This document shows, in pieces, positions 1 through 59,403 of a stretch of DNA of 59,403 bases (position 1 is its first letter; each line of letters begins with the position of its first letter). This DNA is from Prochlorococcus sp. AG-402-O21. GTDB lineage: Bacteria > Cyanobacteriota > Cyanobacteriia > PCC-6307 > Cyanobiaceae. The notes beneath the pieces were generated by a model that saw only the letters and a program-made list of their open reading frames with translations, did no database searches and was not told where the DNA came from. The position numbers and the translations under genes were made by a program. The stretch lies in contig QCIZ01000009.1 in the NCBI GenBank assembly GCA_003216375.1, forward strand, positions 1 through 59,403, in the 5' to 3' direction.

Positions 1-123
1 TTTATCAGAGCCAATTTTTATTGGATTAGATTCTGATTTTATAGAGGAACTACAACTTGTTAAAAGTATTGAAGCAACAAAAACAGACATAGCCAAGATT
101 TTCTTTCTTGGAGTTTTTTTCAT
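1..123 (-). CDS. Putative lipoprotein, N-terminal part only
   Basis: Reading the minus strand from an ATG at 123, 41 codons stay open to the window edge. The start is basic (MKKTPRKK), followed by a hydrophobic stretch and a lipobox-like LLTSC with Cys at residue 24, then a Ser-rich tether and the beginning of a mature domain (NPIKIGSDK). This is a typical type II signal peptide, so the product is probably an exported lipoprotein. The onset of the mature part resembles many periplasmic solute-binding proteins, but too little is visible to name a function. Confidence 0.6.
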   Translation of the reverse strand, partial: MKKTPRKKILAMSVFVASILLTSCSSSIKSESNPIKIGSDK

Positions 124-249
124 TTTTCTCAAGTGATTTTAATCTGTAAAAACATCATTATGCAGCAAAGAATTTATCTGAAATTCTTCACTTGCAAATT
201 GGATACATACTATACATTCACGTCTATCAAAACAGGTTTCATAAAATCT

Positions 250-807
250 TCAGTTGGGATTCTTAATCCTTGTTTCATGATGATTTTCAACTATCTTCAA
301 CTTATCGTTAAACCAACTATAAATAGTTCTTGATCTAAATTTATCTTGGTCTATTAAGCGTGTATGTTCTAATACATGCCAGTTATCATAATTAGACTCA
401 AAGATCAATTCGTGTTCATCAACTTGCCTTATATTTGATATTCCTGAGGAATCAGATAAATAAGAAGAATGACGTATTAGTTGATGTCCTTGTAATTGAG
501 TAATTATTTCTCCTTTACTTTTATAGGTTGGTCGTTTAATAAAAAAATCTTTTTCATCTTCGCACCACCAATTAAATCGATAGCTTTCAAATTCCGAATC
601 GCCTTGATTTAACTTGCTTACATTTATGTACATTTCCAAATTAATAGCCTTTTCTTCATCAAAAAAATATTGTCTCCTAGAGTGCCACAATCCAATATTT
701 CTAGTAAACCAACGCCTTAAATTACTATCAAAATCAATCCTAAGTCTATCAATACCTACTGAGGAGTTTTTAGTTCTTCCAATACCAGATGAATAAGAAA
801 TAGCCAT
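250..807 (-). CDS. CpcS/CpeS-like phycobiliprotein lyase family protein (tentative)
   Basis: 185 aa from an ATG at 807. Around residues 30-45 it carries FTRNIGLWHSRRQYFF, which resembles the FxxxxGkWxSqRs signature at the start of CpcS/CpeS-type chromophore lyases (lipocalin-like beta barrel). The C-terminal half alternates aromatic and charged residues as expected for beta strands and ends with a charged HHETRIKN. Known members attach bilins to phycobiliprotein cysteines; Prochlorococcus keeps only a vestigial phycoerythrin. It is divergent from sasA, with 107 bp between the two starts. The assignment rests on a short motif; a different lipocalin-fold role is possible. Confidence 0.5.
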   Translation of the reverse strand: MAISYSSGIGRTKNSSVGIDRLRIDFDSNLRRWFTRNIGLWHSRRQYFFDEEKAINLEMYINVSKLNQGDSEFESYRFNWWCEDEKDFFIKRPTYKSKGEIITQLQGHQLIRHSSYLSDSSGISNIRQVDEHELIFESNYDNWHVLEHTRLIDQDKFRSRTIYSWFNDKLKIVENHHETRIKNPN

Positions 808-914
808 TTCCTGGAACTGAGAGATTTAAAAAGAATTCACTTAATTATTAGCTAATACCTAAAATGAGTCTCATTACCTTAAGGTATGCGTAATTATTCA
901 GATCGCTCGTCACT

Positions 915-2060
915 GTGGATAGTGCCGAAGCTAACAAAAGACTGCAGTTAAATCTGTTGCTTGTGGCATCTCGCCACCATCTCTCAAGGAGAGATATTCG
1001 TTCGCTAATTGAATATTTAGAAAAAAAAGATTCAGGTTTTAACGTCACATTAGAATTTTCAGATCCCTCTGAAAATCCTGAATTACTTGAGCTTTATAGA
1101 TTAGTAGCACTTCCAGCACTAATAAAATTAGAACCTTCACCTAAACAAATCTTTGCAGGCAGCTCGATTTTTGATCAAGTTAAAACCTGGATTCCAAGAT
1201 GGCAACATGAAGGATTAATTAACCAAAGAGGAATAAATCTTAGAGCTAAAAGACTTGACTCAAATCAAACACAAAAAGAACTTCTTCTAGAGGATGATCT
1301 TCTCGTACTTAGACAAGAAAACGAAACACTTACTAAAAAAATACATTCGCAAGAAAGTCTTCTAAGAATGGTTGCTCATGAATTGAGGACGCCATTAACG
1401 GCAGCTGGTTTGGCTCTTCAAAGCCAGAAACTTGGACAAATCAGTATGTCTAAATTTCAAGATGTTTTAAAGAGAAGGCTAGAAGAAATTGAATTGCTTT
1501 CAATGGACTTATTAGAAGTTGGTAGCACGCGTTGGGAAACCTTGTTTAATCCTCAAAAAATTGATCTTGCGAACATATCTGCCGAAGCAATACTTGAGCT
1601 TGAGAAGCTATGGCTAAATCGCAAAATAAAAATAAATACAGACATTCCATCTGATTTACCCAAGGTTTTTGCAGATCAAAGAAGAATGATGCAGGTTTTG
1701 TTAAACCTTATCGAAAATGCTTTGAAATTTTCAGAAGACGAAGGTGAAATTTTTATAACAATGCTTCACAGAACAAATCAATGGGTTGAAGTAATTGTTC
1801 GAGATAATGGCCCTGGTATCCCCACAGAAGAACAACAAAGAATATTTGTTGATCGAGTGAGACTTCCACAAACTTCGCAAGAGACAATCGGCTTTGGCAT
1901 TGGCCTTTCAGTTTGTAGAAGAATTGTTGAAGTGCATGGTGGCAAGATCTGGGTAGTTTCCAAACCAACTGAAGGTGCATGTTTCTACTTCACCGTTCCT
2001 GTATGGCGTGGCCAAAATAAGGATCAAGAAGCCTTGACGAGTGGCCAGGCGGGCCCGTAA
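915..2060 (+). CDS. sasA: Circadian clock output sensor histidine kinase SasA
   Basis: 381 aa from a GTG start. Residues about 10-100 form the KaiB-like thioredoxin-fold sensor domain that lets SasA dock on KaiC. A coiled segment (about 120-148) precedes the H-box, with His155 in VAHELRTPL. The kinase domain shows the N box (LIENALKFS), G1 (DNGPGIP) and G2 (GFGIGLSV). In cyanobacteria SasA autophosphorylates in response to KaiC and transfers phosphate to RpaA, setting global gene expression rhythms. Prochlorococcus is known to lack KaiA, which makes this kinase the main output of a simplified timer. tRNA-Glu follows 49 bp downstream on the same strand. Confidence 0.93.
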
Positions 2061-2109
2061 CTTTCAATTGTGATAACAATTACTTATTGAGTTATTTATC
2101 ACCGCATGT

Positions 2110-2182
2110 GGCCCCATCGTCTAGAGGCCTAGGACACCTCCCTTTCACGGAGGCGACAGGGGTTCGAATCCCCTTGGGGCTA
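2110..2182 (+). tRNA. trnE: tRNA-Glu (anticodon TTC)
   Basis: A 73-nt cloverleaf. The acceptor stem is GGCCCCA with TGGGGCT (first pair G-U), discriminator A at 2182. The anticodon stem CCTCC/GGAGG closes the loop CTTTCAC with TTC in the anticodon position. The T arm is AGGGG-TTCGAAT-CCCCT. CCA is not encoded. Besides translation, tRNA-Glu feeds chlorophyll synthesis through glutamyl-tRNA reductase in cyanobacteria. Confidence 0.95.
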
Positions 2183-2197
2183 TAAATAAAATTATTT

Positions 2198-2237
2198 AAA
2201 ACCTTCTATGGGGCAAAACCACCCTAATGAAGGTTTT
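2198..2237 (+). terminator. Rho-independent terminator after tRNA-Glu
   Basis: The arms AAAACCTTC (2198-2206) and GAAGGTTTT (2229-2237) pair over 9 bp with a 22-nt loop, and the 3' arm runs into a T tract ending at 2239. It lies 16 nt after the tRNA and would end its transcript. The following 250 bp up to petH holds no gene that I can see. Confidence 0.75.
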
Positions 2238-2495
2238 TTAATAGAATTAATTTTCTTGATGTTTATTCTGTTTATCAATCCTTTTTTAAAAGAAAATTGA
2301 ACATAAGAAATGTAGAAAAATAATATCTGCAAATAAAAAACGCATAATTGCTAAAACCCCTTCATGCAGCTGGATCTAAGAATACAAATGATCTTGTGAC
2401 GGTCTCAAAAGGTGAACTATCATATTAGTAATATCAAGATAAAACAGCTAAAAGTTACCTCTTCTTGGTAATCTTGCCTTCTAATTTAAGTTTTT

Positions 2496-3617
2496 ATGGC
2501 TTACTCAGAGACAAAGGTAGTTCTTGGCGGTCTTGCACATATTCCTATCATAATTGGTTTTTTCTACCTAATACGCAGGCAATACTCATTTGGTGCAATG
2601 TTACGAACAGGGAAGAATGCTTTAAGCGAGAAAATTAAAACTGCTCCTGCTAAAGCTGCTGCTCCTGCTAAAGCTGCTGCTCCTGCTAAAGCTGCTGCTC
2701 CTGCTAAAGCTGCTGCAAAGAAACCACATGCAGATGTACCCGTTAATACGTATAAACCAAAAGCACCTTTCACCGGAACAGTTACTGAAAATTATTCAGC
2801 CCTAAAAGAAGGAGCTATTGGAAAAGTTCAACACATAACTTTTGATTTATCTGGAGGGGACCCTGAATTCAAATATGTTGAAGGTCAAAGTTGCGGAATA
2901 CTTGCAGCGGGAGAAGACGCTAAAGGAAAACCTCATAGGCCAAGACTATATTCAATTGCTAGCACTAGATATGGTGATAATTTTGCAGGAAATACTCTCT
3001 CCTTATGTGTCCGTCAACTTCAATACGAAAAAGATGGTGAAACCATAAATGGAGTTTGCTCTACCTATTTGTGCAACCTATCTCCTGGAGACAAAGTACA
3101 AATTAGTGGACCAGTAGGCAAAGAGATGCTTCTTCCAGAGGAAGAAGATTCAAATATAATAATGCTTGCTACAGGTACTGGAATAGCTCCAATGAGAGCA
3201 TATTTAAGAAGGATGTTTGAACCTACAGAAATTGAAAAACATAAGTGGAATTTCAAAGGAAAAGCTTGGTTATTTATGGGTGCACCAAAGACCGCTAACT
3301 TGCTTTATGACGCTGATTTTGAACACTACAAATCCAAATTCCCTGAAAATCTAAGATACACAAAAGCAATAAGCAGAGAACAAAAGAATACAAAAGGAGG
3401 AAGAATGTACATTCAAGACAGGGTCCTTGAATATGCTGAAGAAATATTCAATATGATTGAGAACCCTAAAACTCATATTTACTTGTGTGGATTAAAGGGA
3501 ATGGAGCCAGGTATAGATGAGGCAATGTCAACTGCAGCTGCTGCAAAAGGTTTAGATTGGTCAGAACTTAGACCTAAACTCAGAAAAGCAGGCAGATGGC
3601 ATGCTGAGACTTACTAG
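2496..3617 (+). CDS. petH: Ferredoxin-NADP+ reductase with N-terminal membrane segment
   Basis: 373 aa from ATG. The catalytic part (about residue 90 to the end) is a standard FNR. It has the FAD-binding RPRLYSIAS, a conserved YLCNLSPGDKV region, the NADP-binding GTGIAPMRAYL, a GLKGMEPGID segment and the terminal WHAETY. It transfers electrons from ferredoxin to NADP+ at the end of photosynthetic electron flow. Most cyanobacterial PetH proteins begin with a CpcD-like domain that docks on phycobilisomes. Here that domain is absent: residues 8-27 form one hydrophobic helix, then a basic stretch and an Ala/Pro/Lys linker (about 49-75) built from a DNA tandem repeat. A thylakoid anchor is inferred. 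The gene has an untranslated upstream region of over 200 bp without another ORF. Confidence 0.93.
   Translation: MAYSETKVVLGGLAHIPIIIGFFYLIRRQYSFGAMLRTGKNALSEKIKTAPAKAAAPAKAAAPAKAAAPAKAAAKKPHADVPVNTYKPKAPFTGTVTENYSALKEGAIGKVQHITFDLSGGDPEFKYVEGQSCGILAAGEDAKGKPHRPRLYSIASTRYGDNFAGNTLSLCVRQLQYEKDGETINGVCSTYLCNLSPGDKVQISGPVGKEMLLPEEEDSNIIMLATGTGIAPMRAYLRRMFEPTEIEKHKWNFKGKAWLFMGAPKTANLLYDADFEHYKSKFPENLRYTKAISREQKNTKGGRMYIQDRVLEYAEEIFNMIENPKTHIYLCGLKGMEPGIDEAMSTAAAAKGLDWSELRPKLRKAGRWHAETY
2643..2714 (+). repeat. In-frame 18-bp tandem repeat, four copies, inside petH
   Basis: Four consecutive, apparently perfect copies of an 18-bp unit (2643-2660, 2661-2678, 2679-2696, 2697-2714), each encoding APAKAA. 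Together they make the flexible, basic linker between the membrane segment and the FNR catalytic domain. The unit length is a multiple of three, so copy-number changes would keep frame. Confidence 0.95.
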
Positions 3618-3786
3618 ATAAATAAGAAAGTCTGGAAAGCGATAATTTTTCATTACTTTATAAATATTTTTTCTATATTTAATTAATCAATATCAATTTT
3701 GTTTTTGACATACGACCATCAAAATGGCGGAATGATTAGAAGCAATTTGGATAATATTTTTAATCTAATTGGCAAGGAATTTATCA

Positions 3787-5310
3787 ATGAGCATGCCAGT
3801 AACAAATCCATTGAGAATAGGTCTTCGCCAAGAGCGTGTAGTTCCTCCTCAATGTCTGGTTATTTTTGGAGCTTCAGGGGATCTAACGCACAGGAAACTT
3901 GTTCCTGCTCTATTTGAGCTTTTTAAGCAACGAAGATTACCAAGTGAGTTTGCAATCTTAGGCTGTGCAAGAAGGCCATGGACTGATGAAATATTTAAAG
4001 AAAAAATGGAAGAAGCTCTTTCTTCTCAAATAAAAGAAAGTCCTAAAGAATGGGAACTATTTTCTCAAAATCTTTTCTATGAACCTGTAGACCTGCAACA
4101 ACCAGAACACCTCGTAAAACTTGGGGAAAGACTTGAAATAATTGACAAGTTAAGAGCAACTCACGGCCATCGAACTTTTTACCTTTCAGTATCTCCTAAA
4201 TTTTATGGAAGTGGATGTAGAGCTTTAGCTGCAGCAGGGTTATTAAAAGATCCCAAACGCAGTAGGATCGTAATTGAAAAACCTTTTGGTAGAGACTTCA
4301 ATAGCGCTCAATCACTTAATACTCTCGTTCAGAGTTGTGCTCAAGAAAGTCAAATATTTCGAATAGATCATTACTTAGGCAAAGAAACCGTTCAAAATAT
4401 TCTCGTCCTCAGATTCGCAAACACGATTTTTGAACCTATTTGGAATAGAAATTATATCTCGAGTGTTCAAATTACTAGTTCCGAAACAGTTGGCGTTGAA
4501 GATCGCGCTGGATATTACGAATCTTCAGGCGCTCTAAGGGATATGGTTCAAAACCATCTAACTCAAATGCTTGCTCTAACTGCAATGGAACCACCTGGAC
4601 ATTTTGATCCGGAAGCCATAAGGAACGAAAAAGCCAAAGTTCTTCAGGCAGTCAAGCTTGCCAATGAAGAAAAGCCTTGGGAATGTTGCGTAAGGGGACA
4701 GTACTCAAAGGGAGGTAGCCATGAAGATCCACTGCTTGGATATAGAGAAGAACCAGGCGTTAATCCAAACAGCACGACCGAAACATATGTAGCTATGAAG
4801 CTTTTTATAGATAACTGGAGATGGCAGGGAGTCCCCTTTTACGTGAGGACAGGGAAAAGATTAGCTAAAAGGCTGAGTGAAGTTGTTCTTACTTTTAGAG
4901 AAGCGCCTGTTCACCTTTTTGATGCAGCAGGAGGATGCCCAACATCAAACCAATTAATTCTTAGGATTCAACCCAACGAAGGAGCTGAATTTAGTTTTGA
5001 GGTTAAATCACCAGGGTCTGGGATGAGAAGTAGACCCGTAAATATGGAGTTTTCATACGACGAATCCTTTGGAGAGCCATCAGATGAAGGCTATGTAAGG
5101 CTTCTTGCAGATGCAATGCTTGGGGATCCCACATTGTTTACTCGAAGCGACGAAGTAGAGGCTGCTTGGCGTTTATATACACCTCTTCTAGAAAAGATTG
5201 AAGATTCTCCATGGGAATTACCTGTTTATCAATATGAATCAAGAACATGGGGACCTACTGAATCAGACTTACTGATTGGCAAAGATCAGCTTCTATGGAG
5301 AAGACCTTGA
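3787..5310 (+). CDS. zwf: Glucose-6-phosphate 1-dehydrogenase
   Basis: 507 aa from the ATG at 3787, which has AAGGA (3774-3778) eight bases upstream; an in-frame TTG 18 bp earlier is less likely because it removes that site. The NADP-binding motif GASGDLTHRKL lies near the N-terminus, and the substrate and catalytic signature RIDHYLGKE is in the middle. Length and architecture are normal for the family. It catalyses the first step of the oxidative pentose phosphate pathway, the main night-time source of NADPH in cyanobacteria. opcA follows 38 bp downstream, the usual cyanobacterial order. Confidence 0.97.
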   Translation: MSMPVTNPLRIGLRQERVVPPQCLVIFGASGDLTHRKLVPALFELFKQRRLPSEFAILGCARRPWTDEIFKEKMEEALSSQIKESPKEWELFSQNLFYEPVDLQQPEHLVKLGERLEIIDKLRATHGHRTFYLSVSPKFYGSGCRALAAAGLLKDPKRSRIVIEKPFGRDFNSAQSLNTLVQSCAQESQIFRIDHYLGKETVQNILVLRFANTIFEPIWNRNYISSVQITSSETVGVEDRAGYYESSGALRDMVQNHLTQMLALTAMEPPGHFDPEAIRNEKAKVLQAVKLANEEKPWECCVRGQYSKGGSHEDPLLGYREEPGVNPNSTTETYVAMKLFIDNWRWQGVPFYVRTGKRLAKRLSEVVLTFREAPVHLFDAAGGCPTSNQLILRIQPNEGAEFSFEVKSPGSGMRSRPVNMEFSYDESFGEPSDEGYVRLLADAMLGDPTLFTRSDEVEAAWRLYTPLLEKIEDSPWELPVYQYESRTWGPTESDLLIGKDQLLWRRP

Positions 5311-5348
5311 AACAATTGAATCTCAATCTTTTATACGAACCAAATTAA

Positions 5349-6656
5349 ATGTCTCCTCAATTAACTCTTCAAACACCTCTTCAGCTACCTCCAGCTGAAA
5401 TCCCTACATATCTTGAACAACTCTGGTCTCATGATGAGAGAGGGGATAAAGGAGCCAACACTTTTTGCTTAATTGTCTGGCAACCTGCTTGGATTGAACA
5501 AAAATTAGTCAAAACTGGAAAAATATCTGGCCCAGTAGTGGGCAGTCAAAGAAATGATCTTATAGAAGCTGCAAGAGAAATTATTTTAAAAGGAGATCTA
5601 CCTAACAGCACATCACCACTGGATTTCAGAGTTCAATCTTCAATTCAATCTGAAGACTTAATTAAAAATGTAGAAGACCTCAGGGGGCAACACATTGACA
5701 CCTCAATAAGTAATTTGCAACCTCGAAGGTTAATAACCATTGCACCAACAATTGAAAATGATAATAATTTAGAAACATTAGTTGCAGCGTATTGTCCTCT
5801 TCCTGAAGAAGGTGGAGGGAAAACAGCTTGTGGCGATGTAATCGTTTTAAGAGGAAATAAAACCGCAATCAATGATGGACTTGAAATTGTTGAGACTCTT
5901 GTTCCTGATGAACTTCCCTCTTGGTTGTGGTGGAATGGAAGAATTGATGAGGCTCCTGAATTCCTTAATGCTCTGGCGCTCCCAAATCGAAGATTAATTA
6001 TTGATACTGCGCTAGGTGAACCAATAGTTTGCTTAAATTTATTGATTCAAAGAATTCAATCTGGACAAGCTGTTAATGATCTGAATTGGCTTCGTCTTAG
6101 AGGTTGGAGAGAAACCTTAGCGATGGTATTTGATCCACTTCAAAGAAGAAATACTCTTGATAATCTACAAAAAATTGATATCGATATTGAGGGATCTCAA
6201 ACCGTTCAGGGCCTTTTACTTGCTGCATGGATTGCCGACCGTCTCAACTGGAAAATTGAAAATTGCATCTACTCAAAAAAAGATCAGCTGAAAGTTAATT
6301 TTCTTCGTCCTGACAAAAATCTTGTAGAAGTTGGTATTACTTCTCTACCAATTGGTAAACCAAGTATAAATCCAGGACAAATAGTTGGTTTGAGATTAAT
6401 TGCAAAAGCCAAAAACAAACAAACAAACGATATTTGTGTAATCCTCGCATCAGAATCTGGGGAATGTATGAGATTGGAAGCTGGGGGTATGGCAAGAATG
6501 GAACTTATTGAACAAGTCGTTCCAATTCAAAAGAACTCTTTAGAAAATGATGTTGCTCGTTTACTCTCCAGCAGTAGAGGCAATACGAGTCCTTTGCTTG
6601 CGAGTGCGGCACCAATAGCAAAAGAAATGCTTGATTTAGTTAATCAAGCTAAATAA
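5349..6656 (+). CDS. opcA: Glucose-6-phosphate dehydrogenase assembly protein OpcA
   Basis: 435 aa from ATG. Sequence and position directly after zwf match OpcA, the allosteric and assembly partner that activates cyanobacterial Zwf and makes it sensitive to thioredoxin. Recognisable family features are a mid-protein ELPSWLWWNGRIDEAPEFLNAL block and a conserved LLAAWIADRLNW segment. There are no membrane segments; it is a cytosolic protein. Likely co-transcribed with zwf (38-bp gap) and perhaps with cobB (13-bp gap). Confidence 0.93.
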   Translation: MSPQLTLQTPLQLPPAEIPTYLEQLWSHDERGDKGANTFCLIVWQPAWIEQKLVKTGKISGPVVGSQRNDLIEAAREIILKGDLPNSTSPLDFRVQSSIQSEDLIKNVEDLRGQHIDTSISNLQPRRLITIAPTIENDNNLETLVAAYCPLPEEGGGKTACGDVIVLRGNKTAINDGLEIVETLVPDELPSWLWWNGRIDEAPEFLNALALPNRRLIIDTALGEPIVCLNLLIQRIQSGQAVNDLNWLRLRGWRETLAMVFDPLQRRNTLDNLQKIDIDIEGSQTVQGLLLAAWIADRLNWKIENCIYSKKDQLKVNFLRPDKNLVEVGITSLPIGKPSINPGQIVGLRLIAKAKNKQTNDICVILASESGECMRLEAGGMARMELIEQVVPIQKNSLENDVARLLSSSRGNTSPLLASAAPIAKEMLDLVNQAK

Positions 6657-6669
6657 ATATAGTCATTAG

Positions 6670-8025
6670 ATGGCTTGCGTAATTTCTGCTATATCAAGCA
6701 ACAGTGGGAAAACTCTTTTAAGTCTTCTTTTAATTTCTTGGTTAAAAAGTATAAATAAAACAGTACAGACTTTTAAAGTTGGACCTGATTACTTAGACCC
6801 TCAACAACTCACTGCAGTTTCAAAAAAGGCTTGTCGAAATCTTGACTTGGTTCTCTCTGGTGAAAGTTGGGTTAAAGAGAATTTTAATTACTTCGGAGGT
6901 TTAACTGATTATTCATTTGTTGAAGGGGTAATGGGCTTATTTGATGGAATTGGAAGTAGTTCAAAAGGCAGCACAGCTGAATTAGCTAAGGTTTTAAGTC
7001 TTCCAGTAGTCCTTATTGTTGACGCTAGAGGGAAGGCTGCTTCATTAGCAGCCTTAATAAATGGATTTAAAGAACATGATAAAGAATTAAAAATTGCAGG
7101 CGTTGTTCTAAATAATGTTCAAACTCCTAGACATGAAAAAATATTATTGGAGGTTCTTGATCAAATCAATATAAAGTCATTAGGTTCTCTTCCTTCATGC
7201 AAAGACTTATATCTGCCAGCAAGGAATTTAGGTTTGGCTCCAGCTCATGAAATTCTTGATTTAGAAATTAAAATCAAGAAGTGGGCCTCGATAGCTAAAG
7301 ATCATCTAAACATTGAAAGTTTTAGAACGCTTTTATTATCTCCAGAATCCAATAAAAAAACAATTAACCTCCTACAAAAAAAAGAATCAGCGGTAATTCA
7401 CCCAATTGCAATAGCTGAAGATGAAGCTTTCCATTTTAGGTATCAAGAAACAAAAGAATTATTAGAGGGCAACGGAATGCCAACTATTACTTGGAAGCCT
7501 CTAGAAAACGAACAGATTCCAAAAGAAGCAAAAGGATTAATAATACCTGGTGGTTTTCCTGAGCAACATGCAAACCAATTAAGTCATTCAACTATAAGCC
7601 TGAACTCAATAAAAATGTTTTCCAAAAAGTTTCCAATATACGCTGAATGTGGCGGAATGATGCTTTTGGGTAAAAGTATATTTGATCTTGAAGGGAGAGA
7701 GCATGCAATGGCTGGAGTATTACCTTTTAAAGCAAAAAAGGGTAATTTAAAAATTGGTTATAGAGAAGCAACAACTAAAAATAATAGTCCTATTACAACT
7801 CCTGGAAATAAACTCATAGGACATGAATTTCATCGCTGGGAAATAATTAATGAAAGCTATAATTCAAGTATAAATAAACTATGGGATATCAAAGGTTGGA
7901 ATATGGAGATTAAAAACGAAGGTTTTTGCAATCATTTAATTCATGCAAGCTGGATACATCTACATTGGGCAAGTTCGCCTCTTATTTTAGAAAATTGGAA
8001 AAGAAGCGTTATGAATTTGACTTAA
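6670..8025 (+). CDS. cobB: Cobyrinic acid a,c-diamide synthase
   Basis: 451 aa from ATG. The N-terminal dethiobiotin-synthetase-like domain shows the P-loop SSNSGKTLLS and FKVGPDYLDP. The C-terminal class I glutamine amidotransferase domain has IIPGGFPEQHA, the active-site Cys in YAECGGMMLLG and a late HASWIHLHW. It amidates cobyrinate side chains with glutamine and ATP during (pseudo)cobalamin synthesis, which Prochlorococcus performs. It is 13 bp after opcA and convergent with the helicase gene that ends at 8056. Confidence 0.93.
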   Translation: MACVISAISSNSGKTLLSLLLISWLKSINKTVQTFKVGPDYLDPQQLTAVSKKACRNLDLVLSGESWVKENFNYFGGLTDYSFVEGVMGLFDGIGSSSKGSTAELAKVLSLPVVLIVDARGKAASLAALINGFKEHDKELKIAGVVLNNVQTPRHEKILLEVLDQINIKSLGSLPSCKDLYLPARNLGLAPAHEILDLEIKIKKWASIAKDHLNIESFRTLLLSPESNKKTINLLQKKESAVIHPIAIAEDEAFHFRYQETKELLEGNGMPTITWKPLENEQIPKEAKGLIIPGGFPEQHANQLSHSTISLNSIKMFSKKFPIYAECGGMMLLGKSIFDLEGREHAMAGVLPFKAKKGNLKIGYREATTKNNSPITTPGNKLIGHEFHRWEIINESYNSSINKLWDIKGWNMEIKNEGFCNHLIHASWIHLHWASSPLILENWKRSVMNLT

Positions 8026-8055
8026 AGAAATGTTTTAAAAATAACATTTTCCAAA

Positions 8056-9516
8056 TTACTCGATTAATAATTTCTTTAAAAGAGATTGATTTGTCTTACT
8101 TTTATTATCACCAACAATCCATACTCCTTTGCTCGCTCTGCTTACAGCAACGTATACAAGCCGTCTTCTAAATTCAATGTCTTTAGGCCAAAAAACATCA
8201 GAAGTTATAAAAACGTCTCCAAAAGTACTACCTTGACTCCTGTGAATTGTAAGGACAGAAGCAGGTCCTAAAGAAGCGAATGAATCTCTTATATAAAAGA
8301 AAAGCTTCCAAATTGAACCACTATTTTTTTTCCCTCTTTCTCTTGCATGATTACTCAATTTGTTCAAAGCAAGGTCTAAAGCAATACGAGATTTAGATCC
8401 TATTTGAGGCATTAACCTCAAAGAAAATTCTTTTTGGTCACACCTTACTTTAGCTATCTGAGTTTCAACAACAGGCAGAGAATTTTCAATATCTTGTTGG
8501 ATTTCTAAAGAACCCAAATCAAAACTATTTGGAATTACATCCTCTACCAACATCTCTCTATTGGAACTAATTAAAATATCTGGTTCTTCTCCAAGCTCAT
8601 TCTCGTTTAATGAAGCATTTACCATGACCGCTTTGCGGCTAATTAACACCTCCCCAGGTAAAACCTGATATTGATCAGCCATATCTCCATGAATCGCTCT
8701 TCTTGCATGAGGAACTAAATTATCAACAATTCTATTCGTGTAGCACAAAATTCTTGCTCTATCATAATCATCTTCTAAAGAAGATAACCTCAATGCTGAT
8801 TTAGCTTTTTCAAGCCAACTATCCCTATCTAATATTCCTACATTACCTTTCTTAGAGTTAATAATTGGCAATATTGGAGGCTGATCACAAGAGATCTGCC
8901 CGTCTCTAATGATTTTTGCCAATTTCAGCACAGGTCCTTGATGACGAACAACTTCCTTTAGTTCAGAATTTACGGCTCGTTTCATTGAGAAAACTGAGCT
9001 GGAACTTTCTCCCACAGGTGGGAGTTGAGCAGGATCACCAACAAAAACCAATCTAGTCGAATTACCTCTGGCGCATTCAAGAGTTATCTCCAATAAATTG
9101 GAATCAATCATTGATGCTTCATCTATTAAAACAAGTCCTAAATTCTCCAAAGAGCTCTCGGTTTGATCTGTTTTTTCACATATTTCGACATCTGCTTGTC
9201 TTTTCAACTTAAGTCGAAGCAAACGGTGAATAGTAGAGGGGAACCATGTTGGTTGAATAGATTCACTTTTCAATCCCTCCCTTAAAACACCCACAGCCTT
9301 ATGAGTTGGTGCAACAACAGTCCAACACAAATCCAACTCGTCTACCTTTTTCAATAGTTTCATCGATAAATATGTTTTTCCGCTACCTGCAACCCCCTTC
9401 ATCACAAAGGGTTTGAAAGAATACGGGGTCGTTAGCCATTCACAAAACAATTCAAGAGATTTTTCTTGGTCCTTAGTTAAGTCAAAACAATCTTCTTTTA
9501 TTTTTGCTTCTTTCAC
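8056..9516 (-). CDS. RecD-like ATP-dependent helicase (superfamily 1)
   Basis: 486 aa. Walker A is GVAGSGKTYLS (about residues 40-50), Walker B is LVLIDEASMID, and motif III is FVGDPAQLPPVG. A C-terminal UvrD_C_2-type segment has LTIHRSQGSTFGDVF and LVYVAVSRASKGVWIVGD. This is the RecD/Dda helicase core without the long N-terminal extensions of RecD2, so a role in DNA repair or replication is likely but exact substrates are unknown. Its ATG overlaps the stop of the upstream DUF212 gene by 4 bp, implying translational coupling in a folD-crtE-DUF212-helicase transcript. Confidence 0.85.
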   Translation of the reverse strand: MKEAKIKEDCFDLTKDQEKSLELFCEWLTTPYSFKPFVMKGVAGSGKTYLSMKLLKKVDELDLCWTVVAPTHKAVGVLREGLKSESIQPTWFPSTIHRLLRLKLKRQADVEICEKTDQTESSLENLGLVLIDEASMIDSNLLEITLECARGNSTRLVFVGDPAQLPPVGESSSSVFSMKRAVNSELKEVVRHQGPVLKLAKIIRDGQISCDQPPILPIINSKKGNVGILDRDSWLEKAKSALRLSSLEDDYDRARILCYTNRIVDNLVPHARRAIHGDMADQYQVLPGEVLISRKAVMVNASLNENELGEEPDILISSNREMLVEDVIPNSFDLGSLEIQQDIENSLPVVETQIAKVRCDQKEFSLRLMPQIGSKSRIALDLALNKLSNHARERGKKNSGSIWKLFFYIRDSFASLGPASVLTIHRSQGSTFGDVFITSDVFWPKDIEFRRRLVYVAVSRASKGVWIVGDNKSKTNQSLLKKLLIE

Positions 9517-10028
9517 ACAGAAAATAAGCCGATGAGGTGCAAAATATCCAAAGGAGATCCAATAAAGAAAATACCTGGCAAAGCGACCATAGGTCCAAGA
9601 AAACTTCCCACCAACACCTCGATTTTGGTGTGTCCCAAAGATTCTTTTAAAATAGTTTCGGACGATAACTCTTTTGATTTATCCTTTAAAATCTCATTAA
9701 CTTTTGCAGCTGTTAAACCTGCCGATCGTCTAATCCCAGAAGCGTCGTACATAACAATAAAAGCGATGGTTGATGCCAAAGCAAATACTGGATCATCAAA
9801 ACCAAGCTGAAGTCCAACTCCTGCAGCAGTTCCTGTTACCAATGCAGAATGACTTGAAGGCATTCCGCCTGTTTCAATAAGTACTGATGGTCTCCACCTT
9901 TGATTAAAAATTAATTCAAATAATAATTTAGAAAGTTGAGCAAGACCACATGCTGCCAGCCCCCAAGCCAACACGGCGTTATCTAGAAAAAAAATTAATT
10001 GAGATTCGAAAGCTGAATTAGTACTCAT
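9513..10028 (-). CDS. DUF212 / divergent PAP2-family membrane protein
   Basis: 171 aa. The segment [24 protein letters not shown] (His in SSHSA) and the later [16 protein letters not shown] and [13 protein letters not shown] match DUF212, the acid phosphatase/vanadium haloperoxidase-related integral membrane family. Hydrophobic stretches at about 15-35, 60-100 and 135-165 suggest four to five membrane helices. Substrate unknown; a lipid or isoprenyl diphosphate phosphatase role is suggested by the fold and by the adjoining crtE. It overlaps both neighbours by 4 bp. Confidence 0.85.
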
Positions 10029-10924
10029 CTATCTCTATTTGTAATGTAATCAGCCAATGCAAGAAGAGGTTTTGATTTCTCAGGCCAAGGATCAAGAGCA
10101 TTTTTTGCTTTAACTACTAATAGATCAGCTCTCTTTCTTGATTCTTCAAGGCCAAGTAATTTGGGATAAGTAGTTTTATCAGCAATTAAATCCTTTCCTG
10201 CTGTTTTTCCCAACACCTCGCTACTTGCTGTTACATCAAGGATGTCATCAATTATTTGAAATGCCAATCCAATTCCTCTTGCATAGATTCTTAATGCTTC
10301 GAGAAGCTTCTCATCGGCTCCACCAATCAAGGCTCCGCAAGTAACACATGCCTTTAGCAAAGCTCCTGTTTTGTGCAGGTGTATATACTCTAAGGTCTCC
10401 AAATCAACCTCTTTCCCTTCGCAATCAAGATCTACTACTTGGCCTCCCACCAATCCAGGAGCGCCTGCCACTAATGAAAGCTCACCTACTATTTTCAGTA
10501 GTCTCTCTGATGGTATCCCCTTTGTCCGTATTGATACCATCTCAAAAGCTCTAGTTAATAAAGCATCCCCAGCAAGTATTGCTACCGCATCTCCATAGAC
10601 TTTATGATTTGTAGGACGACCTCGACGCAAATCATCATTATCCATTGAAGGCAGATCATCATGGATAAGAGACATCGTATGAATCATTTCCAGAGCCACT
10701 GCCGTAGGCAGAGCTTTTTCGACTTCGCCTCCAGCAAGTTCGCAAGCAGCAAGACAAAGAATTGGCCTTAATCTTTTACCCCCGGCCAAAAGGGAATAGC
10801 GCATAGATTCTCTTAATTTTTCTGGCTTTTCAGGGCCTAGAGACGCATCCAGCGCATCTTCAACTAGAGCTCTAGATTTCTCAAGATACTCAGCGAAGTC
10901 AAAAGAAGCGATTGCCTCCTGCAT
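10025..10924 (-). CDS. crtE: Geranylgeranyl diphosphate synthase
   Basis: 299 aa. Both Asp-rich motifs of trans-prenyltransferases are present: [17 protein letters not shown] (first, with the two-residue insertion typical of bacterial and plant-type GGPP synthases) and DDILD (second), plus the [10 protein letters not shown] substrate site. It condenses isopentenyl units to C15/C20 diphosphates for carotenoids, phytyl chains and quinones. It is part of a minus-strand cluster 42 bp after folD. It could also supply farnesyl diphosphate. Confidence 0.93.
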
Positions 10925-10966
10925 GCAAAAAATCGATTCGTATCAATTCTGTCAGGACATTGTGAT

Positions 10967-11878
10967 TCATGGAAGTAAATGACTAATAGTTAAAGGTAAT
11001 CCGCAATGTTTCTGCCACCTATCAACCGTATTAGCTAGAAGCATTGTTACTGTCATAGGCCCCACACCTCCAGGGACAGGAGAATAAGCAGCTACTTTAT
11101 CTTCAATTTCAAACATCTTTACATCTCCACAAAGTTTGGTCTTTTTACTCTCTTTGAGTTTTCCTTGCTCAGGCGGAAGTCTATGAATGCCGACATCAAT
11201 AACTACACAATTCTCACTTACGTGATTTTTCCCAATCAGATAGGGCTTTCCAGCAGCCACTACAAGTAAATCAGCCTCCCTGGTTAAAGAAGGTAAATCT
11301 TTAGTTCTTGAATGAGCAACCGTGACAGTAGCATTTGCAGCTTCAAGCATTAAGGCCATTGGCTTTCCCACTAGAATGCTACGCCCTACTACTACTGCTC
11401 TTTTCCCTTCTATTTTGATTTGGTTTCGTTTAAGCAGAGACATAACCCCTGCAGGCGTACATGATCTTGGACCTTTTTCCCCCTTTATCAATAGTCCAAG
11501 GTTCAAAGGATGTAATCCATCAGCATCCTTATCAGGATCAATACTACTAAGCAAGGAATCCTCATCAAGATGCGCAGGCAAAGGGAGCTGCAATAAAATT
11601 CCATCAATATCCTTTTCTTCATTTAAATTTTTGATAATTTCTCTAAGTTCTTCCAATGAAATATCTTCTTTCAAATGTTTTGCAAAACTTCTAACACCTA
11701 CTCTTTCGCATGCTTTTTCCTTGTAATTCACATAAACTCCACTCGCAGGATCGTTACCAACCCTTAGGACTGCAAGACCCGGGGGACGTTTCGCAACTTC
11801 CGATCCAGATTCTATAGTCTGTTTAAGAGTGAGTTCAATCTCTTGAGCAAGTTTTTTTCCATCTAAAATGTTTGACAT
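10967..11878 (-). CDS. folD: Bifunctional methylenetetrahydrofolate dehydrogenase/cyclohydrolase
   Basis: 303 aa from ATG. Family motifs are [12 protein letters not shown] (catalytic Lys in the YxxxK motif), [10 protein letters not shown], the dinucleotide-binding [17 protein letters not shown] and the C-terminal [16 protein letters not shown]. It interconverts methylene-, methenyl- and 10-formyl-tetrahydrofolate in the cytosol. First gene of the minus-strand group; divergent from the 7TM-HD gene, with only 58 bp between the two starts. Confidence 0.96.
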
Positions 11879-11936
11879 AAATAAAATGAATACAATTTCA
11901 ATTAATCAACGCATTAAACCTAGCGTTAAGGCGTAG

Positions 11937-14036
11937 GTGAAAAAATCTGTGGCTAAATTACCCAGTCCAAAAAAAATTTGGAGAATCTGGTTAGGGAGTC
12001 AATCTCCCAGACGACCGATACTTCGCTGGTCAGCCACTGACAAGTTAGTTCTTTTAATGGTCTGCCTATTAGTAGCAATTTTTTCAAGTTATAAGTTACT
12101 TGCTGTTCCCGATCTCAAACCAGGCGATATTGCGCAAATCAACGAGATAGCCCCAAAGGATGCATCCGTACTAGATACACAGGCGTTTAGAGAAAAAAGA
12201 AAAAGCTTAGAAGAAAGTTTTATCCAAGTTATCGATGAAAATCAATCGAATAATTTAGAAAAGATTGTTTTAAATAAAATCAAAAAACTTCGTAGTTTAA
12301 AAGATTCTAATTTCGAAGTAGTTATAAATAATATTAATCCTAGTAATTCAGAGAAAAGTTGGCTAATTGATGTTTCTAATAGTGAATTGGAAAAATGGGA
12401 AGAAGAAATAAAAAAAGCTTCAAAGAGAATGCTTTCTCAAGGAATTATTAATACACTTGCACTTGATCAACTAGATGAAGCTTCATCTTTACAATTGGAA
12501 AATCTAGGTTTAAAAGAATCTCCAAATAGATCACTGGGAGCAAAAGTATTAACGAGTAGTTTTTATCAGAAAAGTAATTTAAAAGTTGATTCTTCAAAAA
12601 CAAACATATTACTTGAAAATTTAATAACTAAAGATGGTAAAAATATTATAAAAGTTAAAGAAGGTAGCTTAATATCAAAGAAAGGTAAGCCAATTAGTTC
12701 TCAAGAGTTTGATGTTCTTGAACATTTTAATAAAATAAACCGAAGTCCTAGGCCCATAAAGTGGTTAATAACTTTCACGGAATCTATGGGAAGTTGTGGA
12801 TTACTTCTTATGATCATGAGAAGGGAAAAGCCCAGACTTCAAGCCAGGCATGGATTACTTTCTTTAACCTTATTATTTGTAGTTCAATTAACAAAAGATT
12901 GGCTTGGTCCACTTGCAAGTCCATTGCAATTAATATTACCTCCAACACTCCTTCTTTCACAAGGAATAGGTACAACAACTTCATTGGCTTGGATGGCTTC
13001 TTCTAGCTTGATTTGGCCAACATCTCTTGATGGATCAAGTGAAGTTAGATTAATAATTGCTTGTATTGCTGGATCATTCGTAGCCTTTTTAGGCAGAAGG
13101 ATGCGAAGCCGTGCACAAATTCTTCAAATAGCTGTTTTTATACCTTTTGGTGCATTATTAGGACAATGGTTTATTTTCAATCAAATAATTAAAACAAAAA
13201 ATTTAGAATTTAATAATCTATCTTTTGATCCTAATTCTCTTCTTAATGAGGCACTTGTTTTAAGTGCAATGCTAATGATAACAATATTAATTATTCCTAT
13301 ATTAGAAAATACATTTGGATTACTTACAAGAGCAAGATTAATGGAGCTAGCAGATCAAGAACGTCCGTTAATTCGACGTTTATCTAGAGAAGCACCAGGC
13401 ACATTTGAACATACTTTAACAATTTTAAGTCTTGCAGAAGAAGGCGCAAGAGTGATTGGAGCTGATGTTGACTTGACTAGAACTGGAGCCCTTTATCATG
13501 ACGTTGGTAAACTACATGCTCCTAATTGGTTCATTGAAAATCAGAAAGATGGAATAAATCCGCATGAAGAAATCAAAAATCCATATAAAAGTGCCGATAT
13601 TCTTCAAGCCCATGTAGATGAAGGATTAAAGCTTGCCAGGAGATATCGACTTCCATCGCCCATTGCTGACTTCATTCCAGAACATCAAGGTACACTAAAA
13701 ATGGGTTATTTTCTTCATAAAGCTAGAGAAAGTGATCCTTCTGCTTCTGAAAAACGTTTCAGATACAAAGGGCCTATTCCTCACTCAAAAGAGACTGGTA
13801 TCCTTATGCTGGCAGATGGTTGCGAGGCTGCATTGAGAGCTCTAGACGCTTCCTCTTCAGACAACGATGCTTGCAGAACAGTCAGAAGAATAATTCAATC
13901 GCGTCAGATTGATGGCCAATTAAAAGAAAGTAGTTTAACTAGAGCAGAAATAGAAATAATACTTAGGGCCTTTGTATCTGTATGGAGGAGGATGCGTCAC
14001 AGAAGATTGAAATATCCCAGCTTTAATTCAAGGTAA
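11937..14036 (+). CDS. 7TM-HD family phosphohydrolase (PgpH/YqfF type)
   Basis: 699 aa from GTG. An N-terminal membrane helix (about 35-55) is followed by an extracytoplasmic domain (about 60-270). Then comes a block of about six further hydrophobic helices (about 280-460) and a cytosolic HDIG domain (about 490-690), with APGTFEHTLTILSLAEEGA and the metal-binding YHDVGKL. Members such as Listeria PgpH hydrolyse c-di-AMP, so degradation of a cyclic dinucleotide in response to an outside signal is the best inference. The start is GTG with AAGG a few bases before it. Confidence 0.88.
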   Translation: MKKSVAKLPSPKKIWRIWLGSQSPRRPILRWSATDKLVLLMVCLLVAIFSSYKLLAVPDLKPGDIAQINEIAPKDASVLDTQAFREKRKSLEESFIQVIDENQSNNLEKIVLNKIKKLRSLKDSNFEVVINNINPSNSEKSWLIDVSNSELEKWEEEIKKASKRMLSQGIINTLALDQLDEASSLQLENLGLKESPNRSLGAKVLTSSFYQKSNLKVDSSKTNILLENLITKDGKNIIKVKEGSLISKKGKPISSQEFDVLEHFNKINRSPRPIKWLITFTESMGSCGLLLMIMRREKPRLQARHGLLSLTLLFVVQLTKDWLGPLASPLQLILPPTLLLSQGIGTTTSLAWMASSSLIWPTSLDGSSEVRLIIACIAGSFVAFLGRRMRSRAQILQIAVFIPFGALLGQWFIFNQIIKTKNLEFNNLSFDPNSLLNEALVLSAMLMITILIIPILENTFGLLTRARLMELADQERPLIRRLSREAPGTFEHTLTILSLAEEGARVIGADVDLTRTGALYHDVGKLHAPNWFIENQKDGINPHEEIKNPYKSADILQAHVDEGLKLARRYRLPSPIADFIPEHQGTLKMGYFLHKARESDPSASEKRFRYKGPIPHSKETGILMLADGCEAALRALDASSSDNDACRTVRRIIQSRQIDGQLKESSLTRAEIEIILRAFVSVWRRMRHRRLKYPSFNSR

Positions 14037-14070
14037 AAGCAATAACATCTAATAGAAAATACAGTCTTAG

Positions 14071-14460
14071 TTAAAGTCTAATTCGTCTATGACCTCTTCT
14101 ACACCAGTAGAGCAGGGCTAATAAATTCAGAAAAGCAATTAGCAATGATAAACCGCTAATACCAAAAAAATCATTCACTTTAATTAACCTGATGATCCCA
14201 TAAGGCAAAGTCCCTGAAAGAGTCATAGATAAAGCTACGATTGATAAAATAACTCCCCAACCTCTTTGAGCAAATAAACCACCTGAAGCCACTATCCCAG
14301 TTATTGCAGATGGCCAAGCAAGACTAATAGCAATAGTTATATTTGCAGTTTGCAGAGGAGGGCCTGATCCAACTACATAGGCAATAAAAGGAATTGCAAG
14401 TGTATTTGAGATCAAGCCAAACCAAGTAAGCGTCCAGTAGCCGCGCATTCCTGAACCCAT
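14071..14460 (-). CDS. Hypothetical membrane protein (about four TM helices)
   Basis: 129 aa from ATG. Four hydrophobic segments (about 9-29, 38-60, 65-88, 98-120) span most of the protein, which ends in a basic tail CRRGHRRIRL. No catalytic motif is visible and I do not recognise the family. Convergent with the HD-domain gene and 55 bp after the next minus-strand small gene, with which it may be co-transcribed. Confidence 0.7.
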   Translation of the reverse strand: MGSGMRGYWTLTWFGLISNTLAIPFIAYVVGSGPPLQTANITIAISLAWPSAITGIVASGGLFAQRGWGVILSIVALSMTLSGTLPYGIIRLIKVNDFFGISGLSLLIAFLNLLALLYWCRRGHRRIRL

Positions 14461-14515
14461 TTTTAAAAAATTATTCTCTTAAATAAAAACATAGTATTAA
14501 TGATACTAATCAATT

Positions 14516-14755
14516 TTAAGCCAGAGCAGTTTGCAAACAATTAGCTGGATAACAAACAGTTCTCCAAGTTCCATTTCCTGCAAGTACTTGTACACCTATA
14601 CCTTTATCTCTAATTGTGCATCTCAAACCTTGACCATTGCACCATAGCTTTGCCGCTCCAATGGCTGCCTCTATACTTTCATACGGAGCATCTAAGACAT
14701 GATGCGGAGATCCATCAAGTCCAACAAGTCTATAAAGATTTCTTTTAAAAGCCAT
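14516..14755 (-). CDS. Conserved small cyanobacterial protein
   Basis: 79 aa from ATG. A soluble mini-protein with two Cys in the middle (LWCNGQGLRCTI) and one near the end (TVCYPANCLQ has two more). Its alternating pattern looks like an alpha/beta fold of about 75 residues. I recall similar conserved hypotheticals in marine cyanobacteria but no function. The four cysteines are not arranged as a clear zinc or Fe-S motif. Confidence 0.68.
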   Translation of the reverse strand: MAFKRNLYRLVGLDGSPHHVLDAPYESIEAAIGAAKLWCNGQGLRCTIRDKGIGVQVLAGNGTWRTVCYPANCLQTALA

Positions 14756-14872
14756 TTATGTGCGCATTTTTAATTGTCACAATACATATTAAACTTTGAA
14801 AAGGCCTATGGGCTATTTTCCTAAAAAAATTTACTCAACTCTATTTCAATTCGAGAATACAATCAAAAGATA

Positions 14873-16492
14873 TCAAACCTCTTTTTTTTCTACTTGAGCC
14901 AAATCATGTTGTGGATGAATGGATTTCCTTCCCTCAGCAGCTACTAATCTATTAAGAGCATTTATATATGCTTGTGCCGCTGCGACAACAACATCAGTAT
15001 CAGCAGAATGGCCGGAAAATAGGCTCCCATCTCTTCTGATTCGAATCGTAACTTCTCCTAAAGCATCTATTCCTTCAGTAACAGACTTTACAGAGAATTC
15101 AATTAATTCATTAGGTTCTTCAGTTAGAGAATCTAAAGCTCGCACCACTGCATCAACTGGACCTGTTCCTAGAGATACAGAAGTCTTCTCTTCTCCATCT
15201 TCTCCAACGACAGTTACTGTTGCAGTGGGCATGAGCGATGTTCCACAACTTACTTGGACCAATTTCAATTGGAATAAAGCTTCTGGAAGTTGAACCTGTT
15301 CACTGACAATGGCCTCCAGATCACGATCTGTTATTTCTCTTTTCCTATCAGCTAAGTCTTTAAATCTAGCAAAAGCCTCATTGAGGTCTTCTCTGTTTAA
15401 ATCATATCCAAGGTCTTCTAATCTAGCTCGAACTGCACTCCTACCACTCAATTTACCTAAAGAAATCTTATTGTCAGACAAGCCAACTGTTTTTGCATCG
15501 ATGATTTCATAGGTAAGCCTATTTTTCAAAACTCCATCTTGATGTATTCCAGATTCATGCGCAAAAGCGTTTGCACCAACAATTGCTTTATTTGGTTGAA
15601 CGACCATACCAGTTAAATTTGAAACTAAGCGAGAGGACTTAGTTATCTCCTCTGTTCTGACTGCTGTTAAAGGGGTTGGAGATTCAGGAGACCTACCAAA
15701 AAACGGATTAAAATATGATCTTCTTACATGAAGAGCCATAATCAATTCTTCTAAAGCAGCATTACCTGCTCTCTCTCCAATTCCATTAATAGTGCATTCA
15801 AGCTGTCTCGCTCCATTCTTTACAGCTTCAAGGAAGTTTGCCACTGCAAGCCCTAAGTCATTGTGACCATGAACTGAGAGAACTGCTTCATTTATGTTTG
15901 GAACATTTTTATTGATGTTTAATATCAAATCTCCAAATTCAGAAGGGGTTGTATACCCAACTGTATCTGGAATATTTATAGTGTTCGCGCCTGACGATAT
16001 AGCCAATTCAATTACTTCATATAAGAAATCTAAATCACTTCTTGCTGCATCTTCACAAGAGAATTCAACATCATCAACAAGACCTTTAGCATAGCTAACC
16101 ATGTCTGGGACAATATCAAGAACTTCTTTTCTAGATTTCCTTAATTTATGTTCAAGATGTATATCACTTGTTGCGATAAAGGTATGAATCCTTTTTCTTG
16201 GAGCTGGAGAAATCGCATCAGCACAAGCCTTGATGTCAGGCTTTGAGGCTCTTGATAGACCGCAAATAATAGGTCCTTCTTCTCCTCCTACTTGCTCAGC
16301 TATTTTCTGTACTGCAGCAAAATCGCCAGGGCTAGCAAAAGGGAATCCTGCCTCAATAACGTCTACTCCTAATCTTGCTAATTGTTGAGCTATAGCCAAC
16401 TTTTCTTCTAAATTAAGACTCGCGCCAGGGGATTGTTCTCCATCCCTTAATGTGGTGTCAAAAATTAAAACTCGGCCTGGATCTTTGGCCAT
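14873..16492 (-). CDS. leuA: 2-isopropylmalate synthase
   Basis: 539 aa from ATG. The DRE-TIM barrel begins with [15 protein letters not shown]; the metal-binding [12 protein letters not shown] and the [13 protein letters not shown] block are intact. A C-terminal LeuA allosteric (dimer) domain from about 395 has [15 protein letters not shown]. It condenses acetyl-CoA and 2-oxoisovalerate, the committed step to leucine, and is normally feedback-inhibited by leucine through the C-terminal domain. It is transcribed away from a 337-bp AT-rich gap shared with the GH57 gene. Confidence 0.97.
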
Positions 16493-16829
16493 AGCATTAA
16501 ATATATAAAAATAACTAGACCTTATTAAGATCTATATGAATCAAACTAATTGTAGTATATATCTAACAAATTTTTACACAAAATAGTAAATTTCTAACTA
16601 TTTAATTGATCTTTTTATATTTTTTATTTCTAAAACAGTAAAAATCTAAGATTTAATCTCAAATAAAATGGGGGCTTTCTAAGTAATAAATCAAAATTAA
16701 TTATTTTTAACTATCTTATTTAAGTATCTAATTTAACTAGATTTAAAGCAGAACTTAAAGTTTATCTTTTCTAGTACGAATAAAGAGTATAAGTATCGAT
16801 GGATCTATTCCAAAAATCAGGAAGTTTTA
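16493..16829. other. AT-rich intergenic region between divergent leuA and GH57 genes
   Basis: 337 bp without an ORF that I can support. It must hold both divergent promoters. A -10-like TATAAG lies near 16789 on the plus strand about 40 bp before the GH57 start. I saw no clear leader peptide, riboswitch or T-box structure upstream of leuA. Confidence 0.5.
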
Positions 16830-18395
16830 ATGCCTAAAGGCAATCTCGCCATAGTCCTGCATGCCCATCTACCTTACGTGAGATCAGAAGAGCCTGGCTC
16901 CTTAGAGGAGGATTGGTTCTTTCAAGCTCTAGTGGAATGTTACTTACCACTTTTAGAAACTCTTGAAAAAGCTTCAAAAGCAAAAGATCAAACACCTAAG
17001 ATCACAATAGGCTTATCGCCTACGTTGCTTTCTCTCTTAGAAGATGAAGTATTAAAAAATCGCTTTGAAGAATGGGTAGTTATTAGGTTAGAAGTCCTAA
17101 ATACATTAGAAACAAACTGCATAGCAGCGCTAATACATCTAAAAGATCACTTAAAACGCCAATTAAAGAGCTGGAAGAGCTGTGAAGGTGATCTAATAGG
17201 AAGATTTAAAAAATTACAAGAATCAGAAGTAATTGATATTCTCACCTGTGCAGCCACTCATGGATATCTTCCACTTTTAAGAGAAAACCCTGAAGCAGTC
17301 ATAGCTCAATTAAAAACTGCTGTAAGGGAGCATCAGCGCCTTTTTCTGACCGCTCCAATGGGTATTTGGTTACCTGAATGTGCTTATTACGAAGGTTTAG
17401 ATGAATTAATGGCTGAAGCTGGCCTTAGATATGCAGTTCTTGATGGGCATGGTTTATTGAATGCAGAGCCTAGACCAAGATATGGTCTATATGCTCCTAT
17501 TTGCACTAAAAGAGGAGTAGCTTTCTTTGGTAGAGATAGTGAATCAACTCTTCCCGTTTGGTCAGCAAGGGATGGTTATCCAGGTAATCCAAACTACAGA
17601 GAATTCCACAGAGACTTGGGTTGGGATTTATCAATAGAGAATCTAAAAAAAATAGGGATACAAGAGAAAAGGCCATTAGGTATTAAATTATTTAAGATTT
17701 CTTCTAAAAACACATCTTTAGCTGACAAAGAAGAATATGACCCTAAAGCTGCAAAAGAAAGCGTTGAAAAAGACGCCGAAAATTATTTAAAGGACAGAAA
17801 GAAACAATTGATAAAGCTTGAAAACTCTATGCAAATAGAGCCATTACTAATCGCTCCTTTTGATGCAGAACTTTTTGGTCATTGGTGGTTTGAAGGCCCA
17901 ATATTTCTTTCTAATCTATTTATCAAATCAAAAAAAGAAGGTGTTAAATTAATAACTCTAAAAGAGGCACTACAAGTAACATCAAAGATCCAATTATGCA
18001 ATCCTTCACCTTCTAGTTGGGGTCAAGGTGGCTTTCATGATTATTGGTTAGACAAGTCAAATGCATGGATTGTTCATGAATGGAGTAAAGCCGGGAGAGA
18101 AATGGTAAGTATTTGTTCAAAAGGTTTAATAGATGAATCAAATATCAAGATAATCAGTCAGGCTGGAAGGGAACTTTTATTATGTCAATCCTCTGATTGG
18201 AGTTTTATTCTTAAGGCAGGAACAACTACTGAGCTTGCAAGAGAAAGAATAAATTTGCATTTAAAAAGATTTTGGATGTTAATTAATACAATTAAAGATA
18301 ATAAAATTATCAGTCAAAAAACATTAAAAGGTATAGAAAGAGAGGATTGTTTATTTCCTTTAATTTCTCCAATAGATTGGGAAAAGAAAATCTAA
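16830..18395 (+). CDS. Glycoside hydrolase family 57 protein (putative glucan branching enzyme)
   Basis: 521 aa from ATG. The N-terminal LAIVLHAHLPYVR is the first GH57 motif. GIWLPECAYYEGLD carries the probable catalytic Glu, and IAPFDAELFGHWWFEGP the probable catalytic Asp; the C-terminal helical domain (about 400-515) is present. This layout fits the GH57 1,4-alpha-glucan branching enzyme or related amylase group, so a role in glycogen structure is inferred. It is soluble, with no signal peptide. Its last 4 bp overlap the convergent crtL. Confidence 0.85.
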   Translation: MPKGNLAIVLHAHLPYVRSEEPGSLEEDWFFQALVECYLPLLETLEKASKAKDQTPKITIGLSPTLLSLLEDEVLKNRFEEWVVIRLEVLNTLETNCIAALIHLKDHLKRQLKSWKSCEGDLIGRFKKLQESEVIDILTCAATHGYLPLLRENPEAVIAQLKTAVREHQRLFLTAPMGIWLPECAYYEGLDELMAEAGLRYAVLDGHGLLNAEPRPRYGLYAPICTKRGVAFFGRDSESTLPVWSARDGYPGNPNYREFHRDLGWDLSIENLKKIGIQEKRPLGIKLFKISSKNTSLADKEEYDPKAAKESVEKDAENYLKDRKKQLIKLENSMQIEPLLIAPFDAELFGHWWFEGPIFLSNLFIKSKKEGVKLITLKEALQVTSKIQLCNPSPSSWGQGGFHDYWLDKSNAWIVHEWSKAGREMVSICSKGLIDESNIKIISQAGRELLLCQSSDWSFILKAGTTTELARERINLHLKRFWMLINTIKDNKIISQKTLKGIEREDCLFPLISPIDWEKKI

Positions 18396-19630
18396 CTTTT
18401 CTTTTTTACTAAAAAATTAATCATTCCTAATCGAACTTTGAATGGGGCAATAGAAAATAATTTGAGCATCACAATAAATAATCTTGGTAAAGGAAGAGTA
18501 TTAGTTAAATATCCATACCAATCGTTTTTGGGTAATTTAAAAAAAGTATCAAAAAAGGATCTTAATAGGGATTCATCAAAACTCATTAATCTTTGAAGTC
18601 CAAATTGATAAAGACGATGTCTTTGAACTAATTCATTATTCCATAGTTTTTTCCATCCTCTTCTGGCTATCTGAGATGTAGGCATAAGAGGATAATTTTT
18701 AATTGTTTTTGCTATTTCCTTTGCTAATGAGGGTGCTCTTCTTAAAAGTGATCCAACAAGATATCCAGACGCAGGATGAACCATGCTTGCCGAACCTCCA
18801 AAGGCCAGAAGAGATTGATCTCTATAAGGTAATGGCAAATTCATAGGGAAAAGACAATGTTCTTCATGCGTTATTTCTTCAATTTTAATTCCTTTGCTTG
18901 ATAGTCGTGAAATTAATCTTGATTTTAAAATTTCAAATGAAACTGGAGGTGCACATGCCAAGGAAGTTTCCTCAACAAAATAACTTCCATCTCCCAAATC
19001 CATTGCGTAAAGGAAAGAAGGAGGCTCACTTAATTGATTTGAATTTAAATGGTCTGGTCTAAAATCCATTAATACAAAACGATTCTTCTCTACTGGAGCA
19101 GAACTAAACTTTCCAACCACACCATATGCCGCCTGCTTAGCAATATCATCATGGTCAGGTCTTCTTATAAAAGGACTTTTATGACCGCTTGCATCAATTA
19201 CTAACCTGGCAAAATATTTGTTTCCAGAAGTGCACATCACAGTTGTTTCTTTCTCACCAAACTCTATTTTCTTTACTGTCTCAACTTGCCAAGTAAGTCC
19301 ATTACATCTTTCTAGAAGAGCTTCTTGAAAATTAATTGAATTAAAAAGGCCATAATCAAGATAATGATTTGTACAAATATTACCTTTTTCATTCAATCCA
19401 TCTCCAAAGAAACTAACAGTATCTTTCCATCTATATTTTAGTAATTCCTGCAAATTTAAAGACTCAAGTTCAGCGGCCCAAATTCCATAAGTATTAGGCC
19501 AAGGTTCTAGAGGAGACTTAGAAGCAATCGCCTGAACATTAAGTCCTTGTTGAACCAACTCAGCAGTGATGCAAAGAGCAGCTGGTCCTGCTCCCATAAC
19601 TAATACATCAGCAGAATCAATCAATTTCAA
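18392..19630 (-). CDS. crtL: Lycopene cyclase (CrtL family, probably beta)
   Basis: 412 aa from TTG. An N-terminal FAD/NAD fold ([19 protein letters not shown]), the [12 protein letters not shown] motif of plant-type lycopene cyclases, VIDASGHKS and the C-terminal [16 protein letters not shown] are visible. It closes the ionone rings of lycopene to make carotene. Prochlorococcus has two paralogues, beta and epsilon/bifunctional; position after gyrA suggests the beta type, but I cannot separate them by eye. TTGA overlap with the gyrA stop implies translational coupling. Confidence 0.88.
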
Positions 19631-22248
19631 TTTTTAGACATTGGATCAGTATTTATTTGTTCATCAGTTGTGGATGATTCTTTTCCTTCTTCATCATTAA
19701 TTTGTTCTGGAGGGACCAAAACAACCTCCGACAACTTGTCACCATTATCAAGTTTCTGAATCCTTACCCCAGTTGCAGCTCTTGATTGTTGAGAAATTTT
19801 ATCTGCACTAGTTCTAACAATTACTCCCCTCTCACTAACTAATAATAATTCCTCTCCTTTACCTAGAACTCTTAGTCCTACAAGCTCATCACCGTCTTTT
19901 CTGAATTTTATCGCTCTTAGTCCCATTCCTGCCCTTTTTTGCAAGCGAAATTGAGTCACAGGGACTCTTTTCCCTAGTCCACTTCCAGAGGCCACAAGTA
20001 CCCAAGGGCCTTCTGATACTGATGATTCATCCTCAAGCTCATCTTGTACATCACTTTTATCAACATGGTCAGCCAACTCAGTTGATAAAACATCCATACT
20101 TACAAGAGAATCTCCAGACTTAAGATTCATTGACCTAACCCCTCTTGCTGATCTGCCTAATGGCCGTAATTCAGAATCATTCAATCTAAAATGGATTGTC
20201 ATTCCATTTTTGGAACCAATCAGAACACTGTCGCAAGATTCAGCTAGTCGAACCCAAGTCAAAGCATCGCCATCCTCTAAACCTATTGCAATTAATCCAT
20301 TTGCTCTAATCTTACTAAAAGATGAAAGAGGTGTTCTTTTTATAAAGCCCCCCCTCGTAAGCATTAATAAATAGTTTTCATCATCAAAAGAACTCACTGA
20401 AAGCAATGAGGTAATAGCTTCTTCCCTAGGAATTGGGAGCAATTGAACAATCGGAGTACCTTTTGCAGTTCTACTACATTGAGGAACTCTGTAAGCCGGA
20501 AGTGCATAAGCAACTCCTCTATCACTAAAAAGGAGAAGACTATCGTGATCATTACAACTAATAAATTTTTTCACTTCTTCCTCGCCTTGGCTTCTGGTTC
20601 CTGCTTTACCTCTAGTACCTCGACTCGTTGCTTCAAATTCATTAACAGGCATTCTCTTTAAGTAACCTGTCTCGGTCAACAAAACTACTGATCTCTCATT
20701 CGCAATTAAATCAATATCCTCAAGGCCTCCTCCCAGATCAAGAATTTCTGTTCTTCTGGGAGAATTATATTTTTCTTTAATTTCATTTAATTCTATTTTT
20801 GTTATTTCAAAAACCCTTTCTTTCTTATTTAAGATATCTTTTAAATCTATTATTTTGTCAACTAAAGCCTCATGTTCTAGTCTTATTTTATCTGCCTCTA
20901 AAGCGGTCAGTCTTCTTAGCTGCATCTGTAAAATAGCATCTGACTGAATATCTGTTAATCCATGCAGTTCTTGTAATTTACTTTTAGCAGTAGCAGAATC
21001 AGAGGCTGATCTAATAAGATTAATTATTTCATCTAGCTGATCCAAAGCCAATAATAAGCCTAACAATATATGATCTCTACTTTCTGCCTTCTTTAAAAGA
21101 TATTTAGTTCTTTTTTCAATTGTTTCTACTCTAAAATCTAAAAATACTTGCAACATCTTTCTCAGTGACAATGTAACTGGCTCACCATTAACTAATGCCA
21201 ACATATTTGCACTAAAATTAGTCTGTAAAGGAGTGAGCTTAAATAAATTATTTAAAACAACTTGAGGATATGAATCTCTTCTTAATTCAACAACAATTCT
21301 CATTCCATCTCTATCACTTTCATCCCTTATATCTGCAATGCCTTCAAGTTTTTTATCGTTGACCATATCAGCGATACGTTCTATTAATGCTGCTTTATTT
21401 GTTTGATAAGGAAGTTCAGTGATTATCACTGCATCCCTATCTGGTCTCCCTGGATTTTCAATAGTTTCTATTGCAGCAACTCCACGCATTGTTATTGAGC
21501 CTCTACCGGAAAGATATGTTTCCTTAATTCCACTTCTGCCAAGAATCTGCCCGCCAGTAGGGAAATCTGGACCTTTAATTATATTCATCAACTCTATTTC
21601 TTCTAACTCAGGATTAGCAATTAAGGCCATCAATCCATCAATCAATTCGACCAAATTATGGGGAGGTATGTTGGTTGCCATACCTACAGCTATTCCAGAC
21701 GAACCATTTAATAACAATTGAGGAATTCTTGCCGGCAATACTGTTGGTTCTTGAACAGATCCATCAAAATTATCTGCAAAATCAACTGTTTCAGATTCAA
21801 TATCTTCAAGCAAGCTATCAGTAGTTAAAGCTTGCAATCTTGATTCCGTATATCTCATTGCAGCAGGAGGATCATTATCAACAGATCCAAAATTTCCATG
21901 CCCATCAATCAGGGGCATCTGCATTGAAAAATCTTGCGCCATCCTTACCAATGCGTCATAAACGGCTGTATCGCCATGGGGATGGAATTTACCTAAAACT
22001 TCTCCAACTACACGTGCACATTTCCTGTATGGCCTATCACTAGTAAGTCCAAGCTCATACATGGCATATAGGATCCTTCGATGAACTGGCTTAAGTCCAT
22101 CTCTCGAATCAGGCAAAGCTCTCCCAACAATCACACTCATCGCGTATTCCAAATAGGAACGCGACATTTCGTTTCTTAAATCAGTCTGGATGATCCGATC
22201 ATCGGATTCCCCGGGACCAGCACTATTAGGCCCCAATGGATCAGCCAT
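19627..22248 (-). CDS. gyrA: DNA gyrase subunit A
   Basis: 873 aa if started at the ATG at 22248 (MADPLG...), preferred over an in-frame TTG 18 bp earlier because it matches the usual N-terminus. The breakage-reunion domain has [16 protein letters not shown] and catalytic Tyr133 in AAMRYTE. The C-terminal beta-pinwheel runs from about 510. With GyrB it introduces negative supercoils. The GyrA-box position reads SRGTRGKAG rather than the textbook QRRGGKG. The acidic tail is rich in Asp, Glu, Ser and Thr. Upstream partner of crtL. Confidence 0.95.
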
Positions 22249-22501
22249 ATATAAAGGTTTTACCAATTATAAGAACATCTGTGAATTAATAAACCTTTTA
22301 AAGTGAATAACCATATATCTGAAAGTAAATCACCTTTAACCAAATCAACTATTACAAAAAAATGAACTAAATCGACTCAAACCATTCCAAACTCATCTTC
22401 TTAATTAGCAAGAAAAAGCAAAATCTTGATTATCTATTCCCAACATTTGCTCAATTTGGCACTTCAGTTGGTAGTTTGACGAGAACTTATAAAATTTAGG
22501 T

Positions 22502-23665
22502 GTGAATATTCAACTAGGACGCACCAAAACTGTTCGAAGAGCCTACGGAATCGATGAGATTGCATTAGTTCCAGGAGGAAGAACAGTTGACCCTGAAATC
22601 ACAAAAACCAACTGGGAAATCGGTGGAATTGAAAGAGATATTCCCATAATCGCTAGTGCGATGGATGGAGTTGTGGACGTAAAGATGGCAGTCGCCCTGT
22701 CAAAGTTAGGAGCCCTAGGTGTTTTAAACCTAGAAGGAGTCCAAACTAGATATGAAAATCCAGAAGAAGTCCTAACTAAAATTCAATCAATTGGGAAAGA
22801 GGAATTTGTTCCTCTAATGCAAGAAATATATAAGCAACCGATAAAAGAAGAATTAATTTTAAAAAGAATTCAAGAAATAAAAAGAAGTGGGGGAATTGCA
22901 GCCGTAAGTGGAACCCCATTAGCTGCAATTAAATATAAAGACTTAGTCAAAGAATCAGAAGCAGACTTGTTTTTTTTACAGGCAACTGTTGTTTCTACAG
23001 AACACCTGGGCAAAGAAGGAAGTCAAAATCTTGACCTTTTTGATCTTTGCAAAAACATTGGAATGCCTGTTGCTGTAGGCAATTGCGTTACTTATGAAGT
23101 TTCTTTAAAACTTATGAGAGCAGGAGCCGCAGCAGTAATGGTTGGGATCGGACCTGGAGCAGCATGCACCTCAAGAGGTGTATTAGGTGTTGGCATCCCT
23201 CAAGCAACCGCTATCTCTGATTGCGCTTCTGCAAGAGATGCTTTTCAAAAAGAAAGCGGAAAGTATGTTCCAATTATTGCTGATGGTGGAATTATCACTG
23301 GTGGGGATATTTGCAAATGCTTAGCTTGTGGTGCCGACTCAGTTATGATTGGATCCCCAATTGCAAGATCTCAGGAAGCTCCTGGGAAAGGTTTTCATTG
23401 GGGAATGGCCACTCCAAGTCCTGTCCTACCTAGAGGGACAAGGATAAAAGTTGGTACTACAGGAAGTTTAAAAAGTATTCTATGTGGCCCTGCAATTCTT
23501 GATGATGGAACCCACAATTTACTAGGAGCCATCAAAACCTCTATGGGAACTCTAGGTGCTACGGATATCAAAGAAATGCAAAAAGTTGAGGTAGTTGTTG
23601 CACCTTCTTTGTTAACAGAAGGAAAAGTTTACCAAAAGGCACAACAACTTGGAATGGGAAAATAA
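22502..23665 (+). CDS. guaB3: GuaB3-family IMP dehydrogenase-like protein
   Basis: 387 aa from GTG. It begins with LGRTKTVRRAYGIDEIALVPGG, has IIASAMDGVVD and the catalytic loop GPGAACTSRGVLGVGIPQ, and lacks the CBS (Bateman) insertion of classical IMPDH, as expected for the GuaB3 group found in cyanobacteria and actinobacteria. Probable reaction: IMP to XMP in GTP synthesis, or a closely related reaction. The gene order guaB3-Yfr1-trxA is a landmark of marine cyanobacteria. Confidence 0.9.
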   Translation: MNIQLGRTKTVRRAYGIDEIALVPGGRTVDPEITKTNWEIGGIERDIPIIASAMDGVVDVKMAVALSKLGALGVLNLEGVQTRYENPEEVLTKIQSIGKEEFVPLMQEIYKQPIKEELILKRIQEIKRSGGIAAVSGTPLAAIKYKDLVKESEADLFFLQATVVSTEHLGKEGSQNLDLFDLCKNIGMPVAVGNCVTYEVSLKLMRAGAAAVMVGIGPGAACTSRGVLGVGIPQATAISDCASARDAFQKESGKYVPIIADGGIITGGDICKCLACGADSVMIGSPIARSQEAPGKGFHWGMATPSPVLPRGTRIKVGTTGSLKSILCGPAILDDGTHNLLGAIKTSMGTLGATDIKEMQKVEVVVAPSLLTEGKVYQKAQQLGMGK

Positions 23666-23700
23666 AGATACCGAAAGATTTCAGAATTAAATACAATCGC

Positions 23701-23706
23701 TAGAAT
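23701..23706 (+). promoter_or_regulatory. -10 element of the Yfr1 promoter
   Basis: TAGAAT ends six bases before the first base of the Yfr1 5' hairpin, the right spacing for a sigma-70 -10 box and a start at about 23712-23713. No convincing -35 hexamer is visible, which is common in Prochlorococcus. Confidence 0.6.
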
Positions 23707-23711
23707 TAATA

Positions 23712-23772
23712 AGTGAGAGCCTTAGCTCTCACGCTCCTCACACACAAAAATGCTCGACATGTTCGGGCTTTT
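23712..23772 (+). ncRNA. yfr1: Yfr1 small regulatory RNA
   Basis: About 60 nt. The 5' hairpin has perfect 8-bp arms GTGAGAGC (23713-23720) and GCTCTCAC (23725-23732) with a CTTA loop. It is followed by the unpaired conserved core CTCCTCACAC, an A-rich spacer, and a second hairpin (23752-23757 with 23763-23768) running into TTTT, the terminator. This arrangement and the position between guaB3 and trxA are diagnostic for Yfr1, an abundant cyanobacterial RNA known to act on outer-membrane protein mRNAs through the unpaired core. The base before CTCC is G here instead of the A usually quoted. Confidence 0.92.
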
Positions 23773-23852
23773 CTTATTAAAATCACTCAAATCAATATTC
23801 AAACTTCGTTTAAAAATGGCAGAAAAGCTTTTTATAGGCAAAATACAATTGT

Positions 23853-23858
23853 TATGAT
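23853..23858 (+). promoter_or_regulatory. Candidate -10 box for trxA
   Basis: TATGAT lies 23 bp before the trxA start codon, giving a predicted short leader. There is no matching -35. It supports separate transcription of trxA after the Yfr1 terminator. Confidence 0.4.
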
Positions 23859-23881
23859 CTAGTTCTTAAGACTCCTAAGGT

Positions 23882-24205
23882 ATGTCCACAGCTTCTGCAG
23901 TAACTGATTCCTCTTTCGAACAAGAAGTCCTCCAGAGCGACGTGCCTGTTTTGGTTGATTTTTGGGCACCATGGTGCGGACCCTGCAGGATGGTTGCGCC
24001 AATTGTTGAAGAAATTTCAAAAGATTTTGAAGGCAAAATAAAAGTTTTCAAATTAAACACCGATGAGAACCCCAATGTCGCTAGTCAATATGGGATAAGA
24101 AGCATACCAACTTTAATGATCTTTAAAGGAGGGCAGAAAGTCGATACTGTTGTTGGTGCAGTTCCTAAAGCAACCCTCTCTGGAACAATATCCAAGCATC
24201 TTTAA
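23882..24205 (+). CDS. trxA: Thioredoxin (m-type)
   Basis: 107 aa from ATG, with AAGG just upstream. The active site WCGPC sits in [13 protein letters not shown], followed by [13 protein letters not shown] with the conserved cis-Pro. It is a cytosolic disulfide reductase that receives electrons from photosystem I via ferredoxin-thioredoxin reductase and regulates carbon-metabolism enzymes; OpcA/Zwf are among known targets in cyanobacteria. Confidence 0.96.
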
Positions 24206-24263
24206 TTTCTAATTAAAGATTTTATCTCTCAGAGACCTATCAAATAATTTAAAGGCAAATCTA

Positions 24264-24893
24264 TTGGCAAAAATTGGATTAATAGATTATGGAATGGGTA
24301 ATCTTTTTTCCGTTCAACAAGCTTTTAAAAGGGTTAATCAACCTTTAGATATTATTCGAGATATCAAATCACTTCGCTCTTGTGATGCTCTAATTCTTCC
24401 TGGAGTAGGTGCTTTTGATCCTGCTATGAATAATTTAAGAAAAACTGATTTAATTCCTTCAATAACTAACTGGATAAATAACGGTAAGCCACTTATTGGG
24501 ATTTGCTTAGGTCTTCAACTTTTATTTGAGACTAGTGATGAGGGAAATTCAAAAGGTTTAGGAGTTATAAAAGGGCATATTCGCAAATTACCCCAAGAAA
24601 AAAATGAGAGAATACCTCATATTGGCTGGTCTCCAATATATAAAATAAACGAGTGTCCTATTTTAGAAAACTATCCTGATTCTAATTGGATGTATTTCGT
24701 CCATTCTTATTCAGCGTGTCCTTACGAACAAAAAAACATCGTAGCTACGACAAAATTTGGGAAAACTGACGTTTCATCAATTGTGTGGCATAAGAATACT
24801 GGTGCATGTCAATTTCATCCCGAAAAATCTGGAATCGCAGGACAAAAACTTATTGTTAATTGGCTTAAATGGTTAAAAAGAACGACATTTTAG
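24264..24893 (+). CDS. hisH: Imidazole glycerol phosphate synthase, glutaminase subunit
   Basis: 209 aa from TTG, supported by AAAGG eight bases upstream. It is a class I glutamine amidotransferase with the nucleophile Cys in GICLGLQLLF, the N-terminal LIDYGMGNL typical of HisH, and a C-terminal His-Glu pair in CQFHPEKSG. It supplies ammonia to HisF for imidazole ring formation in histidine synthesis. Probably co-transcribed with rsmD, whose TTG lies 2 bp after the stop. Confidence 0.95.
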   Translation: MAKIGLIDYGMGNLFSVQQAFKRVNQPLDIIRDIKSLRSCDALILPGVGAFDPAMNNLRKTDLIPSITNWINNGKPLIGICLGLQLLFETSDEGNSKGLGVIKGHIRKLPQEKNERIPHIGWSPIYKINECPILENYPDSNWMYFVHSYSACPYEQKNIVATTKFGKTDVSSIVWHKNTGACQFHPEKSGIAGQKLIVNWLKWLKRTTF

Positions 24894-24894
24894 T

Positions 24895-25530
24895 TTGAAA
24901 GGTAAACTTAAACTTATTTCGGGGAAAAGGATAGAAAGTCCTTTAAACCCAAAGACAAGACCTACTTCCTCTAAAGTAAGAGAGGCAATCATTAATATTA
25001 TTGGGAAAAAACTCGAAGAAGCAAGTTGGCTAGATCTATGTAGTGGGAGTGGAGCAATGGCATGTGAAGCTCTTCAAAGAGGTGTAAAAAGGATTCTTGC
25101 AATTGAGAAACAGAGGGAAACAGCAAGAACATGCAAGAGAAACCTTATCGAGGTATCAAATACGATGGATCATTCAATACATGTTGAAGTCATCTGCAAT
25201 GAATTGATCTCATTTCTTAAAAAAGGGCCCAAAAACAAAACAATTGGATTTACCAAAGATTCTCTAGTTCCTGATACAAAGTTTGATTTTGTTTTTCTTG
25301 ATCCTCCTTACGAGTCTGGGTTATATGAACTTTCTCAAGAACTTTTATTGTCTAAACAATGGATTAAAAAATCAACTATTTTAATATGCGAATGCTCGTC
25401 AAAATCAATGCCAAGAATACATAATGGTTGGAAATTAAATAAAGAGAAATTTTATGGAAACACCTCTCTTCTTTTTCTTATTCCCAATCAGGCATTGAAC
25501 TGCTTCGACGATACTGATTCCATGCACTAA
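24895..25530 (+). CDS. rsmD: 16S rRNA (guanine966-N2)-methyltransferase RsmD
   Basis: 211 aa from TTG. Family motifs are [16 protein letters not shown], the SAM site [19 protein letters not shown], and the catalytic FVFLDPPYE. It methylates 16S rRNA during 30S assembly. The 3' end overlaps petG, on the opposite strand, by 53 bp. Confidence 0.92.
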
Positions 25531-25597
25531 CAAAAAGACCTAATAAAGTTATGGGAACAAGTCCAAGAACAATCCCACATAGGAGAGGCTCAATCAT
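25478..25597 (-). CDS. petG: Cytochrome b6f complex subunit PetG
   Basis: 39 aa. Read on the minus strand from an ATG at 25597 to a TAA at 25478-25480. It starts [20 protein letters not shown] and continues through [10 protein letters not shown], an unmistakable PetG. The single N-terminal membrane helix is a structural subunit of cytochrome b6f. The last 53 bp of coding sequence are antisense to the end of rsmD, and it is divergent from cytM. Confidence 0.95.
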
Positions 25598-25653
25598 TGG
25601 CTCGCATTTCTCATGATTACTAGCAACGATTCTTTCATGTCAAAGAGGTTTTA

Positions 25654-26046
25654 GTGAATACTCCGTCATCAAAAGCATTAATTAATAAGGATCAAAAGAT
25701 TAGCTCTTGGCGAATATTCTTATTATCTACTGCCATTGTTGCCTTCATTATCCTTCTTTGGACTATTGGAAGTTTTAAACAAGATCCTTTCATAACTGAA
25801 ACTTTATCTATTCAAGGTGAAGCTTTATCTGGAAGCAAATTATTCAAAATCAATTGTGTGGGTTGCCATGGGATTTCCGCTCAAGGGTTTGTCGGGCCCG
25901 ACTTACACGAAGTAACACAAGAAATGAGTGATAAAAAAATTGTTAATCAAGTTATTCGGGGATTGACTCCACCAATGCCAAGTTTTGAAATTGACCCTGA
26001 ATCAATGGCTGACCTATTGGCATATATGCACTCTCTCAATAAATAG
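25654..26046 (+). CDS. cytM: Cytochrome c-M
   Basis: 130 aa from GTG. The membrane helix or uncleaved signal spans about 20-40. The haem site CVGCH is at residues 68-72 and a probable axial Met lies in PPMPSF (108). Size and layout match cytochrome cM, a low-abundance cyanobacterial c-type cytochrome implicated in respiratory or stress electron flow. It lies between divergent petG and a coupled methyltransferase gene whose GTG shares the final G of its stop codon. Confidence 0.88.
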   Translation: MNTPSSKALINKDQKISSWRIFLLSTAIVAFIILLWTIGSFKQDPFITETLSIQGEALSGSKLFKINCVGCHGISAQGFVGPDLHEVTQEMSDKKIVNQVIRGLTPPMPSFEIDPESMADLLAYMHSLNK

Positions 26047-26783
26047 TGGCTAATAAAAAGACTCTAGTAGTAGTACTTGTTGAGCCATCAGGGCCCATCA
26101 ATGTTGGGAGCGTTGCAAGACTATGTGAAAACTTTAGTGTTCAGGAATTAAGACTGGTTTCTCCTAAATGCGATTATTTAGCGCAAGAAGCAAAGAAAAT
26201 GGCTGTCAGAGGATTAAAAATATTAGAAAAAGCTATTGTACATAAAGAAATAAATTCAGCACTTTCAGACTGCTCTAGAGTTATTGCTACTTGCGGAAGA
26301 AAAGAGCATGGAGATATTCCGCTTAATTCAAATAAAGAAGCACTTTGCTGGGCTCTTAAATCAGAAAGAGAAGAAAAAATAGCTCTAGTTTTTGGAAGGG
26401 AAGATCGAGGTTTATCTAACGAAGAGCTTCTAAAAGCTAATAAAGTAATTAGTCTTAATACAAGTGAAAATTATCCATCATTAAATCTTTCGCATGCAGT
26501 AGCGATTGTTCTTCATCAATTCAATCAATTTAATGAGATTGGTTTATTAAAAACCAATAATAAAACAAGCTATCCTACTAATTTAACTAAATTAGAAGAT
26601 TGTATTAATGATGCAGGTAGTCTTTTGCTTGATATTGGTTTCTTAATGAAACATACTTATGAAGCTAAAATGGCGAAAATCAAAAAGTTGCTAATAAGAG
26701 GGGAGATAAAAGATGATGAAGTTGCACTAATTAGAGGAATAATTAGCCAAGCAAGATGGAAAATTAAAAATAAAAATGATTAA
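26046..26783 (+). CDS. tRNA/rRNA 2'-O-methyltransferase, TrmJ/TrmH (SPOUT) family
   Basis: 245 aa from GTG, overlapping the cytM stop by one base. It has the SPOUT knot elements VVLVEPSGPINVGSVAR, ALVFGREDRGLSNEEL and SLNLSHAVAIVLHQF. The C-terminal helical extension (about 175-245) fits TrmJ (tRNA position 32 methylation) better than TrmH. SAM-dependent and cytosolic. Confidence 0.85.
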   Translation: MANKKTLVVVLVEPSGPINVGSVARLCENFSVQELRLVSPKCDYLAQEAKKMAVRGLKILEKAIVHKEINSALSDCSRVIATCGRKEHGDIPLNSNKEALCWALKSEREEKIALVFGREDRGLSNEELLKANKVISLNTSENYPSLNLSHAVAIVLHQFNQFNEIGLLKTNNKTSYPTNLTKLEDCINDAGSLLLDIGFLMKHTYEAKMAKIKKLLIRGEIKDDEVALIRGIISQARWKIKNKND

Positions 26784-26835
26784 TTAAGATAACAAGCTAC
26801 AATAAAAGGAAAGATCTATAATCATTAATTTAAAA

Positions 26836-27909
26836 GTGAAAAGTCACCTCAAGTTAATAACAAATATATTATTAACTAGCATAGGTTTATCTGTTTTACT
26901 TGGGACCTTCCTACGAATTTCTGGTCCTATTAATCAAAGCAATAAAATAAACAAAGTAATTAGAAAAGCAGGTAAATCAAAAAGATCCTTTGAGAAAGAA
27001 TTACTAAGTAGAAAGTCCAATTTATCATTGTTTTATAATGATAAATTACAAAGATTTGAAAGACTAGAAGAATTAATTAAAAAATGGGAAAATCTTATAC
27101 TTAAACATCCAGATCTAAATGTTAGCGCTTTTTTCCTATCATTAGATAATGAAGTCTATGCAGAAATAAAATCTGACCTTAAGCTATCTGCAGCAAGCAG
27201 TATTAAGGTACCTATTCTAATCGTTTTACTTAGAATGCTTGAGGAAGAAGAAATATTTTGGAATGAGAAATTGATACTTACAGAAGATTTAATTGGTAGC
27301 GGTTCAGGCTGGATGGCCTATCAAGAGATTGGCGAGGAATTCCATATTTTTGAAGTGGCATCTGAAATGATTAGGGTTAGTGATAATACAGCAACTAATT
27401 TACTAATAAAGAGAATAGGAGGAATCAACACGGTCAATCAAAAATTCAAAGAAATTGGCTTAAAAAATACAAAAATAAATAACTATCTTCCTGATCTAGA
27501 TGGAACAAATCTTACATCAACAAGGGATCTTTCTTTAGCAATAGCTCTTGTAGATAAAGGTTATCTTCTTAATGTTAGATCAAGAGATATTTTTAGAGGA
27601 ATAATGCAAAAATCAAAAACCAACACATTAATACCCTCTGGAATTTTAAGAGGTCTTGGGAAAAAGTCTCAAGACATTGACTACCATCTTTCATTAAAAG
27701 GTTATTTAGTTCACAATAAAACTGGTGACATTGGAATCTCCTATTCAGATACCGCTTTAATTCAAACTCCTCATAATTCCACTTCATTTGCCAGTTTTAT
27801 AGTTAAAGGTCCATTTAACGATCCAAGATCTCCTGAGTTGATAAGAAATTTATCAGCAGAACTAGTCCCCTTTTTAGTGCCCGATCAAAAATCAAGTAGT
27901 CAAAATTAA
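26836..27909 (+). CDS. Class A beta-lactamase-fold serine hydrolase, membrane-anchored
   Basis: 357 aa from GTG. An N-terminal hydrophobic anchor (about 7-27) precedes a long charged linker. The penicillin-binding fold carries SSIK (Ser121, Lys124), SDN (181-183) and KTG (294-296), the three canonical motifs. The omega-loop motif ExxLN with its deacylating Glu is not evident: around residue 220 the sequence reads DLDGTN. It may therefore act on cell-wall peptides or other amides rather than as an efficient beta-lactamase. Exported, probably periplasmic. Confidence 0.82.
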   Translation: MKSHLKLITNILLTSIGLSVLLGTFLRISGPINQSNKINKVIRKAGKSKRSFEKELLSRKSNLSLFYNDKLQRFERLEELIKKWENLILKHPDLNVSAFFLSLDNEVYAEIKSDLKLSAASSIKVPILIVLLRMLEEEEIFWNEKLILTEDLIGSGSGWMAYQEIGEEFHIFEVASEMIRVSDNTATNLLIKRIGGINTVNQKFKEIGLKNTKINNYLPDLDGTNLTSTRDLSLAIALVDKGYLLNVRSRDIFRGIMQKSKTNTLIPSGILRGLGKKSQDIDYHLSLKGYLVHNKTGDIGISYSDTALIQTPHNSTSFASFIVKGPFNDPRSPELIRNLSAELVPFLVPDQKSSSQN

Positions 27910-28020
27910 AGTTTTTCCTGGCTTAAATAAACTTTTGCTTTTCATTATCATTTTTTTTTTGAACTTTATCAATCTAAAGTGGCCTGCTTATGAAACAATC
28001 TTGATAATGGTACTAAGAAA

Positions 28021-29109
28021 GTGAGTTCAACTAGAAAACGCAGAGTTTTTCCATTCACCTCAGTGATTGGACAGGAAGAAATGAAGCTAGCACTTCTTTT
28101 AAATGTTATTGACCCGAGAATTGGCGGAGTAATGATAATGGGTGATAGAGGCACTGGGAAGTCCACTACCATAAGAGCACTTGCAGATCTTTTACCTGCT
28201 ATCGAAGTCGTTGAAGGAGATCCCTATAACAGCTCTCTTGATGATCCAGACCTACAAAGCAATGACGTTAGAGAGAGAATAGACAGCGGTAGTGACATCC
28301 AAAAAGCGGAGAAACAAGTACCGATGATTGATCTACCATTAGGTGCTACTGAGGACAGACTTTGTGGAACTATTGATATTGAAAAGGCTCTTAGTGAAGG
28401 TGTTAGAGCTTTTGAACCAGGACTCCTAGCGAAAGCAAATAGGGGATTGCTATATGTTGACGAAGTTAACTTGCTAGATGATCATCTTGTTGACGTACTT
28501 CTTGACTCTGCTGCGTCTGGCTGGAATACAGTTGAACGCGAAGGTATATCTGTTCGACATCCTGCAAGGTTTGTACTTATTGGTTCAGGCAACCCTGAGG
28601 AAGGAGAATTAAGGCCACAGCTACTTGATCGATTTGGAATGAGCGTAGAGGTAAGAACCGTAAGAGAAGCAAAACTTCGCGTTCAAGTTGTTGATCAACG
28701 CACAGCGTTTGATGAGAATCCTGACTCCTTTAGCGATTCGGTACAGGGGAAACAAGACACTCTTCAACAAAAAGTTGTTGATGCCCAAAATTTACTTCAT
28801 GAGGTTTCTATCGATGAAGATCTCAGACTTAGAATTTCTGCTGTTTGCGGTGAACTTGATGTTGATGGCCTTAGAGGAGATATTGTTACCAATAGGGCAG
28901 CTAGAGCTCTCGCAGCATTTGAAGGAAGAAAAGAGGTGACTGAAGAAGATATTGCTAGGGTTGTCTCAACAGCTTTAAGGCATAGACTTCGAAAAGATCC
29001 TCTTGAAACAGTTGATTCTGGAGATAGAGTAATAAAAGCTTTTTGCAAAGTATTTGAGAAAAATGAAAGTGACGATGTATCTGAATTTGAACTGGCTACA
29101 AAAAATTAA
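28021..29109 (+). CDS. chlI: Magnesium chelatase ATPase subunit I
   Basis: 362 aa from GTG. AAA+ signatures are [11 protein letters not shown] (Walker A) and [16 protein letters not shown] (Walker B), with the ChlI helix insert DPDLQSND and sensor segment [19 protein letters not shown]. With ChlD and ChlH it inserts Mg2+ into protoporphyrin IX, the first committed step of (divinyl) chlorophyll synthesis. The stop directly abuts the ruvC GTG start. Confidence 0.96.
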
Positions 29110-29574
29110 GTGCGCATAATTGGAATAGATCCAGGATTAGCAAGAGTTGGTTATGGAATTATTGATGAGATAAAAGGAAAGAAAATAATGCTTGATTGTG
29201 GAATCATAGAAACGAAGTCAAAACAAAAAGAAGAAAATAGACTCGTAGAAATTTCAAATGATTTAAGCTCAATAATAAACAAGTGGCATCCAAGTTCTGC
29301 AGCGGTAGAAAAGTTTTTTTTCTATCGCTCAAGCACGACAATTAGTGTTGTCCAAGCTCGCGGAGTTATAATGATGACTTTAGGAAAGCACAATCTTCCA
29401 ATTCAAGAATTTCCACCAATGCAAATAAAACTTGCTGTTACTGGATATGGTCATTCGGATAAAGATGAGGTTTTGAGTTCTGTGATGAATGAACTTAATA
29501 TCACTTCCCCGCCAAAACCGGATGATGCTGCAGATGCACTCGCAATTGCTCTGACTGGAATCTATCTTAAATAG
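29110..29574 (+). CDS. ruvC: Holliday junction resolvase RuvC
   Basis: 154 aa from GTG immediately after chlI. Catalytic acids are visible in [13 protein letters not shown] (Asp7 region), AVEKFFF (Glu) and the C-terminal [13 protein letters not shown] (Asp-Asp). It is a RNase H-fold endonuclease that cleaves four-way junctions with RuvAB. Normal family length. Confidence 0.95.
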
Positions 29575-29603
29575 TTCAACTCAAATTCAGAATATTCTAG
29601 TTC

Positions 29604-30200
29604 ATGAAAAACAAATATGATGATATTAAATTAAATAAAGAAATTAAGAGAAAAGAATATAATCTAATACGTAATTCCAACTCATCATTAATACATGAAA
29701 AAATAAAGTGCAATGTTAAATCAGCTTTAAAAATACTTCTACCTAAATATCATATTAAAGAGAAATATATAGGCATTTACTGGCCTCTAAAAGGTGAAGT
29801 AGATATAAGATTTATCAAAGATAATATAAACGAAAAAGTTGCTTTGCCTTCGAGTTCTAAAACTAAAGCTATAAGTTATTATCATTGGTCAAACAATCAA
29901 TTACAGCTGGATTCAAACAGAATTCCAGCACCAAAGAGAAAAAAGGCTATCAATCCTAATGATATTTCTATCCTGCTTGTCCCTGCAATAGCAATTGATC
30001 AAGAAGGCTACAGGTTAGGTTATGGGGGAGGTTACTTTGATCGTCTTAGACAAAAAGATTTGTGGTTTTCAATACCATCATTTGTGGTGATCAGTAATAA
30101 TTGCATATCTGAAACAACACTCCCTAGAGATAAGTGGGACGTCCCATTTAATGGTTGGATTAGCGAAAAAGGTCTACATCAAATTGAAGCAACTAAATAA
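29604..30200 (+). CDS. 5-formyltetrahydrofolate cyclo-ligase
   Basis: 198 aa from ATG. The signature GYRLGYGGGYFDRL near residue 142 and the earlier YWPLKGEVDIRF match the family that converts 5-formyl-THF to methenyl-THF with ATP. Cytosolic folate salvage. Part of a close plus-strand series with ruvC and sufE (29- and 41-bp gaps). Confidence 0.9.
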   Translation: MKNKYDDIKLNKEIKRKEYNLIRNSNSSLIHEKIKCNVKSALKILLPKYHIKEKYIGIYWPLKGEVDIRFIKDNINEKVALPSSSKTKAISYYHWSNNQLQLDSNRIPAPKRKKAINPNDISILLVPAIAIDQEGYRLGYGGGYFDRLRQKDLWFSIPSFVVISNNCISETTLPRDKWDVPFNGWISEKGLHQIEATK

Positions 30201-30241
30201 TTAGTTAGAGTCTAAGATAAATAAATTCTTGATCTGAAGAG

Positions 30242-30694
30242 GTGACTGAAATCAAAGAAAAATCTTATGGGAGTGATTCATTAGATAATCTCATAGAGCG
30301 TCTACAATCAACTTCAGATCCCAAAAGGCGCTATGAATATATACTATGGCTAGCTAAAAGCTTGCCATTACTAAATGAAGATCTTCACCTAGAAACTACT
30401 AAAGTAAAAGGATGTATTTCAGAAGTATATGTTCTTGGAATTCTTTTGAATGGAAAAATTCAATGGAAAGGATATTCAGACGCACTCATAACAAAAGGGT
30501 TGCTGGCTTTCCTAATAAAAGGTTTGAATGATTTAACACCTTTTGAAGTACTCTCAATAGATGAAAAATTCATTGAGATGACAGGACTAAGCAAAAGCTT
30601 GACTCCATCAAGGGCAAATGGTTTTCTCAACATATTCCTAAAAATGAGATCCCAAGCTAAAAATCTCTCATTACCTAGCTCAAATAATGAATAA
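30242..30694 (+). CDS. sufE: SufE-like Fe-S cluster assembly protein
   Basis: 150 aa from GTG. The acceptor Cys lies in KVKGCISEVYV and the family pattern PKRRYEYILWLAKSLP is present. SufE takes persulfide sulfur from the desulfurase SufS and stimulates it. Relevant here because photosystem I, ferredoxin and b6f consume many clusters. Confidence 0.93.
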   Translation: MTEIKEKSYGSDSLDNLIERLQSTSDPKRRYEYILWLAKSLPLLNEDLHLETTKVKGCISEVYVLGILLNGKIQWKGYSDALITKGLLAFLIKGLNDLTPFEVLSIDEKFIEMTGLSKSLTPSRANGFLNIFLKMRSQAKNLSLPSSNNE

Positions 30695-30729
30695 ATAGTA
30701 TTTGAACAAAATTATCGCCTTATAAAAAC

Positions 30730-32046
30730 ATGAAAAAAGTTGGTATCGGTTTACTTGGTCTTGGCACTGTTGGAAAGGGTGTAGCAAATATCATTAACAA
30801 CCCAAATGATAGACATCCATTAGTTGGAGAACTTGAACTTGTTGGTGTTGCCGTAAGAAATCTCCAAAAAAAAAGAGATATAACCATACCTGATTCAATA
30901 CTCACGACAAATCCAATAGAGATAGTAACCAATCCCAATATTCAAATAATTGTTGAAGTAATGGGTGGTATAGAGCCAGCAAAATCACTAATAATCCAAG
31001 CAATAAGAGCAGGTAAATCTGTTGTGACTGCAAATAAAGCAGTAATTGCAAGACATGGTGAAGAAATTTCAAATGAAGCAAAAGCCGCTGGGGTTTATGT
31101 ACTTATCGAAGCAGCAGTAGGAGGAGGAATCCCAATAATTGAGCCTCTAAAGCAATCTTTAGGTGGAAATCAGATAACGAAAGTAAGCGGAATAATTAAT
31201 GGAACAACTAATTACATCCTTTCCAGAATGGATAAAGAAGGAGTTGATTATGCTGATGTTTTAAAAGATGCACAAGAGCTTGGATATGCAGAAAGTGATC
31301 CTGCAGCTGATGTAGAGGGATCAGACGCAGCTGACAAAATTGCAATTCTTAGTGGCCTTGCATTTGGTGGTTCAATTAACAGATCTAACATTCCAACTAC
31401 TGGAATAAACCTCCTAGAGGCCGTAGATGTTAATTATGCTAGAAAATTAGGTTATGGAATTAAACTTCTGGCTATTTCCGAGAAGGACAAATCTCCATCA
31501 AAAACCGAAGGTAGTCAACCCCTATCAATTTGGGTTGAGCCCACATTGGTACCCGAAGATAATCCATTGGCAGGAGTAAATGGAGTTAACAATGCAATTC
31601 TTGTGGAAGGAAATCCTATAGGACAAGTAATGTTTTTTGGACCAGGTGCAGGATCAGGTCCAACAGCCTCAGCTGTCGTTGCAGACATACTTAACATCGC
31701 AGGTATTCAGTCTATGAGTGAAGAAAATATCTGTAACTTAGATCCACTTCTATCCGCAAAGAGTTGGAGAAATTGTCACATAGCAGAAAAGAAACAAATT
31801 ACGAAAAAGAATTACATTCGACTAATTGCCAAAGATAGTCCTGGCGTAATTGGAGAGATAGGTACAATTTTTGGGAAAAAGAAAATATCTATTGAATCAA
31901 TTGTGCAATTTGATGTAACTGACGAAGAAGCCGAGATAGTAGTTATTACTCACAAGATTCAACAAGGTCAGCTTGAAGAGGCTCTTTTACAAATAAAAAA
32001 TTTATCACAAATTAAAAGGATTGCAGCAACGATGGGTTGCCTTTAG
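30730..32046 (+). CDS. hom: Homoserine dehydrogenase
   Basis: 438 aa from ATG. The Rossmann motif GLLGLGTVGKGV, the catalytic-domain segments NKAVIARHG, GGGIPIIEPLKQ, INGTTNYILSRM and QELGYAESDPAADVEGSDAADK, and a C-terminal ACT domain (about 355-430) are present. It reduces aspartate semialdehyde to homoserine for Thr/Met/Ile synthesis; the ACT domain implies threonine feedback. Confidence 0.97.
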   Translation: MKKVGIGLLGLGTVGKGVANIINNPNDRHPLVGELELVGVAVRNLQKKRDITIPDSILTTNPIEIVTNPNIQIIVEVMGGIEPAKSLIIQAIRAGKSVVTANKAVIARHGEEISNEAKAAGVYVLIEAAVGGGIPIIEPLKQSLGGNQITKVSGIINGTTNYILSRMDKEGVDYADVLKDAQELGYAESDPAADVEGSDAADKIAILSGLAFGGSINRSNIPTTGINLLEAVDVNYARKLGYGIKLLAISEKDKSPSKTEGSQPLSIWVEPTLVPEDNPLAGVNGVNNAILVEGNPIGQVMFFGPGAGSGPTASAVVADILNIAGIQSMSEENICNLDPLLSAKSWRNCHIAEKKQITKKNYIRLIAKDSPGVIGEIGTIFGKKKISIESIVQFDVTDEEAEIVVITHKIQQGQLEEALLQIKNLSQIKRIAATMGCL

Positions 32047-32099
32047 CTAACGAAAACTAGTCAAATCAAAATTAAGTTGCTAATTATATAAATAGAATA

Positions 32100-32125
32100 A
32101 AAGAAACTTTCGTTTAAGTTTCTTT
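32100..32125 (+). terminator. Candidate terminator after hom
   Basis: A perfect 10-bp hairpin (32100-32109 with 32116-32125, six-base loop) whose 3' arm is T-rich. It lies 54 nt after hom and 14 nt before the next start codon, so it may end the hom transcript or structure the leader of the following gene. Confidence 0.5.
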
Positions 32126-32138
32126 TCGAAACTAAACC

Positions 32139-32357
32139 ATGACATCATCCAAAAACGTAATTGAAAAATCCAGAAAAGAAGTAGCGAAAAATATTAATCA
32201 AGGAGATTGTGTTTACCTAAAGAATCAAGAAGAACTTTTTCAAGTATTAGGAATAGATAATGCTTATGAAAAATGCTGGGTTCGCAAATGGCCTCTTAAT
32301 CCAAATGGATCTCCAGTCTTCGAGATATCTATCAATCAATTATCACCAAATCACTAA
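32139..32357 (+). CDS. Conserved small hypothetical protein
   Basis: 72 aa from ATG. A soluble mini-protein with INQGDCVYLKNQEELFQVLGID, then CWVRKWPLNPNGSPVFEISINQL; the alternating pattern suggests a small beta-barrel (SH3- or KOW-like). I recognise it only as a picocyanobacterial conserved hypothetical. It stands alone between hom and the ABC binding protein. Confidence 0.65.
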   Translation: MTSSKNVIEKSRKEVAKNINQGDCVYLKNQEELFQVLGIDNAYEKCWVRKWPLNPNGSPVFEISINQLSPNH

Positions 32358-32399
32358 AAAGTGATCTCATTAAAAAATCATTTTAGAATTATATATTAA

Positions 32400-33977
32400 A
32401 TGTTAAAACAGGATTATATTAATAATATTATAAAAATATCCAGTATTTTCTTATTCCTTCTACAGTTTTCATGCGCTCAACATAAGGAAAGAGAACATAT
32501 TGTTGTAGCAAGTGCCGGTAAAATAGAATCTCTTGATCCTGCTCAAGCGAATACTCTTAGGACACTACAAATATTAAGTGCTCTTGGTGATACTTTATAC
32601 AAACTAAATAAGGAAGGGAATCTTTCCCCAATCCTAGCAAGTGGTTTACCAATAGCTAGTAAGGATGGATTGATAATAGATATACCGCTTAAAGAAAATA
32701 TTTCTTTTCACGATGGAAGTATTTTTAATGCACAAGCAATGAAGTTTAGCCTTGATCGCTTTATGAAAATAGGTACTTTAAATTACCTATTAAATGACAA
32801 AATAGAAGCTATTGAAGTCAAAGATGAATTTCTCCTAAGAATAAAACTAAAGAAGCCCTCGAGTTCTTTAAAAAGTTTATTAACATCAGTCAATTTAACA
32901 CCTATATCGCCTAATTCTTATTCGAACTATAAAGATAAATTTAATAATAAAAGTTTTATAGGAACGGGCCCTTACTTACTAGAAAACTTTAGCTCAAATC
33001 AACAAATAATAAAACCTTTCAAAAACTATTGGGGCAAAAAGCCTCTAAATAAAGGAATTGACTTTATAAACTATAGTAATTCTAGTACTCTTTTTGGAGC
33101 TATTAAAGCAAAAGAAGTTGACGTATTAATATCAAATTCGATAGATGATATGCAGCGTTTAACATTAAACAATATGGTTAAGAAAAAGAAGCTTAACTCA
33201 GGCGAAGGTGAACCAATAGAGATAGGATATATTACCTTTAAGAGTAACAACTTACCTTTAAGAAACAAAACAATTAGGGAGGCTCTTTCCTATACGATTG
33301 ATAGAGAACTAATTAGTCGGCAAGTAAGTTTTGGGACCAGAGAACCCCTTAGGTCAATAGTCCCTCCTCAATTACATAAAAAAGAACTTTTTCCGTGGCC
33401 TAAATATGATCCTAATTTTGCAAGATCTTTATTAAAAAAAGAAGGTTATTGTGAAGGAAATATTCTTACTATTCCATTAACATTTAGATCTAATGTACCT
33501 GCTGATAAATTACTTGCCCTTACATGGAAAGATCAAATTAAAAGAGATTTATCTGATTGTATAAAAATAACTTTAAATGGAATTGAATCGACCACCGTTT
33601 ACAAACAACTTTCCGAAGGGGCTTTTGAAGCAGTGATACTAGATTGGACTGGAGCATATCCAGATCCAGAAGCATACTTAAATCCTTTATTAAGTTGTAA
33701 TGAAATAAAGAATAATACTTGCCTTAAGGGCGAAGCTGTTTTCAGTGGTAGTTTCTGGGGTAATAATGAAGTACAAGAATTATTAGATAAAAGTGAGGAA
33801 TTAGAGGGGGAAATTAGATTAAAGAATTTAATAAAAGTGGAGCAACTTGCAGCAAAAGGAAGTGCCTACCTTCCAGTTTGGCTAGTTAATCCTAAAGCTT
33901 GGTCTTTAAGAGATATAAGTCAACCAGAATTCTCAAGAGATGGATTAATTATTCTAAAAAACTTAAAAAGAGACTAA
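32400..33977 (+). CDS. ABC transporter substrate-binding lipoprotein, peptide/nickel family (SBP family 5)
   Basis: 525 aa from ATG. The signal peptide ends in a lipobox-like LQFSC (Cys25). Mature features of the DppA/OppA group are VVASAGKIESLDPAQANT, DIPLKENISFHDGSIFNAQAMKFSLDRF, TGPYLLENFSS and REALSYTIDRELI. It binds oligopeptides or similar solutes outside the membrane. A permease gene begins 3 bp after its stop. No ATPase or second permease follows, so partners must be encoded elsewhere. Confidence 0.9.
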   Translation: MLKQDYINNIIKISSIFLFLLQFSCAQHKEREHIVVASAGKIESLDPAQANTLRTLQILSALGDTLYKLNKEGNLSPILASGLPIASKDGLIIDIPLKENISFHDGSIFNAQAMKFSLDRFMKIGTLNYLLNDKIEAIEVKDEFLLRIKLKKPSSSLKSLLTSVNLTPISPNSYSNYKDKFNNKSFIGTGPYLLENFSSNQQIIKPFKNYWGKKPLNKGIDFINYSNSSTLFGAIKAKEVDVLISNSIDDMQRLTLNNMVKKKKLNSGEGEPIEIGYITFKSNNLPLRNKTIREALSYTIDRELISRQVSFGTREPLRSIVPPQLHKKELFPWPKYDPNFARSLLKKEGYCEGNILTIPLTFRSNVPADKLLALTWKDQIKRDLSDCIKITLNGIESTTVYKQLSEGAFEAVILDWTGAYPDPEAYLNPLLSCNEIKNNTCLKGEAVFSGSFWGNNEVQELLDKSEELEGEIRLKNLIKVEQLAAKGSAYLPVWLVNPKAWSLRDISQPEFSRDGLIILKNLKRD

Positions 33978-33979
33978 TT

Positions 33980-35002
33980 TTGGCAACTAAAAAGGAACTT
34001 TTCAAATATACCCTTTCGAGATTAGCTCTTTTGCCAATTATGCTTTGGATCATTTCAAGCTTAGTATTTATATTACTGAGAATCGCACCAGGAGACCCTG
34101 TAGATGCGATTCTCGGTACTCGTGCTAATGAATTTGCACGAGAGAGTTTACGAATGAAACTTGGATTAGATAAACCTTTGATTAATCAATACCTTGAATA
34201 TATAAATCACTTATTGCATGGAAATCTAGGAATCTCGTTAAACACGCAAGAACCTGTAAAAGTAATTATTTCTAGAGCTCTTCCAGCAAGTATGGAATTA
34301 GCAATATTTGCAATATTAATAGCATCATTAGTGGGTTATTTAATTGGTTTTTTAGGTGCAGTTAAACCAGAGGGGAAAATAGATTTTTGGGGAAGGCTTT
34401 TTGGCATTGGCACCTATGCTCTACCTCCTTTTTGGGCTGCGATGCTAATTCAAATAATTTTTGCCGTATTACTAGGTTGGCTACCCATTGGTGGAAGACT
34501 ACCTCCTGGGCTGAGTCCTCCAGCTCCCTTTACTGGCTTTTTACTTTTAGATAGTCTTCTAAATAATAAAATTGAAATATTTATTAGTTCTTTTAAACAT
34601 TTGATATTACCTTCACTCACTCTAGGGATATTATTAAGCGGAATATTTAGTCGTTCGTTAAGACTAAACTTGGAGGAGGTTTTAAAAAAAGATTATATTG
34701 AAGCGGCTAAAAGTCGTGGCATAAATGAAACTAGATTACTAGTTAGGCATGCTTTACCAAACACATTACTCCCCATATTGACAATTACTGGATTAACAGT
34801 TTCTTCTTTAATTGGTGGTGCCCTTTTAATTGAAATAACATTCTCCTGGCCTGGTATTGCATTGGGACTCCAAGAGGCTATTAATCAAAGGGACTATGCA
34901 GTTGTGCAAGGGATAGTTGTCGTAATATCAAGTCTTGTTGTAGTTATTAGTGTTGTAGTAGATATTGCTATTGCATATATTGACCCAAGAGTCAGCTATT
35001 GA
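33980..35002 (+). CDS. ABC transporter permease, DppB type
   Basis: 340 aa from TTG at 33980, chosen because it directly follows the binding-protein stop and gives the standard MATKKELFKYTLSRLALLPIMLWI beginning; an in-frame start at 33899 would lie inside the upstream gene. Six membrane helices are predicted, with RIAPGDPVDAILG after the first helix and the EAA-type loop YIEAAKSRGINETRLLVRHALPNTLLPILT. Convergent, with a 7-bp overlap, with the hydrolase gene. Confidence 0.9.
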   Translation: MATKKELFKYTLSRLALLPIMLWIISSLVFILLRIAPGDPVDAILGTRANEFARESLRMKLGLDKPLINQYLEYINHLLHGNLGISLNTQEPVKVIISRALPASMELAIFAILIASLVGYLIGFLGAVKPEGKIDFWGRLFGIGTYALPPFWAAMLIQIIFAVLLGWLPIGGRLPPGLSPPAPFTGFLLLDSLLNNKIEIFISSFKHLILPSLTLGILLSGIFSRSLRLNLEEVLKKDYIEAAKSRGINETRLLVRHALPNTLLPILTITGLTVSSLIGGALLIEITFSWPGIALGLQEAINQRDYAVVQGIVVVISSLVVVISVVVDIAIAYIDPRVSY

Positions 35003-36591
35003 ATATTGATAAGTTTTTCAATTATAGTTCTGTCTAAAATATGGAATTTTAGCTCATCTTTAGTTAAATTAGTATATGAAGAAATTGATTTTTTCTCTTC
35101 TAATTTTTCTAAGAAGTTTATTATCTCGAAAGATAATAAACTCTGTACAGAAAGTGGGTGATAACCAACAATTGATTCTCCTAGATTAAATAAATCCTTA
35201 CCTTCTGACTGATACATCTGCCCCTCTACTCTAATAGGTGAAAAATGACTAGCCCCCTCGATTAAAAGGACTCTGCTCAATGGGCTAGAACTCACAGAAA
35301 GCAATAATCCGAGTTGTTCACTAATAGATGGTGTGACTAAATCAAAAGTTCCTCCAGTAAGAAAAAGAGGAATATTTATCTGATTAGCTAAATCCTTTTG
35401 CCACAAAAAGCTCCCAAAACTGTTCATGCCAATGATAGATGAAAGATTTTCCATATTTTTTCTATCTGGCAAAGTAATATCAACTAACTGACATTGCAAA
35501 AGTGAAGATAAATTAGTAAGAGAAAGATTATCAAGTACCTTCTGGCACCTATTCTCAAGCTGATCATCTAATTTCAATCCTGAAGCCAAAATAGCAGTGA
35601 GCGCTCCTAAGGAATGACCCATCAATACAACTTTCTCGACTGAAATATCAATCTTGCCCGATTCTTTTGCCTTAAGAACACTATCTATATCACTCAATCG
35701 ATCAGGGATAACTTCAGCACCTGGAAGAGGAAGTCTACCTTTGAGCAAATTTTCTAATGCTAAGGAGTCACTACCTGGATGATCAATGACAACAACAGGC
35801 CAACCATTATGACTAAGACTTCTTGCAAGCCAATTAAAATGATTACGATCGCCTCCTAATCCTGGCATTAGCAAAATCCAATTTTCTCTTTTTCCCTCTC
35901 TAAAGGAAGGATTCCATACCTCTAAATCCAAAGGCTCACTTCGATGAGGAACAGTTAAGGAAATTAATTTATATTCAGTTTCTTTAATCTCAAAAGGTAA
36001 AAAATTGCTTTCCTCTCTCGTTACTGCTATTTCATTAATTGTCCCCAAATCAGAAATAAGTTTTTGTTGTTTATTTAATTCACTTCTCCAATTTTTAGCA
36101 ACTTCAATCCATCCATCCAAATCAATATGAATTGCTTTAACAGAAAGTGAATTTAGAAGATCAAAAGTTGTCACCTCATCCTTTTTATTTAATAGGTTTT
36201 CCAAAGTATCTAGAACACTTTCACCAGAGCTGTCTTCATCCATAAGGATTAGATCACTTACTTCATCAAGTAATTTGCGACCAGACCAACTTCGTAAAAT
36301 TTGTCTTGCCATACTTTTATCTCTTACCAAAGGAGTATTTAAAAAATTTGCCAACCCTTTCCTTTCTTTAAAGCCAAGTAAATTGAGCCAGCTGGCCAAT
36401 TCTGAATTTGTTTCCTCTGAACCTTGACTCCAATCAACCAATTCTTTGATAGAAATTGGAAGAGACATTCCATCAAAATGAATTTCAAATCTCTCTGCTG
36501 CTTGAAGGTTTGGATAAATACAATAAGGAGCTAGTAAGCTTCCAACTGTTCCAAGAACAACTAATTTTTTAATGAATGAATTTGTTCTCAA
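34996..36591 (-). CDS. DUF1400 alpha/beta hydrolase, exported
   Basis: 531 aa from TTG. The signal peptide is about residues 1-32, with likely cleavage after NLQAA. A DUF1400-type N-terminal domain (about 33-130) covers the part beginning ERFEIHFDGMSLPISIKEL. The alpha/beta hydrolase domain has the oxyanion segment LLMPGLGGDRNHFNWLA, the nucleophile elbow GHSLGAL, and late FDLVTP and GASHFSP supplying Asp and His. Resembles predicted dienelactone hydrolase or PAF-acetylhydrolase-like cyanobacterial proteins; substrate unknown, periplasmic or lumenal. Its first 16 bp overlap the divergent MFS gene. Confidence 0.83.
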   Translation of the reverse strand: MRTNSFIKKLVVLGTVGSLLAPYCIYPNLQAAERFEIHFDGMSLPISIKELVDWSQGSEETNSELASWLNLLGFKERKGLANFLNTPLVRDKSMARQILRSWSGRKLLDEVSDLILMDEDSSGESVLDTLENLLNKKDEVTTFDLLNSLSVKAIHIDLDGWIEVAKNWRSELNKQQKLISDLGTINEIAVTREESNFLPFEIKETEYKLISLTVPHRSEPLDLEVWNPSFREGKRENWILLMPGLGGDRNHFNWLARSLSHNGWPVVVIDHPGSDSLALENLLKGRLPLPGAEVIPDRLSDIDSVLKAKESGKIDISVEKVVLMGHSLGALTAILASGLKLDDQLENRCQKVLDNLSLTNLSSLLQCQLVDITLPDRKNMENLSSIIGMNSFGSFLWQKDLANQINIPLFLTGGTFDLVTPSISEQLGLLLSVSSSPLSRVLLIEGASHFSPIRVEGQMYQSEGKDLFNLGESIVGYHPLSVQSLLSFEIINFLEKLEEKKSISSYTNLTKDELKFHILDRTIIEKLINIQ

Positions 36592-37814
36592 CTTCTAGTG
36601 CTAGCAATTATTGGGAAAGATTCCCAGTATCCTTAAGATTAATCATAAAGGCTCGTTTATGGACAGCGATAGGAGCAGGCGGGGTATTGTATTTAAGTCC
36701 AATAATTTTTAATAGTTTAGGCTTTACTGCTGAACAAATTGGAAGTGGGATCACTATTGCTGCATTTGCTGGAATAACGTCAAGATTTGGAACAGGATAT
36801 TTACTTGACAAAAAATTTAGCTATGCAAAAGCAATTAAAGCTGCATGTTTAGTCGCAATAGTATCTGATTTTATTCTTTTTTATTCGCAGAATTATATTA
36901 CTTATCTTTGTGGTCAATTTTTTCTAGGGACAGCTGCAGGAATTTATTGGCCTTCAGCAGAATTAGCAGTCCCATTGAATTGCAATAATGAAATCAAAGC
37001 GAGTGAAGGTTATTCGCTTGCAAGAAGTGCTGATGCAATTGGTGTTACTTTTGGGGTTTTTGCAGGCACCCTTGGAACATACTTTGAACTAGCAAGAGCA
37101 ATATATTTTATAGACATTGTTTGCATGTTATACATATTTAGTATCCTAATTAATAAGCTGAAGTTACATAAGAATCTTAATCAGTTATATCCCAAAGATG
37201 ATATGGAAGTAACATACAAAAGTATAGATAGGAGATTAAATATAAAATGGATAATAAATTTAGCTCCTTTATTGTTAATAGCTATATTTGTAACAGGAGT
37301 AATGAGTTTATTGCAAAGCATTCTACCACTAGATTTAGCAAATGGAGGGATAATAAGGCCACCATTAACGGAGCAACGAGTTGCTACCTTAGTAACATTT
37401 AAACTTGTTTTAATTGCAATTTTTCAATGGCCAATTGGTTATATTTTAAGGAATAATAATTCATCTTTTAAATTTAGATTATGCTTAATATTACTTCTTA
37501 TAAGTTTTATTTTATTATCTCTTTCTAACTTATTAGTTTATGGATATTTATTAATACTTTTAGCTTTCATACCTCTGACAATTTCTCTATGCATATTCCT
37601 ACCATCTGCCTCAGATGCAATTATAAAGTCTTCTCCAAGAAGATATCATGGAAGAGCAATAGCTTTATATTCTCAATGTTTTGGAATTAGTGCTTTAACA
37701 GTTCCATGGATGGCTGGCAAATTAATTGATAATTACGATACAGCTTTTCAATTATGGTTAGTTGTCAGTCTTATTTGTATGATTTTAGTACCTATTTCTA
37801 AGAATATTAAATAA
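36576..37814 (+). CDS. Major facilitator superfamily transporter
   Basis: 412 aa from ATG. Twelve hydrophobic segments in two groups of six. The loop after TM2 reads GTGYLLDKKFSYAKAIK, a variant of the MFS motif A (G-x-x-x-D-K/R). Substrate unknown. The start codon lies within the first codons of the divergent hydrolase gene, so each gene's promoter would lie inside the other's coding region unless the true starts are further downstream. Confidence 0.85.
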   Translation: MNLFSTSSASNYWERFPVSLRLIIKARLWTAIGAGGVLYLSPIIFNSLGFTAEQIGSGITIAAFAGITSRFGTGYLLDKKFSYAKAIKAACLVAIVSDFILFYSQNYITYLCGQFFLGTAAGIYWPSAELAVPLNCNNEIKASEGYSLARSADAIGVTFGVFAGTLGTYFELARAIYFIDIVCMLYIFSILINKLKLHKNLNQLYPKDDMEVTYKSIDRRLNIKWIINLAPLLLIAIFVTGVMSLLQSILPLDLANGGIIRPPLTEQRVATLVTFKLVLIAIFQWPIGYILRNNNSSFKFRLCLILLLISFILLSLSNLLVYGYLLILLAFIPLTISLCIFLPSASDAIIKSSPRRYHGRAIALYSQCFGISALTVPWMAGKLIDNYDTAFQLWLVVSLICMILVPISKNIK

Positions 37815-37839
37815 AACAATCTAGTTCTTTTAAATTAAT

Positions 37840-38208
37840 TTAGTTACTATTCATTTCTTCTATTCTTAATTCCCTTAAATATAAAAAGAGAGGTGCAGAA
37901 AAGGCAAATGCGATTGTAAATGTAGTTAATATTACTACCCATAGATTTTTCATCTCTAGTCTCTTTGATTCGGAAATTATCCAAACAAAGACAGCTGTTG
38001 AGCCAATAAACAGATCTCTAGATAGGGACTGGGAGGCTGGATTATTATTAGCCAACTCTATAAATAATTGAATGTCAAAAGAAGGTCCATAGCTTTTAGC
38101 AAATTCAATATTTGCAAGTGTAGGTAAGATAGCTCCTAATATAGCCAATAATAAATAAACCCATTTCAACCATTTAATCTGTCTAATCATAAGATTTTTT
38201 TTATCCAA
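37840..38208 (-). CDS. DUF2834-like small membrane protein
   Basis: 122 aa. Three hydrophobic helices (about 15-33, 68-80, 90-108) and the central RDLFIGSTAVFVWIISESKRLEMKNLWVV match the DUF2834 pattern of short membrane proteins. Function unknown. A second Met at residue 7 is an alternative start. Convergent with the MFS gene, 25 bp apart. Confidence 0.72.
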   Translation of the reverse strand: MDKKNLMIRQIKWLKWVYLLLAILGAILPTLANIEFAKSYGPSFDIQLFIELANNNPASQSLSRDLFIGSTAVFVWIISESKRLEMKNLWVVILTTFTIAFAFSAPLFLYLRELRIEEMNSN

Positions 38209-38319
38209 AACAATATATCAGAACTATTAGAAACTTTGTCTATTTTATGAATAAAAAAATATCATAGTTTTATCAATGAACTTAACTAACTATATTAGAA
38301 ATAACATTATTAGTTAAGA

Positions 38320-39162
38320 ATGGAAATTGACTTGCACAAAGAAATAATTAACCTCCCTAAACTTAAATTAGCTGTAATTGGTCATGTTGAGTGGGTAACA
38401 TTCTTAAAAGTCGACCAACTTCCATTAGCAGGACATATCTCTCATGCAAAAGATTGCTTTGAGGAACCCGCCGGGGGGGCGGCAGTCGCAGCTGTTCAGA
38501 TGTCAAGATTAATAAATGGTCCTGTTGATTTAATCACATCACTAGGCAAAGACAGTTTTGGTGAAAAATGTTATGAAAGACTTACCGAACTTGGTTTAAA
38601 TTTAAAAGTTGCTTGGCGTGAGAAACCAACTAGAAAGGGTATTAGCTTGATAAGTAAAGATGGAGAAAGAGCGATTGCAGTTATTGGAGACAGATTACAA
38701 CCAATCGCTTCTGATAATCTTCCTTGGAATGAGATGAAAAATTACGATGGTATTTTTATTACCGCTACAGATAAAGAAGGAATCAGACTTGCCAGAGAAG
38801 CTAAATTTCTTTCTGCCACGCCTCGAACAGGTGGAAAGACCTTAAAGAATTCAAAAGTAAAAATCAATGCATTAATTGGTAGCGCGCTTGATCCTGGTGA
38901 GGAAATAAATCATGATGAACTCATACCCAAACCAGATATATATATAGCAACAAAAGGGAAATCAGGCGGAACAATTTTTCCTTACAATCAAAGCTACAAA
39001 TCAATTACACCTAGCTCAAAAGAAATAGACACCTATGGATGTGGCGACTGCTTTGCAGGAGGAGTTACTACTGCTCTCTCAGCGAAGCTAAATTTAAATC
39101 AGGCGATTAAAATAGGTGCCTATTGCGGGGCTGAATGCTCAACACGTTACGGACCTTACTAA
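38320..39162 (+). CDS. PfkB/ribokinase-family sugar kinase
   Basis: 280 aa from ATG. The N-terminal substrate site is EEPAGGAAVAAVQMSRL, and the C-terminal PfkB signature DTYGCGDCFAGGVTTAL carries the catalytic Asp and anion-hole glycines. The family phosphorylates ribose, fructose, nucleosides or similar; specificity cannot be read by eye. A Cys in the GCGDCF motif is unusual (commonly GAGDAF). A small TM gene starts one base after its stop. Confidence 0.87.
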   Translation: MEIDLHKEIINLPKLKLAVIGHVEWVTFLKVDQLPLAGHISHAKDCFEEPAGGAAVAAVQMSRLINGPVDLITSLGKDSFGEKCYERLTELGLNLKVAWREKPTRKGISLISKDGERAIAVIGDRLQPIASDNLPWNEMKNYDGIFITATDKEGIRLAREAKFLSATPRTGGKTLKNSKVKINALIGSALDPGEEINHDELIPKPDIYIATKGKSGGTIFPYNQSYKSITPSSKEIDTYGCGDCFAGGVTTALSAKLNLNQAIKIGAYCGAECSTRYGPY

Positions 39163-39163
39163 A

Positions 39164-39370
39164 ATGAAAAATCATGACACTAAGAATACAAGAACAAAAA
39201 ATAATAATTCGATTACGAATAACTTTATAATCTTAATAATTTCATTTATTTCTCTTTTTCTTCAATCAATAATAATAATAATCAGTTTATTTAAAAAAGG
39301 TATTTTTAAAAGAGAAATACTTTCAAAGAAAACTGATCTAGGCTTCGATTTAATTATCAAGAGAAAATAA
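39164..39370 (+). CDS. Small single-TM hypothetical protein
   Basis: 68 aa from ATG at 39164, one base after the kinase stop; a longer in-frame version from 39116 would overlap the kinase and is less likely. Polar Asn/Thr-rich N-terminus, one hydrophobic helix (about 22-45, rich in Ile), and a basic tail. Not recognised. Probably translated with the kinase. Confidence 0.5.
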   Translation: MKNHDTKNTRTKNNNSITNNFIILIISFISLFLQSIIIIISLFKKGIFKREILSKKTDLGFDLIIKRK

Positions 39371-39465
39371 AGAGTCCAAGTCAAGACAAATCAATATTAT
39401 AGTTTTACTTAAGCTGGCTTTATTTCTAGAAATTGCTTTAATTGTATTAGATTATATTTTTCATA

Positions 39466-39828
39466 GTGAAGTTAATTTTGATATTTTCAATAATATTCTT
39501 TATATATATTTTTTTAATTTCAAATAAGAGAAAAAAGTTTTCTAACAGAAAAAATTTAATGGAAAGATTCAAGAAAAGGTTCAAGAATATAAATGTTCGA
39601 CGAAAAAGGATTTCAGAAGAATTTACAAATTCTCTTTTACTTGACCCTTCGAAGAATATACCTATAGGGACATGGTATTCAGAGGATGAGCTAAGAGAAA
39701 AAGCAGATATTCATAGATCAAGATTAAGTAAATTTGGTAAATCAAAAATCAATGGCGAAATGTTATTCGTTGGTCCAAAAGGAGGAATTTACAAAATAAG
39801 TGCTGATGGAAAGAAAAAATATGTGTAA
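39466..39828 (+). CDS. Signal-anchored basic protein with a PBCV basic-adaptor-like C-terminus
   Basis: 120 aa from GTG. A hydrophobic N-terminal helix (residues 2-19) is followed by a strongly basic segment (SNKRKKFSNRKN... FKKRFKN) and a C-terminal GEMLFVGPKGGIYKISADGK with KKYV. The last block resembles the short PBCV-specific basic adaptor repeat (GPxGGxYxxxxGKKxYV). Topology suggests a membrane-anchored protein with a basic soluble domain. Function unknown. Confidence 0.6.
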   Translation: MKLILIFSIIFFIYIFLISNKRKKFSNRKNLMERFKKRFKNINVRRKRISEEFTNSLLLDPSKNIPIGTWYSEDELREKADIHRSRLSKFGKSKINGEMLFVGPKGGIYKISADGKKKYV

Positions 39829-39909
39829 ATCTTAAAAGACAAAAAGTAATAATTATAAAAAATCTAATTATTGCTAAAATAATAATAGTAAATTATTAAT
39901 CAATTAAAC

Positions 39910-40074
39910 TTGTATTTATACATAACAGTATCATTTGGAGAGCTAGAGCTCTCTAATCTAACTTTCTGGAGCCTTGTTAGTATTACTTTATTATTTGTCA
40001 TTTCTTTTGTGTTATCAACAATTCCTCTTACTAAAAATATACAAGATGCAAAAAATATTTCTTCAAAAAAATAA
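39910..40074 (+). CDS. Possible small single-TM protein
   Basis: 54 codons from TTG at 39910 to TAA. The product has an acidic-polar N-terminus (SFGELELSNLTFW), a hydrophobic helix of about 20 residues (LVSITLLFVISFVLSTIPL) and a polar tail, the layout of small thylakoid proteins. It fills an otherwise empty gap and ends 4 bp before the next gene. No family recognised; the start is uncertain. Confidence 0.4.
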   Translation: MYLYITVSFGELELSNLTFWSLVSITLLFVISFVLSTIPLTKNIQDAKNISSKK

Positions 40075-40077
40075 AAA

Positions 40078-40317
40078 TCAAGCAGCCTCCTTATATTCTG
40101 AAAAATCTCTATTAGCCCAATGGATTCTCTCTATAGATAGATGAGCGATTGAACTGCTTTTACCTTCTTCTTTCATAGATATTAAATTCTTATCATCTAA
40201 AACCTGATTTGAAACTTCATTAGAAGTGACGCTTGAAATCTTTGAACGATATTTACGAGCAAGATTTTGAATTGAAAACCCTTTTGCATTAGATCGATGA
40301 GGCCAAAAATTCTTCAA
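40078..40317 (-). CDS. Small basic hypothetical protein
   Basis: 79 aa from a TTG; a stop lies six codons upstream, so the start is confined to a narrow range. No membrane segment. The N-terminal half is Lys/Arg-rich (RSNAKGFSIQNLARKYRSK); the C-terminal half ends in SIERIHWANRDFSEYKEAA. Not recognised; could be a small DNA- or RNA-binding or regulatory protein. Confidence 0.5.
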   Translation of the reverse strand: MKNFWPHRSNAKGFSIQNLARKYRSKISSVTSNEVSNQVLDDKNLISMKEEGKSSSIAHLSIERIHWANRDFSEYKEAA

Positions 40318-40413
40318 GATAAAAGATGACTCTTATCTAAAGAAAACTAAAAATAAATAAAATTGCAACTAATTCTTGTTTTTATAACAAATCTTTTATG
40401 GCTTTTTTAGAAT

Positions 40414-40980
40414 TTAAGCTGAAGGCATAGCAGGTTTATATGAATCTTTATCTCCTAAGCATTCAAGGCTTTCTCTAGTAGAAACACCAGTCGTTGGGTT
40501 TATTCCATCGGCTATTTTACAGAGATTTCTTTGATCTTCGCTATCAAGAATTGCAAATGTGAAATCAGCTCCTTCAATTTGAGCACCAGCAAAGCTGCTA
40601 CCAGAGGCAATCATATTTATCAAAACAGCATTTCTAAGATCTGTTTTCTGAAAATTAACCCTGTCAGAAAGAGTATCAGTAAGGTCTATTCCATTAAGAT
40701 TTGAGCCCTTGAGATCAGACAAAGTTAATGTTGTTCCATGAAGATCAACATCACTGAAATCAGCATCTCTTGCCATTGCTCCAGCTATTGAAGAAAGATG
40801 CAAGTCTTCTCCATGAAAATTAAATCCAGTGATATCAGATCGAACGTAGCTCGGCACCTCATCTCCCTCACCCTTAACCGCCACATTAGCCCCAGCGAAA
40901 GCTGGATTCATACCAAAAAATATGATTAAAAAGCTCAATAGATATTTAATTATTTTTGAAAAAAGAAGATCAAAATTCAT
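40414..40980 (-). CDS. Pentapeptide-repeat protein, probably thylakoid-lumenal
   Basis: 188 aa from ATG. A Sec-type signal peptide is predicted with cleavage after PAFA (about residue 29). Residues about 55-150 show A(D/N)LxX-type pentapeptides ([40 protein letters not shown]), forming a right-handed beta helix. The tail [23 protein letters not shown] has two Cys that may form a disulfide, a feature I recall from lumenal pentapeptide proteins of cyanobacteria and plants. Function unknown. Confidence 0.82.
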
Positions 40981-41091
40981 GAGTAAAAATGATAATCCAT
41001 TTGATTAATGCAATTATCTCCTCTATTTAAGGATTTTCTATGCATTGATAAGACAAATTAATGTAAGGGGATATGAAGATATCTAGTATTC

Positions 41092-41271
41092 TTACAAAAG
41101 AGGAGTTCCAGAGATGAATTCGTGCATTTCAGGGTTCATCCAATATAGCCCTACGAATAACATTACAAATACATTGAAAAATATCAAAGCACCACCGAAT
41201 ATAAAGGTCTGATCATTCGAATTAATATCTTTAGTATTTTCTTGAAGAATAGCTTGATAATTCTGATTCAT
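41092..41271 (-). CDS. Small single-TM protein
   Basis: 59 aa, read on the minus strand from ATG at 41271 to TAA at 41092-41094. Polar N-terminus (MNQNYQAILQENTKD), one strong helix (FIFGGALIFFNVFVMLFVGLYW), then MNPEMHEFISGTPLL. The clean ATG, codon use and transmembrane layout support a real gene in a gap of almost 500 bp. No family recognised; possibly a photosystem-associated or stress mini-protein. Confidence 0.6.
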   Translation of the reverse strand: MNQNYQAILQENTKDINSNDQTFIFGGALIFFNVFVMLFVGLYWMNPEMHEFISGTPLL

Positions 41272-41476
41272 TTTTCGAATTAAGACCTTATTAAGTTACT
41301 AGAAAAACAACATTATTGAGGCCCTAGCTGGGAAATTAACAGGATCTTTCTAATTTTTTAAGATTTTAAAAATATTCCTTGCTAAGACTCAAAATGATGC
41401 GTGGATTGATTTTTCAAGGTTTTTGAAAGATCAATCTCCCATTCAGTATTAATATCTCTCAGAGACTGATTAACTT

Positions 41477-41818
41477 ATGCCATTCATTCAAGTCAACACA
41501 TCCTCCAAAAGTGTTGTGGTCAATGATGATTTACTCCAAAAAGATATCTCAACAATGATCGCTGAGCTAACGGGAAAACCTGAAAATTATGTAATGACCA
41601 TGATCCAAAGAGATATCAAAATGACATTTGCCGGGTCAGATGAACCATGCTGTTTTATCAAGGTTAAATCAATTGGTTCACTAAGTCCCTCCTCAATGAG
41701 CAAGTCTTTGTGCGAGTTAATTGCATCTAAAACAAATATAAATACAAATAGGATTTATATTGAATTTATCGACGTTAAAGCCTCAAATTGGGGATTTAAT
41801 AGTTCAACATTTGGATAA
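41477..41818 (+). CDS. MIF-like phenylpyruvate tautomerase
   Basis: 113 aa from ATG. It starts MPFIQVNT, placing the catalytic Pro at position 1 after Met removal, and has LTGKPENYVMTMIQRD with the conserved Lys and the C-terminal NRIYIEFIDVKASNWGFNSSTFG of macrophage migration inhibitory factor homologues. Prochlorococcus MIF homologues are known tautomerases; physiological substrate unclear. Cytosolic trimer expected. Confidence 0.92.
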   Translation: MPFIQVNTSSKSVVVNDDLLQKDISTMIAELTGKPENYVMTMIQRDIKMTFAGSDEPCCFIKVKSIGSLSPSSMSKSLCELIASKTNINTNRIYIEFIDVKASNWGFNSSTFG

Positions 41819-41884
41819 TAAGTCTATTTTTTGAAATATCATATCAAAAAAATTATAATCAAAAATAATCATTGCTATAAATAG

Positions 41885-42286
41885 TCAATATATATCGCAA
41901 CCCCTTTCAGAACATAACTTTTCAATAGAAGGTCGAAAAGTTATGTTCAATCTATATTTTGCCCATAATTTATATATAGATTCAAAAAATCTATCAAATA
42001 CAGGAAATCTTGTTGGAGCATAAATCCAACCCAAACCAATCAAATCATAAGCCTCTTGAAAAACCTTTATGTCCTTAATTACTGAGCCATCGCTTTTTAA
42101 GGCATGGATTCTCTCCATCGCTTGTCTATAGGTAATTCCGTTTTCAAGATCTAAAGAAAAATCCGAACTATTGATATCAATAAATCTTAGAGATTTCTTT
42201 TGATTTCTTGATTGCAAGAAATCAACCTCTCTTTTACATAAGGGGCATCCACCATCGAAAAAAATAGTAAGTTTAACAGTATTCAT
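41885..42286 (-). CDS. DCC-family thiol-disulfide oxidoreductase (DUF393)
   Basis: 133 aa from ATG. The N-terminal FFDGGCPLCKREVDFL gives the Asp and CxxC of the DCC motif. RFIDINSSDF and the downstream YAPTRFPVFDRFFESIYKLWAKYR also fit the family. Thioredoxin-like redox role inferred. Two extra Cys at the C-terminus (LCSERGCDIY). Convergent with the MIF gene. Confidence 0.85.
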   Translation of the reverse strand: MNTVKLTIFFDGGCPLCKREVDFLQSRNQKKSLRFIDINSSDFSLDLENGITYRQAMERIHALKSDGSVIKDIKVFQEAYDLIGLGWIYAPTRFPVFDRFFESIYKLWAKYRLNITFRPSIEKLCSERGCDIY

Positions 42287-42415
42287 AAAAAATTAAATTC
42301 CTCACAAGAGAATGATTTTAAGCAGGGAAAGCATAATTTCGTTGTTCAATGTAAATAAACACTTGATAGCATCAAAATAAAAAGCGATCTTAATGATATC
42401 TAACTGATAAAAAAA

Positions 42416-42805
42416 ATGCTTACCCTATTTATTTTCATATTAATCTCAGTATCAGTAGTTTCCGCCTTGCTTTTTTTCAACAAAGGTGAAAAAGCTCAAG
42501 AGATTAAAAGCATTCTCAAAGATATATATGAAAATTCAAAAGAACTCTTCTCAAACTTTAAAAAGCTTTTTTTGATAGTTAAAGATCTAATTCAATCAAA
42601 ATTAGATCAAGAACCAACTCAACGGAAAGATGAATCAACCGAGTCAAAAACTGAAGTAACTGCTGAGCCCGAAGTAACTCCTGAGCCTGAAGTAACTCCT
42701 GAGCCTGAAGTAACTCCTGAGCCTGAAACTTTCCCAACTATCGAATCCGTAAATCCATCTGAAGATTCAATTAATGACGAAAATATTGATATAAAAACAG
42801 AGTGA
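42416..42805 (+). CDS. Membrane-anchored acidic repeat protein
   Basis: 129 aa from ATG. A hydrophobic helix (residues 3-21) is followed by an amphipathic, Lys-rich stretch (about 25-65) and a highly acidic, Pro-rich tail built from EPEVTP repeats. The domain order is anchor, helical stalk, disordered tail. No known family. It sits directly before the pcb cluster and shares a bidirectional terminator with the first pcb gene. Confidence 0.65.
   Translation: MLTLFIFILISVSVVSALLFFNKGEKAQEIKSILKDIYENSKELFSNFKKLFLIVKDLIQSKLDQEPTQRKDESTESKTEVTAEPEVTPEPEVTPEPEVTPEPETFPTIESVNPSEDSINDENIDIKTE
42653..42724 (+). repeat. In-frame 18-bp tandem repeat, four copies
   Basis: Units at 42653-42670, 42671-42688, 42689-42706 and 42707-42724. 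Copies 2-4 appear identical; copy 1 differs at two bases (EVTAEP instead of EVTPEP). It encodes the acidic Pro-rich tail of the gene at 42416-42805. Confidence 0.93.
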
Positions 42806-42832
42806 TTTTTAATTAGAGATTTTTATCAAAAA

Positions 42833-42864
42833 AAAAAGCCTCATCAAATTTGATGAGGCTTTTT
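42833..42864. terminator. Bidirectional terminator between the acidic-repeat gene and pcb copy 1
   Basis: A perfect inverted repeat of 16 bp per arm (42833-42848 and 42849-42864) with a GC core GCCTCATC/GATGAGGC flanked by A and T runs. It can terminate both the plus-strand gene ending at 42805 and the minus-strand pcb gene ending at 42889. Confidence 0.88.
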
Positions 42865-42888
42865 GATTGAAATTTTAGATTGAATCTA

Positions 42889-43944
42889 CTAACTCTCAGT
42901 TGTTGCGAGAGAAGCTACTGATCCAACAACACGACGGAAATCAAAGCCCATAGCTCTAAGAGCATGCCAGATATGACCTTGAATAAAGAAAAATCCAAAG
43001 TAATAGTGAACATTTGACAATGCGGCTCTAGTTGTATGGCCTAAAAACGCTGTGCTATCAGAGACATCTCCTGTGTCTACCCAATAAGGAGAGATTCCAA
43101 ATTTCAAAGCTAAAGGCTCTCCATACCAATCAATTGGATAAACAGTTGTGTTTTGTGCACACCAGAATGCAGCAACAATTGCCATCCAGCCAATACCAGC
43201 AAGAGACCATGAAAGAACTGCTTCTGCTGAAAGCAATCCTTTTCCTTTGAATTCAGTGTATTCACCTAGTTGTTTTGTAGCTATGTGCCATGCACCACCA
43301 CTTATTTGAACGAATGCTAAGAATGCATGTCCGCTCATTACTTCTTCAAGGCTATCAATGGTTAGAAAGTCGAACTGATGTCCGTAAACCATTCCAAAAT
43401 CACCATATCCAGGGAAGATTGTTCTGATTTCACCTATAGCAGGGTCGTAAATCCCATGCCATCTTGCCCACTCAACGAACCAAATATTTGCAACACCAAA
43501 GAAAATCAAATGATGTCCAAGAATGAATGTCAAATTATCTGGGTTGTCCCATTCTAATTTGAATTTCTTAGTGGTAGGGATAGGACCATCTTTCAAGTCC
43601 GGATCAAATAAGAGTGAATGAGCTAATCCAGCTGTTCCATACACAGCTGAAAAAATTAAATGGAAAATAGCAATTGTTGCCACACCAGCTCCTGTCCATA
43701 CACCAGCTTCATCAAAGCCAATACCAAGAGAAGCTAAATGAGCAAGGAATATGGAACTTTGATGTCCCATTGGTATTTCTGGGTTGTAGCGAGCAAGCTC
43801 CCAAAGAGTGCTTCCACCTGCTGCAAAGCAAATAAGACCTGTATGGCCTATATGTGACCCTATGAATCGACCTGCGCGATTGGTCACCACAGAATTACCA
43901 ACCCACCACCCATAGGTGACGTCTGGATTTCCGTAGGTCTGCAT
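42889..43944 (-). CDS. pcb: Pcb chlorophyll a/b-binding antenna protein (copy 1)
   Basis: 351 aa from the ATG at 43944, chosen because all five paralogues begin MQ(T/S)YGNPDVTYGWW; an in-frame start 39 bp earlier is less likely. A six-helix antenna of the CP43/IsiA superfamily with His residues in GHTGLICF, ILGHHLIFFG, GHAFLAFVQ and the C-terminal VHYYFGFFFIQGHIWHALRAMGFDFRR. It binds divinyl chlorophylls around the photosystems. The loop before the GHQFDF block (EIRTIFPGYGDFGMVYG) differs from the other four copies. Confidence 0.93.
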   Translation of the reverse strand: MQTYGNPDVTYGWWVGNSVVTNRAGRFIGSHIGHTGLICFAAGGSTLWELARYNPEIPMGHQSSIFLAHLASLGIGFDEAGVWTGAGVATIAIFHLIFSAVYGTAGLAHSLLFDPDLKDGPIPTTKKFKLEWDNPDNLTFILGHHLIFFGVANIWFVEWARWHGIYDPAIGEIRTIFPGYGDFGMVYGHQFDFLTIDSLEEVMSGHAFLAFVQISGGAWHIATKQLGEYTEFKGKGLLSAEAVLSWSLAGIGWMAIVAAFWCAQNTTVYPIDWYGEPLALKFGISPYWVDTGDVSDSTAFLGHTTRAALSNVHYYFGFFFIQGHIWHALRAMGFDFRRVVGSVASLATTES

Positions 43945-44005
43945 AATTAAGGAATTAAAGTCGAAATTTTGGATACCATACACTTATTGGAATTGTTTTT
44001 ACCAG

Positions 44006-44023
44006 AATAGTTAGAGGTCTTTA
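44006..44023 (-). promoter_or_regulatory. Shared pcb upstream element (copy 1)
   Basis: On the minus strand TAAAGACCTCTAACTATT, ending 62 nt before the pcb start codon. Nearly the same sequence precedes copy 2, and relatives precede copies 3-5. TAACTATT could be the -10 box with GACCT just upstream. Confidence 0.5.
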
Positions 44024-44074
44024 TAGGTATCTGTCTTTTTTTACCAAAAAAACACTTTTTTTCAGAAAAAACCA

Positions 44075-44109
44075 AAAAAAATACCCCCCCAAAGGGGAGG
44101 TATTTTTTT
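44075..44109 (-). terminator. Terminator of pcb copy 2
   Basis: Arms 44075-44090 and 44094-44109 pair except for one mismatch; C/G-rich core next to the 3-nt loop, with A7/T7 ends. On the minus strand it lies 14 nt after the copy 2 stop codon. Confidence 0.82.
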
Positions 44110-44123
44110 ATTCTAATTTGAAT

Positions 44124-45236
44124 TTATCTTGGTGCTCTTCCGTTGAAACCTGCTCCTTCAACTCTAACAGTTGCTCCTTGGCTGTTACCAATAGCATCAG
44201 CAACTTTCTTGAAATCAAATCCTAAAGCTCGAAGAGCATGCCAGAAATGACCTTGCAAAAAGAAGAAACCAAAGTAGTAGTGAACATTCACTAAAGCTGC
44301 TCTAGTTGAGTGACCAAAGAATGCTGTGGAATCAGAAAGGTCTCCAGTATCAATCCAGTAGGGGGCCACAGTGAATTGTAATTTTAATGGTTCACCAAAC
44401 CACTCTATTGGATATACGGTTGTATTAGTTGCAGCCCAGAAAGCAGCCACAATTGCCATCCAACCAATACCTGCAAGAGACCATGAAAGAACTGCTTCGG
44501 CTGAAAGTAATTCAGCTCCTTTGAATTTACTCCATTCTCCAAGTCTCTTGTTTTCCCATTGAGTTGAACCAGCAACCATATGAATAGTTGCTCCAGTCAA
44601 TTCAGCAAAAGCTAGGAAAGCATGTCCACCCATAACATCTTCAAGACTATCAATTTCAATGAAATCGAACTGTCGATTCCAAATCATTGTCAAGTCAAGG
44701 TTGTAATTAACCTGACGAACTGCACCTATCGCAGGATCGTATATGCCATGTATCCTCGCCCATTCAACAAACCATATACATGCGACACCAAAGAAAAACA
44801 AATGGTGACCAAGAATAAAAGTTTGATTATCGGGGTTTTCCCATTCAAGTTTGAATTTTCTAGCGCGAGGCACTTCGCTCTCTTCAACATCAGCCTCGAA
44901 ATAGACTGCATGCAAGAGAGCTCCTCCTCCATAAACCATTGACAAGACCAAATGAACAATAGCTATTGCAGCTACTCCTACACCTGTCCATGCACCTGCC
45001 TCATTGAAACCAATTCCAATTGAAGCCAAATGAGCCAAGAATAGTGAGCTCTGATGCCCCATTGGGATCTCAGGGTTGTAGCGGGCAAGCTCCCAAAGTG
45101 TGCTTCCACCAGCCGCAAACGCGATCAAGCCTGTATGCCCTATATGGGAGGCTATAAATCGGCCTGAGCGGTTGGTGACCACAGAATTACCAGCCCACCA
45201 ATCATAGGTAACATCTGGATTTCCATAGCTCTGCAT
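44124..45236 (-). CDS. pcb: Pcb chlorophyll a/b-binding antenna protein (copy 2)
   Basis: 370 aa from ATG at 45236, the longest of the five. Same six-helix plan and His ligands (GHTGLIAF, ILGHHLFFFG, GHAFLAFAE, QGHFWHALRALGFDFKK). Distinctive: YDWWAG instead of YGWWxG at the start, a lumenal-loop variant ATIHMVAGSTQWENKRLGEW with a short insertion, and an extended C-terminus GNSQGATVRVEGAGFNGRAPR. Likely targets a different photosystem or site than copies 3 and 5. Confidence 0.94.
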   Translation of the reverse strand: MQSYGNPDVTYDWWAGNSVVTNRSGRFIASHIGHTGLIAFAAGGSTLWELARYNPEIPMGHQSSLFLAHLASIGIGFNEAGAWTGVGVAAIAIVHLVLSMVYGGGALLHAVYFEADVEESEVPRARKFKLEWENPDNQTFILGHHLFFFGVACIWFVEWARIHGIYDPAIGAVRQVNYNLDLTMIWNRQFDFIEIDSLEDVMGGHAFLAFAELTGATIHMVAGSTQWENKRLGEWSKFKGAELLSAEAVLSWSLAGIGWMAIVAAFWAATNTTVYPIEWFGEPLKLQFTVAPYWIDTGDLSDSTAFFGHSTRAALVNVHYYFGFFFLQGHFWHALRALGFDFKKVADAIGNSQGATVRVEGAGFNGRAPR

Positions 45237-45301
45237 AATTTTTTAAGCGATACAGGCGAAATATGCGTGCAGATTACACGCTGCTGAAATGATATGTGCA
45301 A

Positions 45302-45319
45302 AATAGTTAGAGGTCGTTA
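45302..45319 (-). promoter_or_regulatory. Shared pcb upstream element (copy 2)
   Basis: Minus strand TAACGACCTCTAACTATT, 66 nt before the copy 2 start. It differs from the copy 1 element by one base over 18, despite otherwise dissimilar upstream sequence. Confidence 0.5.
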
Positions 45320-45572
45320 TTTAGTTTGACTATTTTTTCCCATTTCAATAATTAAAACGATTTTATAGAAGCTGAGATATTGTCTCAAGGAGATAGTAAA
45401 AATCTTCGAAAGTCGAGTTATAGCTTAATTTAAAAACTCGAAATTCTCGACTAATCATTCAAAAAAGCTCAATCAACGAGATCTAACGATATTTGATAAA
45501 AAAATTTCAACGTTGTAAAACGAATAATTTTTTTTTAATCGATCGAAATTAAAAGAAAAAAATTGCAAAAAA

Positions 45573-45596
45573 AAAGAGGAGATTAAACTCCTCTTT
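45573..45596 (-). terminator. Terminator of pcb copy 3
   Basis: Arms AAAGAGGAG (45573-45581) and CTCCTCTTT (45588-45596), six-nt loop. On the minus strand the 3' arm continues into a long T run, 25 nt after the copy 3 stop. Confidence 0.85.
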
Positions 45597-45621
45597 AAAA
45601 ATTATTTTGTTTTTGATTAAA

Positions 45622-46668
45622 TCAATAAAGCTGAGCTGGAAGAGGCTCTTTAAGAACTTTCTTGAAGTCAAATCCCATAGCCCTTAAAGCATGCCATAGA
45701 TGACCTTGAAGGAAGAAAAATCCAAAGTAATAATGAACATTTGCTAGAGCAGCCCTAGTTGTATGACCAAAGAAAGCAGGACCTCCTGAAAGATCAACGC
45801 TATCAATCCAATAAGGAGCAACACCAAACTTCAAGATCAAAGCTTCTCCGTACCAAGCTTCAGGATAAACTGTTGTGTTCTGAGCACACCAAAAAGCAGC
45901 TACTACAGCCATCCAACCAATACCTGCACAAGAGAATGAAAGAATTGATTCTGCTGAAAGAAGACCAGCTCCTTTGAATTTGGTGTATTCACCAACTTGC
46001 TTGGTAGCAATATGGAAAGCTCCACCTGTGATCTCAACAAATGCTAAGAATGCATGACCACCCATAACATCCTCAAGACTATCGATAGCCAAGAAATCAA
46101 ACTGATGATTCCAAATATTGGTCAAGTTAAGGTTGTACTCAACTTGTCGAACAGCTCCTATTGCAGGATCATAAATTCCATGAATTCGTGCCCATTCAAC
46201 AAACCATATACATGCAACACCAAAGAAAAGCAAATGGTGTCCAAGAATAAATGTCTGATTATCGGGGTTGTCCCACTCAAGTTTGAACTTTCTAGCTTGT
46301 GGAACCTCTGAATCTTGCATATCGCCAACAAATAGCACTGAATGCAATAAACCACCGGCTCCATAAACCATGGAAAGAACCAAATGAACGATGGCAATAG
46401 AAGCGACTCCTACTCCTGTCCAAGCACCAGCCTCATCAAAGCCGATACCAATTGAAGCTAAATGAGCAAGAAAGATAGAACTCTGATGACCCATGGGGAT
46501 CTCAGGGTTATATCTTGCTAATTCCCAAAGAGTACTTCCACCTGCTGCAAAGGCTATTAGCCCAGTATGCGCAATGTGAGCAGCAATGAATTTACCAGAT
46601 TTGTTAGTAACCCCAGCGTTTCCAGCCCACCAACCATAGGTGACATCCGGGTTTCCGTAGGTCTGCAT
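45622..46668 (-). CDS. pcb: Pcb chlorophyll a/b-binding antenna protein (copy 3)
   Basis: 348 aa from ATG at 46668. Six-helix antenna with GHQSSIFLAHLASIGIGF, ILGHHLLFFG and QGHLWHALRAMGFDFKK; short C-terminus KEPLPAQLY. Its central region is almost identical in DNA to copy 4 (46021-46160 against 47864-48003), while flanking regions are clearly different, pointing to recombination between copies. Binds divinyl chlorophylls in the thylakoid. Confidence 0.94.
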   Translation of the reverse strand: MQTYGNPDVTYGWWAGNAGVTNKSGKFIAAHIAHTGLIAFAAGGSTLWELARYNPEIPMGHQSSIFLAHLASIGIGFDEAGAWTGVGVASIAIVHLVLSMVYGAGGLLHSVLFVGDMQDSEVPQARKFKLEWDNPDNQTFILGHHLLFFGVACIWFVEWARIHGIYDPAIGAVRQVEYNLNLTNIWNHQFDFLAIDSLEDVMGGHAFLAFVEITGGAFHIATKQVGEYTKFKGAGLLSAESILSFSCAGIGWMAVVAAFWCAQNTTVYPEAWYGEALILKFGVAPYWIDSVDLSGGPAFFGHTTRAALANVHYYFGFFFLQGHLWHALRAMGFDFKKVLKEPLPAQLY

Positions 46669-46730
46669 GATTTAAGATTTTTGGCGTAATACGGTGAGCA
46701 CACCTTACAGGCAGCTCAATTCAAAAACTA

Positions 46731-46752
46731 CTATTAGTAATAAGGTCTTATA
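46731..46752 (-). promoter_or_regulatory. Shared pcb upstream element (copy 3, diverged)
   Basis: Minus strand TATAAGACCTTATTACTAAT about 63 nt before the start; keeps the GACCT core and an ACTAAT-like -10 block. Confidence 0.4.
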
Positions 46753-46846
46753 CAGAAGTAGTAAAGTTTTTTTTCTTTAAATTGGCTTAACCCGCGACTA
46801 AACTAGGTTTTCATTGAAATACTAAAGAAAAATTTAAATATCAAAA

Positions 46847-47041
46847 ATGAAATCTGCTTTACAACTTGAGCTACAAGACCTCCATGGACTTCCTTATATA
46901 GCAACAATAATTTGGTTTGTTCTGCTTGGAGTTTGTCTTTTAGCAGTTGTTTTTTATCTGTTTCAAAAAAATTACAGGCCAAAGGCAAAAATTGATGATC
47001 GTATTTCTCCTGAGAAGAAATCACGACCAAAAGGGTTTTAA
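46847..47041 (+). CDS. Single-TM mini-protein within the pcb cluster (A)
   Basis: 64 aa from ATG, opposite in strand to the flanking pcb genes. Amphipathic N-terminus (ALQLELQDLHGLPYI), one membrane helix (about 18-39, ATIIWFVLLGVCLLAVVFYLF) and a basic tail KNYRPKAKIDDRISPEKKSRPKGF. Not recognised as a named photosystem subunit. Size, helix and position make an antenna or photosystem accessory role plausible, but that is inference. A second mini-gene follows 115 bp on. Confidence 0.65.
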   Translation: MKSALQLELQDLHGLPYIATIIWFVLLGVCLLAVVFYLFQKNYRPKAKIDDRISPEKKSRPKGF

Positions 47042-47156
47042 ATGACTAAGAAAATTTTGTTTTTCAATGTTAGTTCTCGAATTAATGTAATATCCTCAAA
47101 CACGGGTTTGGCATAGTGGCCACCTGGGTTAACAATAAAAACAATTTTTTTACTCA

Positions 47157-47363
47157 ATGATTGATTTTTCTCACCTTCTTGATTTTGCCACTCAGCTTCC
47201 ACACCCATCAGATATTGGTTTAATCAAACCATCCGGTGGATTTAATATAGCTGCAGCTCTTTGTGGACTTGGAGCAGTATTTGGAGCTTCTCAATTCTTC
47301 TATTATTCTGATGATTCAAAAAGAATCGATCCTTGGGCCAAGCCTGAAAACTACAAAAACTAA
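47157..47363 (+). CDS. Single-TM mini-protein within the pcb cluster (B)
   Basis: 68 aa from ATG. N-terminal HLLDFATQLPHPSDIGLIKPSGG, a moderately hydrophobic glycine/alanine helix (about 28-48, GFNIAAALCGLGAVFGASQFF), then YYSDDSKRIDPWAKPENYKN. No named family recognised. The Gly/Ala-rich helix suits tight packing in a membrane complex. Its transcript would end at the terminator shared with pcb copy 4. Confidence 0.65.
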   Translation: MIDFSHLLDFATQLPHPSDIGLIKPSGGFNIAAALCGLGAVFGASQFFYYSDDSKRIDPWAKPENYKN

Positions 47364-47392
47364 AGAAAATTAAAAACTAATTTTTTATCACA

Positions 47393-47428
47393 AAAAAAGA
47401 GCCTCATCATATGACGAGGCTCTTTTTT
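47393..47428. terminator. Bidirectional terminator, mini-protein B and pcb copy 4
   Basis: Core arms GAGCCTC (47399-47405) and GAGGCTC (47416-47422) with A6 and T6 extensions and a 10-nt loop. Serves the plus gene ending at 47363 and the minus pcb gene ending at 47453. Confidence 0.85.
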
Positions 47429-47452
47429 ATTGGGATTTTTAAAAACCAATAA

Positions 47453-48541
47453 TTAATCAGAAAGGGTAACCCTAGCGTTATCAAGATTACTAATTGAATC
47501 AGTAACCTTCTTGAAATCAAAGCCTAAAGCACGTATTGCATGCCAAAGGTGACCTTGAATGAAGAAAAAGCCTAGGTAATAATGAACATTTGTAAGCCAA
47601 GCTCTTGAAGTATGGCCACTAACAACTCCAGTCATATCAGCGGTATCAATCCAATAAGGAGATATACCAAATTTAAGAGCTAGTGTTTCTCCATACCAAG
47701 CTTCTGGATAAACAGTTGTATTTGTTGCACACCAGAAAGCTGCAATAATTGCCATCCAACCAATACCGGCAAGAGACCATGAAAGAACTGCTTCAGCAGA
47801 AAGAATGTTCTTTCCTTTGAATTCGGTGTACTCGCCTACTTGCTTGGTAGCGATATGAAATGCTCCACCTGTAATCTCAACAAATGCTAAGAATGCATGA
47901 CCACCCATAACATCCTCAAGACTATCGATAGCCAAGAAATCAAACTGATGGTTCCAAATATTGGTCAAGTTAAGGTTGTACTCAACTTGTCGAACAGCTC
48001 CTAAGGCAGGATCGTAAATTCCATGAATTCGGGCCCACTCAACAAACCATATACATGCCACTCCAAAGAAAATCAAATGGTGACCAAGGATAAAAGTCTG
48101 ATTATCTGGATTGTCCCATTCAAGCTTGTATCTTGCTGCCTGACGATGCTCAGGACGATCATCAGCAAACAAACCTGAACTATTTTGGGTGTCTTCGCTA
48201 AAGATCAAAGAATGCAATAAACCTGCACCCGCATATACCATTGAGCAAATCAGATGGAATACACCGATAAAGGCTATTGATGTGCCATCAAATACTGTTC
48301 CAGTTGGATCAAATCCAATACCAATAGAAGCAAGATGTGGAATACTCACCATACCCTGGTGTCCCATTGGAATATCTGGGTTGTATCTAGCGAGCTCCCA
48401 AAGTGTGTTTGCACCAGCTGCGAAACAAATCAATCCTGTATGAGCAACATGCGAGCCAATAAATCGGCTTGACTTATTTGTTACGACAGAATTACCAACC
48501 CACCACCCGTAAGTGACGTCTGGATTTCCGTAGGACTGCAT
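47453..48541 (-). CDS. pcb: Pcb chlorophyll a/b-binding antenna protein (copy 4, IsiA-like features)
   Basis: 362 aa from ATG at 48541. Same fold and C-terminus (IQGHLWHAIRALGFDFKK). Two regions set it apart: after the first helix it reads MGHQGMVSIPHLASIGIGFDPTGTVFDGTS rather than MGHQSSIFLAHLAS, closer to IsiA-type proteins, and residues about 118-137 carry an insertion SEDTQNSSGLFADDRPEHRQ. These fit the group of Prochlorococcus Pcbs associated with photosystem I or iron stress (inference). Central DNA nearly identical to copy 3. Confidence 0.94.
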   Translation of the reverse strand: MQSYGNPDVTYGWWVGNSVVTNKSSRFIGSHVAHTGLICFAAGANTLWELARYNPDIPMGHQGMVSIPHLASIGIGFDPTGTVFDGTSIAFIGVFHLICSMVYAGAGLLHSLIFSEDTQNSSGLFADDRPEHRQAARYKLEWDNPDNQTFILGHHLIFFGVACIWFVEWARIHGIYDPALGAVRQVEYNLNLTNIWNHQFDFLAIDSLEDVMGGHAFLAFVEITGGAFHIATKQVGEYTEFKGKNILSAEAVLSWSLAGIGWMAIIAAFWCATNTTVYPEAWYGETLALKFGISPYWIDTADMTGVVSGHTSRAWLTNVHYYLGFFFIQGHLWHAIRALGFDFKKVTDSISNLDNARVTLSD

Positions 48542-48605
48542 AATTGAGGAAATTGAAGTCGAAATTCGACCTACCTTACATTTACTGCCATTAATTTGCT
48601 TGAAA

Positions 48606-48624
48606 TCGTAAAAGGTCTTTATTT
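48606..48624 (-). promoter_or_regulatory. Shared pcb upstream element (copy 4)
   Basis: Minus strand AAATAAAGACCTTTTACGA, about 65 nt before the start; GACCT core preserved. Confidence 0.45.
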
Positions 48625-48742
48625 AATACACAAATGAAATCAATAATAGAGCTGGTATTATCCGTTGATTTTCCTTACAAAACCAGTGTTAGATAGGATT
48701 TAAGAATCCTTGATACATCTCATCAATTTTATTAAATAAATA

Positions 48743-48772
48743 AAAAGCCCCGCAAAGTATTACGGGGCTTTT
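48743..48772 (-). terminator. Terminator of pcb copy 5
   Basis: Arms AAAAGCCCCG (48743-48752) and CGGGGCTTTT (48763-48772) with a 10-nt loop, 26 nt after the copy 5 stop on the minus strand. Confidence 0.87.
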
Positions 48773-48798
48773 ATTGAATATCCAAGCAATGAAATCAG

Positions 48799-49863
48799 TT
48801 AGTCATTAAGAGTGATTTGTGCCCTATCTAAACCAGCAACAGCATTTGCAACTCTCCTAAAGTCAAAGCCTAATGCACGAATAGCGTGCCATAAATGCCC
48901 TTGTAAGAAGAAGAATCCAAAATAATAATGCACATTTGTTAAAGCAGCTCTTGTGGTGTGACCTGCTAATGCAGTGCTCTCACTTACCTCTACAGTATCT
49001 ATCCAATAGGGAGAAATTCCAAATTTCAAAGCCAAAGGCTCTCCAAACCAAGGTTCAGGATAAACAGTTGTATTTGTTGCGCACCAGAATGCTGCGACAA
49101 TCGCCATCCAACCAATACCTGCCAATGAGAAAGATAAAACGGCCTCGGCAGAAAGGATCCCAGCTCCTTTAAATTGTGTGTATTCTCCTACCTGCTTAGT
49201 TGCGATATGGAATGCACCACCAGTTATCTCAACAAATGCTAAAAACGCATGGCCACCCAAAACGTCTTCAAGATTATCAATAGCTAAGAAATCAAACTGA
49301 TGATTCCAAATATTGGTCAAATTAAGGTTGTACTCAACTTGTCGAACAGCTCCTATTGCGGGGTCATAAATCCCGTGAATTCTGGCCCATTCAACAAAAG
49401 CAATACAAGCTACCCCGAAGAAAATAAGATGATGACCCAAAATAAATGTCAAATTATCAGGGTTGTCCCATTCAAGCTTGAATTTTTGAGTAGTAGGTCC
49501 TGGCCCATCAGCCAAATCCCCATCAAAGAGCAAAGAGTGAGAAAGAGCTCCTCCTGCATAAACAAGAGAAGCAATAATATGGACAATTGCTACTGAAGCA
49601 ACATTGGCTCCAGTCCAAACACCTGCATCATCAAATCCAATTCCAATAGATGCAAGATGAGCGAGGAAAATAGAGCTTTGGTGCCCCATGGCTATAGAGG
49701 GATCAAACCTAGCTAGCTCCCAAAGGGTGCTAGCTCCTGCAGCAAATGAAATTAGGCCCGTATGACCTGCATGGGCTGCAATAAACTTTCCAGCGCGGTT
49801 AGTAACCCTTGAATTGCCAGCCCACCACCCGTAGGTGACATCTGGATTTCCATAGGTCTGCAT
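48799..49863 (-). CDS. pcb: Pcb chlorophyll a/b-binding antenna protein (copy 5)
   Basis: 354 aa from ATG at 49863. First of the five in transcription order. ELARFDPSIAMGHQSSIFLAHLAS, ILGHHLIFFGVACIAFVEW and QGHLWHAIRALGFDFRRVANAV. It shares the AVRQVEYNLNLTNIWNHQFDFLAID loop with copies 3 and 4. The C-terminal AGLDRAQITLND is close to the end of copy 4 (SNLDNARVTLSD). Confidence 0.94.
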   Translation of the reverse strand: MQTYGNPDVTYGWWAGNSRVTNRAGKFIAAHAGHTGLISFAAGASTLWELARFDPSIAMGHQSSIFLAHLASIGIGFDDAGVWTGANVASVAIVHIIASLVYAGGALSHSLLFDGDLADGPGPTTQKFKLEWDNPDNLTFILGHHLIFFGVACIAFVEWARIHGIYDPAIGAVRQVEYNLNLTNIWNHQFDFLAIDNLEDVLGGHAFLAFVEITGGAFHIATKQVGEYTQFKGAGILSAEAVLSFSLAGIGWMAIVAAFWCATNTTVYPEPWFGEPLALKFGISPYWIDTVEVSESTALAGHTTRAALTNVHYYFGFFFLQGHLWHAIRALGFDFRRVANAVAGLDRAQITLND

Positions 49864-49898
49864 ATAGAACAGGGGGGAATATATATTTTCCAGACTAC

Positions 49899-49920
49899 AA
49901 GTTAGTAGACTTTTTAACTA
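49899..49920 (-). promoter_or_regulatory. Diverged pcb upstream element (copy 5)
   Basis: Minus strand TAGTTAAAAAGTCTACTAAC, only about 36 nt before the start. Weakest match to the group (GTCTACTAAC against GACCTCTAAC). Confidence 0.3.
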
Positions 49921-50389
49921 TCAAAAACCTAAATAAACAACCATTGATTAATAATTTAACATCATTTTATACTAGTACATAAGTAAAACTTAACAGTAAA
50001 ATTAGTGCCTAATTATACAGAAAGCAAACAAGATAAGTTGCTTGCCTCCAAGCACAAAAACAGATAAGTTCTACTTAACTATTGATACGGTTTTTGTTGC
50101 TGGAAGAGCGCAAGCACTCTTCCAATGTTGACAGAGAAACGAACTTCGACTTCAATTCCTATCAACAATTAATGTCATAACAAAAATCAATCATGAGTGT
50201 GAGTACAAATAATTCATTTCATAAGTTCAAAACAAATTGATTAGCAATTGAGTTTTATAAATCCAAGAAAATTCTTATGGTTATACGTACCAATACAATT
50301 AAAAATCTCTTATAAAGTTTAACTAGTTTCTATCAATACAAATTATACTTAAAAAGCTAACTTCGGCTGAAGTTGATCGCATTGTTGAA
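49921..50389. other. Long AT-rich spacer with a strong hairpin
   Basis: No ORF that I can support up to the reading frame discussed under the next gene. A perfect 8-bp hairpin, TGGAAGAG (50101-50108) and CTCTTCCA (50117-50124) with an 8-nt loop, stands out from the AT-rich background but has no T tract. It may belong to a small RNA or to the leader of the downstream genes. Confidence 0.4.
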
Positions 50390-50587
50390 ATGGCATGGGA
50401 GGATAGGACTCCTTTTGATGCGATCGATTTTCAATTCAATCTCAAAGAGAGAGAAGTTATTCATCTAATGAGATCGAATTTAAAAACATCTTCTTTTAAA
50501 GTGTGGAGAAAAAGAGTTACTGGAAGGAAATCAAAGCATGGCTTCCCTGACAAGAAGACAAGGTTCAAGTCAGCTAATCAAAAGTGA
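50390..50587 (+). CDS. TIGR03643/DUF2805 family protein
   Basis: 65 aa from the first in-frame [53 protein letters not shown] is typical of this family of helix-turn-helix-like small proteins. Family members normally have about 15 more residues; the same frame upstream (from about 50342) reads LKKLTSAEVDRIVE, which fits that extension, but no ATG, GTG or TTG exists there. Translation may start at a rare codon such as ATT (50342). The stop overlaps the DUF2256 GTG by 3 bases. In many bacteria this family neighbours photolyase-like genes. Confidence 0.8.
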
Positions 50588-50715
50588 AGTTCAAATTGAT
50601 AAAAAATTGCCCGATTTGCTTGAAAGATTTTCAATGGAGAAAAAAATGGGCCAAAGACTGGGATAATGTCATTTACTGTTCAGAAAGATGTAGAAGAAGA
50701 AAAAATCAAAATTAA
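50584..50715 (+). CDS. DUF2256 zinc-ribbon-like mini-protein
   Basis: 43 aa from [36 protein letters not shown] matches the DUF2256 pattern: two Cys pairs (CPxC and CxxxC) spaced like a treble-clef or zinc ribbon around a WRKKW core. DUF2256 is often found next to, or fused with, cryptochrome/photolyase-like proteins. Coupled to the preceding gene by a GTGA overlap. Confidence 0.88.
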
Positions 50716-50807
50716 CCACGTTTTTTCGCACTTTAAAAAGAATCCAGTTATTTTAGGAAATCAACTTCTTAATCTTTGAGAAGCAACGAATTTATTAATC
50801 GACTAAA

Positions 50808-52298
50808 TTGAGAAAGATTTTCCTGATTTTTCCAAATCAATTATTCAAAATAAAAAATCAATTTTCTGACGTTAATCATATTGCTCTGATTCAAGATAAC
50901 TTATTTTTTGGTTGTGATTCTCAATGGCAAAACAAGTTTCATTGTCAAAAAATAATTTTCCACAAAGCCACTATGGACTCTTATGAAGAAGATCTCAAAT
51001 CTAAGGGTTTCAATGTAATTTATTTACAACATAAAAGAGAAAATAGAACAGAAGATAATCTCAATTATCTCTCAGGAAAAGGTTTTAATTATTTTATCAC
51101 TTATGAAATATTTGATTGGTCGCTAGAAAAAAGAATAAAGGATTTCTCTTTGAAAAATAATATAAAGTTGGAAATAAGAAAAAGTGATATGTTTATAACT
51201 TGTCCAGATATATCTGAAGAAATACTTAATCAAAAAAAAATTTATGGAATGCAGCAATTTTATAAGATTCAAAGACAAAGCCTAAATATACTTATCGAAA
51301 AAGATGGTTCGCCTAAAGGGGGGAAATGGAGTTTTGACAAAATGAATAGAAAGAAGCTCCCAAATTCAATTGAAGTTCCTAGGATACCAACTATAAAAAC
51401 AAACAGATTCCTAGATAAAGCTAAGAAAGAAGTTTCTATAAATTATAAAGATTATTATGGGAGTACAGAAAACTTTAATTATCCATTGTCTCATAAAGAG
51501 GCTGAAGAATGGTTAGATAATTTTTTAATTGAAAGATTTAATTTATTTGGAGATTATGAAGATGCAATACATTCAAATCATAGGACACTTTGGCATAGTG
51601 TTCTTTCTCCATTAATTAATTCCGGATTACTTACTCCGAGACAAATAATAGATAAATCATGGGAGTTTTATCAATCAAACAATATTGGGATTAATTCCTA
51701 TGAAGGATTTATTAGACAAATTATTGGCTGGCGTGAATTTATCCTATTAATTTATAGACGAAAGAGTTTAGAACTCAGAAATGGAAACTTCTGGGATTTT
51801 GAGGACAAACCAATACCCTTATGTTTTTACACTGGTCAAACAGGAATAAGGCCCTTGGACCACTCAATAAAAAATATTTTAGAGACAGGATATGCTCATC
51901 ATATAGAAAGACTAATGATAGTTGGAAATTTAATGCTTCTATGCAGATTCCATCCAAATCAAGTATACAAATGGTTTATGGAATTATTTATAGATTCATA
52001 TGATTGGGTTATGGTTCCAAATGTTTATGGAATGAGTCAATTTTCAGATGGAGGACTATTTACAACCAAACCATATATTTCAGGCTCTAATTATATTCGA
52101 AAAATGTCTAACTATAAATCTGAAGATTGGTGCTCAACTTGGGATAGTCTTTTTTGGACATTTATAGATGATTATAAAAATAAGTTCAAGGACCAATATC
52201 GTCTGTCTATGATTTTAAGGAGTTTAGAAAAAATGGAGCCTAATAAAAAAATGAACCACAGACGTAATGCTAATGCGTTCATGTCTAAACTAAATTAA
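50808..52298 (+). CDS. Deoxyribodipyrimidine photolyase-related protein (COG3046 type)
   Basis: 496 aa from TTG. The N-terminal alpha/beta antenna domain (about 1-130) is followed by the FAD-binding helical domain: GGKWSFDKMNRKKLP, SNHRTLWHSVLSPLINSGLLTP, GFIRQIIGWREFI, GYAHHIERLMIVGN, DWVMVPNVYGMSQFSDGGLF and KPYISGSNYIRKMSNY. This is the bacterial (6-4) photolyase/FeS-BCP architecture. Of the four Cys expected to hold the 4Fe-4S cluster only one (C442) remains; the TGxTxMxC position reads TGQTGIRP and the CxxC after MSNY is replaced by KSED with a deletion. Probably light-driven DNA repair or light sensing without the cluster. Confidence 0.85.
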   Translation: MRKIFLIFPNQLFKIKNQFSDVNHIALIQDNLFFGCDSQWQNKFHCQKIIFHKATMDSYEEDLKSKGFNVIYLQHKRENRTEDNLNYLSGKGFNYFITYEIFDWSLEKRIKDFSLKNNIKLEIRKSDMFITCPDISEEILNQKKIYGMQQFYKIQRQSLNILIEKDGSPKGGKWSFDKMNRKKLPNSIEVPRIPTIKTNRFLDKAKKEVSINYKDYYGSTENFNYPLSHKEAEEWLDNFLIERFNLFGDYEDAIHSNHRTLWHSVLSPLINSGLLTPRQIIDKSWEFYQSNNIGINSYEGFIRQIIGWREFILLIYRRKSLELRNGNFWDFEDKPIPLCFYTGQTGIRPLDHSIKNILETGYAHHIERLMIVGNLMLLCRFHPNQVYKWFMELFIDSYDWVMVPNVYGMSQFSDGGLFTTKPYISGSNYIRKMSNYKSEDWCSTWDSLFWTFIDDYKNKFKDQYRLSMILRSLEKMEPNKKMNHRRNANAFMSKLN

Positions 52299-52423
52299 TA
52301 ATTTCAACTCAGATATTTAAAACGACTAAATTTCTATTAGCTTTGTCTAGGTGTTGTTTTTACTCCAAAAGAGTACTCTAGAAAAGAAGTTAATTTTGTA
52401 TAGTGTTAATTTGATTAGGCAGA

Positions 52424-52873
52424 GTGAAGCTGAAAATTGGTGATCAAATTCCATTATTTTCTTTGAAAGATCAAAACGGGAACATCAGAACTTCAAATAA
52501 ACTGAAAAAGTCTCTAGTTTTGTTCTTTTACCCGAAAGACGATACACCTGGTTGTACTATTGAGGCCTGTGGCTTTCGAGACAAATATGATCTTTTCAAA
52601 ATTCTAGGTGCTGAGGTGTGGGGAATAAGCAATGGTAGTATTAAAAGTCATCTAGGATTTGCAAATAAAAACAAACTTCAGTATCCATTACTTTGCGATC
52701 AAAATAATATTCTCAGAAATCAATTTGGAGTACCGAAAAAGCTAGGATTCATTGAAGGAAGAGTAACCTATATAATAAATTCCGAAGGAATAATAAAACA
52801 TATATTTGAAGACCTTCTAAATGGTCCAGCGCATATAAAAGAAGCTATAAAAGCATTAAAAAAACTTCAATAA
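52424..52873 (+). CDS. Peroxiredoxin Q/BCP
   Basis: 149 aa from GTG. The peroxidatic Cys lies in FYPKDDTPGCTIEACGFRD, with a second Cys five residues later, as in the atypical 2-Cys PrxQ group. The C-terminal RVTYIINSEGIIKHIFEDLLN is normal. A thioredoxin-dependent peroxidase that removes peroxides. Placed between two photolyase-type genes, 4 bp before the second. Confidence 0.93.
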   Translation: MKLKIGDQIPLFSLKDQNGNIRTSNKLKKSLVLFFYPKDDTPGCTIEACGFRDKYDLFKILGAEVWGISNGSIKSHLGFANKNKLQYPLLCDQNNILRNQFGVPKKLGFIEGRVTYIINSEGIIKHIFEDLLNGPAHIKEAIKALKKLQ

Positions 52874-52877
52874 TAAA

Positions 52878-54005
52878 TTGAATACTCATATGAATATTTT
52901 TGAAAAGGCAAATGATTTATTAGATAATTTCATTTTCAATCACCTTCATTCTTACCATCAGCTAAGAAATTACGATTATGGGATCGAAAACAGGACTAAT
53001 GTTTCACAGATTTCTAAATATACATCTCACAGAATACTTTACGAATACGACATAATTGAAAAATTAAAAAAGTATGATAAGAGAAAAAAGTACACTGATG
53101 AAATTCTTTGGAGGATCTATTGGAAGGGTTACCTAGAAAATTACAAATCAATATGGTTTGAATATATACATTTCAAAGAAAAATCAAATAACTCAAACTC
53201 AATTAGTTCTGCAATAAATGGTAAGACAGGTATAGATTGCTTTGATACATGGATAGAGGAGCTTAGAGAAAATAACTATTTGCATAATCACTCAAGGATG
53301 TGGTTTGCAAGTATATGGATTTTCACTTTGGGACACCCATGGCAACTAGGAGCGAGGCTATTTATGAAACATCTACTAGATGGGGATGCTTCATCAAACA
53401 CCCTTAGCTGGAGATGGGTGGCCGGAATGCATACGAACAAGAAGCCTTACTTAGCATCTAAAGAAAACATCGACAAGTACTCAAATAATCGATTCAGAGA
53501 TACTCCAATTAGCATGTCAAGCGAAATTAATATCATCAAAAATAGTCAACATCAATCAAATAAACTTCCAGTTCAAAGAAGTTTCCCTAATAGTAATTTT
53601 CTACTAATGTTTGATAATGATTTGAATATAATGAACAGATCTAAGTTATTTAATTCATACTCGAAAGTATATATATTGTATAATGACTTCATCAATAATG
53701 AATTTGTGCTAAGTGAAAAAGCAAGTCAATTCAAACGAGGCTTAATTGACAAAATAAGTAAGTTAATCCCAAACTCAGAAGTATTAAAATCAAAAGACAT
53801 AGGAACATATTTGCGTGGTCAAATTCTTGTTGATGTTATCTACCCAGGAGTTGGTCACAACCTAGATTTGATAAATAAATATGCATATCAAAATCAAATC
53901 AATCTTAATTATATTTATAGAGATGATGATCTTATGTATTGGAATTATGCAAAGTCAGGATTTTATAAATTTAAAAACTCATATTATAAACTTAATAATA
54001 TCTAA
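52878..54005 (+). CDS. Photolyase FAD-domain protein with unusual domain order
   Basis: 375 aa from TTG (ATG at codon 5 is an alternative). Residues about 20-205 are a photolyase FAD-binding domain: SKYTSHRILYEYDIIEKL, DEILWRIYWKGYLE, WIEELRENNYLHNHSRMWFA, LGHPWQLGARLFMKHLLDGD and LSWRWVAGMHTNKKPYLA. The antenna domain that normally comes first is missing. Instead residues about 235-370 look alpha/beta (NFLLMFDNDLNIM, YSKVYILYND, RGQILVDVIYPGVGHNLDLI), so the order may be inverted. DNA repair or blue-light signalling is inferred. Probably translated with PrxQ. Confidence 0.8.
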   Translation: MNTHMNIFEKANDLLDNFIFNHLHSYHQLRNYDYGIENRTNVSQISKYTSHRILYEYDIIEKLKKYDKRKKYTDEILWRIYWKGYLENYKSIWFEYIHFKEKSNNSNSISSAINGKTGIDCFDTWIEELRENNYLHNHSRMWFASIWIFTLGHPWQLGARLFMKHLLDGDASSNTLSWRWVAGMHTNKKPYLASKENIDKYSNNRFRDTPISMSSEINIIKNSQHQSNKLPVQRSFPNSNFLLMFDNDLNIMNRSKLFNSYSKVYILYNDFINNEFVLSEKASQFKRGLIDKISKLIPNSEVLKSKDIGTYLRGQILVDVIYPGVGHNLDLINKYAYQNQINLNYIYRDDDLMYWNYAKSGFYKFKNSYYKLNNI

Positions 54006-54077
54006 ATCTAATAAAATACAGATACCACAAATAAAACAAAATGCAATTATAGTAAGTACAAATTTGTAAACAAAAAC

Positions 54078-54980
54078 ATGGTTAGATTTAATGAAATTAA
54101 AAATCAAAATGGAAGAGTATTCTTAATCACTGGTGCAAATAGCGGGCTTGGTTATGAAACCTCGAAATTCCTTCTAGAAAGGGGTGCCACAGTGATAATG
54201 TGTTGCAGAGATTTACTCAAAGGAGAGAAAGCCAAGCAAGAACTTTTAAAATTTAATTTCTCTGGGAAGATTGAACTAGTTAAATTAGATTTATCCGATT
54301 TAAACAACGTAAAGAGATTTTCTGAATCTATTAAAAATAAATTTAATTCCTTAGATATTTTAATAAATAATGCTGGAATAATGGCCCCGCCAAAGACTTT
54401 GAGTAAGCAAGGTTTCGAAATACAGTTTGCGGTTAATCATCTTGCTCACATGAGCTTAACGTTGGAATTATTACCCTTGCTTGAAGAAAAAAATAATTCC
54501 AGGGTAGTTACCGTAACCTCGGGCGTTCAATATTTTGGAAAGATTCAATGGGAAGATCTTCAAGGAAATCTTAAATACGATCGTTGGGCTTCATATGCGC
54601 AGAGCAAACTTGCAAACGTAATGTTTGGGTTGGAGCTCAATTTAAAACTTAAAGAAAGAAATTCACAAACATCTTCACTACTCGCTCACCCAGGATTTGC
54701 ACGTACAAATTTACAGCCAAAGTCGGTTGAGGCTAATCAATCATGGCAAGAGGGACTTGCTTATAAATTGATGGATCCAATGTTTCAAAGCGCAAAAATG
54801 GGAGCACTGCCTCAAATATCAGCAGCTACATTATCTAGCGCTCAAGGGGGAGAACAATATGGGCCTAGATTTAACTTCAGAGGGTTCCCAAAAATATGTA
54901 GAAATGCTCCAAAAGCATTAAATCAATCTTCAAGAAAGAAATTATGGGAGATAAGCGAAAAGCTTATAAAAGATGCTTGA
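54078..54980 (+). CDS. Short-chain dehydrogenase/reductase
   Basis: 300 aa from ATG. NADP-binding ITGANSGLGYETSKFLLERGA, NNAGIMAPP, the catalytic Ser in VVTVTSGVQYFG and the YAQSKLAN active site are intact. Closest in feel to retinol dehydrogenase or protochlorophyllide-reductase-like SDRs that act on hydrophobic substrates; substrate unknown. Last gene of the plus-strand run that begins with the TIGR03643 gene. Confidence 0.9.
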   Translation: MVRFNEIKNQNGRVFLITGANSGLGYETSKFLLERGATVIMCCRDLLKGEKAKQELLKFNFSGKIELVKLDLSDLNNVKRFSESIKNKFNSLDILINNAGIMAPPKTLSKQGFEIQFAVNHLAHMSLTLELLPLLEEKNNSRVVTVTSGVQYFGKIQWEDLQGNLKYDRWASYAQSKLANVMFGLELNLKLKERNSQTSSLLAHPGFARTNLQPKSVEANQSWQEGLAYKLMDPMFQSAKMGALPQISAATLSSAQGGEQYGPRFNFRGFPKICRNAPKALNQSSRKKLWEISEKLIKDA

Positions 54981-54986
54981 TCTCCT

Positions 54987-55580
54987 CTAAAATAAAGAAA
55001 GTAATTCCTCTCCTTTATCACATATTTCCTGCTGAGAAGGGCACTCTATTATCCCAGTCCAATCAATTAAGCCTTTTCTAATTATACAATTACATTTATC
55101 CTTACCAGTTAATTCATTAAGTTCTTCTCCGGTCCAAGGAGATGGGTTATCGCTAAGCATTATTTCTTTCAATCGATCAGAAAACGACTTATTTAATTCA
55201 TCATAAACTTGAAGTGATTGAAGAAAATCCTCAAATGCCTCCGATTTATTATCAGAATTTCTTTTTTGTAATTCTTTATAAAAAACACCTCTCATAAATT
55301 TTGTACAATTGATGGCTTCAGAATTAGTAAATGGTTTCAACTTTGGACTTAAGTATTCCCGATTTCTCACTATTGATTCTAAGGATAATAACCTTTTTTC
55401 TAGATCTTGAATCTTATCAACTGAAGATAAATGAGTATTTTGAATATCATCATCAGACAAGGAATTGGTAACTAAATCAGTAATATGTTCTGTTAGACTT
55501 TTTCCCGACATCATTGCCTGCCGCTTAACTCTAATTAATAAGTCTTTTGAGATCTTTATATTAAACTGACTTTTAGTCAT
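54987..55580 (-). CDS. Ribbon-helix-helix N-terminal protein
   Basis: 197 aa from ATG. Residues 4-42 (FNIKISKDLLIRVKRQAMMSGKSLTEHITDLVTNSL) have the beta-strand/helix/helix pattern of CopG/Arc-type DNA-binding proteins. A coiled helix follows (about 55-75). The C-terminal half is not recognised but ends in a Cys-containing block (CNCIIRKGLIDWTGIIECPSQQEICDKG) that could bind metal or sense redox. Convergent with the SDR, 6 bp apart. Candidate regulator of this locus or of itself. Confidence 0.6.
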   Translation of the reverse strand: MTKSQFNIKISKDLLIRVKRQAMMSGKSLTEHITDLVTNSLSDDDIQNTHLSSVDKIQDLEKRLLSLESIVRNREYLSPKLKPFTNSEAINCTKFMRGVFYKELQKRNSDNKSEAFEDFLQSLQVYDELNKSFSDRLKEIMLSDNPSPWTGEELNELTGKDKCNCIIRKGLIDWTGIIECPSQQEICDKGEELLSLF

Positions 55581-55735
55581 CTATTGATAAAACATGACTA
55601 GATCAACTATAATCATTTCTATAATAATAACAATAATCTGTTAGAGAAAAATGTCTTCTTCGAACAGAAAATAAATTACTATTTAAACTATTTTCACTAG
55701 TAAGTATATTTAAATAGTAACTTTGTTTTTCTTCA

Positions 55736-56581
55736 TCAAGTAATCTCAATGGTCCACTTTAGTTCGCTTTTTAATTTAGAAGGCCCCACGAAACTCCCTC
55801 TTACTGGTGCTACTAATTCAGACTTTGAAGAAGAAGCCAAGGCAATATAATTATGATTAACAAGTCCAGGACCACTTGGGTCAAAGCCTCTCCATCCAAA
55901 ACCAGGTATAAAAACCTCTGTCCATGCATGAAGTTCATATTTATCAGGAGGTTGTTCCATGAATTGATATCCACTTACAAAACGACTTGGTATACCTACA
56001 CATCTACAGGTTTCCATCAACAATATTGCTAAATCCCTGCAAGAACCAACTCTCTCGCTCAGAGTCCTTCCGGAAGTCCATGCTGGTCCCATATGCCTTG
56101 GAGTATATTTAACTCTATCTTTAATTAATTCAATTAATTGATATAAAAAATCCAATACATTATTATTTATTCCGACTAAAGCCTCTTGGGCAATTTTAAT
56201 AGCGGCTGGATCATGCTGACCATTAGGGAACCATCCTTTAATAAATCCAATCAATGAATTATTATATTCGATTTTCAAAGGCAAACTTAAGTCATATTGA
56301 TTTTTAAACTTATATAAATCAGGGTGAATCTTTGTTTCTATATCACTTTCTGCTTTTATGATAAGAGAATTTGTATAACCAGTAAAATTCACTTTAAAGA
56401 TATCATCTCCATTTTCTGAAAGGAAAGGTAAAATATAGTTAGAAGAGGGTGTAACTTGAAGGTCAAATTTAGATAATTCCTGAAAACTATTAGACCTTGG
56501 TTTAAGACAAATTAAATGCTCTTCAAGTGATACAGGCAATTCATAAGTATAAACTAATGTATGAATTATTTTCTTTTTCAT
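55736..56581 (-). CDS. Transglutaminase-like cysteine protease/ligase
   Basis: 281 aa from ATG. The N-terminal beta-rich bacterial transglutaminase N domain (about 1-130) precedes the catalytic core: Cys in RVGSCRDLAILLMETCRCVGIPSRFVSGY, His in ELHAWTEVFIPGFGWRGFDPSGP and the following Asp. It belongs to the group genetically linked to alpha-E and circularly permuted ATP-grasp proteins. Overlaps the upstream alpha-E gene by 4 bp; third gene of the operon. Confidence 0.9.
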   Translation of the reverse strand: MKKKIIHTLVYTYELPVSLEEHLICLKPRSNSFQELSKFDLQVTPSSNYILPFLSENGDDIFKVNFTGYTNSLIIKAESDIETKIHPDLYKFKNQYDLSLPLKIEYNNSLIGFIKGWFPNGQHDPAAIKIAQEALVGINNNVLDFLYQLIELIKDRVKYTPRHMGPAWTSGRTLSERVGSCRDLAILLMETCRCVGIPSRFVSGYQFMEQPPDKYELHAWTEVFIPGFGWRGFDPSGPGLVNHNYIALASSSKSELVAPVRGSFVGPSKLKSELKWTIEIT

Positions 56582-57552
56582 TCTTCTAAAGATTCAACAT
56601 CATATCTTTTATCATTTCTAAAATAAATTCCATGTATGAGATCATGCAACTTGTTTAAATCAATTTGAAGACTATCAATAGCTTCATGTAAGCCATCTTT
56701 GATTAAGTGATCGATTCTTACAAAGCTCCATTTTGAGAGCAATAATCCTATTAAACATTCAAGATCATTAGGTTTTTCAGATACAGGAGAGTTTTGAATC
56801 TTCACCAAAGATTCTTTTATACCTTCAAGGCAAAATCTAACTGACCTTGGAAAGATAGGATCCAATAACAAAAAACTAGCAATTGCATTTGGGCTTATTG
56901 ATCCTTGCTCAGATATCCTAAACATTTGATAAGCTCCCGCTGATCGCAATAAAGAAATCCACTGAAGCTCGTCCAATGCTCCGCCAAGTTCTTTTAGATT
57001 TGGTAAAAGTAAAAAATATTTTACATCTAATATCCTAGAAGTTTTATCAGCCCTCTCAATTAATCTTCCTAATTTACTAAAATCCCAAGCAATGTCATGA
57101 CTAAAAGTAGCATCAGTGACTCCATAAAATAATTGACAACCTCTTCTAATTTCAAATAATTGTTCTTGAGCAGGTTGATGCCAGATCACCTCACCTTCTT
57201 GAATACTCCAATATAAACTATTAATTTGTTCCCACATTTCAGAGGTAATAACATCTCTTATTTGACGAGCATTTTCTCTTGCCATGCAAATACAACTTAA
57301 AATGCTATTAGGATTTTCCCTATCTTTAATAAGGAAATTTGTTACATCACTAGGAGTCTTATTTATATAAATTTCATCAAACTTCTTTCTATCTCCACTT
57401 GCGTCGACTAAAGGCAACCAAGGCTCTGCACTCCCAGGAGGACAATCTAGTGCCATAGACTCACTTACCTCAACAAATCTAGAAATATTTTCTGCACGTT
57501 CAAGATATCTGTTAATCCAATAAAGTGATTCAGCGACTCTGCTAAGTAGCAT
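56578..57552 (-). CDS. Alpha-E domain protein (DUF403)
   Basis: 324 aa from ATG. It starts MLLSRVAESLYWINRYLERAENISRFVEV, the hallmark of the all-helical alpha-E family, and has ENARQIRDVITSEMWEQIN and DIAWDFSKLGRLIERADKTSRILDVKY. Function not established; always found with ATP-grasp and transglutaminase partners, so a scaffold or co-factor in peptide ligation is inferred. Five bp after the ATP-grasp gene. Confidence 0.92.
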   Translation of the reverse strand: MLLSRVAESLYWINRYLERAENISRFVEVSESMALDCPPGSAEPWLPLVDASGDRKKFDEIYINKTPSDVTNFLIKDRENPNSILSCICMARENARQIRDVITSEMWEQINSLYWSIQEGEVIWHQPAQEQLFEIRRGCQLFYGVTDATFSHDIAWDFSKLGRLIERADKTSRILDVKYFLLLPNLKELGGALDELQWISLLRSAGAYQMFRISEQGSISPNAIASFLLLDPIFPRSVRFCLEGIKESLVKIQNSPVSEKPNDLECLIGLLLSKWSFVRIDHLIKDGLHEAIDSLQIDLNKLHDLIHGIYFRNDKRYDVESLEE

Positions 57553-57557
57553 TTTTA

Positions 57558-58991
57558 TTATTTACTAACGACCCAAGTATCCTTACAGCCTCCTCCTTGA
57601 GATGAATTAACAATCAAAGAATCTCTTTTCAAGGCTACTCTTGTTAATCCTCCAGGGCTTACCCAAGTATTCTTTCCTCTAAGCACATAGGGTCTTAAAT
57701 CGACATGGCAGGGGTAAACTTCCCCATCGCTAAGTGATGGAACTGTAGATAAATCCAATGTTGGTTGCGCTATGTAATTTCTTGGATTAGCTTTTATTTT
57801 CGCTGAAAACTTATCAATATCTATTTGGGATGAATGTGGACCAATTAACATTCCGTAGCCGCCTGCTTCAGATACACTTTTTACAACTAACTTGTCAAGG
57901 TTTTCTAATACAAAGCTAAGTTCACTTGGTCTCGCACAAACATATGTTTTAACATTATTAATTATTGGTTCCTCTTTTAGATAATACCTAATCATTTCAG
58001 GCACAAAAGTATAAATTAATTTGTCATCTGCTAGACCTGTCCCAGGTGCATTTGCTATGGCCACTCGACCTTTTCTCAATACATCAATAAGGCCTGGAAC
58101 CCCTAGCATTGAATCTTTTCTAAAGGACTTAGGGTCTAAATAATCATCATCTATTCGACGATAAATTACATCAACTTTTTTAATGCCAGAAGTAGTTTTC
58201 AAATAAACATTTTGATTCTGACAAACTAAATCACTTCCTTCAACTAATTGAACTCCCATTTGTTGAGCTAAGTAACTGTGCTCAAAATATGCACTATTAA
58301 AAACTCCAGGAGTCAATAGGACAACTTTTGGCGTATCAGTCCAAACTGCTAATTCCTGGAGTGATTTCAACAAATATGAGGGATAATCATCAATAGGCCT
58401 GACAACTCTTCCATTAAAAAGGCTCGGGAAAATCCTTTTCATAACTAATCTATTTTCCAAGAAATAAGCAACACCTGAAGGGCAGCGAAGATTGTCCTCT
58501 AAAACTAGCCACTCGCCTTTGCCATCTCTAATAAGATCAAGGCCAGAAACATGACACCATTTCCCTAACGGTAGAACAATGTCCTTCATCTGAGGTCGCC
58601 ATCCATCGGAGCTCTCAATAAGATCTATAGGAACAATTCCATCTTTAACTATTTGTTGTTTTCCATAGACATCAGCCAAGAACAAATCTATTGCTTCGAG
58701 TCTTTGTATAAGTCCCCTCTCTAAATCCGACCACTCGGAAGAACCAATTACTCTTGGGAGAGGATCAAAAGGGAGGATCCTTTCAGAGCCTCTGTTACCA
58801 GAATCATTGAGACGAAAAGTTGCTCCATGGCGAAGAAGAAGCTTCCTTGCTATTCCATGACTTATGTTCAATTGATCTAAACCCATCTCGCCCAAAGAGG
58901 AAAGTAAAGGCTCTAAAGATGATCTCGGTAAAAAACCCTCTGAAGAAAAGTATTCATCATATCCCTTTTTAGGTTGATAATTTTTAAACAT
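57558..58991 (-). CDS. Circularly permuted type 2 ATP-grasp protein
   Basis: 477 aa from ATG. Signatures are SEWSDLERGLIQRLEAIDLFLADVYG, WLVLEDNLRCPSGVAYFLENR, VDVIYRRIDDDYLDP, the ATP-binding LVVKSVSEAGGYGMLIGP and a final HVDLRPYVL. This family is predicted to form amide bonds between amino acids or peptides, with permuted ATP-grasp topology. First gene of the operon with alpha-E and transglutaminase. Confidence 0.92.
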   Translation of the reverse strand: MFKNYQPKKGYDEYFSSEGFLPRSSLEPLLSSLGEMGLDQLNISHGIARKLLLRHGATFRLNDSGNRGSERILPFDPLPRVIGSSEWSDLERGLIQRLEAIDLFLADVYGKQQIVKDGIVPIDLIESSDGWRPQMKDIVLPLGKWCHVSGLDLIRDGKGEWLVLEDNLRCPSGVAYFLENRLVMKRIFPSLFNGRVVRPIDDYPSYLLKSLQELAVWTDTPKVVLLTPGVFNSAYFEHSYLAQQMGVQLVEGSDLVCQNQNVYLKTTSGIKKVDVIYRRIDDDYLDPKSFRKDSMLGVPGLIDVLRKGRVAIANAPGTGLADDKLIYTFVPEMIRYYLKEEPIINNVKTYVCARPSELSFVLENLDKLVVKSVSEAGGYGMLIGPHSSQIDIDKFSAKIKANPRNYIAQPTLDLSTVPSLSDGEVYPCHVDLRPYVLRGKNTWVSPGGLTRVALKRDSLIVNSSQGGGCKDTWVVSK

Positions 58992-59403
58992 ATCAACCTA
59001 AAGATCTGAATTAAATATTATTCAAGTCATTCGCTAAGTAAGTATCTAAAATTACAAAAAGTGCTTTAAAGTCCTACATTGATCTATATATGTATACTTA
59101 AATACACTTTATAAATCTGAAATTAAAAATAAATGATCGTCAAGATTTCAAAAGATGCCAATATAATTGATCTAGACTAACTATTGAAATTCAAAAAAGA
59201 ACATATATAAAAGACATCCTAAATTATTATTGATTGTTATCAATAAATCCATTAGTTAGCAAGGCAACTTATCGTATAAGAAAAATTGATTAATACAAAT
59301 AGATTTACTAATTGCTATTAGCAAAATCCTGGTGAGTTTACCCATCCGACATATTTGATTTAGAAGCTAAATTTCGTCTGTCAGATTTTTATCTGATCTT
59401 ATT
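58992..59403. other. Gene-free AT-rich terminal region
   Basis: 412 bp with no supported ORF on either strand. Contains the promoter of the minus-strand ATP-grasp operon and possibly that of a gene beyond the window. No clear tRNA, terminator or repeat seen. Confidence 0.5.

Follow-up and report, generated by a model that had tools for sequence, protein, structure and literature searches.

Photolyases are generally regarded as self-sufficient enzymes, and the two types that concern us here already have names in the literature, Phr2/PromaPL and Phr7. Phr2/PromaPL, which has no iron-sulfur cluster, is reported to be present in LLI and most HL strains of Prochlorococcus (PMC9426592). NewPHL is a CPD photolyase for single-stranded DNA, in which the FAD domain comes first (Emmerich 2020, as cited in PMC9426592). 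In Pseudomonas, light-induced gene sets of the LitR/CarH type group photolyase, cryptochrome, folE, SDR, and oxidoreductase genes; DUF2805 and DUF2256 are not named in the part of that paper available to us (PMC9758184). An accessory protein that boosts photolyase capacity, a role like the one proposed below for DUF2805 and DUF2256, has been described in heliorhodopsin, which differs from them in being a seven-helix membrane rhodopsin (PMC9769723). DUF2256 has been placed in the clan of TRASH-type zinc fingers (PMC4047054) and is listed among the frequent domains in proteins of 50 residues or fewer (PMC11796252). No report of a link between either small family and photolyases was found in the open-access literature.

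The window, a 59,403-nucleotide stretch of Prochlorococcus sp. AG-402-O21 (contig QCIZ01000009.1), carries on its plus strand the six genes of the original prediction, i.e., those for a DUF2805/TIGR03643 protein, a DUF2256 protein, a PhrB-type photolyase, peroxiredoxin Q (PrxQ), a photolyase with its FAD domain first, and a short-chain dehydrogenase/reductase (SDR). The family matches of DUF2805/TIGR03643, DUF2256, DPRP, AhpC-TSA, FAD_binding_7 (70.3 bits), and SDR each exceed their own curated cut-off. The gene context supports the reading of the locus as a light-damage or photo-oxidative repair cluster, as had been suggested, and the genes may form an operon. The five Pcb antenna genes that had been placed beside it are indeed found there on the minus strand (42895–49863), the nearest one (48799–49863) being a divergent neighbor, and among the loci read, this adjacency was seen only in the clade of the window. 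The intergenic region contains a non-coding block conserved in that clade (50101–50195), with a hairpin (50101–50124) followed by TGTTGACAGAGAAACGAACTTCGACTTCAATTCC (50126–50159); viral contigs contained no exact match to it. A candidate Rfam SSRC10 element in this region was rejected, as it scored 21.3 against a required 56 bits and mostly overlapped coding sequence. Scans for promoters (18 vs. 30.3 expected from shuffled sequences) and terminators (1 vs. 2.2) gave no excess, and PADLOC gave no match.

The gene at 50808–52298 (plus strand) combines PF04244, the domain of COG3046-type photolyases (DPRP; 173.9 bits), with an FAD domain, which is the hallmark of prokaryotic (6-4) photolyases, although its FAD_binding_7 score of 24.5 bits is under the cut-off of 27. 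Residues 43–494 align to solved (6-4) photolyases (9hnk, E 2.3e-81). The four cysteines of the FeS-BCP class are not conserved: compared with 9hnk, the CxxC loop is missing, the first cysteine is replaced by proline, and a single iron-sulfur cysteine is aligned. In its PF04244 N-terminal domain and missing CxxC loop, the protein shows no essential difference from Phr2/PromaPL as far as that is described in the part of PMC9426592 available to us, and it is called Phr2 below. In a phylogenetic tree, Phr2 groups with loop-less PhrB copies of Bacteroidota (99/95 support), some of which are encoded immediately ahead of DUF2805 (L128, L141). The PhrB tree is compatible with the genes of the cassette having been transferred together from Bacteroidota, but the branches are long and the letter make-up is unlike, and such a transfer is not claimed.

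Downstream lies a gene for a peroxiredoxin Q-like protein (52424–52873, plus strand), which matches AhpC-TSA (PF00578, 109.3 bits) and contains the CX4C motif of peroxiredoxin Q in TPGCTIEAC; its score is below the NCBIfam equivalog cut-offs. The second photolyase gene (52878–54005, plus strand) starts 4 nt downstream of prxQ. Its FAD_binding_7 domain (70.3 bits, at residues 75–192 of 375) precedes a region (241–373) that was modeled, with low confidence (mean pLDDT 55.6), as strands alternating with helices, which is the domain order of Phr7/NewPHL. As in NewPHL as described in the source available to us, the FAD domain is N-terminal, the alpha/beta part is C-terminal, and iron-sulfur cysteines are absent, there being one cysteine in the whole protein (PMC9426592). 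The model is too weak for a fold assignment: Foldseek gave no match at E 0.001, and the C-terminal nucleotidyltransferase-like matches, at E 0.15 or worse, are only suggestive. Full-length Phr7 relatives were found in 8 of the 121 genomes of the window's family. The run ends with the SDR gene (54078–54980, plus strand; NF004846, 297.7 bits) and is followed by an opposing gene (54987–55580, minus strand), the product of which may have a ribbon-helix-helix N-terminus; no family scored above its cut-off, and the best candidate of this type, DUF6364, which we take to be ribbon-helix-helix-like, reached 17.8 vs. 27.3 bits.

The two small genes open the run. DUF2256 (50584–50715, plus strand) encodes a zinc-finger-like protein of 43 amino acids (60.8 bits vs. 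a cut-off of 25), in which Cys 9, 12, 32, and 36 are invariant in 33 of 33 aligned sequences, these having been selected by their cysteine motif. A comparison with PDB sequences yielded nothing convincing (best E 0.04). Its predicted coupling to DUF2805 by a GTGA overlap was confirmed at 50584–50587; the overlap recurs in most related loci, takes the form ATGA in two, and is absent in one (L087). DUF2805 (50342–50587, plus strand) scores 109.6 bits against its own profile (cut-off 22.5) and 112.3 bits against TIGR03643 (cut-off 66.55). The start originally given for it, at 50342, is an ATT codon. The longest reading frame with a usual start codon begins at 50390, and ATG, GTG, TTG, and CTG are all absent between the upstream stop codon and the conserved DRIVE motif. 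From this reading of the codons, translation in the clade of the window probably starts at a conserved weak AUC/AUU codon. Start codons of this type in bacteria are known chiefly from infC and pcnB, and no report of one in DUF2805 was found in the open-access literature.

How far does this arrangement extend? Five related loci were read along the whole cluster, and each of them keeps the gene order, which is more than expected by chance. The genes are intact in four of these loci (L061, L062, L065, and L089). In the fifth (L088), Phr2 carries a frame-shift and the first two thirds of Phr7 are missing, whereas the two small genes beside these broken photolyases are undamaged. However, the full six-gene order was seen in close relatives only, and the block is not supported as a conserved unit. 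In genus g18, which, also judging from its locus names, we take to be the high-light type, DUF2805, DUF2256, and Phr2 are adjacent in four genomes, whereas Phr7, which in the window has Phr2 and PrxQ as neighbors, forms a separate divergent pair with the SDR gene in both genomes for which the Phr7 region was fetched. In 11 Synechococcus-type loci, neither Phr2 nor DUF2256 lies close to DUF2805.

The link between the small proteins and photolyases is wider than the six-gene block, although it is not obligate. In a sample of 148 genomes of Bacteroidota, of which the central one (G321) was picked for carrying the set and the others were drawn evenly, an FAD_binding_7 match (E 0.001) was found in all 42 genomes with DUF2805 vs. 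50 of the 106 others (Fisher p 3e-11, counting genomes as independent); in three of the 42 (G405, G409, and G477), only weak matches were found (best E 1e-7 to 5e-6). A photolyase-family match lies within 5 kb of DUF2805 in at least 16 of the 42, where a generous estimate of chance is 2% per genome, and 26 have none within that distance among the matches listed. A scan anchored on DUF2805 covered 42 Bacteroidota-type loci; 26 of them have a photolyase-family reading frame at a distance of 10 kb or less, and 16 have a DUF2256 motif. The arrangements vary: DUF2256, DUF2805, a Phr7-like gene, and PhrB are contiguous on the same strand in L294, and the order is DUF2805, Phr7-like, DUF2256 in L291. 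In Pseudomonadota, DUF2805, DUF2256, and a photolyase gene occur together on a plasmid of Acinetobacter schindleri, with nudC nearby, and a Tritonibacter plasmid carries a photolyase-DUF2256 pair. Among ten plasmid neighborhoods read, three hold a photolyase-like gene close to one of the two small genes, and seven have no annotated photolyase within 6 kb, the gene table being incomplete. Conserved linkage in other genomes, the absence of which was to refute the original prediction, does exist, but not in every case.

Co-occurrence within the Cyanobacteria is less uniform. In the window's family (121 genomes), 54 genomes have both DUF2256 and PhrB, one has only DUF2256, eight have only PhrB, and 58 have neither, and PhrB is present in all 19 genomes with DUF2805. 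These counts are confounded, because streamlined lineages of Prochlorococcus have lost genes in common. In 14 control genomes, DUF2256 was found in two, both of them among the three with PF04244. Among the 82 genomes of the photosynthetic class present in the matches listed, no association of DUF2805 with PhrB was found (PhrB in 21 of 33 with DUF2805 vs. 26 of 49 without, p 0.37, again counting genomes as independent). PhrB is thus missing from 12 of 33 cyanobacterial genomes with DUF2805, and it is missing from 31 of 79 with DUF2256. Since DUF2256 is nearly universal in the class (78 of 82 genomes), its co-occurrence there carries little information.

The gene neighborhoods and the joint presence in genomes of Bacteroidota and of the window's family support the earlier suggestion that the small proteins are partners of photolyases. 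As they are found beside the same repair enzymes in unrelated bacteria too, DUF2805 and DUF2256 probably help or regulate light-driven DNA repair and have been overlooked in this role. If they were regulators, DUF2805 would be a transcription factor with DUF2256 as its zinc-finger partner, setting the expression of photolyase and photo-oxidative genes in response to light or oxidative damage. The predicted structure of DUF2805 has four helices (pLDDT 84), and many of its 36 structural neighbors are helix-turn-helix DNA-binding domains (Z 2.8–4.2), including those of LsrR, SorC, DeoR, ArdK, KorA, and sigma region 4; DUF2805 is a small basic protein, possibly with a helix-turn-helix fold. DUF2805 is also the first gene of the run in the window, and the Polaribacter cluster L159, which additionally holds genes for a flavin reductase, GTP cyclohydrolase I, glutathione peroxidase, TspO, and an SDR, resembles the light-induced LitR set of Pseudomonas as described in the accessible part of PMC9758184. 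However, the structural scores are low, with two spliceosome chains at the top (Z 4.4 and 4.3) and mitoribosomal chains among the next; Foldseek gave no match at E 0.001, and the profile had none among PDB sequences up to E 1. The Bacteroidota copies of DUF2805 are often located within the photolyase run or downstream of it. Moreover, of the 23 columns invariant among 48 sequences from several phyla, five are in the last helix, which is nearly invariant across phyla, unlike in regulators that read an operator. This is not a selection effect, since the search patterns constrained only parts of the first half of the protein. Transcriptional regulation appears rather unlikely to us.

Alternatively, the small genes may serve another process, e.g., RNA or NAD metabolism, and have been gathered with photolyases as fellow light-responsive genes. 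Flavin, pterin, and lipid genes also occur in the clusters, nudC is close to the A. schindleri set, and one combination of DUF2805 with an NADH diphosphatase domain has been published (PMC6856373, known to us in part). Plasmid copies in Nostoc and Vibrio have no annotated photolyase beside them, and in some genomes either family is present without PhrB. Against these observations stand the direct adjacency to photolyase genes in varied orders and several phyla and the complete co-occurrence in Bacteroidota, and we judge such passive gathering improbable.

We slightly favor the reading of the locus as one for the repair of light damage, with DUF2805 and DUF2256 as small accessory factors of the photolyases. 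Judging from their families, Phr2 would use light to repair (6-4) photoproducts and Phr7 would repair pyrimidine dimers, probably in single-stranded DNA, whilst PrxQ would clear the peroxides that arise under the same light stress. The most likely target of DUF2805 and DUF2256 would be nucleic acid or the complex of photolyase and DNA, where they would aid access to the lesion or loading of the enzyme rather than read one operator sequence. Because the AUC/AUU start codon is weak, it is proposed to keep the dose of DUF2805 and of the overlapping DUF2256 low. In its full form, i.e., an unrecognized accessory pair in Cyanobacteria, Bacteroidota, and Pseudomonadota that acts directly in light-driven repair and the translation of which is throttled by an AUC/AUU codon in low-light-clade I Prochlorococcus, the proposal is tentative.

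If confirmed, the start of DUF2805 in Prochlorococcus would be a rare case of conserved AUC/AUU usage, and gene finders restricted to the usual start codons would shorten the protein, as happened in the list of reading frames of the window. If the accessory role is true, the existence of dedicated small partners would alter the view of photolyases as enzymes that need no help, and two families without a function, DUF2805 and DUF2256, would gain one.

Six genes lie on the plus strand at 50342-54980, encoding in this order a DUF2805/TIGR03643 protein, a DUF2256 protein, a PF04244 photolyase, PrxQ, an FAD-domain-first photolyase and an SDR, so that the one-strand gene set of the original prediction is present in full. 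By ORF coordinates the intergenic gaps are -4, 92, 125, 4 and 72 nt, a plus-strand scan found no terminator-like sites, and an operon is plausible. Five Pcb antenna genes lie upstream on the opposite strand. Between these and DUF2805, a non-coding block with a hairpin (50101-50195) is strongly conserved in the window's clade; of the 21 pairs predicted in its consensus fold, 3 are retained despite changes on both sides, and Rfam gave no match over threshold. A short clade-conserved block, TATACGTACC at 50280-50291, about 50 nt ahead of the DUF2805 start, is a possible promoter or regulator site. The host genome (1.76 Mb, 97% complete) has Prochlorococcus single cells (L088 and L089) as its closest named relatives among the scan matches listed, and is presumably of low-light clade I (LLI), an assignment based in part on the report that, among low-light clades, LLI alone has kept photolyases (PMC9426592).

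Both photolyases belong to an already named pair, here found in a clade-specific block. The first aligns with solved (6-4) photolyases over most of its length, but its CxxC loop is missing and so, in that alignment, is the first cluster cysteine. It is of the Phr2/PromaPL type, which has been described in LLI and most high-light Prochlorococcus (PMC9426592); PromaPL falls in the sole subgroup without cluster cysteines (PMC9178010, in part). The second is Phr7, with the FAD domain first, which has been connected to photolyases acting on single-stranded DNA (PMC9426592, in part). A further study lists the Prochlorococcus gene PMM1360 as encoding an FAD-domain protein minus its other half and PMM0425 as an uncharacterised photolyase relative without a clear diel pattern (PMC3441193); the two probably correspond to Phr7 and Phr2, respectively. 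In two papers, the Prochlorococcus operon that responds to light and UV is the nudix-photolyase operon (PMC2955971, PMC2921402), a locus separate from the Phr2/Phr7 cluster.

The same gene order occurs in five related loci and is intact in four of them (L061, L062, L065 and L089). In the fifth, L088 (10400-12900), the reading frame of Phr2 is broken into several and the first two thirds of Phr7 are missing, reflecting either real decay or an assembly error; DUF2805, DUF2256, PrxQ and SDR give matches over their length. In four genomes of genus g18, DUF2805, DUF2256 and Phr2 remain together, and in the two for which the Phr7 region was fetched (L069 and L070) Phr7 and SDR are divergent neighbours elsewhere. 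Around 11 Synechococcus-type loci, 14 kb of fetched sequence held neither a Phr2 nor a DUF2256 match near DUF2805. The adjacency of PrxQ to the photolyases and the Pcb neighbourhood were thus seen only in the window's clade. Linkage of the small genes with photolyases recurs elsewhere.

One such group is Bacteroidota. Among 148 genomes sampled around G321, DUF2805 is found in 42. Each of these has an FAD_binding_7 match (E 0.001), all matches being weak in G405, G409 and G477, compared with 50 of the 106 others, and in at least 16 of the 42 the two lie within 5 kb. A DUF2805-anchored scan, from which 80 of 577 loci were taken, included 42 Bacteroidota-type loci. DUF2805 has a photolyase-family ORF no more than 500 nt away in 21 of these and no more than 10 kb away in 26, and 16 have the DUF2256 motif inside the latter distance. 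Of the genomes underlying such DUF2805 loci, 20 (19 from Bacteroidota, one cyanobacterial), of 2.9-6.8 Mb, have 2-4 FAD_binding_7 matches each, a tally that often misses PhrB copies because they match this family too weakly. A Polaribacter locus (L159) combines flavin reductase, a DUF2867 protein, DUF2256, a cryptochrome-like protein, PhrB, a second photolyase and DUF2805 with GTP cyclohydrolase I, SDR, glutathione peroxidase, TspO and another cryptochrome-like protein. FAD-domain-first proteins of ~365-417 aa adjoin DUF2805 in L128, L142, L160, L290, L291 and L294; they are possible Phr7 relatives, at 26-27% identity in the three aligned. The order is DUF2256-DUF2805-Phr7-like-PhrB in L294 and DUF2805-Phr7-like-DUF2256 in L291. 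In a tree of 57 hand-picked PhrB rows, for which the tool warned of long branches and letter composition, the loop-free proteins of Prochlorococcus and some Synechococcus group with loop-free Bacteroidota copies (99/95), separate from loop-bearing cyanobacterial PhrB. A loop-free PhrB immediately precedes DUF2805 in two Bacteroidota loci (L128 and L141), and a joint transfer is possible.

Among the plasmid records listed, ten from Acinetobacter carry DUF2805 and DUF2256 ~100 nt apart; on a mobilizable Acinetobacter plasmid (L304, 5986-7916) they occur with photolyase, nudC, lipocalin and desaturase genes. Of 10 plasmid neighbourhoods, 3 hold a photolyase gene or one resembling it (A. schindleri, Tritonibacter and Pseudoalteromonas, in the last 4-5 kb away), and the incomplete gene table annotates none within 6 kb in the other seven.

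In the window's family (121 genomes, many incomplete, 76 with low contamination and completeness of 90% or more), DUF2805 occurs in 19, DUF2256 in 55 and PF04244 in 62, and all 19 DUF2805 genomes have PF04244. DUF2256 and PF04244 are both present in 54 genomes and both absent from 58, with DUF2256 alone in one (G025) and PF04244 alone in eight; much of this co-occurrence may come from shared loss in streamlined lineages. Across 174 genomes of the phylum (DUF2805 in 33, DUF2256 in 79, PF04244 in 51), all 33 DUF2805 genomes have DUF2256; PF04244 is missing from 12 of these and from 31 of the 79. Inside the photosynthetic class DUF2805 and PF04244 show no significant association (p 0.37), and nearly all genomes, 78 of 82, have DUF2256. 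DUF2805 adjoins PF04244 in G176 and G181. In another cyanobacterial genome, G201 (contig C496, L273), it adjoins a 48-position PF04244 match, apparently a photolyase remnant, and DUF2805 can therefore outlive PhrB.

DUF2805 itself probably starts, in the window, at ATT (50342-50344). At this position, codon 11 before a conserved Asp, 23 loci of the clade (two pairs of which look like the same DNA) have ATC (15), ATG (4), ATT (2, including the window), GTC (1) or GAT (1). Changes in the downstream codons are largely synonymous (20 of 23 loci encode Leu at -6, using five codons, and 19 of 23 encode Ser at -4, using three), so the stretch is probably translated. In nine window genes ATC accounts for 14% of the codons for Ile; if the position held an ordinary Ile codon, ATC in 15 of 17 would be very improbable (p 1e-11, treating non-independent rows as independent). 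Some loci could start at another codon, since 11 of 23 offer a usual start elsewhere, from -27 to -6. Eight have no ATG, GTG, TTG or CTG between the upstream in-frame stop and the Asp, a stop directly precedes the ATC in L080, and the ATG at exactly -11 in the remaining four marks that position as a start. The near-cognate start, an unexpected feature, is probably conserved in the clade. An ATG precedes the conserved part in three g18 loci, as does ATG, GTG or TTG in six Synechococcus-type loci (plus-strand rows). Since DUF2256 overlaps DUF2805 by 4 nt, a weak start may throttle both.

The predicted DUF2805 structure has four helices (pLDDT 84) and weak structural matches, headed by spliceosome chains (Z 4.4 and 4.3), then HTH regulators (LsrR, 4.2) mixed with mitoribosomal chains, and lower down many more HTH rows. 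Of 23 columns invariant in 48 sequences, five lie in the last helix; the sequences were collected by first-half patterns, so that selection partly explains invariance there and not in the last helix. A regulator that recognises various operators should show variation in that helix, so the likelier case is a constant partner, which may be damaged DNA, a conserved RNA or the photolyase. Four cysteines are invariant in DUF2256, which has been placed in the TRASH zinc-finger clan (PMC4047054, in part).

In the open-access literature (most subscription journals lay outside the search) we found no report of DUF2256 together with a photolyase, no photolyase connection in the accessible text on DUF2805, no mention of TIGR03643, no paper with a family name in a combined search, and nothing relevant on non-AUG starts in the parts available. 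The broader association was thus not found in print, which is not proof of its absence there. It does extend beyond the clade-specific block, and the best reading, to which we give slightly better than even chances, is that DUF2805 and DUF2256 are accessory factors of light-driven repair.
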